DNA from: Chitinophagaceae bacterium
GTDB taxonomy: Bacteria; Bacteroidota; Bacteroidia; Chitinophagales; UBA10324
Direction of reading: 5' to 3'
Length of the DNA: 38,377 bases
Assembly (NCBI GenBank): GCA_947469485.1
Contig: CANIPU010000022.1
Location: 1 to 38,377, forward strand
The position numbers and the translations under genes are program-made. Below the pieces are notes generated by a model. The model saw only the letters and a list, made by a program, of their open reading frames with translations, was not told the DNA's origin and made no database searches. Shown here piece by piece: positions 1 to 38,377 of the stretch. Each line of letters opens with the position of its first letter. The stretch's first letter is position 1.

Positions 1-881
1 AATCCGGTCATCATACAATTTTCTTCAGGATTGAAACAATGCTTCCCTTCCATAATCCGCCAACCATAATTTTTTCCTTTTTCAATAATGTCTATCTCTT
101 CGTATTCATTTTGCCCCACATCGGCACAAAACAATTCACCGGTTTTTCTGTCGAATGAAAAGCGCCACGGGTTGCGCAAACCATAACACCATACTTCATC
201 ACTGCCTCCCTTATTCACAAAAGGATTATCCGCAGGATTTACATATCCGCTTGCAGCATTTACATCTATTCGTAAAATTTTTCCGAGTAAAGTATTTGTG
301 TTTTGTCCGTTGCCAATGGTGCCATGCTTATCTCCTGCGCCGCCTCCATCACCTGTACCGATATATAAGTAACCGTCTTTTCCGAAAGCCAGCTGACCGC
401 CGTTGTGATTTGATTCGGGCTCTTCAATTTTCAGAATAATTTTTTCAGAGGCGATATCAGCTATATCGGGATTGGATGAAACCCTGTATTCAGCAATCAC
501 ACTCGTGTTATCCATTCCTTTTAAAGTAGTAGCAGCAGAATAATAAATATAAAACTTGCCATTGGTTTTGTATTGCGGATGAAACGCCAATCCAAGCAAT
601 CCTTTTTCGGAATAAATCGCAAATAATTTATCGAGCTTCAGCGTAACATCAAGAAACGGAGTGGGCAACAGCAACCCATTTTTTATTATCCGAATGGTTC
701 CGCTTTGTTCAATCACAAACAGCCGATTGCTTCCGTCACCGGCACTCACTGCGCCAACAGGTGCTTCGAGTCCGGAACAAATTTCAATCAATGATATACT
801 GTACGAAATGGGTTTTTCATTCTTCACTTCAGAATCTGCACAAGCGAGAAAAAGTAAAAATGCGATTGAGATAAGTTTCAT
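1..881 (-). CDS. PQQ-dependent sugar dehydrogenase, lipoprotein (3' end outside window)
   Basis: Translating the minus strand from the ATG at 879-881 gives about 293 uninterrupted codons that run off the left edge, so the C-terminus is missing. The N-terminus is a short hydrophobic signal ending in a lipobox (FLAC, Cys14), which predicts a lipid-anchored periplasmic or outer-membrane protein. Family motifs of the glucose/sorbosone dehydrogenase beta-propeller follow in order: an N-terminal GLEAPVGAV strand, LLGLAFHPQY, SNHNGGQLAFGKDGYLYIGT with GDGG, LLGKILRIDV, GLRNPWRFSFD, and ADVGQNEYEEI followed by NYGW. Known members oxidise aldoses with PQQ as cofactor and calcium in the propeller; the natural substrate here cannot be read. 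It is divergent from the deoxyhypusine-synthase-like gene. A -7 box TAACTTTG (minus, 905-912) lies 24 nt upstream of the ATG and supports this start. Confidence 0.88.
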   Translation of the reverse strand, partial: MKLISIAFLLFLACADSEVKNEKPISYSISLIEICSGLEAPVGAVSAGDGSNRLFVIEQSGTIRIIKNGLLLPTPFLDVTLKLDKLFAIYSEKGLLGLAFHPQYKTNGKFYIYYSAATTLKGMDNTSVIAEYRVSSNPDIADIASEKIILKIEEPESNHNGGQLAFGKDGYLYIGTGDGGGAGDKHGTIGNGQNTNTLLGKILRIDVNAASGYVNPADNPFVNKGGSDEVWCYGLRNPWRFSFDRKTGELFCADVGQNEYEEIDIIEKGKNYGWRIMEGKHCFNPEENCMMTG

Positions 882-904
882 TTTGAAAAAATCTGTGTTT
901 GAAT

Positions 905-912
905 CAAAGTTA
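905..912 (-). promoter_or_regulatory. Bacteroidota -7 box for the sugar dehydrogenase gene
   Basis: The minus strand reads TAACTTTG, a full match to the TAnnTTTG -7 element, 24 nt upstream of the lipoprotein ATG. I see no clear TTTG/TTG -33 element at the usual spacing, so the call rests on the -7 box and position alone. Confidence 0.45.
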
Positions 913-1003
913 AATAAAGCAAGAACTACCTTACTGTTTGTGTTTAATTATTTTCGCACCTTCGTTGATTGGTCTATTGACCAACAACATAAAACAAAAA
1001 TCC

Positions 1004-1978
1004 ATGAGTAAAGGTCCAGTTTCACAATTTATCACACATCACTACCGGCATTTTAATTCTGCAGCTTTGATTGATGCAGCAAAAGGATATGAAGCGCATT
1101 TAACCGCAGGTGGAAAAATGATGGTGACGCTCGCAGGAGCAATGAGCACGGCAGAGTTAGGAATTTCGTTTGCCGAAATGATTCGCCAGGGTAAAGTTGA
1201 TATTATCTCATGCACCGGTGCGAACCTTGAAGAAGATATTATGAATCTTGTTGCGCACTCGCATTACAAGCGTGTACCAAACTACCGTGAGCTGACTCCG
1301 CAGGACGAATGGGATTTGCTTGAGAACCATTACAACCGTGTAACAGATACTTGTATTCCTGAAGAAGAGGCATTCCGTCGCTTGCAAAAGCACATTCATA
1401 AAATATGGAAGGATGCGGAGACAAAAGGTGAAAGATATTTTCCGCACGAATACATGTACAAGATTTTGCTTAGTGGTGAGTTGGAACAGTATTATGAAAT
1501 TGATCCGAAGGATTCGTGGATGCTTGCTGCGGCTCAAAAAAATATCCCAATTATTGTTCCGGGCTGGGAAGATTCTACTATGGGAAATATTTTCGCTTCG
1601 TACTGCATCAAGGGCGAACTGAAACCTTCCACTATGAAATCAGGAATTGAATACATGGTGTGGCTGACTGAATGGTACCGAAATAATTCATCAGGAAAAG
1701 GAGTAGGATTTTTTCAAATAGGTGGAGGAATTGCAGGTGATTTCCCAATCTGTGTGGTGCCGATGATGTATCAGGATTTGGAGTGGCATGATGTTCCGTT
1801 CTGGAGTTATTTCTGCCAGATAAGTGACTCAACTACTTCGTATGGCTCTTATAGCGGCGCAGTTCCGAATGAAAAAATCACTTGGGGAAAACTGGATATC
1901 AATACGCCGAAGTTTATAGTGGAGAGCGATGCTACGATTGTTGCACCTCTGATATTTGCTTACATACTTGGGTGGTAA
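1004..1978 (+). CDS. Deoxyhypusine synthase-family protein (probable polyamine-modifying enzyme)
   Basis: A 324-residue protein if it starts at the ATG at 1004 (MSKGPVSQF); an upstream in-frame ATG at 938 would add 22 hydrophobic residues unlike the family and is not used. The sequence carries deoxyhypusine synthase hallmarks: the N-terminal AGAMSTAELG and SCTGANLEEDI (NAD-binding region), SGAVPNEKITWGK near the C-terminus with Lys296 at the position of the catalytic lysine that forms the enzyme-imine intermediate, and ESDATIVAPLI at the end. In eukaryotes and archaea the enzyme moves the aminobutyl group of spermidine to eIF5A/aIF5A. Bacteria have no such protein substrate, so bacterial homologues are thought to make homospermidine or related polyamines; that role is inference here. 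No other polyamine gene is in the window. Confidence 0.88.
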   Translation: MSKGPVSQFITHHYRHFNSAALIDAAKGYEAHLTAGGKMMVTLAGAMSTAELGISFAEMIRQGKVDIISCTGANLEEDIMNLVAHSHYKRVPNYRELTPQDEWDLLENHYNRVTDTCIPEEEAFRRLQKHIHKIWKDAETKGERYFPHEYMYKILLSGELEQYYEIDPKDSWMLAAAQKNIPIIVPGWEDSTMGNIFASYCIKGELKPSTMKSGIEYMVWLTEWYRNNSSGKGVGFFQIGGGIAGDFPICVVPMMYQDLEWHDVPFWSYFCQISDSTTSYGSYSGAVPNEKITWGKLDINTPKFIVESDATIVAPLIFAYILGW

Positions 1979-2001
1979 TTGCTTTTCATCTCTTACATTC
2001 G
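1968..2001 (+). promoter_or_regulatory. Possible promoter of the CotH-domain gene
   Basis: TACATTCG (1994-2001) differs from TAnnTTTG at one base and has a TTG (1968-1970) 23 nt upstream. It lies partly in the end of the previous gene and about 20 nt before the TTG start at 2022. Weak but correctly placed. Confidence 0.3.
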
Positions 2002-2021
2002 TCAAATAAAAATTTTCTTCG

Positions 2022-4451
2022 TTGAAAAAAATTTACCTACTCATTCTTGCAGTTTGTTTTTCAAACTTTGCAAGCGCTCAATCTTTTTCGCAGGTAGTAA
2101 GTGTTTTTGTTCCTGATGCTGGTCCAGTAGTATCTATTCCGATTACTGCGAGCGGGTTACCTGCAGCAATAAATAACTCATTTGGTGTTGAGAAAGTAAA
2201 TTTCTCAATGACACATACCTATACCGGTGATATTGCATGCTGGTTAAAATCTCCCGATGGAACTACAATTTTATTATTCAGCGGAGTTGGAGGCGGTGGC
2301 GATAATTTTGTAAACACCACATTGAAATGGGATGCACCAACAAGTATTGCAAATGGTACTGCACCTTTTACAGGTAGTTATCAGCCAATGGGTTTAATGG
2401 GTTTAATTAACAATGGTCAAAATCCTAATGGAATATGGCAATTTCAGTTTCAGGATCAGGCTGGTGTTGATACCGGAAGAGTTTCATTTATCAGTATCAC
2501 TTTCAGTTCTAATCCTGCACCCGGCCTGGCTCTCGATAGCACTCGCTTACCAATCGTGAATATTAATACGGGTGGAACAGCAATTCCTGATGCAAATAAA
2601 ATTCCGGCAACATTTACAATCATTGATAATGGCAGTGGCATGTGGAATTATTTTGATCAAACAACTTATTCTCTTGAAGGAAACATGACGGTTGAATTGC
2701 AGGGTTTCACGGGTCCATCGTATCCGAAAAAGAATTACGATTTCGATTTAACTGATGCCGGAGGAATTGATATTGATACATCGTTATTGGGAATGCCATC
2801 TGAAAATGATTGGATATTAAAAGCAGAATACCTTGATTATTCATTAATGAAAAATCCGGTTTCTTATGAAATGTCGAGAAGAATGGGACGATATGCACCG
2901 CGCACAGTTTTTTGTGAAGTGCTTGTTAACGGTGAATACATGGGTGTATATAATTTAACTGAGAAAGTGAAGCGCGATTCTAACAGGGTTGATATTTCAA
3001 AATTAACATCAGCCGATATTTCTGGACCTGAATTAACAGGTGGATATATAATTGAAATGAATATTAATGGAGATCCGGGCGCATGGAATTCAACTTATCT
3101 TCCAATAAATTATGCCACTTGCAATTTGCCTGTTGAGTTTAAACATGTTTATCCGAAAGCTGATAGCATTAATCTGCCCCAGCATTATTACATCAAATCA
3201 TTTGTTGATAGTTTTGAAAATGCATTGTGGTATCCCGGATTTCAGGATCCTGTAACCGGCTGGAGAAGATTTGCAGGAGAGGGTTCGTTCATTGATTTTC
3301 TGATTGTAAATGAATTCAGCGCCAACTACGATTCTTATGGAAGAAGCACCTACTTGTATAAGGAAAAAATTACTGACGGAAACAAATTGCACATTGGTCC
3401 GCCATGGGATTATGACCGTGCTTTCGCTGATGGCACTCAAAGCGGATGGGTGAATGAAATAACACATCCCGGCTGGCCATTTCCATTTTGGTGGAGTCAG
3501 TTTCGTCAGGATTCGGTGTTTGAGCGGAAACTTTATTGTCGTTGGCATACACTGCGAACAACCACTCTAAGTGACGATTCGTTTTATACCTATATTGATT
3601 CAATCAGCAATTATATTCATGATGCCGCGGAAAGAAACTTTATGCGCTGGCCTGAATTAGGTGTTACAGATTATGATGCACAGGTTGTAACCTTAAATGA
3701 TTTTATTCACGACAGAAACCAGTGGATTGATATCGCGTTGCCCGATTCAGATTTGGTAAGTACAGCAGTTAGTTTGCCCAACATTCAAATTTGTCAGTTT
3801 GAAACAGTGAATGCTACGCAAGGCGGTAGCTGGATGTTTAATTATTTATGGAGTACAGGCGCAACAACAAGTTCAATTCCAATTAATAGTTCAGGGTCTT
3901 ATTCGGTAACAGTTTCCAGCATTTATGGTTGTCCAACGGCATCAGATGGTTTCAATGCAACAACTTTCCCGATACCCGATGCTTCTTTCACTGCCACTTC
4001 ATTAGGAAACAATGCATATTTATTTACTCCTTCCTTTACCACTGCTACATTGTATTTGTGGGATTTTGGAAATGGAAATATTTCATCGCAAATGAATCCG
4101 ATTGCGGTATTGCCTGATTCTCCTGCTATAGTTTCTTTAACTATTTATGGTGCAAATGGTTGTTCAGATATTTTCAATGATACTTTGAATATTGTTAATT
4201 CTGTTTACGGAATTTATTCAGATAAAACAATTCGAATTTATCCTAACCCTGCGAGTGAACTATTATTTGTTCAAACAGATGTGTCGGACATTGATAGAAT
4301 TGAAATCCTTAATGTTGAGGGTAGAAAAGTTATTAGTGAACCATTTTCTAATTCCATTTCTATTCAATCACTTTCACAAGGAGTTTATGAATTGAATTTA
4401 TATTCTAAGAACGGATTGCTGACTGGCAAGAAGCGATTTGTTAAAATGTAA
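2022..4451 (+). CDS. Secreted P-domain/CotH-kinase protein with T9SS type A sorting tail
   Basis: An 809-residue modular surface or secreted protein starting at TTG (2022), chosen because it opens directly into a signal peptide (residues 1-19, cleavage after ASA before Gln20). Residues about 30-165 resemble the proprotein-convertase P domain: THTYTGDIACWLKSPDGT, then NPNGIWQFQFQD and DTGRVSFISITF. Residues about 170-580 are a CotH-type domain with LQGFTGPSYPKKNYDFDL, LDYSLMKNPVSYEMSRRMG, GEYMGVYNLTEKVKRD and the metal-binding-like PWDYDRAF. CotH proteins are atypical secreted protein kinases, known from Bacillus spore coats and fungal surface proteins. A Cys/Gly-rich Ig/PKD-like region (about 595-725) and a type A T9SS domain (IRIYPNPASELLFV to the terminal KRFVKM) follow. 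Kinase activity and substrate are not shown by the sequence. Confidence 0.85.
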   Translation: MKKIYLLILAVCFSNFASAQSFSQVVSVFVPDAGPVVSIPITASGLPAAINNSFGVEKVNFSMTHTYTGDIACWLKSPDGTTILLFSGVGGGGDNFVNTTLKWDAPTSIANGTAPFTGSYQPMGLMGLINNGQNPNGIWQFQFQDQAGVDTGRVSFISITFSSNPAPGLALDSTRLPIVNINTGGTAIPDANKIPATFTIIDNGSGMWNYFDQTTYSLEGNMTVELQGFTGPSYPKKNYDFDLTDAGGIDIDTSLLGMPSENDWILKAEYLDYSLMKNPVSYEMSRRMGRYAPRTVFCEVLVNGEYMGVYNLTEKVKRDSNRVDISKLTSADISGPELTGGYIIEMNINGDPGAWNSTYLPINYATCNLPVEFKHVYPKADSINLPQHYYIKSFVDSFENALWYPGFQDPVTGWRRFAGEGSFIDFLIVNEFSANYDSYGRSTYLYKEKITDGNKLHIGPPWDYDRAFADGTQSGWVNEITHPGWPFPFWWSQFRQDSVFERKLYCRWHTLRTTTLSDDSFYTYIDSISNYIHDAAERNFMRWPELGVTDYDAQVVTLNDFIHDRNQWIDIALPDSDLVSTAVSLPNIQICQFETVNATQGGSWMFNYLWSTGATTSSIPINSSGSYSVTVSSIYGCPTASDGFNATTFPIPDASFTATSLGNNAYLFTPSFTTATLYLWDFGNGNISSQMNPIAVLPDSPAIVSLTIYGANGCSDIFNDTLNIVNSVYGIYSDKTIRIYPNPASELLFVQTDVSDIDRIEILNVEGRKVISEPFSNSISIQSLSQGVYELNLYSKNGLLTGKKRFVKM

Positions 4452-4502
4452 TTCAGGTCCCCCTTCAGATTTGTTGGTTTCTTATTGCCAAATGTTGAAA
4501 GT

Positions 4503-4538
4503 TTTGTAAATGGGCACTATTGCTTTTACCTACTTTTG
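4503..4538 (+). promoter_or_regulatory. purL promoter; decides the purL start
   Basis: TACTTTTG at 4531-4538 is a perfect -7 box, with TTTG (4503-4506) 24 nt upstream, slightly longer than the usual spacer. Transcription would begin near 4545. A possible TTG start at 4520 would lie inside the promoter, so the ATG at 4565 is the real start. Confidence 0.6.
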
Positions 4539-4564
4539 ACGGCGAAAAATCATTCAAACATTTA

Positions 4565-6796
4565 ATGTCAACCACAACAAAGGAAGTAGCTGTAACATTT
4601 GAAACTGCAAAGCAGTTAGGATTACTTGAAGAAGAATTTGACAAGATTAAAGAAGTACTTGGCCGCACTCCAAATTTTACAGAGCTCAGTATTTATTCTG
4701 TTATGTGGAGCGAACATTGTTCGTATAAAAATTCCATCCGTCTTTTAAAAACATTACCACGCGAAGGAGATAAGTTGCTGGCAAAAGCGGGTGAAGAAAA
4801 TGCCGGACTTGTGGATATTGGAAATGGATTAGCATGTGCTTTTAAAATTGAATCGCATAATCATCCCTCAGCAATTGAACCATATCAGGGTGCTGCTACA
4901 GGTGTAGGCGGAATTCATCGTGATATTTTTACCATGGGCGCCCGACCTGTTGCCGCTTTAAATTCTCTTCGATTCGGAAAGTTAAATGATGAAAAAACCA
5001 AGCATTTATTGCGCGGAGTAGTTAAAGGAATTGGAGATTATGGAAATGCATTTGGTGTTCCAACAGTAGGTGGTGAAGTTTTTTTTGATGAGTGTTATTC
5101 AACTAATCCATTAGTTAATGCATTCAGTGCCGGAATAGTTGAAGTCGGAAAAAATGTTTCTGCAACATCTTATGGTGTGGGTAATCCTGTTTTCATTGTT
5201 GGCTCGGCAACAGGTAAAGATGGAATTCACGGCGCCACTTTCGCTTCAGCAGATATTACTGAAGACAGTGCTGAAAAATTACCCAGTGTTCAAGTTGGCG
5301 ATCCGTTTCAGGAAAAATTATTACTGGAAGCATCACTCGAAATAATTGAAACCGGTGCATTGATAGGAATGCAGGATATGGGAGCTGCAGGTATTACTTG
5401 CTCAACTTCTGAAATGAGTGCTAAAGGAGGTGCAGGAATGAAAATTTATTTAGATAAAGTTCCACTTCGCCAGCAAAACATGAAGCCATTTGAAATTCTG
5501 CTAAGCGAATCACAAGAACGCATGTTGCTGGTTGTGAAAAAAGGAATGGAAGATAAAATTCAGAAGGTTTTTGATAAGTGGGATTTGAATTGTGTGTGTA
5601 TAGGTGAAGTTACTGATGGCGACAGATTACAATATTTTATGTATGACGAATTAGTTGCTGATGTACCAGCCGAATCATTAGTTCTGGGCGGGGGTGCTCC
5701 GGTTTACACCCGAGAATCTAAAGAGCCCGAATATTTTTCTTCTGCCAAAAATTTTAAAATAAATAATATTCCTGAACCAAATGATATAAGGGCAGTGGCT
5801 GAGCAATTGGTTCAAATGCCAAATATTGCTTCAAAGAAATGGGTGTTTGAACAATATGACTCAATGGTTGGAATTAATAATACTTCAACTAATGCGCCAA
5901 GTGATGCTGCTGTGGTTAGAATTAAAAATTCAGATGCTGCACTTGTATTAAAAGTCGATTGTAATTCACGCTATGTTTACAGCGACCCATATAATGGAGC
6001 AGCCATAGCAGTTTCAGAAGCAGCAAGAAATATTGTTTGCAGTGGTGGTGAACCGAGTGCAATTACTAATTGCCTTAATTTTGGAAATCCTTATAATCCC
6101 GAAGTATTCTGGCAATTCGAAAATGCAATAAAAGGAATGGGCGATGCTTGTCGCGCATTTTCAACTCCTGTAACAGGTGGTAATGTGAGTTTTTACAATC
6201 AATCATCTGATGATGGACCGGTGTTTCCAACGCCAACTATTGGTATGCTTGGTTTAATAGACCATATGAAAAACCGAATGACTCTGGACTTCAAAAACGA
6301 GGGTGATTATATTTATTTGATTGGCGAAACACATAATGATATTAATGCTTCTGAATACTTAGCAAATATTTGTGGAGTTAAACTTTCACCTGCACCACAT
6401 TTTAATTTGGAAGAAGAAGTTAATGTTCAAAATGCAGTTAAAGATTTAATCAGAAAAAAATTAATTAAATCAGCACATGATTGCAGCGATGGTGGATTGT
6501 TTGTGACTTTGCTCGAATCTGCAATAGCTGGAAACAATGGATTTGATATTTCAACTGATGACTTCTTCCGTAAAGATGCTTTCTTGTTTGGGGAATCACA
6601 AAGCAGAATTGTGGTTTCAGTTGCTGAAGAAAAACAAGATGAATTTATAAAGGCTCTTGCAACCCATAAAATTGATTTCAGCATGTTGGGTGAGGTAACT
6701 GATTCTCCGTTGTATATTGATGGTGATGAATTTGGTGATGTTTCTTATTGGAAGGAGTTGTACGAAAATGTAATTGGAAAGGAGATGAGCAGGTAA
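4565..6796 (+). CDS. purL: Phosphoribosylformylglycinamidine synthase subunit PurL
   Basis: Cytoplasmic enzyme of purine synthesis: converts FGAR, ATP and glutamine-derived ammonia to FGAM. At 743 residues it is the PurL of the three-subunit PurL-PurQ-PurS type, not the roughly 1,300-residue fused form. Visible motifs: [13 protein letters not shown] (about 40-52), the signature [21 protein letters not shown] then [11 protein letters not shown] (about 95-130), [24 protein letters not shown], the second half with [27 protein letters not shown] and [13 protein letters not shown] near the C-terminus. These are the paired AIR-synthase-type domains. The start at ATG 4565 is fixed by the promoter at 4503-4538. 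purQ and purS are not in the window, so this gene stands apart from its partners. No strong terminator follows. Confidence 0.97.
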
Positions 6797-6887
6797 GTTG
6801 AGGAAAGAAAGTGTTAAGTTTCATTTTCAATTCATAAGCTAAATTCAAATTAAACTGTAAAAAAGCAAGGATTTGGGCAGGTAATTT

Positions 6888-6911
6888 CGGAGTTGACTTT
6901 CCGCTTTTTTT
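6888..6911 (+). terminator. Weak possible terminator after purL
   Basis: A short stem CGGA/TCCG (6888-6891 with 6900-6903) is followed by a seven-T run (6905-6911). The stem is only 4 bp, so it may not work alone. It lies 90-115 nt after the purL stop and just before the promoter region of the next gene. Confidence 0.25.
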
Positions 6912-6928
6912 GACTCGGGATTTTAATG

Positions 6929-6936
6929 TATCTTTC
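6929..6936 (+). promoter_or_regulatory. Possible -7 box of the secreted Calx-beta gene
   Basis: TATCTTTC is one base from TAnnTTTG and has a TTTG at 6909-6912, but the spacer of 16 nt is short. It lies 38 nt before the ATG at 6975. Confidence 0.3.
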
Positions 6937-6974
6937 GCAAGAATTTTTTAACAGAAATTCTGCATTTTTAATAA

Positions 6975-8453
6975 ATGAAAAAGAACTTTGGATTTTTATT
7001 TATGATTTTGTTTGTATGCGAGATTTCGTTTGCACAAACAAGAGGTATCATGAATTCTAGTTTTGAAATTCCCGCATTTTCAATTGGTACAGTTGAGTTT
7101 TTGGGTGCTCAAAATGATCCAAGCCCATCTATTCCTGGTTGGTATACTACAAATGGTTCATATAATGGATTTCAGCATCCAATGGAATTATGGTCAACAG
7201 GGTATAGCGGAGTTGATGCCCCCTTAGGCTTGGGTAATCAATACACCGAAATTAATTGCAGTGAAAATGCCCGTATTTATCAGATTGTTTGTCTTATTCA
7301 AGGAGAAAAGATTGATTGGTCGTTTTATCACAGAGGTCGGGCAGGAACAGATGTAACTGAGTTTAATATTTATGATTTAGCTGGTGTAAATAAAATTCAG
7401 GTTTTAGAAACTGCAACATCAGCACAGGTTTGGAAAACTTATTCGAATTCTGCAATTTTCAATGGACCAACAGGTTTTTATCAGGTTTCATTTGAAGTTG
7501 TAAGTTCATCAACCGATAATCCGGCAGTTGGAAATTTTTTAGATGGAGTGAATTTAACTTTTCACCCCTTAGTGGAGTTTTTACAGCCAAGTTATTCAGG
7601 TGTTGAACATGTTGGAAATAATTTACCAAAAATAAGAGTTAAAGGAACAGTTCCTGCTGGCGGAATGAATCTGACATTTGCATTAAACGGAGGCACATCA
7701 ACTCCAGGTCTTGATTATACATTAAATACCACCTTGTTAATTCCTGAAGGGGAGTATAGTGGTAGTAGTGCAGTTTCTTTTACATTGCCTCTAACTATCT
7801 ATGATGAAGAAATTATTGAACAAGATGAAACTGTAACTGTTTCACTGGTAAGTGCCGATGCCGGAGGTCAATTGCTCGATGCAAATTGTGATGGACAAAC
7901 ATTATTATCAGCAACTTATAAAATTGTGAATGACGATGTATGCATTACTCCTTATATTGTAGCAAGCAGTCCAATGCCTTTTTGTAATGGGGATACCGTA
8001 CTGCTAAATGTTGCTGATGTAAGTAATGTTGAATGGTCAACAGGTGAAAAAACATTGTCAATTGCAGTTTTTGAACCAGGGAAGTATGTTGTTACTTCAT
8101 TTGACCATAATTGCAACTCTAAAGATTCTATATTGGTTGAAACAAAAATTTGTGATTGCAATGTTGTAGTTCCAACTGCATTTTCTCCGAATGGAGATGG
8201 AATGAATGATTTATTCAGACCACTCAATGCCAACAAATGCAAGGTGGAGGATATGGAATTAAATGTATTTAATCGATGGGGCGATTTAATTTATAGTTCT
8301 AATGATATTCATAAACCCTGGGATGGAACATATAAAGGTGAGCCGGTACCGGTTGGTGTTTATTTATGGACTTTGGCTTATAAAGTTCAGGGTGAAAATG
8401 AATCGCAACCACTAGCTGGTTCTATGACCGGCAATGTTACTTTGCTGAGATAA
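6975..8453 (+). CDS. Secreted Calx-beta protein with gliding-motility (T9SS type B) C-terminal domain
   Basis: A 492-residue exported protein. The signal peptide is residues 1-20, cleaved before Gln21. Residues about 25-195 look like a beta-sandwich carbohydrate-binding-type region (NSSFEIPAF, IPGWYTTNG, MELWSTGYSG, YTEIN, WSFYHRGRAGTD). Residues about 200-322 match a Calx-beta domain (TPGLDYTL, LIPEGEY, LTIYDEEIIEQDETVTVSLV, IVNDD). After a Cys-rich Ig-like stretch, residues about 395-492 form the type B sorting/gliding-motility C-terminal domain: VVPTAFSPNGDGMNDLF, LNVFNRWGDLIYSS, WDGTYKGEPVPVGVYLW, GNVTLLR. Such proteins are exported by T9SS and often displayed as adhesins. No catalytic residues were recognised. 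Its stop codon directly abuts the rsmG stop codon on the other strand. Confidence 0.85.
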   Translation: MKKNFGFLFMILFVCEISFAQTRGIMNSSFEIPAFSIGTVEFLGAQNDPSPSIPGWYTTNGSYNGFQHPMELWSTGYSGVDAPLGLGNQYTEINCSENARIYQIVCLIQGEKIDWSFYHRGRAGTDVTEFNIYDLAGVNKIQVLETATSAQVWKTYSNSAIFNGPTGFYQVSFEVVSSSTDNPAVGNFLDGVNLTFHPLVEFLQPSYSGVEHVGNNLPKIRVKGTVPAGGMNLTFALNGGTSTPGLDYTLNTTLLIPEGEYSGSSAVSFTLPLTIYDEEIIEQDETVTVSLVSADAGGQLLDANCDGQTLLSATYKIVNDDVCITPYIVASSPMPFCNGDTVLLNVADVSNVEWSTGEKTLSIAVFEPGKYVVTSFDHNCNSKDSILVETKICDCNVVVPTAFSPNGDGMNDLFRPLNANKCKVEDMELNVFNRWGDLIYSSNDIHKPWDGTYKGEPVPVGVYLWTLAYKVQGENESQPLAGSMTGNVTLLR

Positions 8454-9089
8454 TTATTTTCTCAGGTAAACTATTTTCTTTTCTGTAAAATATTCTTCTT
8501 CGAAAAAATCTGTAATGGAATAGAATTGATAAAAGATATTATTGAATTTTAATTCTTCTTTTAAATCTCCGCCTTTTAATAACAGCCAACCATTTTTTAA
8601 TGAATTATTATTTTCTCTTTTCAATAATCCTTTTGTCCAAGTCAATAGTTTTGGAATTTCGGCTACACCTCTGCATGTTATAAAATCATATTCTGTTTTC
8701 AGTTCTTCTACTCTCGCTTTTTCAGCAAAAACATTTTCCAGATTCAATTCTTTTATAATTTCATTCACTACCTGAATTTTCTTTCCAATACTATCAACCA
8801 GGTGGAAATTTACCTCCGGAAAAAAAATTGCAAGTGGAATTCCTGGAAATCCACCGCCGGTTCCAAAGTCAAGAATTTCGGATTGGGGAGTGAACGAAAT
8901 TAATTTCGCAATGCTTAATGAGTGAAGAACATGCCTCTCGTAAAAGTGTTCGAAGTCTTTTCTTGAAATAACATTGATCCGCTCATTCCATTGGCCATAG
9001 AGTGGCATTAATTTCTCAAACTGTATAATTTGCTTAGAGGAAAGTTCCGGAAAATACTTCTTAAAAATTTCTATTGAAGGGTTTGCCAC
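8454..9089 (-). CDS. rsmG: 16S rRNA (guanine527-N7)-methyltransferase RsmG
   Basis: A 211-residue class I SAM-dependent methyltransferase that modifies G527 of 16S rRNA. The SAM-binding glycine loop is clear: ILDFGTGGGFPGIPLAIFFP (about residues 68-87), followed by HLVDSIGKKIQVVNE, the RsmG-specific acidic/lysine signature, then FITCRGVAEIPKLLTW. The N-terminus with QIIQFEKLMPLYGQWNERINVISRKD is typical of the family. Length matches the usual 205-215 residues. It is the last gene of a minus-strand run after the glycosyltransferase and sigma factor genes, separated from the latter by 62 nt. A near-consensus -7 box (AATCTTTG, minus strand 9095-9102) lies just upstream and would give a very short leader. 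Confidence 0.95.
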   Translation of the reverse strand: MANPSIEIFKKYFPELSSKQIIQFEKLMPLYGQWNERINVISRKDFEHFYERHVLHSLSIAKLISFTPQSEILDFGTGGGFPGIPLAIFFPEVNFHLVDSIGKKIQVVNEIIKELNLENVFAEKARVEELKTEYDFITCRGVAEIPKLLTWTKGLLKRENNNSLKNGWLLLKGGDLKEELKFNNIFYQFYSITDFFEEEYFTEKKIVYLRK

Positions 9090-9151
9090 AGATTCAAAGA
9101 TTAAATAAATATATAGAAACCTTTCAACTTCAGGTTGTCAGACTTCACAAA

Positions 9152-9823
9152 TCAGTAACGACCTTTTTTAGGAGCTAATATTTGATACAATAAATCTTTT
9201 GCTCTAAATAACTGTGCTTTAACAGTTCCTAACGGAAGGTTTGTTTTCTCGGCAATTTCTTCATAAGAAAGTTCGTCAAAAAAACGCATTTCAATTAACA
9301 TCCTGTATTTCGGATTTAACTTGTCAATCAATTCGCGCATTAATCTGGCTCGTTGTTCTTTAATGAATTTTTCTTCAGGATCAAGCGAATGACTTTTAAT
9401 TTCAATAGAATAATTATCGCCGCTTTCACTTTCAACAGGTTCGTCAATAGAAAGAGTTTCTAATTTTCTTTTACGAATCCAGTCAATAGAATTATTTAAT
9501 GCAATCTTATACAACCATGTACTGAATGCAAAATCAGGGCTGTATTTATCTAAGTTATTAAATGCTTTTCCAAATGCTTCAATTGTTAAATCATCAGCAT
9601 CATCCGGGTCATGAACCATTTTCAATACCATGAAATAAATACTGTCGCGATATCGGGATAGCAGTTTCGCATATGCTGATTGATCTTTGACTTCAATACA
9701 CATTTTTACCAAATCGTAATCTTCTTTTGCACGAATAGAAAAATTCGGATTACCTGTAGCAGAAAAAACACTGGGCTTTTTTGGCCCTGATTCTTCTTCC
9801 TGAAAATTTTCTTTTACTTCCAT
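9152..9823 (-). CDS. ECF-type sigma-70 family RNA polymerase sigma factor
   Basis: A 223-residue sigma factor starting at the ATG at 9821-9823 (MEVKENFQEEE). A longer frame begins at 9904, but its extra 27 residues fall within the preceding gene and are unlike sigma factors. Region 2 is residues about 50-125: YRDSIYFMVLKMVHDPDDADDLTIEAFGKAFNNL, then FSTWLYKIALNNSIDWIRKRK. Region 4 is near the C-terminus: LNPKYRMLIEMRFFDELSYEEIAEKTNLP followed by GTVKAQLFRAKDLL, a helix-turn-helix that contacts the -35-type element. Sigma region 3 is absent, as in ECF factors. The gene overlaps the end of the glycosyltransferase gene by 10 nt, implying one transcript and coupled translation. There is no neighbouring anti-sigma gene, so the controlling signal is unknown. 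Confidence 0.92.
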   Translation of the reverse strand: MEVKENFQEEESGPKKPSVFSATGNPNFSIRAKEDYDLVKMCIEVKDQSAYAKLLSRYRDSIYFMVLKMVHDPDDADDLTIEAFGKAFNNLDKYSPDFAFSTWLYKIALNNSIDWIRKRKLETLSIDEPVESESGDNYSIEIKSHSLDPEEKFIKEQRARLMRELIDKLNPKYRMLIEMRFFDELSYEEIAEKTNLPLGTVKAQLFRAKDLLYQILAPKKGRY

Positions 9824-10926
9824 GAACGGGTGTTTGGGTTTAAAAGCGAAGGTGTCATTAAGTAATAATACAATGGCAATAGCAAATCCATTATTGGAAA
9901 CCAAAAGAACAAATCAAATTCTTTTAACCGCCGCATTGAAGGAATGAAGATGAATGCCATGATTAAGTAACGAATTCCAAAAATACCAAGTATTTCAACT
10001 TGTTTGTTGCTATAAACAATCAACAATGCAAATGATAAATAGAACAGTACAAGCGACAATGTTTGTAAACCCAGTAAAAATTGGTGTTTAAATTTATAAT
10101 GCATACCGGTGCTGATGTGTCTTTTCTTTTGATGAATCCATTCATCCCAGGTTTTTTTAGGATTGCTGATTATGAAGCTTTCTGGTGCGAGTTGAACTTT
10201 AGTATTTCGCGAAGTTGCAATTTCATTAATAAATAAATCATCATCGCCACTTAACAATTCCGGATTTTTTACAAATACATTTTGATTAAAAAATAATTTT
10301 CGCTTATACGCCATATTTCTTCCAACACCCATGTAAGGTGTTTTTGCCATGGCAAAAGACAAGTAGTGAAGGGCTGCCCAAAATGTTTCGTAACGGATAC
10401 ATTTATTTAAAAAGCCTGGTAATTTTTTATAAGGAGCATACCCAAGTACAATTTCTTTGTTCTCCTCAAACTTGAGGCGCATTTCTCTAAGCCAGTGTTT
10501 TGATGCAGGAACACAATCAGCATCAGTTACAACTACTATGTCATTTTTAGCTGCCTTTAATCCAATCGTTAGAGCATATTTTTTTCCCATTAATACCCTT
10601 GATTCCTGGTGAAGGTTTCTGAAAACCAGATGAGGATATTTATAAGAGAAATCAAATAACACATTCATGCTTTCGTCAGAAGAATTATCATTTATAACTA
10701 TTACTTCATAGTCAGGATAATCCTGTTCTAAAATTGCCTGTAAATTATTTTGCAGGTTGTGCTCCTCATCTTTTGCACAGATAATTACTGATACCGGAGT
10801 AAGTGGAAACGATTTTGCAGTTTTGTTTTTGTACCAGGCCACGCGACTGAAAAAAAACAGGTAATAAAAAATCTGAATTGCAGCAGCAGCATAAAACACA
10901 AAAAGTATAACCTCAAGCAGCAACAT
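9814..10926 (-). CDS. Membrane glycosyltransferase family 2
   Basis: A 370-residue GT-A fold enzyme. A transmembrane helix (about residues 4-30) precedes the catalytic domain. That domain has VSVIICAKDEEHNLQNNL (nucleotide-binding strand), EVIVINDNSSDES, VVTDADCVPASKHWL with the DAD metal-binding motif, GVGRNMAYKR, GDDDLFINEI and a C-terminal WIHQKKRH ([Q/R]XXRW-like acceptor region). Three more hydrophobic segments follow (about 278-302, 308-327 and 340-362), so the protein is a multi-pass inner-membrane enzyme that probably extends a polysaccharide or glycolipid. Donor and acceptor are not evident. Its end overlaps the sigma factor start by 10 nt. The gene diverges from tgt across a region with an 11-bp inverted repeat. 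Confidence 0.88.
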   Translation of the reverse strand: MLLLEVILFVFYAAAAIQIFYYLFFFSRVAWYKNKTAKSFPLTPVSVIICAKDEEHNLQNNLQAILEQDYPDYEVIVINDNSSDESMNVLFDFSYKYPHLVFRNLHQESRVLMGKKYALTIGLKAAKNDIVVVTDADCVPASKHWLREMRLKFEENKEIVLGYAPYKKLPGFLNKCIRYETFWAALHYLSFAMAKTPYMGVGRNMAYKRKLFFNQNVFVKNPELLSGDDDLFINEIATSRNTKVQLAPESFIISNPKKTWDEWIHQKKRHISTGMHYKFKHQFLLGLQTLSLVLFYLSFALLIVYSNKQVEILGIFGIRYLIMAFIFIPSMRRLKEFDLFFWFPIMDLLLPLYYYLMTPSLLNPNTRSWK

Positions 10927-10966
10927 TAAATTTTCTTCTATTTATTTAGAAAAATGATTTATTCGA

Positions 10967-10999
10967 AAATGAATTTAATTTCTATTGGTAAATTCATTT
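10967..10999. promoter_or_regulatory. 11-bp perfect inverted repeat between divergent genes (possible operator)
   Basis: AAATGAATTTA (10967-10977) and TAAATTCATTT (10989-10999) are perfect inverse complements around an 11-nt centre. The pair lies between the glycosyltransferase start (10926) and tgt start (11056), 18 nt upstream of the tgt -7 box. It fits a dimeric repressor or activator site, but the arms are very AT-rich and chance is possible. Confidence 0.35.
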
Positions 11000-11016
11000 A
11001 GGTTTGGCGCGCAAAA

Positions 11017-11024
11017 TAGATTTG
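11017..11024 (+). promoter_or_regulatory. tgt -7 box
   Basis: TAGATTTG matches TAnnTTTG exactly, 31 nt before the tgt ATG. A TTTG at 11003-11006 is too close (10 nt) to act as the -33 element, and none is seen at 17-23 nt. Confidence 0.5.
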
Positions 11025-11055
11025 TCATGCTTTCATTTTTCTCCGCATTATCCAC

Positions 11056-12186
11056 ATGAAATTTAAAGTTGTTACTGCCGACAAACATTCAAGTGCACGA
11101 GCAGGAGTTATTAAAACTGCTCATGGTAAAATTGAAACTCCTATTTTCATGCCTGTTGGAACTGTTGGAAGTGTAAAAGCGGTTCATCAGCAAGAACTCA
11201 AAAAAAATATTAAAGCCCAAATAATACTTGGCAATACTTATCACCTGTTCCTTCGCCCTGGTTTGGATGTTATCCGAAATGCCGGAGGGTTACATAAATT
11301 TATAGGCTGGGAAAAACCAATTCTTACAGATAGCGGGGGCTACCAGGTTTTCTCGCTTTCAGGAAACCGGAAAATGAAAGAAGAAGGTGTTCTTTTTAAT
11401 TCTCACATTGATGGTTCAAAACATTTATTCACTCCTGAAAGTGTTATGGATATTCAAAGAACTCTTGGTAGTGATATCATTATGGCATTTGATGAATGCA
11501 CGCCTTATCCATGTGAATATATTCCAGCAAAAAAATCTATGGAATTAACACATAGATGGCTGAAACGATGTATTGATCATTTGAATACAACCAAGCCGAT
11601 TTATGATTTCAAGCAAACATTTTTTCCTATTGTTCAGGGAAGCGTGTATAAAGATTTACGAAAACAAAGCGCTGAAACAATAAGTAGTTTTGAATGTGAT
11701 GGAAATGCAATTGGAGGATTATCAGTTGGAGAACCGGCGGAGGTTATGTATGAAATGACCGAATGGGTTTGCAGTTTTCTTCCGAAGGAAAAACCGCGCT
11801 ACTTAATGGGTGTCGGTACTCCTGCTAATATATTAGAATGCATTGCTTTGGGTATTGATATGTTTGATTGTGTTATGCCAACGCGGAATGGCCGCAATGG
11901 AATGTTGTTTACTTCACAAGGCATCATCAACATAAAAAATAAAAAATGGCAAAATGATTTTTCGATGATTGATGAACAACTTGATAATGGGGTGAGTGAT
12001 TTTTATTCAAAAGCATATTTGCGACACTTATTTATTGCACAGGAAATTCTTGCACTTCAAATTGCGAGTATTCACAATCTGAGTTTTTATCTTTGGTTGG
12101 TGAAAGAAGCAAGAAAGCAAATAATAGCAGGCACTTTTCTGAAATGGAAAAACAAAATGGTTAAGCAACTCGCGTATAGATTGTGA
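11056..12186 (+). CDS. tgt: Queuine/preQ1 tRNA-guanine transglycosylase
   Basis: Exchanges guanine-34 of GUN-anticodon tRNAs (Asp, Asn, His, Tyr) for preQ1 on the way to queuosine. The 376-residue length fits the bacterial family. Key features: TDSGGYQVFSLS with Asp92, DGSKHLFTPE, GSDIIMAFDECTPYP, GGLSVGEPAEVM (substrate pocket), MGVGTPANILE, and FDCVMPTRNGRNG with the nucleophile Asp271. The usual C-terminal zinc site has three cysteines (CxCxxC) and a histidine. Here the stretch at residues about 305-318 (MIDEQLDNGVSDFY) has no cysteine, while the downstream YLRHLF and the His340 position (ASIHN) are kept. The catalytic residues look intact. The stop overlaps the next gene's GTG start by 4 nt. 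Confidence 0.96.
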   Translation: MKFKVVTADKHSSARAGVIKTAHGKIETPIFMPVGTVGSVKAVHQQELKKNIKAQIILGNTYHLFLRPGLDVIRNAGGLHKFIGWEKPILTDSGGYQVFSLSGNRKMKEEGVLFNSHIDGSKHLFTPESVMDIQRTLGSDIIMAFDECTPYPCEYIPAKKSMELTHRWLKRCIDHLNTTKPIYDFKQTFFPIVQGSVYKDLRKQSAETISSFECDGNAIGGLSVGEPAEVMYEMTEWVCSFLPKEKPRYLMGVGTPANILECIALGIDMFDCVMPTRNGRNGMLFTSQGIINIKNKKWQNDFSMIDEQLDNGVSDFYSKAYLRHLFIAQEILALQIASIHNLSFYLWLVKEARKQIIAGTFLKWKNKMVKQLAYRL

Positions 12187-13277
12187 AAAATATCCCTGGA
12201 TTTACAATCGTTGACCGATACATCATCAGAAAATTTCTGACCACTTTTTTCTTTGCGCTTATTCTATTCATTGTTATTGCAATTGTATTTGACATCACCG
12301 AAAAACTCGACGATTTTATTGACGGTCATGTTCCTTTTACTGAAATTGTTTTTATCTACTACCTGAGTTTTATTCCTTTTTTCGCTGTCACCTTCACACC
12401 GTTGTTTCTTTTTGTATCGGTTATATTTTTTACATCTCGTATGGCCGCCAATTCTGAAATAGTTGCAATACTTAATGGAGGAATGACTTTCCGCCGTTTT
12501 CTTGTTCCGTTTTTTATTGCTGCAACTATTATCATGTTGCTGAATATTTATGCCAATCACTGGGTGGTGCCACAGGCTAATAAGACTCGGGTAGGTTTCG
12601 AAAATACATACATTAATACATCATGGAGTGTAGATAAATCAAACATTCATATGCAGGTTGAAAAAGGGCTGTATATGTATCTGCAGAATTATAATTACAG
12701 CGATAGTACTGGTTACCGTTTTGCCATTGAAAAATTTACGGGCGACAATCTGGTTTATAAATTAAAAAGCGACAGAGTTATTTGGAATTACCCGACTAAA
12801 AAATGGAAGATTATTAATTACACCGAGCGACGAAACGGGCGCATGAGTGAAAGCCTGCATAACGGGAAAGACACGCTTGTGGCCTATAATTTTTCGCCAA
12901 AGGATTTCGCCCGCAAGGTTGATGAAGCCACCACACTCGATGCCAAGGAGCTGAATGATGTTATTGCCGATGAGCGGTTAAAAGGCTCGCAAAATGTGCC
13001 GTCGTTTGAAGTGGAAAAATACCGGCGTACAGCTTTTCCATTTGCCATACTCATATTAACGCTCATAGCCGTGGCACTCTCATCGCGTAAAACCCGCGGC
13101 GGCACAGGTATGCACATTGGGTTGGGCATTGCACTCAGTTTCTCTTACATATTGTTTATGCAGTTTTCCTCCACCTTTTCCATTAATGGCAATTTACCAG
13201 CCTACATAGCTGTGTGGATTCCGAATATATTATACCTGTTTATTGCACTGGTTCTGCTGCGCTTGGCGCCGAAATAA
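12183..13277 (+). CDS. LptF/LptG-family lipopolysaccharide export permease
   Basis: A 364-residue inner-membrane protein of the YjgP/YjgQ family, the membrane part of the LptB2FG ABC transporter that extracts LPS for transport to the outer membrane. Three transmembrane helices lie near the N-terminus (about residues 15-36, 53-82, 100-122). A periplasmic beta-jellyroll region (about 135-270) follows, then three C-terminal helices (about 280-297, 308-328, 337-360). Family features include the amphipathic start DRYIIRKFLTTFFFAL and FFTSRMAANSEIVAILNGGMTFRRFLVPF, the coupling helix that contacts LptB. The GTG start (12183) overlaps the tgt TGA by 4 nt, so translation is coupled. Whether it is LptF or LptG cannot be decided from this copy alone; the ATPase and partner are elsewhere. 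Confidence 0.9.
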   Translation: MKNIPGFTIVDRYIIRKFLTTFFFALILFIVIAIVFDITEKLDDFIDGHVPFTEIVFIYYLSFIPFFAVTFTPLFLFVSVIFFTSRMAANSEIVAILNGGMTFRRFLVPFFIAATIIMLLNIYANHWVVPQANKTRVGFENTYINTSWSVDKSNIHMQVEKGLYMYLQNYNYSDSTGYRFAIEKFTGDNLVYKLKSDRVIWNYPTKKWKIINYTERRNGRMSESLHNGKDTLVAYNFSPKDFARKVDEATTLDAKELNDVIADERLKGSQNVPSFEVEKYRRTAFPFAILILTLIAVALSSRKTRGGTGMHIGLGIALSFSYILFMQFSSTFSINGNLPAYIAVWIPNILYLFIALVLLRLAPK

Positions 13278-13310
13278 ATTATTGTAATTCTTGTTTTATT
13301 GAAGAATAAC

Positions 13311-13341
13311 TGTGTCTAAACTAATGACTTGTTTACATTTG
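13311..13341 (+). promoter_or_regulatory. Promoter of the SpoIIE-type phosphatase gene
   Basis: A perfect -7 box TACATTTG (13334-13341) has TGTG (13311-13314, one mismatch to TTTG) at a 19-nt spacer. Transcription would start near 13348, about 23 nt before the GTG at 13371, so this gene can be transcribed independently of tgt and the permease. Confidence 0.6.
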
Positions 13342-13370
13342 TTGAAATACACTAACCTTATAAAAAGCAG

Positions 13371-14720
13371 GTGGCACAACAAAAAGAAATAAAAATTTCT
13401 GCACGAAAAAGGCTTATGGTTCTCATACTATTGCCATCTCTTTACTTTACTTATCTGTCGAGCAAAAGTATTTATCACGATGTAACAAGGGGTTCTTTTT
13501 TTTCATTTAATATATTGTTTGACTTCAGTTTCAGCGCAATTGCATTTATTGTTTTTGGATCTATAATGGTTAATGCTATTAAACGATGGTTTGATAAAGG
13601 GCCTGGTCTCATATTGAATTCTGAAGGAATAATTGACCGCTCCGGACTTGTTTTTGCCGGAACTGTTTTGTGGGAAGATATTGAAGGGATCAGTAACACA
13701 AAAATTGTTTTTTCAGATTGTATAAATGTGAAAGTGAAGAATCCTCAAAAATACATTAACCGACAAGGCAATCTGTTTAATCGCACATGGTTGCAATTGG
13801 AAAATAACCGCTATGGTTCGCCGGTAAATATTTCTGTTAATGGTTTAAGAATAAAATTTAAAGCTCTATTCAGCATCGTACAGCAGCAATATCTTTCTTC
13901 GCAAGTGGAGACCCGCACTTTGGATTTAAAACGAGAAAAAGATGAGATTCTTCAAGAGAAAACAGAACTGTTAGATTCAATTAATTATGCAAAGCGCATT
14001 CAAACAGCATTGCTGCCATCTCATTCGCTTATTGAAAAAAAATTAGGTGAAAGTTTTATTCTCTTTTTGCCAAAGGATATTGTTTCAGGTGATTTTTATT
14101 GGGCAGAAACGGTTAATGAGTGGATGTTTTTTGCCGTGTGTGATTGTACGGGACATGGAGTTCCCGGAGCGCTTATAAGCATCGTATGTAATAATGCATT
14201 GAACCGCGCTGTTAAAGAGTATGGAATATTTCAGCCTTCTAAGATTCTTGATAAAGTTGCAGAGTTGATTGTTGAGAGTATTGGTGTGGATGGTGAAGTA
14301 AAGGATGGAATGGATGCCACAGTTTGTGCGTTTAATAAAACAACTCGCGAATTATTTTGGTCAGGAGCAAACCTTCCGCTGTGGATTGCTCGTGAATCGG
14401 AATTTTATGAGTTACTTGAGTTTAAACCAGATAAGCAACCAATTGGGCAGGTCGACAACCGATTAGTGTATACAAATCATAAAATTGAAATTCAAAAAGG
14501 TGATATACTATATATGTTCAGCGATGGTTATGCTGATCAGTTTGGTGGAGAACATGGAAAGAAACTTACACGAAAAAAATTCAAAGAAATATTAATGGAG
14601 CAAAGAGGCGTTTCACTAAAAGAACAATACATCAATCTGCTTGAATTTCATTCATCTTATAGAAAAGAATTTGACCAGATTGATGATATTCTTGTTATGG
14701 GAATTCGTATTGAGCATTAA
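13371..14720 (+). CDS. Membrane-anchored SpoIIE-type PP2C phosphatase with STM3941-like N-terminus
   Basis: A 449-residue protein with a GTG start placed by the promoter at 13311-13341. Residues 1-75 hold two transmembrane helices (about 13-32 and 47-70). Residues about 75-172 resemble the PH-like half of small STM3941-family membrane proteins (GPGLILNSEGIIDRSG, VLWEDIEGI, INVKVKNPQKYI). A charged coiled coil follows (about 175-205, LKREKDEILQEKTELLDS), then the Bacteroidota linker INYAKRIQTALLPS, then the phosphatase domain (about 215-449) with DIVSGDFYW, DCTGHGVPGALIS, DGMDATVCAF and SDGYADQFGG, whose Asp residues bind the two metal ions. Such enzymes dephosphorylate anti-sigma antagonists or other phosphoproteins. 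The input is probably sensed at the membrane; no partner genes are adjacent. Confidence 0.88.
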   Translation: MAQQKEIKISARKRLMVLILLPSLYFTYLSSKSIYHDVTRGSFFSFNILFDFSFSAIAFIVFGSIMVNAIKRWFDKGPGLILNSEGIIDRSGLVFAGTVLWEDIEGISNTKIVFSDCINVKVKNPQKYINRQGNLFNRTWLQLENNRYGSPVNISVNGLRIKFKALFSIVQQQYLSSQVETRTLDLKREKDEILQEKTELLDSINYAKRIQTALLPSHSLIEKKLGESFILFLPKDIVSGDFYWAETVNEWMFFAVCDCTGHGVPGALISIVCNNALNRAVKEYGIFQPSKILDKVAELIVESIGVDGEVKDGMDATVCAFNKTTRELFWSGANLPLWIARESEFYELLEFKPDKQPIGQVDNRLVYTNHKIEIQKGDILYMFSDGYADQFGGEHGKKLTRKKFKEILMEQRGVSLKEQYINLLEFHSSYRKEFDQIDDILVMGIRIEH

Positions 14721-14785
14721 TTTAAAATAAGCAGAAAAAGACTCTGTTAATAAAGTAGTAGGTAGTTAAATCCCAATCAACTTTT

Positions 14786-16327
14786 CTAAAACGGAGAACC
14801 CTCATCATCTGGTTTATTATCCCAGTTTTTTGATTTCATAACTTGCACAGATCCTTCTGAATTTTGAGTGAAACCTTCTCGCGCAACACCTGATGAGAAA
14901 GGAGATACATTGTAATCTTCAAACTTTGCAAAGCGGTCAATGAATTTAAGTTGCACAGTTCCAAGTGCACCATTACGATGTTTCTGTACTAATATTTCTG
15001 CTAATCCATTGTATTGTTGCCCTGCTTCATCCTGACTCATATTATAATATTCAGGCCGCCATATAAACATAACCATATCTGCATCTTGTTCAATTGCTCC
15101 CGATTCGCGGAGGTCACTCAACTGCGGTTTCTTACTGCCACCTCGTGTTTCTACAGCACGACTTAATTGAGAAAGTGCAATTACTGGTACACTTAATTCC
15201 TTTGCTATACTTTTTAATGAGCGAGAAATTGTACTGATTTCTTGTTCACGGTTAAAAGATTTATCGCCGGTGCCACCACTCATCAGTTGTAAATAATCAA
15301 TAACAATAAGCTGAATGTCGTGCTGCATTTTTAAGCGTCGACATTTTGCACGCAATTCAAAAATATTTATAGCCGGTGTATCATCAATGAATATCGGAGC
15401 GTCTGATAGTTTTTCAATGTTTGAAGTAAGCTGAGTCCATTCATATTCCTCCAGGTTTCCTTTTCTGAGCTTATCTGAAGGTATTTGAGTTTCGGCTGAA
15501 ATCAATCTTGAAGTCAATTGCAAATCACTCATTTCAAGTGAAAAGAAAGCGACTGGTTTTTTAAAATCAACAGCAGCATTGCGTGCAAGCGAAAGCACGA
15601 AAGCAGTTTTACCCATTCCAGGTCTAGCTGCAACTATTATCAAATCACTTTTTTGCCAACCACCTGTAATTCGGTCTAGTTCAGTAAAGCCAGAAGGCAC
15701 CCCATTAAAATCGAGTTTGTTATCTCTTAGACTTTGAACCTGCTTAATATTTTTTGTAACCAGTTCTGAAATTGAACTAAAGTTGCGACGGAGATTTTTA
15801 TCGGTTATATCATAAATGTTTTTCTCTGCCTTATCCAATAACTCCAACACATCTGTTGTGTCTTCATATGAATCACGGATAATAATCGAACTTATGCGAA
15901 TCAATTCTCGCTGAATGAATTTTTGACTGATAATGCGGGCATGGTATTCAACATTGGCTGCACTACCAACACGATTTGTTAATTCAGCAACGGTAAATGC
16001 TCCACCAACTTTTTCAATATCACCTTGTTTTCGTAATTCTTCGGTAACAGTTAATATATCTACAGGTTGTGAGCGATTGAATAAACTGAAAATTGCTTTA
16101 TAAATACATTGATGCGCCTCTACATAAAAACTTTCCGGCTTAAGAATATCAATTACTAATGCAACAGCATCCTTCTCCAACATCATAGCACCCAAAACGG
16201 CTTCTTCCAGATCCCGTGCTTGTGGTTGAATACGGCCGTAAAGCATTGCCGATAAATCGGTTTCAGTATGCCGCTTGGAAATTACCCGTGGGCGCTCAAT
16301 TTTTGTTTCTTCGTTCGGGTCAGTCAT
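14786..16327 (-). CDS. dnaB: Replicative DNA helicase DnaB
   Basis: Hexameric 5'-3' helicase of the replication fork. At 513 residues from the ATG at 16327 (MTDPNEETK) it is slightly longer than the usual 450-470, with an extra basic N-terminus. An in-frame ATG at 16357 would add 10 residues and cannot be excluded. The N-terminal helical domain (PQARDLEEAVLGAMML, primase-interacting) is followed by a linker and the RecA-like C-terminal domain. That domain has Walker A ARPGMGKTAF (about residues 234-243), FFSLEMSDLQLTSRLIS, the Walker B strand LIVIDYLQLM, ALSQLSRAVETR (arginine region), and QLSDLRESGAIEQDADMVMF. No intein or insertion is seen. It is convergent with the phosphatase gene, 65 nt apart. 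Confidence 0.96.
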   Translation of the reverse strand: MTDPNEETKIERPRVISKRHTETDLSAMLYGRIQPQARDLEEAVLGAMMLEKDAVALVIDILKPESFYVEAHQCIYKAIFSLFNRSQPVDILTVTEELRKQGDIEKVGGAFTVAELTNRVGSAANVEYHARIISQKFIQRELIRISSIIIRDSYEDTTDVLELLDKAEKNIYDITDKNLRRNFSSISELVTKNIKQVQSLRDNKLDFNGVPSGFTELDRITGGWQKSDLIIVAARPGMGKTAFVLSLARNAAVDFKKPVAFFSLEMSDLQLTSRLISAETQIPSDKLRKGNLEEYEWTQLTSNIEKLSDAPIFIDDTPAINIFELRAKCRRLKMQHDIQLIVIDYLQLMSGGTGDKSFNREQEISTISRSLKSIAKELSVPVIALSQLSRAVETRGGSKKPQLSDLRESGAIEQDADMVMFIWRPEYYNMSQDEAGQQYNGLAEILVQKHRNGALGTVQLKFIDRFAKFEDYNVSPFSSGVAREGFTQNSEGSVQVMKSKNWDNKPDDEGSPF

Positions 16328-16378
16328 TTTTTTAAGGGCGACAAGAATAGAAAACATTCCTTGTCAATTCCATAATTA

Positions 16379-16386
16379 CAAAATTA
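16379..16386 (-). promoter_or_regulatory. dnaB -7 box
   Basis: The minus strand reads TAATTTTG, an exact TAnnTTTG. It lies 52 nt upstream of the ATG at 16327 and 22 nt upstream of the alternative ATG at 16357, and downstream of the tRNA-Glu terminator, so dnaB has its own promoter. No clear -33 element was found. Confidence 0.5.
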
Positions 16387-16504
16387 TCCTGTGTATAAAA
16401 ATCAGATAGTCGTGGATAGGATGTTGATAAAGAAAGAATTTTTTAATTCAAGTTTTATTGAAAACAACTGACGAATTGCATTTATAAATTGAAAAATATT
16501 AAAA

Positions 16505-16532
16505 CAAAAAAAATCCTGCTAAAGCAGGATTT
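16505..16532 (-). terminator. Rho-independent terminator of tRNA-Glu
   Basis: On the minus strand a 9-bp perfect stem (AAATCCTGC with GCAGGATTT, plus coordinates 16511-16519 and 16524-16532) with a 4-nt loop runs into a T-run of eight or more (16504-16513 in plus coordinates is A-rich). It separates the tRNA from dnaB. Confidence 0.9.
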
Positions 16533-16586
16533 TGACAAATTCTAAAAATTTGTAAATTTTCAAAGAAAAAACTCCTTAAATTGTTG

Positions 16587-16658
16587 TAGAGCGTACGGGA
16601 ATCGAACCCGTGATTCCTCCGTGAAAGGGAGGTGTCTTAACCCCTTGACCAACGCTCC
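16587..16658 (-). tRNA. tRNA-Glu (anticodon TTC)
   Basis: The minus strand folds as a complete 72-nt tRNA. The acceptor stem is GGAGCGT with ACGCTCT (7 bp, including one G-U pair at the end). The D arm is GTC/GAC, the anticodon stem is CCTCC/GGAGG with loop CTTTCAC giving anticodon TTC, and the T arm is CGGG/CCCG with loop TTCGATT. The discriminator base is A and CCA is not encoded. A canonical promoter lies just upstream and a strong terminator downstream, so it is a single-gene transcription unit. Confidence 0.97.
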
Positions 16659-16676
16659 ATTTTTATTGGTGGGGCG

Positions 16677-16706
16677 CAAATATATGCACTAAACTTACCC
16701 AAGCAA
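16677..16706 (-). promoter_or_regulatory. tRNA-Glu promoter
   Basis: On the minus strand TTG (16704-16706) is followed after exactly 19 nt by TATATTTG (16677-16684), a textbook Bacteroidota promoter. It ends 18 nt before the tRNA 5' end. Confidence 0.8.
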
Positions 16707-16738
16707 GAGTGTGGTTTGAAAAATTATTACATTATTCC

Positions 16739-16768
16739 TTTGACCCGAAAAGCGAATGAATAAATTTG
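16739..16768 (+). promoter_or_regulatory. gap promoter; decides the gap start
   Basis: TTTG (16739-16742), an 18-nt spacer and TAAATTTG (16761-16768) form a near-ideal promoter. Transcription would begin around 16775. The upstream in-frame ATG at 16756 lies inside the spacer, so the gap start must be the later ATG at 16804. Confidence 0.82.
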
Positions 16769-16803
16769 CGTCCTCAAAAAAATTTCAAACTAAAATTCAA
16801 TAC

Positions 16804-17817
16804 ATGTCAAACATTAAAGTAGCTATTAACGGATTTGGTCGCATTGGTCGCTTGGTTTATCGTCAGATTTACGATATGAAAGGAATTGATATTGTAGCAA
16901 TTAATGATTTAACCAATCCTAAAATGCTGGCTCATCTTTTAAAGTATGATTCAGCTCAGGGGCGTTTTAATAAAGAAGTTTCCTCAACTGACAATAGTAT
17001 AATAGTTGAAGGAAATGAAATAAAAATTTATGCTGAAAAAAGTCCGGCAGCAATTCCCTGGAAAAATCATGATGTAGATGTTGTATTGGAATGTACTGGT
17101 TTTTTTGCTGATAAAGACAAAGCAGCTGAACATATTAAAGCCGGTGCTAAGCGAGTTGTTATTTCGGCACCAGCCACTGGTGATTTGAAAACAATTGTGT
17201 TTAATGTCAACCATAATATTCTTGACGGAACTGAAACGGTTGTGTCGTGTGCCTCATGTACAACCAATTGTCTTGCTCCAATGGCACAAGTTCTGGAAGA
17301 AAAATTCGGAATCATTGCTGGATTAATGACAACTGTTCACGCATATACTAATGACCAGAATACTCAAGATTCACCTCACAATAAAGGAGATTTGCGTCGA
17401 GCTCGTGCAGCAGCTCAGAATATTGTACCAAATAGTACCGGTGCAGCAAAAGCAATTGGCTTGGTCCTCCCAGCTTTAAAAGGAAAGTTAGATGGAACCG
17501 CTCAGCGAGTTCCAACTCTAACCGGTTCTTTAACTGAATTGACAACTGTTTTAGGGAAGAAAACTTCAGTGGAAGAAGTTAATGCAGCAATGAAAGCTGC
17601 TTCAAACGAATCTTTTGGATATACAGAAGACGAAATTGTTAGCAGTGATGTTATCGGAATCTCTTATGGTTCTTTGTTTGATGGAACGCAAACCAGAGTT
17701 TTAACCGTTGGAGATCAGCAGCTAGTTAAAACAGTTTCTTGGTACGATAACGAGATGAGTTATGTATCTCAATTGGTTCGAACTGTAAAATACTTTGCTG
17801 AGCTGATAAAGAAATAA
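16804..17817 (+). CDS. gap: Glyceraldehyde-3-phosphate dehydrogenase, type I
   Basis: Cytosolic glycolytic and gluconeogenic enzyme that oxidises glyceraldehyde-3-phosphate to 1,3-bisphosphoglycerate with NAD+. The 337-residue form ([16 protein letters not shown]) matches the family's usual length and begins at the Rossmann-fold strand; a 353-residue version starting at 16756 is ruled out by the promoter position. The catalytic Cys152 is in SCASCTTNC and the active-site His region is [13 protein letters not shown]. The conserved [22 protein letters not shown], phosphate-binding GTAQRVPT and C-terminal SWYDNEMSY are present. pgk follows on the same strand and performs the next glycolytic step, but a good terminator lies between them. 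Confidence 0.98.
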
Positions 17818-17834
17818 TTTTAAAATGACAACTT

Positions 17835-17864
17835 AAATGCCTCTGATTTTTCAGGGGCATTTTT
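17835..17864 (+). terminator. Rho-independent terminator after gap
   Basis: AAATGCCTCTGA (17835-17846) pairs with TCAGGGGCATTT (17851-17862) through one T-G wobble, with a TTTT loop and a T-run. It sits 18 nt after the gap stop. Read-through must occur, or a separate weak promoter must exist, for pgk only 26 nt later. Confidence 0.82.
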
Positions 17865-17889
17865 CTTTAAACACTTTTATACATTTTAC

Positions 17890-19089
17890 ATGAGTACAAT
17901 TGACAATATTAATTTCTTGAATAAGAAAGCAATCATTCGGGTAGATTTTAATGTTCCGTTGGATAAAAAAACATTAGAAATTACTGATGACACAAGAATC
18001 AAATCCTCTTTAAAAACAATAAATAAAATAATAAAAGCAGGAGGGGCTGTAATTTTAATGTCGCACCTTGGGAGGCCAAAATCTGGGCCGGAAGAAAAAT
18101 ATTCGTTAAAACATATAGTTAATCATATTTCTAAATTATTAGGCAGGGAAGTAAAATTTGTTGCAAACTGTATTGGAGAGGAAGTTAAAGAAGCCGCAAC
18201 TAACTTAAAATCAGGTGAAGTTTTGCTGTTGGAAAATTTACGATTTCATTCTGAAGAAGAAAAAGGCAATGATAACTTTGCTAAAGAATTAGCATCATTA
18301 GCTGATATATATATAAATGATGCATTTGGAACTGCTCATAGAGCGCATGCCTCAACTTCAATTATCGCTAAATATTATTCCAAGGAAAATAAAATATTCG
18401 GCTATTTAATGGCGAGCGAAATTGCCAGTGCTGAAATGGTAATGAAAAATACTAAACATCCATTCACTGCAATTATTGGTGGCGCAAAAGTTTCCGACAA
18501 AATTTTAATACTTGAAAAATTAGTTGATGTCGCTGATTATATAATAATTGGCGGAGGAATGTCTTATACTTTTTTCAAAGCTATGGGGGGGAATATTGGA
18601 AATTCATTGTGTGAAGATGACCGAATTGAAAATGCAATTAAACTTTTAGAAAAAGCAAAACAGAAAAATGTAAAATTTTTATTGCCAGTCGATTCAATGA
18701 CTTCTGATGTATTTGGAAATGATGGAACTAGAAAGACAGCTGACAGTATGGATATTGAAGCAGGATTCATGGGGCTCGACATCGGACCAAAAGCGGTTGA
18801 AGAATTTTCCGAAACAATTATGAATTCAAAAACAATTTTGTGGAATGGACCAATGGGAGTTTTTGAAATGAGTAATTTCAGAAATGGCACCGTAAAAATT
18901 GCTGAGGCAATTGCAAATTCAACATCAAATGGAGCATATTCATTAGTTGGTGGTGGTGATAGTGTTGCAGCCGTAAATCAATTTGGGTTTGCTGATAAAG
19001 TAAGTTATGTATCAACCGGCGGCGGTGCTTTATTGGAATATTTTGAAGGAAAAGAATTGCCAGGAGTAGCGGCTATTTTAAATGATTAA
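17890..19089 (+). CDS. pgk: Phosphoglycerate kinase
   Basis: Transfers phosphate from 1,3-bisphosphoglycerate to ADP, making ATP. The 399-residue protein has the full two-domain fold. The N-terminal substrate domain has KKAIIRVDFNVPLD, ILMSHLGRPKSGPEEKYSL, LLENLRFHSEEEKGN and FGTAHRAHAST. The C-terminal nucleotide domain has AIIGGAKVSDKILILEKL, the Gly-rich IIGGGMSYTF, LWNGPMGVFE and the C-terminal GGGDSVAAVNQFG with the YVSTGGGALLEY loop. Start at ATG 17890. It follows gap on the same strand, a common pairing of consecutive pathway steps. A stem-loop with a T-rich tail follows the stop. Confidence 0.97.
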   Translation: MSTIDNINFLNKKAIIRVDFNVPLDKKTLEITDDTRIKSSLKTINKIIKAGGAVILMSHLGRPKSGPEEKYSLKHIVNHISKLLGREVKFVANCIGEEVKEAATNLKSGEVLLLENLRFHSEEEKGNDNFAKELASLADIYINDAFGTAHRAHASTSIIAKYYSKENKIFGYLMASEIASAEMVMKNTKHPFTAIIGGAKVSDKILILEKLVDVADYIIIGGGMSYTFFKAMGGNIGNSLCEDDRIENAIKLLEKAKQKNVKFLLPVDSMTSDVFGNDGTRKTADSMDIEAGFMGLDIGPKAVEEFSETIMNSKTILWNGPMGVFEMSNFRNGTVKIAEAIANSTSNGAYSLVGGGDSVAAVNQFGFADKVSYVSTGGGALLEYFEGKELPGVAAILND

Positions 19090-19369
19090 TAGTAAATTGA
19101 TTTATTAAAATATTACCAAAGTCCTTTCAAATGAATGAAAGACTTTCTTTTTCTCCCACTTTTCCCCATATGAAAAATGTTTTATGCATTTAATAGCACA
19201 AATTAAATTATTAATATAAGCTGAACTCCTTGTTGGTAAAGGGTTTCATTGAGTTTGTTTATTACAAATACCATTTCTATATTTTTTAAATTCAAGTAAC
19301 TAAGATAATTATTGTTGAAAACTTAAATTATTGATATTCAATACTTAAACGGCTTATTTGTTCGTTTGT
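19090..19369. other. Non-coding spacer between pgk and the dcw operon
   Basis: Contains the pgk terminator at its left end. The rest (about 19154-19369) is strongly AT-rich and I found no open frame, tRNA or clear promoter in it. The mraZ operator starts at 19370. Confidence 0.6.
19118..19153 (+). terminator. Terminator after pgk
   Basis: AAAGTCCTTTCA (19118-19129) pairs with TGAAAGACTTT (19136-19146) leaving one bulged C, followed by CTTTTTCT. It lies 29 nt after the pgk stop. Confidence 0.7.
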
Positions 19370-19423
19370 GTGAAAGATTGTGGAGAAAAGTGGTAAAAAG
19401 TGGATTACACTTATTTACATTTG
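19370..19423 (+). promoter_or_regulatory. mraZ promoter with MraZ-type operator repeats
   Basis: GTGG occurs at 19380, 19390 and 19400, exactly 10 bp apart, each followed by A or T and an A-rich spacer, with a degenerate GTGA at 19370 in the same phase. MraZ proteins are known to bind short G-rich direct repeats at 10-bp spacing upstream of their own gene (TGGGN repeats in E. coli; AAAGTG-type repeats in Mycoplasma). A perfect -7 box TACATTTG (19416-19423) follows, so the repeats cover the -33 region. Binding would therefore repress the whole dcw operon. Confidence 0.72.
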
Positions 19424-19444
19424 AACCGCACTCGTTAGACAGCA

Positions 19445-19918
19445 ATGAAGCAAACACATTTAATCGGCGAATTTGAAATCAGCATGGATGCAAAAGGCCG
19501 TGTAATGATTCCTGCCGGATTAAAGCGCCAGCTTCCTAAAGAGGCAAACGATAAATTGGTTATTAATCGGGGCTTTGAAAAATGCTTGGTTTTATATCCA
19601 TATAATGAGTGGGAAGTAATTACCACTGAACTCAATAAGTTGAATTTATACATGAAGGATAATCGCGATTTTGTTCGCTATTTCTATCGTGGTGCAACTG
19701 AATTAAGCCTGGATGCAAGTAGCCGTGTTTTATTACCCAAACCTTTATTGGATTATGCTGGCATTGAAAAAGATGCAGTGTTGTTTGCTTATTCAAATCG
19801 AATTGAAGTTTGGAGTAAAAAACTGTACCACTCACAAATGGATGAAGAGCCTCGTGATTTTGTGAAATTGGCTGAACAGGTAATGGGAAAAATTAACGGA
19901 ACCGGAAATGTTTCATAA
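19445..19918 (+). CDS. mraZ: Transcriptional regulator MraZ
   Basis: First gene of the dcw cluster; a 157-residue AbrB-like DNA-binding protein that forms ring oligomers and represses its own operon. Two MraZ repeats are visible: residues about 5-50 (GEFEISMDAKGRVMIPAGLKRQL) and about 77-125 (RGATELSLDASSRVLLPKPL), each with the DxxGR/DxxSR signature. Length is slightly above the usual 140-150. The ATG at 19445 is preceded by the operator repeats described at 19370-19423. The end overlaps rsmH by 11 nt, so the two are translationally coupled, as is common in this cluster. Confidence 0.96.
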   Translation: MKQTHLIGEFEISMDAKGRVMIPAGLKRQLPKEANDKLVINRGFEKCLVLYPYNEWEVITTELNKLNLYMKDNRDFVRYFYRGATELSLDASSRVLLPKPLLDYAGIEKDAVLFAYSNRIEVWSKKLYHSQMDEEPRDFVKLAEQVMGKINGTGNVS

Positions 19919-20801
19919 ACCGGTAATGCTTAAAGAATGTATGGAAGCATTGGAAATTAAACCATCAGGAAAATATGTTGATGTCACTTTTGGCGGCGGC
20001 GGACACAGTCGTGCTATTTTGGATCAACTAAATTCTGAAGGTAGACTATATGCTTTCGATCAGGATAAAGATGCCGTTAAAAATAAATTCAATGATGAGC
20101 GTCTGATTTTTGTCCCTCAGAACTTTCGTCACCTTCGTCGTTTTCTCAAAGTCTATGATGCCCATAGCATAGATGGGATTTTAGCAGACCTTGGGATATC
20201 TTCTCACCAGATTGATACACCTGAAAGAGGATTCTCAATTCGATACGAAGCAAAACTTGATATGAGAATGGATGCTTCATTGGAAAAAACGGCGGCCGAT
20301 ATTCTAAATTCTTATTCTTCAGAGCAATTGCAAAATATTTTCAGCAGCTATGGTGAATTAAGAAATTCCAAAACACTGGCTGAATTAATTGTAAAAGAAA
20401 GATTGGTAACTCCATTCACAACAACTACTGATTTTATTTCAAGAATTGAATCTTGTATCAGGGGGCATCGCCCACGCTACCTCGCTCAGGTTTTTCAGGC
20501 TTTGCGAATGGAAGTGAATCAGGAAATGAATTCTCTGGAAGAACTTATGAAGCAAAGCAGCGAAGTGTTATCAAAGGGTGGAAGAATGGCAGTGCTTACT
20601 TACCATTCGCTTGAAGACAGAATGGTAAAGAATTTTTTTAAAGCAGGTAATGCTTCCGGCGAAGAAGTGAAAGATTTATTCGGACACAGTGAAAAAATTT
20701 TTACGCTGGTAAATAAAAAGCCAATCACGGCAGCTGAAGAAGAGATAAAAGAAAACCCAAGAGCAAGAAGTGCAAAATTGAGAATAGCTATAAAAAATTA
20801 A
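19908..20801 (+). CDS. rsmH: 16S rRNA (cytosine1402-N4)-methyltransferase RsmH
   Basis: SAM-dependent methyltransferase of 297 residues acting on C1402 in the ribosomal P site. Signature motifs: HKPVMLKECMEAL at the N-terminus, VDVTFGGGGHSRAIL (SAM loop, about residues 24-38), AFDQDKDA, DGILADLGISSHQID, GFSIRYEAKLDMRMD, RPRYLAQVFQALRMEVN, and the C-terminal LTYHSLEDRMVKNFF with NPRARSAKLR. Start at ATG 19908 inside the last codons of mraZ. ftsL follows 3 nt after the stop. In most bacteria it sits second in the dcw cluster, exactly as here. Confidence 0.97.
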   Translation: MFHKPVMLKECMEALEIKPSGKYVDVTFGGGGHSRAILDQLNSEGRLYAFDQDKDAVKNKFNDERLIFVPQNFRHLRRFLKVYDAHSIDGILADLGISSHQIDTPERGFSIRYEAKLDMRMDASLEKTAADILNSYSSEQLQNIFSSYGELRNSKTLAELIVKERLVTPFTTTTDFISRIESCIRGHRPRYLAQVFQALRMEVNQEMNSLEELMKQSSEVLSKGGRMAVLTYHSLEDRMVKNFFKAGNASGEEVKDLFGHSEKIFTLVNKKPITAAEEEIKENPRARSAKLRIAIKN

Positions 20802-20804
20802 AAC

Positions 20805-21200
20805 TTGAAAAGAGAAAAAGACGAAGAACTTATTGGAAATACAGAACCTGTTCAGGAAGAAAAAAAGAACAGGAAGAAAAAATCAAACATTATGGATTTG
20901 CTTGATGTAAGTAAATGGGTGAGTTATGACACTGTTATCCGAAATCTTCCTTTTGTTCTTTTTATGGCTGCGTTAGGGATTGTTTACATATGGAATTCAC
21001 ACCATTTCGAAAAATCAGTTCGTGATGCAAACACTATTGAAAAACAAATGAAAGAATTGAAGTGGGAATTCACAACCACTAAAAGTGAATTGGAATATTC
21101 AAGCAAAATGTCAGAGGTAAGCAAAATGGTTTTAACAACGGGGCTGCAAGAATTAAGAGTTCCACCCAAAAAAATTGTAGAAGTAAGTAATGGGAATTAA
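20805..21200 (+). CDS. ftsL: FtsL-like cell-division protein
   Basis: A 131-residue bitopic membrane protein with a TTG start at 20805, 3 nt after rsmH. A charged cytoplasmic tail rich in Lys and Glu (about 1-30) is followed by a membrane-proximal segment. One transmembrane helix (about 46-64, NLPFVLFMAALGIVYIW) leads to a periplasmic helical region (about 68-120) that should form a coiled coil with FtsB/DivIC. Sequence identity in this family is low; the call rests on size, topology and its position between rsmH and ftsI. FtsL with FtsQ and FtsB activates FtsWI. The end overlaps ftsI by 11 nt. Confidence 0.8.
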   Translation: MKREKDEELIGNTEPVQEEKKNRKKKSNIMDLLDVSKWVSYDTVIRNLPFVLFMAALGIVYIWNSHHFEKSVRDANTIEKQMKELKWEFTTTKSELEYSSKMSEVSKMVLTTGLQELRVPPKKIVEVSNGN

Positions 21201-23304
21201 GCGTGATATATATTGGAGAATCGCTATTGCATTTATTGCAATGGTGGTTTTTGCAGTTGCAATTCTTTGGAAAATATTTCAAATACAAAATGTAGAAGGG
21301 AATTACTGGCGTGCAATGGCTGATAGCCTCACAACAAGATATGTAGCAATAGATGCTGATCGTGGAAATATTTATTCGAGTGATAATCGTTTACTCGCCA
21401 CATCACTTCCGAGATTCGAAATCCGTTTTGACGCTAAGGCTGAAGGATTAGAAAATTCATATTTTAATTCAACAATCGGAAAATTAGCTGATTCACTTGC
21501 ATGGTTATTTAATGATAAGAGTTCAAATGATTATCGGTTTGAATTAACTAATGCAAGAAAAAACAATGAACGGTACCATTTATTAAAAAGAGAAATCTCT
21601 TATACCCAGTTACAGGCAATTAAAAATTTTCCGATTTTCAGAGATGGCCAGTATAAAGGAGGATTAATAGTTACACAGAAAAATAAGCGTTCTTATCCCT
21701 TCAGGGTTTTAGCAAACAGAACTATTGGATATGTGAGAGATAATGGCACTAAACCTGTTGGACTTGAAGCGAAATTCAATAACGATTTGATTGGAACCCA
21801 AGGCAAAAGATTAATGCAAAAAATTTCAGGTGGAATATGGATGCCTGTGAATGATGATAATGAATTGGCTCCTAAAAATGGTAAGGATATAATTACAACA
21901 ATTGATGTTTCTATTCAGGACATAGCCGAAAATGCATTATTAAAAACTTTATTAAAGAACAATGCTGATCATGGTTGTGTAATTGTTATGGATGTAAAAA
22001 CAGGAGCAATAAAAGCAATAGCCAATCTTGGTCGAGATAAAGATTCTGTTTATAAAGAGTTATACAATTATGCTATTGGTGAAGCTCACGAGCCTGGTTC
22101 AACTTTCAAGTTAGCTTCTATGTTATCGCTTTTAGAAGATGGATATATTAAACTAACTGATACAATAGATACTGAACACGGCCATAAAATTTATGGAAAA
22201 CAAAATATGAAAGATGCCGAAGATCATGGTGAATCAAGGGTTACAATCAAAAAATGTTTTGCAATTAGTTCTAATGTGGGCGTTTCCAAGTTGGTAAATC
22301 AGAATTATTACAAAAATCCTGATAAGTTTTTAAAACACTTACGCGATTTGAAATTAGATCAGCCTGTTGGAATTGAAATTCCAGGTGAAAGAAAACCGTA
22401 TATTAAAAATGATAGTGACAAATTATGGAGTGCAAGTGTTTCGCTTCCCTGGATGTCAGTAGGGTATGAATTGAATATAACACCGCTTCGGTTGCTTACA
22501 CTTTATAATGCAGTAGCAAATAATGGAGTTATGATGAAACCATATATTGTTCAGGCAATTCAAGAGTATGGTCAAACTTCGCAGGAATTTGCACCTGTCA
22601 TATCAATTTCTAAAATCTGCACTGATGCTACTCTGATTTCATTAAAAGAATTATTGAATGAAGTTGTAATAAGTGGAACTGCTCATAATTTATTTAATCC
22701 ATATTACAGCGTTGCCGGTAAAACCGGAACGGCACAAATAACTAATATCGGAGGAGGTTATGTTAAACATATTTATCAATCTTCATTTTATGGATATTTC
22801 CCTGCTGATGTTCCGCAATATTCAATTGCTGTTGTTATAAACGCTCCTTCGAACGGAGTTTATTATGGTTCTGCAGTAGCCGGACCAGTCTTCAAAGAAA
22901 TTGCAGACAATATTTTCTCTACAAATCTGAATATCCATCCTTCAATTGAGAATGACACTGTTACTTATAAAGCAACAATGCCAATCGTTAAAACCGGTTC
23001 AAGTTCTGATTTAAAATACCTGTTCAACAATCTGAAAATTCCATTTATTAATAATGAAGAAGGTACATGGCTGCAACAAGTTTCCAGCGAGAAAGTAGTT
23101 GAACTTATTTCTTCAAATAAATCAGTAGTTGCAGGAGTGGTGCCTGATGTAAAAGGAATGGGCTTAAGAGATGCAATTTATTTATTGGAAAGCAGCGGAC
23201 TTCAGGTAAGAGTAGATGGAATTGGTGTGGTTAAAAATCAATCACTTCCGGCAGGAACAAAAATTTTAAAAGGACAACTCATCACAATCACTTTAAACAC
23301 TTGA
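21190..23304 (+). CDS. ftsI: Septal transpeptidase FtsI (PBP3-like) with PASTA domain
   Basis: A 704-residue class B penicillin-binding protein that cross-links septal peptidoglycan. It has a single N-terminal membrane anchor (about 11-29) and a pedestal/dimerisation domain (about 55-220) with DRGNIYSSDNRLLATS. The transpeptidase domain has the three active-site motifs: Ser304-Thr-Phe-Lys307 (EPGSTFKLAS), Ser360-Ser-Asn362 (AISSNVG) and KTG (VAGKTGTAQIT, about 514-524). A C-terminal PASTA-type domain (about 645-704, VVPDVKGMGLRDAIYLLESSGL) is present, a feature of Bacteroidota FtsI that enteric FtsI lacks. It overlaps ftsL by 11 nt and murE by 4 nt. Confidence 0.96.
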   Translation: MGIKRDIYWRIAIAFIAMVVFAVAILWKIFQIQNVEGNYWRAMADSLTTRYVAIDADRGNIYSSDNRLLATSLPRFEIRFDAKAEGLENSYFNSTIGKLADSLAWLFNDKSSNDYRFELTNARKNNERYHLLKREISYTQLQAIKNFPIFRDGQYKGGLIVTQKNKRSYPFRVLANRTIGYVRDNGTKPVGLEAKFNNDLIGTQGKRLMQKISGGIWMPVNDDNELAPKNGKDIITTIDVSIQDIAENALLKTLLKNNADHGCVIVMDVKTGAIKAIANLGRDKDSVYKELYNYAIGEAHEPGSTFKLASMLSLLEDGYIKLTDTIDTEHGHKIYGKQNMKDAEDHGESRVTIKKCFAISSNVGVSKLVNQNYYKNPDKFLKHLRDLKLDQPVGIEIPGERKPYIKNDSDKLWSASVSLPWMSVGYELNITPLRLLTLYNAVANNGVMMKPYIVQAIQEYGQTSQEFAPVISISKICTDATLISLKELLNEVVISGTAHNLFNPYYSVAGKTGTAQITNIGGGYVKHIYQSSFYGYFPADVPQYSIAVVINAPSNGVYYGSAVAGPVFKEIADNIFSTNLNIHPSIENDTVTYKATMPIVKTGSSSDLKYLFNNLKIPFINNEEGTWLQQVSSEKVVELISSNKSVVAGVVPDVKGMGLRDAIYLLESSGLQVRVDGIGVVKNQSLPAGTKILKGQLITITLNT

Positions 23305-24767
23305 AAAAACTTTCTGACATATTATATAAAGTGAACCTTCAGGAATTGAAGGGTGATACAGGAATTCATGTTCTTGATATCACATTTGATTCAAGGGAAG
23401 TAAAAGAAGGATCGTTATTTATTGCAGTAAAAGGAGTAGCAACCGATGGGCATAAATTTATTGAACTTGCAATTCAAAAAGGCGCAGTAGCAATTGTATG
23501 CGATAAATTTCCTGCTGATATAAAAGATGGAATTACATATTTAAAAGTAGCTGATAGTTCTATTGCACTTGGAATTATAGCAGATAATTATTTCGACCAA
23601 CCTTCATCAAGAATTAAAATTGTTTGTGTTACCGGAACAAATGGAAAGACTACTGTTGCAACTTTATTATACAGATTGTTTCAATCGTTAGGTTATCCCT
23701 GCGGTCTGCTTTCAACAGTTGAAAACCGAATCAATGATTCTGTAATCCCTTCAACACATACTACACCTGATGCAATTCAGATTAACCGCTTGCTTAAAGA
23801 CATGTTGTATGCAGGTTGTACTTATTGTTTTATGGAAGCCAGTTCTCATGCCATTGATCAAAACAGATTGAGTGGACTAAGTATTGCAGGAGCAATTTTT
23901 ACAAATATTACACGCGATCATCTTGATTACCATAAAACTTTTGAAAATTATATAGCTGCTAAAAAGAAATTGTTCGATAACCTTTTATCCAATGCATTTG
24001 CTCTGACAAACATTGACGATAAGCGGGGAATCGTTATAATTCAAAATACAAAAGCAAAAAAATATTCATACAGCCTTACTACTGCAGCGGATTATACCGC
24101 AAAGATCCTTGAAAATTCCTTTAATGGTTTGCTGATGAATATTGATGGTGTTGATGTATCTACTCATCTTGTAGGTGAATTCAATGCATATAACTTATTA
24201 TCTATTTATTCTGCTGCTGTTTTATTAGGAGAAGATAAATTAAAAGTTCTTACAGCCCTAAGTGCATTGCAACCAGCTGAAGGGAGATTCGATTTTATCA
24301 TTTCTGATAAAATGAAAATTGTAGGCATTGTGGATTATGCTCATACACCTGATGCTTTAGAAAAAGTTTTATCAACTGTAAAAAGTATCCGAACCAATAA
24401 TGAAAGAATTCTGACAATTGTTGGTTGTGGTGGAGACAGGGATAATGGTAAGCGCCCAATGATGGCGAAGGTTGCAGCTGAATTAAGTGATAAAGTAATT
24501 CTTACTTCTGATAATCCGAGGAGTGAAGATCCTTCAGAAATTTTAAATCAGATGAAATCCGGAATACCATTAACAATGATTCCGAATGTGCTTTCAATTT
24601 CTGATAGAAAGGAAGCTATTAAAACAGCAGTATCGCTGGCGCAAAGTGGTGATATTATTCTATTGGCAGGGAAGGGTCACGAAAAATATCAGGAAATAAA
24701 GGGGGTGAAACATCCATTTGATGATAAGCAGGTATTAGATGAAACTTTTAAATCTCAATTCAAATAA
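23301..24767 (+). CDS. murE: UDP-MurNAc-tripeptide synthetase MurE (probable meso-DAP type)
   Basis: Cytoplasmic Mur ligase adding the third amino acid to UDP-MurNAc-L-Ala-D-Glu. The 488-residue protein starts at TTG 23301, overlapping the ftsI TGA by 4 nt (TTGA). Features: the substrate domain with [16 protein letters not shown], the P-loop [18 protein letters not shown] (about 110-128), [71 protein letters not shown], and the DNPRSEDP motif near residue 415. The DNPR motif is what distinguishes ligases that take meso-diaminopimelate from lysine-adding ones, so the peptidoglycan should be the DAP type. The C-terminal [10 protein letters not shown] is also present. Confidence 0.96.
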
Positions 24768-26026
24768 TGCTGTACTATCTGTTTCAATATTTAAATCAAT
24801 ATTTCGATTTACCAGGCGCAGGTGTGTTTCAATACATTTCGTTTAGGGCAGCATTTGCAATTGTTGCTTCGTTAATAATTTCACTGCTCATAGGAAAAAG
24901 TTTAATTCGATACCTGCAGAAAAAACAAGTCGGAGAAATTGTTCGTGACCTTGGTTTAGAAGGACAATTAAAAAAACAAGGCACCCCTACTATGGGTGGT
25001 CTTATTATACTGGCTGCTATTTTAATTCCGACTTTACTTTTCGCAAAGCTGCAGAATGTATATATCATCATTATGCTATTATGTACAATCTGGCTTGGAT
25101 TGATAGGGTTTCTGGATGACTATATAAAAGTTTTTAAAAAAGATAAGCGTGGACTTGCAGGAAAATTCAAGGTGGTTGGTCAGGTTATTCTGGGTTTAGT
25201 AGTAGGACTTATTCTTAATTTCTCAGATTCAGTTACAGTCAGAAGAGAAATTGTAAAAAGTAATCCAAAGGAAAGAATTGAAATGAGTGAGTTTCAGTCT
25301 TCAACCGAAAAGGATACAAGTGTAACAGCCAAATTCGTTGATGTTCATTCACCGATTACAACAATTCCATTTGTAAAAAACCATGAATTCAATTATTCAA
25401 AATTGCTAACTTGGTTTAGTTCTGATTTAGAAAAATATACCTGGATACTTTACACCTTAGTTGTAATTTTTATTATCACTGCGGTATCTAATGGTGCAAA
25501 TATTACTGATGGAATTGATGGACTTGCTGCTGGCTCTTCTGCTATAATAGGGGCTACTTTGGGTGTTTTTGCATATGTAAGCGGTAACATCAACACTGCT
25601 AATTATTTAAACATAATGTACATTCCAAACTCAGGTGAGCTGGTAATTTTTCTGGCTGCTTTAATTGGGGCATGCATTGGTTTCCTCTGGTACAATACTT
25701 ATCCGGCGCAGGTTTTTATGGGTGATACTGGTTCACTTGCTTTAGGAGGAATAATTGGCACCTTGGCTTTGGTACTTCGTAAAGAATTATTGATTCCCAT
25801 TTTATGCGGAATATTTCTGGTAGAAAACCTTTCAGTAATTATTCAGGTTGGCTATTTCAAATACACAAAAAGGAAATATGGTGAGGGAAGAAGAGTATTT
25901 AAAATGTCCCCATTACATCATCACTATCAGAAATTAAATTATCCGGAACCAAAAATTGTTACCCGATTCTGGATTGTTGGAATCATGCTCGCAGTACTCA
26001 CCATCATAACCCTCAAGCTAAGATAA
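24767..26026 (+). CDS. mraY: Phospho-MurNAc-pentapeptide-transferase MraY
   Basis: Polytopic inner-membrane enzyme making lipid I from UDP-MurNAc-pentapeptide and undecaprenyl phosphate. 419 residues, larger than the roughly 360 of E. coli because of an insert of about 50 residues (about 155-205, polar, between transmembrane helices), as in other Bacteroidota MraY proteins. Catalytic motifs: [29 protein letters not shown] (Asp pair), [15 protein letters not shown] (magnesium-binding Asp), [12 protein letters not shown] and the C-terminal SPLHHHYQ histidine motif. The ATG overlaps the murE TAA by one nucleotide (TAATG). murD follows 4 nt later. Confidence 0.97.
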
Positions 26027-26030
26027 ATTT

Positions 26031-27374
26031 ATGCAACCATTCATTGTTATACTAGGAGCGGCAGAAAGCGGAATTGGGGCAGCATTATTAGCTATCAAAC
26101 AAGGTGCTGATGTATTTGTTTCAGAAAAAGGTGAGATAAAAGAAAAATACAAGCAGATTCTTATTGAAAAGAATATTCCATTTGAAGAAAATAATCACAA
26201 CGAAGAGAAGATACTAAAAGCAAGTGAAGTTATAAAAAGCCCTGGTATCAGTGCAAAGGTTCCGATTATTCAAAAAATCAAATCAAAAGGAATTCCTGTA
26301 ATTTCTGAAATCGAATATGGAGCACGATATACCAAGTCTCCAATCATAGCTATTACAGGAACAAATGGTAAATCCACAACCACAACATTAACACATCATA
26401 TTCTGACAAAGGCAGGATTAGATGCTGCTTTGGTTGGAAATATCGGTTACAGTTTTGCCCGTCAGGTAGCTGAAAGAGATGCTTCATTTTATGTTATGGA
26501 GATAAGCAGCTTCCAATTGGAAGATTGTTTTGAATTCCATCCCCACATTGCTATGCTTCTTAATGTAACGGAAAATCATTTGGACCGATATAATTATAAA
26601 ATGGAAGGGTATGCAGAAGCAAAGTTCCGAATTGCCCAAAATTTGGCTCCAAATGACTACTTTATCTATGGAGCGGATAGCTTCTATCTAACTTATATGT
26701 TATCCCAACAAAATATTTCTGCCAAAAAACTCCCATTCAGTCTTGAACGGAAAATTCTGGAAGGAGCCTACGCCAACAACGAAAAACTTTTCATAAACCA
26801 AAATCAAAACACCATAACCATGAACCTTAATCAACTTAGCCTTCGAGGCAAACACAATGTGTACAATTCAATGGCAGCAGGATTGGCCGCTACTTCTCTT
26901 GGATTAAAAGAAGGGGTAATTAGAGAATCAATGAGTGATTTTCATTCATTGGAACACCGCCTGGAAGAAGCAGGTCATAAAAAGGGAATTCTTTACATCA
27001 ACGATTCTAAAGCTACAAATGTTAATTCTGTTTGGTATGCTTTGGAAAGTATGGAACAACCTGTTATATGGATAGCTGGTGGAGTAGATAAAGGAAATGA
27101 TTATTCAAAAATTACTGATCTGGTTCGCGAAAAAGTAAAAGCAATTGTTTGTCTTGGAAAGGACAATCGTAAAATTCACGAGGCATTTTCCAAATCAGTT
27201 GACCTCATTGTAAATACTGAAAGCATGGAGGATGCCATTGCAGCTGCACAACATTTTGCCACTGAAGGTGATGTTGTATTGCTTTCACCGGCATGTGCAA
27301 GCTTTGATTTGTTTGAGAATTATGAAGAGAGAGGTCAGCGATTCAAGCAAGTTGTGAATTCACTTCCTGAATAA
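26031..27374 (+). CDS. murD: UDP-MurNAc-L-alanine--D-glutamate ligase MurD
   Basis: A 447-residue cytoplasmic Mur ligase adding D-glutamate. The N-terminal Rossmann domain starts VILGAAESGIGAALLA (about 5-20), with SPGIS as substrate contact. The P-loop is AITGTNGKSTTTTLTHHIL (about 106-124), followed by ALVGNIGYSF, the MEISSFQLE catalytic segment, LNVTENHLDRY, LRGKHNVYNSMAA, the DSKATNVNS loop, WIAGGVDKGNDY, and the C-terminal LSPACASFDLFENYEERGQRF. This last block is diagnostic for MurD. It lies between mraY and ftsW, the usual dcw position. Confidence 0.97.
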   Translation: MQPFIVILGAAESGIGAALLAIKQGADVFVSEKGEIKEKYKQILIEKNIPFEENNHNEEKILKASEVIKSPGISAKVPIIQKIKSKGIPVISEIEYGARYTKSPIIAITGTNGKSTTTTLTHHILTKAGLDAALVGNIGYSFARQVAERDASFYVMEISSFQLEDCFEFHPHIAMLLNVTENHLDRYNYKMEGYAEAKFRIAQNLAPNDYFIYGADSFYLTYMLSQQNISAKKLPFSLERKILEGAYANNEKLFINQNQNTITMNLNQLSLRGKHNVYNSMAAGLAATSLGLKEGVIRESMSDFHSLEHRLEEAGHKKGILYINDSKATNVNSVWYALESMEQPVIWIAGGVDKGNDYSKITDLVREKVKAIVCLGKDNRKIHEAFSKSVDLIVNTESMEDAIAAAQHFATEGDVVLLSPACASFDLFENYEERGQRFKQVVNSLPE

Positions 27375-27416
27375 CTTTAGCTTAGAACTTGTCATGAAAT
27401 TTTAAATAAATAAAAA

Positions 27417-28565
27417 ATGCAGGCAATATTCAATAGAACAAAAGGTGACCGATATATATGGTTAATCGTGATTGTGCTCACGCTTATATCCATGCTTGCT
27501 GTTTATAGCAGTACAGGATCGCTTGCATTTAAATATCAGGAAGGGAATACTGAATATTATCTGATAAAACACTTTGGGATTTTTGCGTTTGGATTGTTTT
27601 TAATGTACCTGGCTCACTTAGTAAATTATAAATATTATTCAAGAGTTTCCTTGCTTCTGATTTTTGTGACACTTCCGCTTTTGCTTTTTACACTTTTTTT
27701 CGGAGTAGAAATAAATGATGCAAGACGATGGTTGACAATTCCATTAATCAATATGTCGTTTCAAACTTCTGATTTAGCAAAGCTTGCACTCATAATGTAC
27801 ATGGCTCGGGTGCTTTCAAGAAGGCAAGAGAAGATTAAAGATTTCTGGAAAGGATTTATTCCGGTTATGATTCCACCTGTTTTAACTTGTGCTTTTATTG
27901 CTCCATCAAATCTTTCAACTGCAGCAATTTTATTCGCGACTTGTTTGCTGCTTATGTTTATTGGAAGAGTGAGTATGAAATATATTTTTATAACCCTCGG
28001 AGGCGGATTATTAGTACTCACTTTTATTATTCTAATTGCATTATACACTCCGTTCAAAGCTCGGGTTCTAACATGGGAAAGCAGAATTGAAAACTTTGCT
28101 AAGGATCCAAAGGGAAGTTATCAGGTACAACAAGCAAAAATTGCAATTGCCCAGGGTGGATTATTTGGAAAAGGCCCTGGCAATAGTACTCAGCGTAATT
28201 TTTTACCAAGCCCTTATGCCGATTTCATTTTCTCAATCATCATTGAAGAATATGGATTGTTCGGAGGCTTTATCATTCTGTTGATTTATATTTTGTTTTT
28301 ACTCCGATGTATAAAACTATTTGTCAAGTGCCCTGGTGCATTCGGTGCATTTCTCGCTGTGGGGTTAAGTTTTGCATTGGTAATTCAGGCAATGATAAAT
28401 ATGGCGGTTGTTACCAACTTGCTTCCGGTTACGGGAGTTACTCTTCCGTTAGTTAGTATGGGTGGAACATCTCTTTGGTTTACAAGTCTGGCAATTGGAA
28501 TTATTCTTAGTGTTAGTCGGTTTGTAGAACAAAATGAAAAAGGAGAAATAACTGAAGAAGCATAA
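27417..28565 (+). CDS. ftsW: Septal peptidoglycan glycosyltransferase FtsW (SEDS)
   Basis: A 382-residue polytopic SEDS-family membrane protein (about ten helices) that polymerises lipid II with FtsI. Clear features: an opening helix with MLAVYSSTGSLAF, DARRWLTIPLINMSFQTSDLAKLALIMYMA (substrate-cavity region), GSYQVQQAKIAIAQGGLFGKGPGNS, SPYADFIFSIIIEEYG containing the extracytoplasmic Asp269 that corresponds to the essential aspartate of SEDS enzymes, and VTGVTLPLVSMGGTSLW near the C-terminus. The conserved PDLGT-type motif reads PSNLST (163-168), so the Asp there is Asn165. The last nucleotide of the stop overlaps the murG ATG. Confidence 0.94.
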   Translation: MQAIFNRTKGDRYIWLIVIVLTLISMLAVYSSTGSLAFKYQEGNTEYYLIKHFGIFAFGLFLMYLAHLVNYKYYSRVSLLLIFVTLPLLLFTLFFGVEINDARRWLTIPLINMSFQTSDLAKLALIMYMARVLSRRQEKIKDFWKGFIPVMIPPVLTCAFIAPSNLSTAAILFATCLLLMFIGRVSMKYIFITLGGGLLVLTFIILIALYTPFKARVLTWESRIENFAKDPKGSYQVQQAKIAIAQGGLFGKGPGNSTQRNFLPSPYADFIFSIIIEEYGLFGGFIILLIYILFLLRCIKLFVKCPGAFGAFLAVGLSFALVIQAMINMAVVTNLLPVTGVTLPLVSMGGTSLWFTSLAIGIILSVSRFVEQNEKGEITEEA

Positions 28566-29656
28566 TGAAAGTAATCATCAGCGGTGGTGGAACTGGCGGA
28601 CATATTTTTCCTGCTGTTGCTATTGCCAATGCTATTAAAAATCGCCTTGGCGAGAAAGCAGAAATATTATTTATAGGTGCCGAAGGCAGAATGGAAATGG
28701 AAAAAGTTCCTGCTGCCGGCTACAAGATTATCGGCTTACCAATTGCAGGTTTGCAACGCAAGCTGGATTTGAAAAATTTTATTCTTCCGTTCAAAATTAT
28801 GAAAAGTTTATGGAAGGCGAGCCGGATTATTTCGTCATTCAAACCGGATGTGGTGGTTGGTGTTGGCGGTTATGCAAGTGGTCCGGTAATGTTCGCTGCA
28901 TCGTTACAAGGAATTCCGACCTTGATACAGGAACAAAATTCTTTTGCAGGTATCACCAATAAAATTCTTGGAAGAAGAGCAAAGAAAATTTGTGTGGCTT
29001 ACGATGGAATGAATCAGTTCTTCAATGAGAAAAAAATTGTACTCACCGGAAACCCGGTCAGAAAAGATGTGACGAAGCAATCCATCACAAAAGAAGAAGC
29101 TCTGAAGTTTTTTCAGTTGCTGCCAAACAAAAAAACAATTTTAGTAATTGGTGGAAGTCTTGGCGCAAGAACAATTAATGAATCCATCGCACAAAATATT
29201 TCTGCGTTCAGTTCTAATAACATTCAACTCATCTGGCAAACAGGAAAATCTTATTTCGTAAAAGGAAAAGAAGTTGTAGCTACAAATGCAGAAGTAAAAG
29301 TTTTTGATTTCATCAATCGCATGGATATGGCGTATTGTGCAGCTGATGTAGTAATCAGTCGTGCAGGTGCATTGAGTATTTCAGAGCTGTGTGTGTTGGG
29401 AAAAGCAACGGTGCTGGTTCCATCACCCAATGTATCAGAGGACCACCAAACAAAAAATGCAATGGCTTTGGTAAATAAAAATGCCGGGGTATTGGTGAAG
29501 GATGTAGAAGCTAAAGAAAAATTAGTTGTAGCCGCAATTGCAGTTTTGAATGATGAAAATAAATTGATTGACTTGAAAAAAAATATCCTGCAACTCGCAA
29601 TGCCCAATGCAGATGAATTGATTTGTGATGAGATTCTAAAACTAATCAAGAAATAA
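28565..29656 (+). CDS. murG: UDP-GlcNAc:lipid I GlcNAc transferase MurG
   Basis: A 363-residue GT-B peripheral membrane enzyme converting lipid I to lipid II on the cytoplasmic face. The N-terminal acceptor domain has the glycine loop ISGGGTGGHIFPAVAIANAI (residues 4-23), the hydrophobic membrane patch near FILPFKIMKSLW, VVGVGGYASGP and LIQEQNSFAGITNKIL. The C-terminal UDP-GlcNAc domain has TGNPVRKDV, LVIGGSLGARTINES (G loop), IWQTGKSY, and the sugar-binding RAGALSISELCVLGKATVLVP with DHQTKNAMAL. Start at ATG 28565 shares one base with the ftsW TAA. An inverted repeat covers its stop codon. Confidence 0.97.
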   Translation: MKVIISGGGTGGHIFPAVAIANAIKNRLGEKAEILFIGAEGRMEMEKVPAAGYKIIGLPIAGLQRKLDLKNFILPFKIMKSLWKASRIISSFKPDVVVGVGGYASGPVMFAASLQGIPTLIQEQNSFAGITNKILGRRAKKICVAYDGMNQFFNEKKIVLTGNPVRKDVTKQSITKEEALKFFQLLPNKKTILVIGGSLGARTINESIAQNISAFSSNNIQLIWQTGKSYFVKGKEVVATNAEVKVFDFINRMDMAYCAADVVISRAGALSISELCVLGKATVLVPSPNVSEDHQTKNAMALVNKNAGVLVKDVEAKEKLVVAAIAVLNDENKLIDLKKNILQLAMPNADELICDEILKLIKK

Positions 29657-29679
29657 AAGTGATATTGTTACTTTTATTT
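29651..29679. repeat. Inverted repeat spanning the murG stop codon
   Basis: AAATAAAAGT (29651-29660) and ACTTTTATTT (29670-29679) are perfect inverse complements with a 9-nt loop; one more G-T and one A-T pair extend the stem inward. The left arm includes the murG TAA. There is no T-run, so it is not a standard terminator; it could modulate murG/murC expression or RNA stability. Confidence 0.45.
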
Positions 29680-29698
29680 GCAGGAGCAAAATACCCGA

Positions 29699-31063
29699 AT
29701 GAAACCCCTCTCTGAAATAAAATCTATTTACTTCATCGGTATCGGTGGTATTGGTATGAGTGCGTTGGCACGGTACTTCAATAATCGCGGAGTAAAAATT
29801 TCCGGTTACGATAAAACCCCTTCGAATTTGACTGATGAATTGCGATCGGAAGGAATCAATATTCATTTCGAAGAAAATGTTTCACTTATTCCAAAAGATG
29901 TTGAATTGGTTGTTTACACACCAGCAGTTCCTAATGAACATGCTGAGTTAGTTTATTTCCGAAAAAATAATTTCGAAGTCGTTAAGCGCTCCGATTTGCT
30001 GGAGCAGGTAACAAAAGATGCATTCACAATTGCAGTGGCAGGTACACATGGCAAGACCACTACAACAAGTATGATTGCTCACTTGCTGAAATCATCAGGG
30101 TACGACTGTACAGCTTTTCTTGGGGGAATTACTGTGAACTACAATACCAATTTTCTTTCTGGAAAAAATAATGTGATTGTTGTGGAAGCAGATGAATACG
30201 ACCGCAGCTTTTTAAAACTGCATCCGGATATTTCCATCATCACTTCTGCAGATGCTGACCATCTGGATATTTACGGAACAGGAGAGGAGGTGGTAAAATC
30301 ATTTATTGATTTTGCTCATCAGTTAAAAAATGATGGAAGCTTGATAGTTAAGCATGAATTGCCTTTTAGGAATTCATTACATGAGTTAAAACAATTTTCT
30401 TATTCCACTGCAGATTATGAGGCAGACTTTACCTGCACAAATGAAGTTTTACTCAATGGAACTTTTCAGTTCGATTTAATAGCAGGAGAAAATACCATAA
30501 ACGAAATTCATCTTGGTGTTGCAGGAATGCACAATGTAGAAAATGCTGTAGCGGCTGCAGCTGTTGGTATGTTGTTGAAAATTTCTCCGCAGAAAATCCG
30601 TGAAGCACTCGAAACTTTTAAAGGTGTCAAGCGTCGGTTTGAATATATAATTCGTCGCGATGATTTTGTTTTCATCGATGATTACGCGCATCATCCGCAG
30701 GAGTTAAAAGCATTTCTGACTGCTGTACGAGAAATTTTTCCGGATAAAAAAATTACCTGTGTGTTTCAACCACACCTGTATTCACGCACAAGAGATTTCG
30801 CCGATGAATTTGCAGAATCGCTTTCATTGGCTCATGATATTTTTCTGTTACCGATATATCCTGCAAGAGAAGAACCTATAGAAGGAGTAAACTCCGAGAT
30901 GATTTGCAATAGAATGGAAGATTCTAATGTACGCGTTGTGCAAAAAGAAGATTTAATACGGGCATTGGATATCAGTAAACCTGAAGTACTGGTTACTTGT
31001 GGTGCCGGCGATATTGATATGTTATTAGAACCAATTCGGAAACATTTTTCGAAGACTGCCTAA
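29699..31063 (+). CDS. murC: UDP-MurNAc--L-alanine ligase MurC
   Basis: First Mur ligase, adding L-alanine to UDP-MurNAc. I place the start at ATG 29699 (454 residues), with AGGAG 12 nt upstream; a TTG at 29678 would add seven residues but lies within the right arm of the inverted repeat. Motifs: SIYFIGIGGIGMSALARYF (Rossmann loop, about 8-26), YTPAVP, the P-loop AVAGTHGKTTTTSMIAHLL (about 108-126), VEADEYDRSF, DADHLDIYG, GMHNVENAVAAAAVG, FKGVKRRFEYI, DDYAHHPQELKAFL and FQPHLYSRTRDF. The HHP and QPH(L/R)YSRT signatures are specific to MurC. Confidence 0.97.
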   Translation: MKPLSEIKSIYFIGIGGIGMSALARYFNNRGVKISGYDKTPSNLTDELRSEGINIHFEENVSLIPKDVELVVYTPAVPNEHAELVYFRKNNFEVVKRSDLLEQVTKDAFTIAVAGTHGKTTTTSMIAHLLKSSGYDCTAFLGGITVNYNTNFLSGKNNVIVVEADEYDRSFLKLHPDISIITSADADHLDIYGTGEEVVKSFIDFAHQLKNDGSLIVKHELPFRNSLHELKQFSYSTADYEADFTCTNEVLLNGTFQFDLIAGENTINEIHLGVAGMHNVENAVAAAAVGMLLKISPQKIREALETFKGVKRRFEYIIRRDDFVFIDDYAHHPQELKAFLTAVREIFPDKKITCVFQPHLYSRTRDFADEFAESLSLAHDIFLLPIYPAREEPIEGVNSEMICNRMEDSNVRVVQKEDLIRALDISKPEVLVTCGAGDIDMLLEPIRKHFSKTA

Positions 31064-31080
31064 AAAAATCAACTAAGTGA

Positions 31081-31116
31081 TGTATTGATGTGCAATACAA
31101 TTCCGTTATAGGAGGT
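31081..31116 (+). promoter_or_regulatory. Hairpin and AGGAGG motif upstream of ftsQ
   Basis: TGTATTG (31081-31087) and CAATACA (31093-31099) form a 7-bp stem without a T-run. Within it an ATG (31088) opens a seven-codon frame ending in TAG (31109-31111), next to AGGAGG (31110-31115 region). The ftsQ GTG follows about 18 nt later, further than usual. This could be a small leader, or chance. Confidence 0.3.
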
Positions 31117-31133
31117 ATTGTAAAAATACTTTA

Positions 31134-31988
31134 GTGCGCGTGAAAAAGAAATTTCAAAAATTAAAACCTGCTCTTCGTATTGCCGGATTTTGTTCCATAG
31201 GGGTTGCATTTCTGATTATTTCTATTGCTGCAATTAATCATCAGCAAAATGTTCCATGTTCTGAATATCGAATACACATCAATACCGAAAACGGAATTTA
31301 TTTTTTAGATGAGAATGATGTGAACCAGATTATTATGGATAATAACTACGCTGCACGAAAAGGAACCGCAAGCGGCGAAATTGATTACAACCGGTTGGAA
31401 CAAATTATTGAGAACAATCCGTTTGCCGAAAAATCTGAAATTGTTTTATCACCAACTGGAGATGTTGATGTATATGTTCAACCTCGTCTTCCGATATTGA
31501 GGATTATTAACAAAAATGGTGTTGGCTTTTACATTGATAAGCAAGGGAAGAAGCTTCCACTCTCTGATAAATTTACGGCCCGTATTCCGGTAGCAACCGG
31601 AAACATTTTTGATTCAGGAATGAATGAAGATTTTTCTGATTCAGCATTAACAAAAAAATTGTACCAATTGGCATCTTTTATAAATCAGGATTCATTTCTC
31701 AACGCTTTAACTGAACAGATATTTATCACCGACGAAAATGAATTTGAGCTGGTTCCTAAAATTGGCAATCACATTATTTTATTAGGAGATGTAAATGACT
31801 TACAGGAAAAAACTGAAAAGCTGCACTCATTTTATCGCGACGGGTTAAACCATGTGGGATGGCAGCAATACAGTTTTGTGAATTTAAAATTTAAAAACCA
31901 GGTGTATGCAACGCGCAGAGATGTTGCTGCACCTCAACCAAAAATACTTACGCAGGTTGCTGTAACTGATTCCAGCAAACTGAATTAA
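31134..31988 (+). CDS. ftsQ: Cell-division protein FtsQ
   Basis: A 284-residue bitopic division protein with a GTG start at 31134. It has a basic cytoplasmic N-terminus (MRVKKKFQKLK), one transmembrane helix (about 14-34), then a periplasmic POTRA-like domain (about 40-115) with IHINTENGIYFLDENDVNQII and NPFAEKSEIVLSPTGDVDVYVQPRLPILRI, and a beta domain (about 120-245) with FYIDKQGKKLPLSDKF. FtsQ links early and late divisome proteins and binds FtsL/FtsB. Sequence conservation is low; position between murC and ftsA and the fold pattern give the identity. The last about 20 residues are a polar tail. Confidence 0.88.
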   Translation: MRVKKKFQKLKPALRIAGFCSIGVAFLIISIAAINHQQNVPCSEYRIHINTENGIYFLDENDVNQIIMDNNYAARKGTASGEIDYNRLEQIIENNPFAEKSEIVLSPTGDVDVYVQPRLPILRIINKNGVGFYIDKQGKKLPLSDKFTARIPVATGNIFDSGMNEDFSDSALTKKLYQLASFINQDSFLNALTEQIFITDENEFELVPKIGNHIILLGDVNDLQEKTEKLHSFYRDGLNHVGWQQYSFVNLKFKNQVYATRRDVAAPQPKILTQVAVTDSSKLN

Positions 31989-32001
31989 ACCAAACTATAA
32001 A

Positions 32002-33375
32002 ATGATTGATTCACAGGAATTCATTGTAGGACTCGACATAGGAACAACCAAAATCTGTGTACTGGTCGGCAGAAAAAACGAACACGGAAAAATTGAAATC
32101 GTTGGAATCGGAAAATCTGATTCACATGGTGTTATGCGTGGTGTTGTATCAAATATTGATAAAACTGTTGATGCCATTAAAAAGGCAGTAAAGGAGGCTG
32201 AAGACAACAGTGGTGTTGAAATAAAAAATGTATATGTGGGAATTGCAGGTCAGCATATACGCAGCATGCAACATCGCGGACAATTATTGCGCAACAATGC
32301 TGAAACTGAAATTACTGTTGACGAAATAAAAAAGCTGGTGCAGGATATGCGCCGTCTTGCTGTTCCTGCAGGTGATCGGATTATTGATTCACTCCCTCAG
32401 GAATTTATCGTTGATAACGAATTAGGAATTAAAGATCCTGTTGGAATGTGTGGTGCAAAAGTTGAAGCAGACTTTCACATCATCACCGGGCAGGTAAGTG
32501 CAATTCAGAATATTCGCAAGTGCATTGAGAAAGCAGGATTGAATCTGGTTGAAATGTTTTTAGAACCACACGCTTCTTCATGTGCAGTATTAAGTGAAGA
32601 TGAAAAAGAAGCTGGTGTTGCATTAGTTGACATTGGTGGAGGCACATCTGACATTGCCATTTTTCAGGATGGAATTATTCGCCACACTTGTGTAATTCCG
32701 TTTGGCGGAAACATAATTACCGAAGATATAAAAGATGGGTGTCAGGTTATGCGCGCACATGCAGAGTTGTTGAAAGTGCGCTTTGGTTCTGCTTTAGAAC
32801 AAGAAACACAAGACAATCAGGTAGTAAGCATTCCGGGTTTGAGAGGAAGAGAGCCCCGCGAAATTTCAGTTCGCAATCTTTCACGCATCATTCAGGCTCG
32901 CATGGAAGAAATGATTGAAATGATTGATGCTGAAATTATGTCTTCAAGTTATAAGCATAAATTAATTGCAGGTATTGTGTTAACAGGTGGCGGATCATAT
33001 ATGAAACACCTGGTGCAATTGGTTCAGTTTAAAACCGGAATGGATGCTCGCATTGGTTTACCAACTGAACATCTGGCTTCAGTAAAGGTTGATCAGTTAA
33101 AGCATCCGATGTTCTCAACCGGTGTTGGATTGATTTTGAAAGGCATTGAAGATTACGAGGAAAAAGAAAGAGAGCAATCTGTTATTTCAGAAAAAAGAAA
33201 AGAAGAAATCCTTTCGCAACCATTACCACAGCCTGAGAAAATTGAAGCACCTGTATTTGAAATGGAAGAAGAGGAAGTCAAAAAACCACGCAAAAGTTTT
33301 TTTGAAGGAATAATGAAAGGATTGAAAGAAAAATTTAGCGAAGAGGTTGATGAAAATTTCGGAGGAAAAAATTAA
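32002..33375 (+). CDS. ftsA: Cell-division protein FtsA
   Basis: Actin-like ATPase of 457 residues that tethers FtsZ filaments to the membrane. Visible actin-fold nucleotide motifs: phosphate 1 EFIVGLDIGTTKICVLVGRK (about 6-25), phosphate 2 VALVDIGGGTSDIAIFQDG (about 205-223), and the adenosine motif GIVLTGGGSYMKHL (about 323-336). The 1C subdomain includes VKNVYVGIAGQHI-like sequence. The acidic Pro/Glu-rich linker (about 395-430) leads to a basic, amphipathic C-terminal helix (RKSFFEGIMKGLKEKF, about 433-448), the membrane-targeting sequence. It precedes ftsZ by 39 nt, the nearly universal ftsA-ftsZ pair. Confidence 0.97.
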   Translation: MIDSQEFIVGLDIGTTKICVLVGRKNEHGKIEIVGIGKSDSHGVMRGVVSNIDKTVDAIKKAVKEAEDNSGVEIKNVYVGIAGQHIRSMQHRGQLLRNNAETEITVDEIKKLVQDMRRLAVPAGDRIIDSLPQEFIVDNELGIKDPVGMCGAKVEADFHIITGQVSAIQNIRKCIEKAGLNLVEMFLEPHASSCAVLSEDEKEAGVALVDIGGGTSDIAIFQDGIIRHTCVIPFGGNIITEDIKDGCQVMRAHAELLKVRFGSALEQETQDNQVVSIPGLRGREPREISVRNLSRIIQARMEEMIEMIDAEIMSSSYKHKLIAGIVLTGGGSYMKHLVQLVQFKTGMDARIGLPTEHLASVKVDQLKHPMFSTGVGLILKGIEDYEEKEREQSVISEKRKEEILSQPLPQPEKIEAPVFEMEEEEVKKPRKSFFEGIMKGLKEKFSEEVDENFGGKN

Positions 33376-33414
33376 TTAATAGTTCAAATCAAAAAATAAA
33401 ATCAAACTGCTTTT

Positions 33415-34899
33415 ATGAGCATACAATTCGATGTACCAACTACAAAAACTTCTATCATCAAAGTAATTGGTGTTGGAGGCGGTGGCGGCAATGCAGTAAA
33501 TCACATGTTCCGCCAGGGAATAGTGGGAGTAAATTTTGTGGTGTGCAACACCGACCAGCAAGCACTTGATATGAGCCCTGTTCCGTTTAAAATTCAATTG
33601 GGAAATAATATTTCTCAGGGAAGAGGTGCAGGTATGAACCCCGAGGTTGGAAAACGCGCAACAATTGAAGCGCTTGATGAGGTTATGAAAGTGTTGGAAG
33701 ACAATACAAAAATGGTTTTCATCACTGCCGGAATGGGCAAAGGAACCGGTACCGGTGGCGCTCCCGTTATTGCTAAAGCAGCAAGAGAATTAGGAATTCT
33801 TACTGTTGGATTGGTAACCACACCTTTTGGTGCTGAAGGTCCCCGTCGTTTCAATCAGGCAACTGAAGGCATTAACGAATTAAAAAATTATGTCGATACC
33901 ATTTTAGTAATCAGCAACGATAAATTGCGCGAGGTATATGGCAATTTAAAATTAGGCGAAGCATTTTCTCATGCTGATAATATACTTGCCAATGCTGCAC
34001 GAAGCATTGCAGAAATCATTACTATTCCCGGATATGTAAATGTTGATTTCGAAGATGTAAATACTGTAATGCGCGACAGCGGTGTTGCCATTATGGGAAC
34101 TGCAAGTGCCGAAGGCGAAAACCGCGCTGAGTTGGCAATTGAGGCCGCATTAAATTCACCATTGTTAAACGACAACCAGATTAAAGGTGCTAAAAACATT
34201 CTCATGAATGTTACTTCCGGCGACGAAGAAGTTACGCTCGATGAAATCAGCAGCATTACCGAATACATTCAGCGCGAAGCCGGCTACGATTCAAACATCA
34301 TTTGGGGTAACTGTTACAATGCCGCTTTAGGCAACAAAATAAGTGTAACTGTAATTGCAACCGGATTCGACTCCCAAACCTTTGGCAGAAAAGAAGCTGG
34401 CCGTCAGCCCGAAAGATTTCCGTTAGAAGGAACCGCTCCTAAAGCAGCTGATACCAACATCCGCGAAATAAACCGCCCCCCTGTTCAAATGCAGCCTGCT
34501 GCCGAAGAACAGATGAACGAAATTGAGTTAACACCAAATATCACCGTAAATGTTCAGGTAGAACCGGCAATGGCATCCGCCGAAAATCTTGATGGACAAA
34601 TGCACCTCATTACCAAAGAAGCGAAGATCGAAAACACTCCTTCCGATGATAGCAGCTTGTCACACGACGAAAAAATGCGCCGCATACAAAAATTGCGCGG
34701 TCTCAGCATGAATAAAGGCGAAGCACTTTCCGAATTAGAGAAAGAGCCCGCTTACAAGCGAAGAAACCTCAATTTAAAAGATATTCCGCACAGCTCAGAA
34801 TCAAACATCAGCACATTGTACCTGAGCGAAGGAACCGATGGAAAACATGAATTGAAAAAGAACAACTCTTTTCTTCATGGTCACGATAAAGTAGATTAA
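33415..34899 (+). CDS. ftsZ: Cell-division GTPase FtsZ
   Basis: Tubulin-like GTPase that forms the Z-ring. At 494 residues it has a long C-terminal linker, as in other Bacteroidota. N-terminal GTPase: IKVIGVGGGGGNAVNHM (T1), CNTDQQAL, the T4 loop VFITAGMGKGTGTGGAPV (about 101-118), TTPFGAEGPRR, and the T7 loop region NVDFEDVNTVM with the catalytic aspartates. The linker (about 330-455) is rich in Pro, Gln and Glu. The end (about 455-494) has LNLKDIPHSSESNI and NNSFLHGHDKVD, matching the C-terminal FtsA-binding peptide style of this phylum. The T4 signature normally reads GGGTGTG; here residue 109 is Lys. It closes the operon and is followed by a terminator. Confidence 0.97.
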   Translation: MSIQFDVPTTKTSIIKVIGVGGGGGNAVNHMFRQGIVGVNFVVCNTDQQALDMSPVPFKIQLGNNISQGRGAGMNPEVGKRATIEALDEVMKVLEDNTKMVFITAGMGKGTGTGGAPVIAKAARELGILTVGLVTTPFGAEGPRRFNQATEGINELKNYVDTILVISNDKLREVYGNLKLGEAFSHADNILANAARSIAEIITIPGYVNVDFEDVNTVMRDSGVAIMGTASAEGENRAELAIEAALNSPLLNDNQIKGAKNILMNVTSGDEEVTLDEISSITEYIQREAGYDSNIIWGNCYNAALGNKISVTVIATGFDSQTFGRKEAGRQPERFPLEGTAPKAADTNIREINRPPVQMQPAAEEQMNEIELTPNITVNVQVEPAMASAENLDGQMHLITKEAKIENTPSDDSSLSHDEKMRRIQKLRGLSMNKGEALSELEKEPAYKRRNLNLKDIPHSSESNISTLYLSEGTDGKHELKKNNSFLHGHDKVD

Positions 34900-34931
34900 G
34901 CAGGCGCATAGCGCTATGCTCATCTCAAGAT

Positions 34932-34948
34932 AACCCAGTAAGTGGGTT
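34932..34948 (+). terminator. Short hairpin after ftsZ
   Basis: AACCCA (34932-34937) and TGGGTT (34943-34948) form a 6-bp stem with a GTAAG loop followed by TT only. It may assist the stronger terminator just downstream. Confidence 0.4.
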
Positions 34949-34958
34949 TTGGTTTGGT

Positions 34959-34996
34959 AAGTCCCGACATGCTGCGAAGCCTGCGGGACTTTTTTA
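34959..34996 (+). terminator. Terminator of the dcw operon
   Basis: AAGTCCCG (34959-34966) pairs perfectly with CGGGACTT (34984-34991), and the run of T continues to 34996. It lies 60 nt after the ftsZ stop. The 17-nt loop contains a nested GCTGCGAAGC segment that can also pair. Confidence 0.78.
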
Positions 34997-35059
34997 TTTC
35001 AAATACTATTTGTCTCTCATAGCAATATCACTCTGAGCTTGTCTACGAGTTGGGCAAGT

Positions 35060-35087
35060 CCCCAAGCATTGATTACAATGCAAGGGG
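35060..35087. repeat. Palindrome CCCC-aa-GCATT-gattac-AATGC-aa-GGGG
   Basis: A 5-bp inner stem (GCATT/AATGC) around the loop GATTAC, then an AA/AA internal mismatch and a 4-bp outer GC stem. The same GATTAC loop recurs at 35116-35121. Confidence 0.6.
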
Positions 35088-35106
35088 TCGGGCTTTCCCT
35101 TTCAAT

Positions 35107-35130
35107 CTTTTTATTGATTACAATAAAAAG
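35107..35130. repeat. Palindrome CTTTTTATT-gattac-AATAAAAAG
   Basis: A perfect 9-bp stem around the same GATTAC loop as the previous palindrome; the stem sequence differs completely but still ends in ATT and resumes with AAT. Confidence 0.6.
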
Positions 35131-35157
35131 GATTTACAGTACAATCCCTCTTGCGGC
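35125..35157. repeat. 33-nt direct repeat, left copy (with GGATT-tacagtac-AATCC palindrome)
   Basis: Identical over 33 nt to 36143-36175; similarity continues for eight more bases with two mismatches. It contains the palindrome GGATT/AATCC with loop TACAGTAC (35130-35147). Confidence 0.75.
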
Positions 35158-35217
35158 TTACGCACCTATTCACTGTTACATATTTTTTCAATGTGTATTT
35201 TTTTGCGACAGTGTTCT

Positions 35218-35236
35218 GCTCGATTTGCAATCGAGC
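35218..35236 (+). repeat. REP palindrome 1 (GCTCGATT-TGC-AATCGAGC)
   Basis: Perfect 8-bp stem and 3-nt loop TGC. The surrounding 29 nt (35212-35240) recur inverted at 36059-36087. Confidence 0.8.
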
Positions 35237-35248
35237 TGTACAAAGTAA

Positions 35249-35265
35249 GTCGGTTTGTAACCGAC
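35249..35265 (+). repeat. REP palindrome 2 (GTCGGTT-TGT-AACCGAC)
   Basis: Perfect 7-bp stem, loop TGT. It forms a pair with palindrome 1, with start points 31 nt apart. Confidence 0.75.
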
Positions 35266-35308
35266 AGCATCCGCAAATATTTCGCATAAAAGTTCAAAGC
35301 AATGTTCT

Positions 35309-35327
35309 GCTCGATTTGCAATCGAGC
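35309..35327 (+). repeat. REP palindrome 3 (same unit as palindrome 1)
   Basis: Identical stem and loop to palindrome 1; 29 nt (35301-35329) match the inverted copy at 36061-36089. It lies 91 nt after palindrome 1. Confidence 0.8.
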
Positions 35328-35340
35328 TGAGCTAAGTGTT

Positions 35341-35355
35341 ACGATTTGTAATCGT
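35341..35355 (+). repeat. REP palindrome 4 (ACGATT-TGT-AATCGT) with T-run
   Basis: A 6-bp stem, loop TGT, followed by TTTTTT (35355-35360), so it could also act as a weak terminator before the RAYT gene. It is 32 nt after palindrome 3, repeating the pair layout of palindromes 1 and 2. Confidence 0.7.
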
Positions 35356-35408
35356 TTTTTAACAGATGAAAAAATTAGCGATTACAAAATCAATTTTAAC
35401 TTTACACA

Positions 35409-35975
35409 ATGAGCGCCTATGCAATCAGAGAAAAAGACGGAATTTATTTTCTCACCTCAACTATTGTAGGTTGGGTAGATGTATTCACTCGCCAACAATA
35501 CCGCGATATAATTCTTGATAGTTTTAATTATTGCAGAAAAAATAAAAATCTGAATGTTCATGCTTATGTAATCATGAGCAACCACATGCATTGGTTAGCT
35601 TCAGCAAAACCCGGATTCGAACTCGACGGTGTTGTGCGTGATTTCAAAAAGCACACAAGCAAAGAGATTGTAAAAGCAATTGAAGCAAACGAAAAAGAAA
35701 GCAGAAAAGAATGGCTGCTAAACATGTTTGCATTTGCCGGCCACACCCACACAGATAATGAAAAAAATAAACTCTGGCAAAAAGGAAATCATCCTGAAAT
35801 TATTTACACCGATAAATTCTTCGACCAGAAATTAAATTACATACACAACAATCCTGTTCGTGCGGGCTTGGTTGAGCAACCCGAAGATTATCTTTACAGC
35901 AGTGCTCGTGATTATAAGGGCAAGAAAGGATTAATAGAAATAGATACTATCATTCTGACTCAGTTCATAAAATGA
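35409..35975 (+). CDS. REP-associated tyrosine transposase (RAYT, Y1/HUH family)
   Basis: A 188-residue Y1-type single-strand transposase. The HUH metal site is in VIMSNHMHWL (His59 and His61). The nucleophile Tyr144 is in FFDQKLNYIHNNPVRAGLVEQPEDYLYSSA, the C-terminal block diagnostic of RAYTs. The N-terminus GIYFLTSTIVGWVDVF and the middle DFKKHTSKEIVKAI are also typical. RAYTs cut and join single-stranded DNA at REP palindromes and are usually single-copy, vertically kept domesticated transposases. The gene is intact, with the catalytic residues present. It sits among REP palindromes on both sides, which supports function with its own REP set. It is monocistronic; no clear TAnnTTTG box was found upstream (TAACTTTA at 35397-35404 is one base off). 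Confidence 0.93.
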   Translation: MSAYAIREKDGIYFLTSTIVGWVDVFTRQQYRDIILDSFNYCRKNKNLNVHAYVIMSNHMHWLASAKPGFELDGVVRDFKKHTSKEIVKAIEANEKESRKEWLLNMFAFAGHTHTDNEKNKLWQKGNHPEIIYTDKFFDQKLNYIHNNPVRAGLVEQPEDYLYSSARDYKGKKGLIEIDTIILTQFIK

Positions 35976-36011
35976 AAGCATGCACACATTATGCAAACCT
36001 CAAATCGCATG

Positions 36012-36028
36012 TCCCGCTGGCAGCGGGA
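36012..36028. repeat. Palindrome TCCCGCT-ggc-AGCGGGA
   Basis: A perfect 7-bp GC-rich stem with a 3-nt loop, 36 nt after the RAYT stop. Its stem and loop differ from the TGC/TGT family, but its size and 3-nt loop agree. Confidence 0.65.
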
Positions 36029-36031
36029 TAT

Positions 36032-36050
36032 GTTCCATTACAAATGGAAC
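36032..36050 (-). repeat. REP palindrome (GTTCCATT-TGT-AATGGAAC on the minus strand)
   Basis: A perfect 8-bp stem. Read on the minus strand the loop is TGT, the same as palindromes 2 and 4, so it lies in the opposite orientation to the left-hand set. Confidence 0.75.
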
Positions 36051-36062
36051 TCATTCAATACA

Positions 36063-36081
36063 GCTCGATTGCAAATCGAGC
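36063..36081 (-). repeat. REP palindrome, inverted copy of palindromes 1 and 3
   Basis: The minus strand reads GCTCGATT-TGC-AATCGAGC with the same flanks (36059-36089) as the two left copies, placing the transposase gene between inverted REPs. Confidence 0.8.
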
Positions 36082-36142
36082 AGAACATTCGGGCATATCG
36101 AGCGCAACGGGGATGTCATTCTGAGTTTATCGAAGAAACATA

Positions 36143-36175
36143 AAAAAGGATTTACAGTACAATCCCTCTTGCGGC
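36143..36175. repeat. 33-nt direct repeat, right copy
   Basis: Exact copy of 35125-35157, including the GGATT-tacagtac-AATCC palindrome (36148-36165). The rest of the interval to 36315 shows no gene. Confidence 0.75.
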
Positions 36176-36315
36176 ATACCCACTCTTTTGCGTTAACATG
36201 TTTTTTCTGAAGAACCACAAACCGAAAGAGATAAGATTTTTGGATATGTGAAGGATATGATGGAGAAATAAATTTCACTGGAGGACTTTGATGATCACCA
36301 AGTCTGAATTGAAAA

Positions 36316-37845
36316 CTATTCAATAATAATTTTCATTACTTGTTTATTCTTCCCATTTCCAATATTTAAAATATAAGTTCCAGAAGTAAGAGATTGATCG
36401 AAGTGTAACACCTCAGTATGATTACCCTGTGGGCGAATTTCATCTGTCATAAATATTTGCATTAATTTTCCCTGAACATCAAATAATTCAATGTTAAGTT
36501 TTTCATCTTGGGCAAGTATATATTTTAAAATGGCTTGTAAATGAACAGGGTTTGGATAAATCAGATAGCTATCCTTTGATAAATCAAGTGTTTCTAAATC
36601 AAATCCAGATAAGAATCTGTAAACTACATATTCATTTGTAACAAGAATTTTATTTGTTGATTGTATAGCAATATCAGTTGCTTGATTTGAAAACAAAGAA
36701 TCTAAAAACATACCATTATTTGCAAAGGTAGAATCCAAGGTTCCATTTGAATTAAATCGTGCCATTGTAAAATAATATGGATCACTTGAATTATAATGAG
36801 AATATCCAACGCCAACTATTTTATTATCTGACTGTAAAAAAATATCATTAAATTCATTACCGGATGCATGTATTTTGTCAAAATCTTCACGCACCATCCC
36901 TTCGGTTCCAAAAGAATTATCTAATGAACCATCTGGATTTAATCTGATAATCATGGCATGAGTATCTGCATCTGGTATACTCCAATAATACCCACCTATT
37001 AATATTTTATAATCGGATTGAGAAATCACAGAAGTAATTTGACTTTGGTGTAAACCGGCATTAGAAAACAATTCAAGCTTTCCCAATGAACCAAAAGAAT
37101 TGTCCAATGAACCATCTGAATTGTATCTCGCAACAGCACAAACTTTGTATGAACTTGTTGAATCAAATAAATTTCCTATAGCCAAAATTTTTCCATCAGG
37201 TTGAATTGTTAACGACATAAAATCTGTCCATATCATAGAAAATCCAGTTATAACTTTTCCACCTGTTCCAAAACTATTATCAAGATTTCCGTTTTGATTA
37301 TATCGAACAAGACCAAATCCAGATTTTATATTATTTATTTTAAGGTCTCCTCCGGCAATTATTTTCCCATCAGATTGAACCACCAATTGTTGAGAAGAGT
37401 AATCACCCCACAAATCAGTTTTTGAAAAGCCATTTGTTCCAAAAGATTCATCAAGCTCACCATTAGAAGTATATCTCGCAATCACAAATTGCCCCCAATT
37501 AACTTGTGAAGATGATGAAACTATAATTCTTCCATCGTCCTGTAATGCTATACCAGAACATCCTACTGCTGCATCAGGGTCTGTTGCACCATTTGCCCTT
37601 CCATTTTTTCCAAATGAATTGTCAACCTTTCCATCTGAATTAAATCGGCATAATCCAAAATTATTAACTGTACCTCCTACAATTAATATTTTATCATTTG
37701 GCTGAACTATTAAATGCTCCGCATGATAAAAACTTGTGGTAGCCCCATTAGTTCCAAATGTCGAGTCAATAGTTCCTGCTTGACCAAAACAAAAAGAAAT
37801 ATGCAACAAATAATTCGACGCAATAAGAAAATATAAATTCTTCAT
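36316..37845 (-). CDS. Secreted delta-60-repeat protein with T9SS type A sorting tail
   Basis: A 509-residue protein starting at the ATG at 37845 (MKNLYFLIASNYLLHISFCFG), which opens straight into a signal peptide of about 21 residues; the in-frame ATG at 37884 would add 13 unlikely residues. It carries seven copies of the delta-60 signature G-x-[LIV]-D-x-[ST]-F-x-x-x-G (for example GNLDNSFGTGGKV, GSLDNSFGSLGKL, GTLDSTFANNGMF), each followed by a QxDGKI-type strand (VQSDGKIIAGG, IQPDGKILAIGN). The repeats probably form a beta-propeller-like fold. Residues about 430-509 are the type A sorting domain (YLIYPNPVHLQAILKY to KQVMKIIIE). No catalytic motif is seen; function is unknown. Codon use resembles the neighbours but with more AT. 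Confidence 0.85.
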   Translation of the reverse strand: MKNLYFLIASNYLLHISFCFGQAGTIDSTFGTNGATTSFYHAEHLIVQPNDKILIVGGTVNNFGLCRFNSDGKVDNSFGKNGRANGATDPDAAVGCSGIALQDDGRIIVSSSSQVNWGQFVIARYTSNGELDESFGTNGFSKTDLWGDYSSQQLVVQSDGKIIAGGDLKINNIKSGFGLVRYNQNGNLDNSFGTGGKVITGFSMIWTDFMSLTIQPDGKILAIGNLFDSTSSYKVCAVARYNSDGSLDNSFGSLGKLELFSNAGLHQSQITSVISQSDYKILIGGYYWSIPDADTHAMIIRLNPDGSLDNSFGTEGMVREDFDKIHASGNEFNDIFLQSDNKIVGVGYSHYNSSDPYYFTMARFNSNGTLDSTFANNGMFLDSLFSNQATDIAIQSTNKILVTNEYVVYRFLSGFDLETLDLSKDSYLIYPNPVHLQAILKYILAQDEKLNIELFDVQGKLMQIFMTDEIRPQGNHTEVLHFDQSLTSGTYILNIGNGKNKQVMKIIIE

Positions 37846-37925
37846 TAAATTAAAATATAATTCATCTGCTTGCAAAATAATCATATCAAGTCATAAAAGC
37901 GGCTTACTGATTTTGTAAGTGTAAA

Positions 37926-38060
37926 TTAATTAACGAACCCCAAAAGTTGACTGAATTTTTGAGGTCTTCTTTTTTCAGGTTTTAAGGATGATGTTTTGTC
38001 GTTGATGCATTTTTGCCTCAGTTCGTGTCCCCTCGGATCGAAAAATTGTGCGACCAACAT
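37926..38060 (-). CDS. Small hypothetical ORF, unrecognised
   Basis: ATG at 38058-38060 opens 44 codons (MLVAQFFDPRGHELRQK to LLGFVN) ending in TAA at 37926. The product is basic and rich in Lys, Arg and Gln, with no motif I can name. It has no clear promoter or ribosome-binding site, so it may be a random frame or the tail of a decayed mobile-element gene. Confidence 0.2.
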   Translation of the reverse strand: MLVAQFFDPRGHELRQKCINDKTSSLKPEKRRPQKFSQLLGFVN

Positions 38061-38246
38061 AATGTTATATAAATATCATTAAAAATTAATCTCACCTGCT
38101 GGGAACTGTTAACAACGGAGCTCAAATAAATCATTTGGATTGCAACCTGCATCCTCATCATACTTAATACCTATATTAGCATCGAAGCAGCAACCTAATT
38201 ATCACGACCCGTTCGGCTCGGCTTTTAACCACTACTGTTCGAAACC

Positions 38247-38377
38247 TTAAACATCACTAAAGTACTCTGGTAATTTATCGGGGTTTCCCCCTGTGAGCAA
38301 GACGATTTGTTTGGTTACAGCTCGTTCTAATTCTAACGAAAATCTCAGTTTTGCTATTTTGTAATTGGCTATTTTAT
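38247..38377 (-). CDS. Unidentified protein, C-terminal end only
   Basis: From the right edge the minus strand has 42 sense codons (ending FSLELERAVTKQIVLL then TGGNPDKLPEYFSDV) and a TAA at 38247-38249. The composition is protein-like, with an amphipathic helix followed by a short tail. The start lies beyond the window. No family was recognised. Confidence 0.45.
   Translation of the reverse strand, partial: KIANYKIAKLRFSLELERAVTKQIVLLTGGNPDKLPEYFSDV

Follow-up and report, generated by a model that had tools for sequence, protein, structure and literature searches.

According to excerpts of PMC7761207, MraZ of B. cenocepacia bound a DNA fragment containing repeats of 7 nt with 3-nt spacers, four of which follow one another at 10-nt intervals downstream of the -10 box, as in E. 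coli, and an octameric MraZ toroid is cited in the same source. For the MraZ operator at the E. coli mraZ promoter (Eraso et al. 2014, through the excerpted PMC8475190 and PMC4446571), the K-12 sequence (NC_000913) has GTGGgaaattGTGGggcaaaGTGG before mraZ, beginning 44 bp ahead of the ATG and after TTGACA and TAAACT, and the E. coli protein is annotated as a repressor. The Mollicute MraZ site consists of AAAGTG[T/G] direct repeats (Fisunov et al. 2016, as cited in the excerpted PMC8475190), and an M. genitalium mraZ mutant showed increased levels of mraW, MG_223, and ftsZ RNA (log2 3.02, 2.08, and 2.34, respectively; PMC8475190, in excerpt). DnaA, with the box consensus TTATCCACA, is listed at ftsL of B. 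subtilis and at ftsZ of C. crescentus (PMC8203912, in excerpt). E. coli MraZ has moreover been reported on a site overlapping the mioC DnaA box (excerpt of PMC4446571, citing Eraso et al. 2014), which provides a precedent for MraZ and DnaA meeting. Further MraZ entries are present in the PDB (9qlg, 9qlr, and 9sx6, with codes of the 2025-26 type). Among the literature matches listed, with most subscription journals outside their scope, no paper dealt with MraZ sites or dcw DnaA boxes in Bacteroidota.

The window, that is, the whole stretch of 38,377 nucleotides analysed here, carries mraZ on the plus strand at positions 19445-19918 (ATG at 19445; PF02381, 107.6 bits). This is the sole copy found in its own genome and the first gene of the dcw cluster, where it is followed by rsmH (mraW; PF01795; 19908-20801, plus strand), an FtsL-like gene, a gene for a penicillin-binding protein and, further on, Glyco_transf_28, Mur ligase, FtsA, and FtsZ genes. 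Past ftsZ, an IS200-like transposase ORF (35409-35975) has GCTCGATTTGCAATCGAGC-type sequences on both sides (34900-36320 of the window). Ahead of mraZ, the plus strand contains GTGA at 19370-19373 and GTGG at 19380-19383, 19390-19393, and 19400-19403, in steps of exactly 10 bp, just as a sequence-only reading of this DNA had described them, namely as four repeats one helical turn apart. The three GTGG are putative MraZ boxes 1, 2, and 3 and form the conserved triple, whereas GTGA is a degenerate fourth box (GTAG in other species of the same genus); mraZ starts 41 bp downstream of the array. A predicted -7 promoter box, TACATTTG (19416-19423, plus strand), begins 16 bp past the first base of box 3, a spacing also found in relatives, and the GTGG boxes end 12 bp ahead of it. 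The array spans the position expected for the -33 element, and the overlap with that region claimed in the sequence-only reading is correct as to position only, since neither TTTG nor TTG is found at the expected place in the window (19391-19396 reads TGGTAA). TTG is likewise absent there from the consensus of 88 aligned arrays. We rejected an RNA element, as no Rfam family matched positions 19000-20000 at E-values up to 1.

We compared mraZ upstream regions from relatives, from named genome contigs (the best 80 of 450), and from a phylum-wide draw, the last supplemented by 60 further stretches, some of them from the relatives' set. Two copies of the window (L001 and L002), duplicate upstreams, and one row that tblastn left unplaced (L151) were dropped. 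Among the best 80 of the 450 contigs, one MraZ (L033) is 97% identical to that of the window. Of the first 100 distinct mraZ upstreams, 75 have at least three GTGG at 10-bp steps, 12 have two, 11 have one, and 2 have none; three such GTGG did not arise in any of 10,000 dinucleotide shuffles of the mraZ upstreams, and any other period from 5 to 19 bp put two GTGG in step in at most 2 of the 100 upstreams. The sequence-only reading had proposed an MraZ operator over the dcw promoter and had named missing conservation before mraZ in relatives as one way to refute it. The repeats proved conserved before mraZ across the phylum, which supports this proposal: among 187 distinct upstreams, the triple is matched at all 12 letters in 117, at 11 or more in 149, and at 10 or more in 172, which leaves 15 with fewer than 10 matching letters. 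The 88 aligned arrays have a consensus of repeated GTGGTAAAAA, in which GTG is conserved at 99-100% and the A-rich spacers far less.

The array is also unique in its genome. The pattern GTGR-N6-GTGG-N6-GTGG has two overlapping matches in the window, both of them the array itself, and none in 100 dinucleotide shuffles of the window. GTGG-N6-GTGG-N6-GTGG occurs a single time in the 3,078,321-base genome, in the array before mraZ, and the exact GTGG triple accordingly gave no further candidate MraZ sites there. In 40 relatives we counted 27 exact triples, distributed over 20 genomes, against 6 for the reversed-pattern control; 15 are located at mraZ, with two genomes contributing two overlapping matches each, and the 12 away from it have mostly unlike spacers. 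The concentration of triples at mraZ, together with the single site in the window's own genome, fits an autoregulatory operator with one target. One exact A-rich triple, GTGGgaaaaaGTGGtaaaaaGTGG (G036:C370:299-322), looks real; despite this triple, genome G036 has no MraZ match, perhaps because of a contig end or a diverged gene.

Most arrays in the window's class have three boxes. The count of four boxes given in the sequence-only reading thus applies to a narrower group, as a fourth box, GTGA or GTAG, is common to the six same-genus species compared and to one species of a neighbouring genus, but it is degenerate. In the 131 arrays from the window's own-class side with a score of 11 or 12 out of 12, the place of a fourth box, 10 bp ahead of the triple, agrees with GTGG at three letters in 7 cases and at all four in none. 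One inner box is degraded in some members of the genus or the neighbouring genus, and several species of the same genus have an imperfect array. Variant arrays are found further afield. Three members of the same family but of other genera (L029, L030, and L031) have three GTGT instead of GTGG before mraZ, and their MraZ is only 35-36% identical to that of the window. Although 20 MraZ columns set these three apart from the rest, they form one clade, so that a comparison of MraZ residues with GTGT or GTGG specificity was uninformative. Mixed GTGG/GTGT arrays precede mraZ in family f20 (L024, L122, and L142-L146), with tatttt between two boxes and a -7-like sequence that seems to lie inside the array, so that the array seems to run into the promoter. 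In family f44, 9 of 9 genomes of the phylum draw have no MraZ match (G065, G096, G123, G138, G142, G150, G173, G181, and G269), as if mraZ had been lost or strongly changed in this lineage.

The place of the array relative to promoter-like boxes differs between classes. Layouts were scored by looking upstream of the array for a TTGAC/TAnn[TC]T pair and downstream of it for TAnnTTT[GA]. The window's own genus or family, order, and class together contribute 78 distinct upstreams. Under the scan's rule for an array, 74 of them have one; the -7 box comes after it in 59 of the 78, and none of the 78 has a -35/-10 pair ahead of it. The -7 box starts 14-16 bp past the last box in 48 of these 59 upstreams, 24-26 bp in 8, and 4-9 bp in 3. 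By contrast, in the other classes of the phylum, where 37 of 39 upstreams have an array (33 with three boxes and 4 with two), 27 of the 39 have the -35/-10 pair ahead of the array and 1 has the -7 box after it. A set of 78 distinct contig upstreams, from genomes partly overlapping the other set, gave 66 with the -7 box and none with the pair. The predicted operator would consequently lie over the -33 region in the window's class and near the start region in the other classes. The E. coli-type layout, in which the array is downstream of the -10 box, is absent from the window, where the array precedes TACATTTG, and because of this flipped position the E. coli mechanism is not simply transferable to the window's class.

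The alignment of the relatives' arrays contains a second conserved element just before box 1. By a criterion fixed beforehand, at most one mismatch to TTATCCACA, it is found at 38 of 100 arrays, compared with 0.57% of 10,239 windows elsewhere in the loci. At the same tolerance, 65 of 172 arrays have it, while 400 letter permutations of the motif averaged 2.3 and none of them scored as high; the highest one (27), TTTACCACA, is the reverse complement of the MraZ box with the preceding T. A wider count with eight 9-mers, which were picked after the data were seen, placed the element within 40 bp upstream of 112 of 139 own-class-side arrays, in comparison with 47 of 5648 AT-matched windows elsewhere. 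The next three upstream steps of 40 bp gave 11, 14, and 8 of the 139 arrays, the 40 bp after the array none of the 139, and the reversed 9-mers 2 of the 139. In other classes, a 9-mer lies within 40 bp of 1 of 30 arrays and in the next step in 4 of 30. A 400-kb sample of genome G155 served as a further background, with a 9-mer in 30 of 2101 intergenic windows (23 for the reversed control) and in 6 of 149 ORF upstreams (control 0). Judged by the 16 commonest values listed, the offsets concentrate between -10 and -12 when the element is on the plus strand and between -14 and -16 when it is on the minus strand; smaller groups lie farther away. The commonest forms are TTATTAACA and TTATCAACA. For the class as a whole, a putative DnaA box is a strong reading of the element; for the window's own genome the same identification is tentative. 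No such 9-mer is present within 40 bp of its box 1, and a DnaA-box-like TTTTCAACA (19313-19321, minus strand), with two mismatches to TTATCCACA, may represent a displaced copy, 58 bp before box 1 and inside a 15-bp block that is identical in the three closest species. Given that the 9-mers occur in 10 of 201 intergenic test windows of the window, against 5 for the reversed control, TTTTCAACA may also be a chance match.

Residue 435 of DnaA (numbering checked in E. coli), which we take to contact the DnaA box, is Thr, Ser, or Ala in the genomes examined. Of 43 genomes with Ala435, 42 have A as the sixth base of the element, and of 33 with Ser or Thr, 22 have C; another 18 of the 94 genomes (15 with Ser, 2 with Thr, and 1 with Ala), including that of the window, lack the element within 40 bp of the array. 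This tabulation excludes one duplicate (L040) and four genomes with no usable DnaA locus (G020, G028, G297, and G300), and the MraZ tree excludes four truncated MraZ readings. Genome G090 combines Ser with TTATCCACA, although the other members of family f25 examined have Ala, and G082 combines Ala with TTTTCCACA, against the rule. Resolution of the MraZ tree is poor, with stars on 16 of its 69 inner branches, and a sign test on the starred branches found 1 or 2 independent pairs and was not significant. With so few independent switches on the trees, the Fisher value of 5e-10 for residue 435 overstates the evidence.

Of 32 genomes, 29 have at least one copy of the pattern TTWTNMACA upstream of dnaB, with 59 matches in total against 11 for the reversed control. 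Its sixth base is A in 24 of 28 dnaB boxes in Ala genomes and in 17 of 31 in the others (Fisher p 0.012, likewise overstated by the few independent switches). In the window, TTATACACA at 16390 and TTATCAACA at 16422, both on the minus strand, are found upstream of dnaB (14786-16357, minus strand), and pairs with a distance of 20-21 bp are present before dnaB in several relatives. Two genomes of family f23 have DnaA-like boxes at ftsZ: five in 60 bp between ftsA and ftsZ in G117 (L336:4471-4530) and three before ftsZ in G041 (L337:1504-1550). Of the further stretches scanned, G132 alone gave a candidate replication origin (L335:1402-1569), with five exact TTATCCACA in 168 bp between ORFs. We detected no dense box cluster near dnaA in the neighbourhoods from 15 genomes, several of whose contigs begin just before dnaA, and the GC skew across 20 samples of 20 kb taken from G155 was not strong enough to place the origin.

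A rival to the DnaA box is that the neighbouring element serves as an additional MraZ site or is bound by some other protein, which we consider a sizeable though lesser possibility. It is favoured by the GTGG that TTTTCCACA holds on its other strand, by the few independent switches and the contrary case of G082 behind the residue-435 link, and by the DnaA-like pair pattern, which barely exceeds its reversed control genome-wide (56 vs 45 in 16 genomes). Nevertheless, the two commonest forms have no GTGG on either strand, the element occurs in either orientation with main offsets that appear to fall outside the 10-bp step of the array, and the same TTWTNMACA pattern recurs before dnaB and, in G117 and G041, before ftsZ. 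A fuller scenario built on the DnaA box is one to which we give slightly less than even chances: the promoter of the class would have been rebuilt by placing the operator upstream of the -7 box and gaining a DnaA box, DnaA and MraZ would jointly set dcw expression, the sixth base would have changed from C to A along with Thr or Ser to Ala at position 435, dnaB would belong to the same regulon, and the box of the window would have been displaced upstream.

Judging from sequence comparison, the repeats before dcw are very probably the binding site of MraZ, that is, the predicted operator of the dcw operon. Neighbouring subunits of the toroidal protein would sit on successive GTGG boxes, on one face of the DNA and one turn apart. 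As the boxes occupy the -33 place and end 12 bp before the -7 box, bound MraZ would most likely exclude sigma and RNA polymerase, and thereby repress mraZ and dcw by autoregulation. Since a DnaA-like site adjoins the first box in most members of the class, DnaA is probably a second input at the same promoter, which would tie dcw expression to the replication initiator. What the sequences show directly is the presence of the repeats, how conserved, spaced, and unique they are, and where they stand relative to promoter-like boxes. We infer MraZ binding, repression, and DnaA as the neighbour, and we are highly confident in the combination of an MraZ operator, repression of mraZ and dcw by MraZ, and DnaA as second input in most of the class. 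The main rival to repression also takes the array as the MraZ site and holds that MraZ, alone or with DnaA, activates from upstream and replaces the missing -33 contact. The position of the array upstream of the -7 box and the lack of TTG at -33, both in the window and in the 88-array consensus, would suit such an activator; we nonetheless regard it as unlikely, as the array extends across the -33 region and does not stop short of it, and MraZ acts as a repressor in E. coli, according to its annotation, and in M. genitalium, according to the excerpted PMC8475190. That the repeats merely bend DNA, as phased A-rich runs of an upstream promoter element with no specific regulator, is very improbable: the spacers are A-rich and one turn apart, but the GTG core is conserved far above them and in other classes of the phylum a -35/-10 pair stands upstream of these boxes.

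These comparisons place a conserved candidate MraZ operator in Bacteroidota. The window shares with E. coli the GTGG-N6-GTGG-N6-GTGG framework just before mraZ, but the E. coli array is downstream of TTGACA/TAAACT, whereas that of the window is upstream of a TAnnTTTG -7 box. With the excerpted Mollicute site it has in common direct repeats before mraZ, a GTG core, and an A-rich flank, and differs in its fourth base, G; among the arrays compared here, the GTGT arrays of L029-L031 resemble that site the most. The sequence-only reading had judged the repeats closer to the Mycoplasma AAAGTG form than to the E. coli TGGG. We cannot uphold this, as GTGGgaaattGTGGggcaaaGTGG of E. coli K-12 has the same core and 10-bp period, and the window is no closer to the Mollicute site, as excerpted, than to the E. 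coli one. TGGG is the same box read one base later, so the contrast between TGGG-type and AAAGTG-type sites is largely one of naming. The B. cenocepacia site, as far as the excerpt describes it, similarly presents four repeats on a 10-nt step before mraZ, yet downstream of the -10 box and over the start site. In one class, that of the window, the order of operator and promoter is flipped, which implies that the MraZ mechanism need not be the same everywhere. The mioC promoter, in the excerpted account, resembles the class in bringing MraZ and DnaA or DnaA-like sites together at one promoter, unlike the window itself, which has no close DnaA-like copy. However, mioC is beside oriC, whereas here the pairing concerns the dcw promoter and is widespread in the class, and with both kinds of site adjoining at one promoter, a link between replication and division becomes testable with simple mutants.
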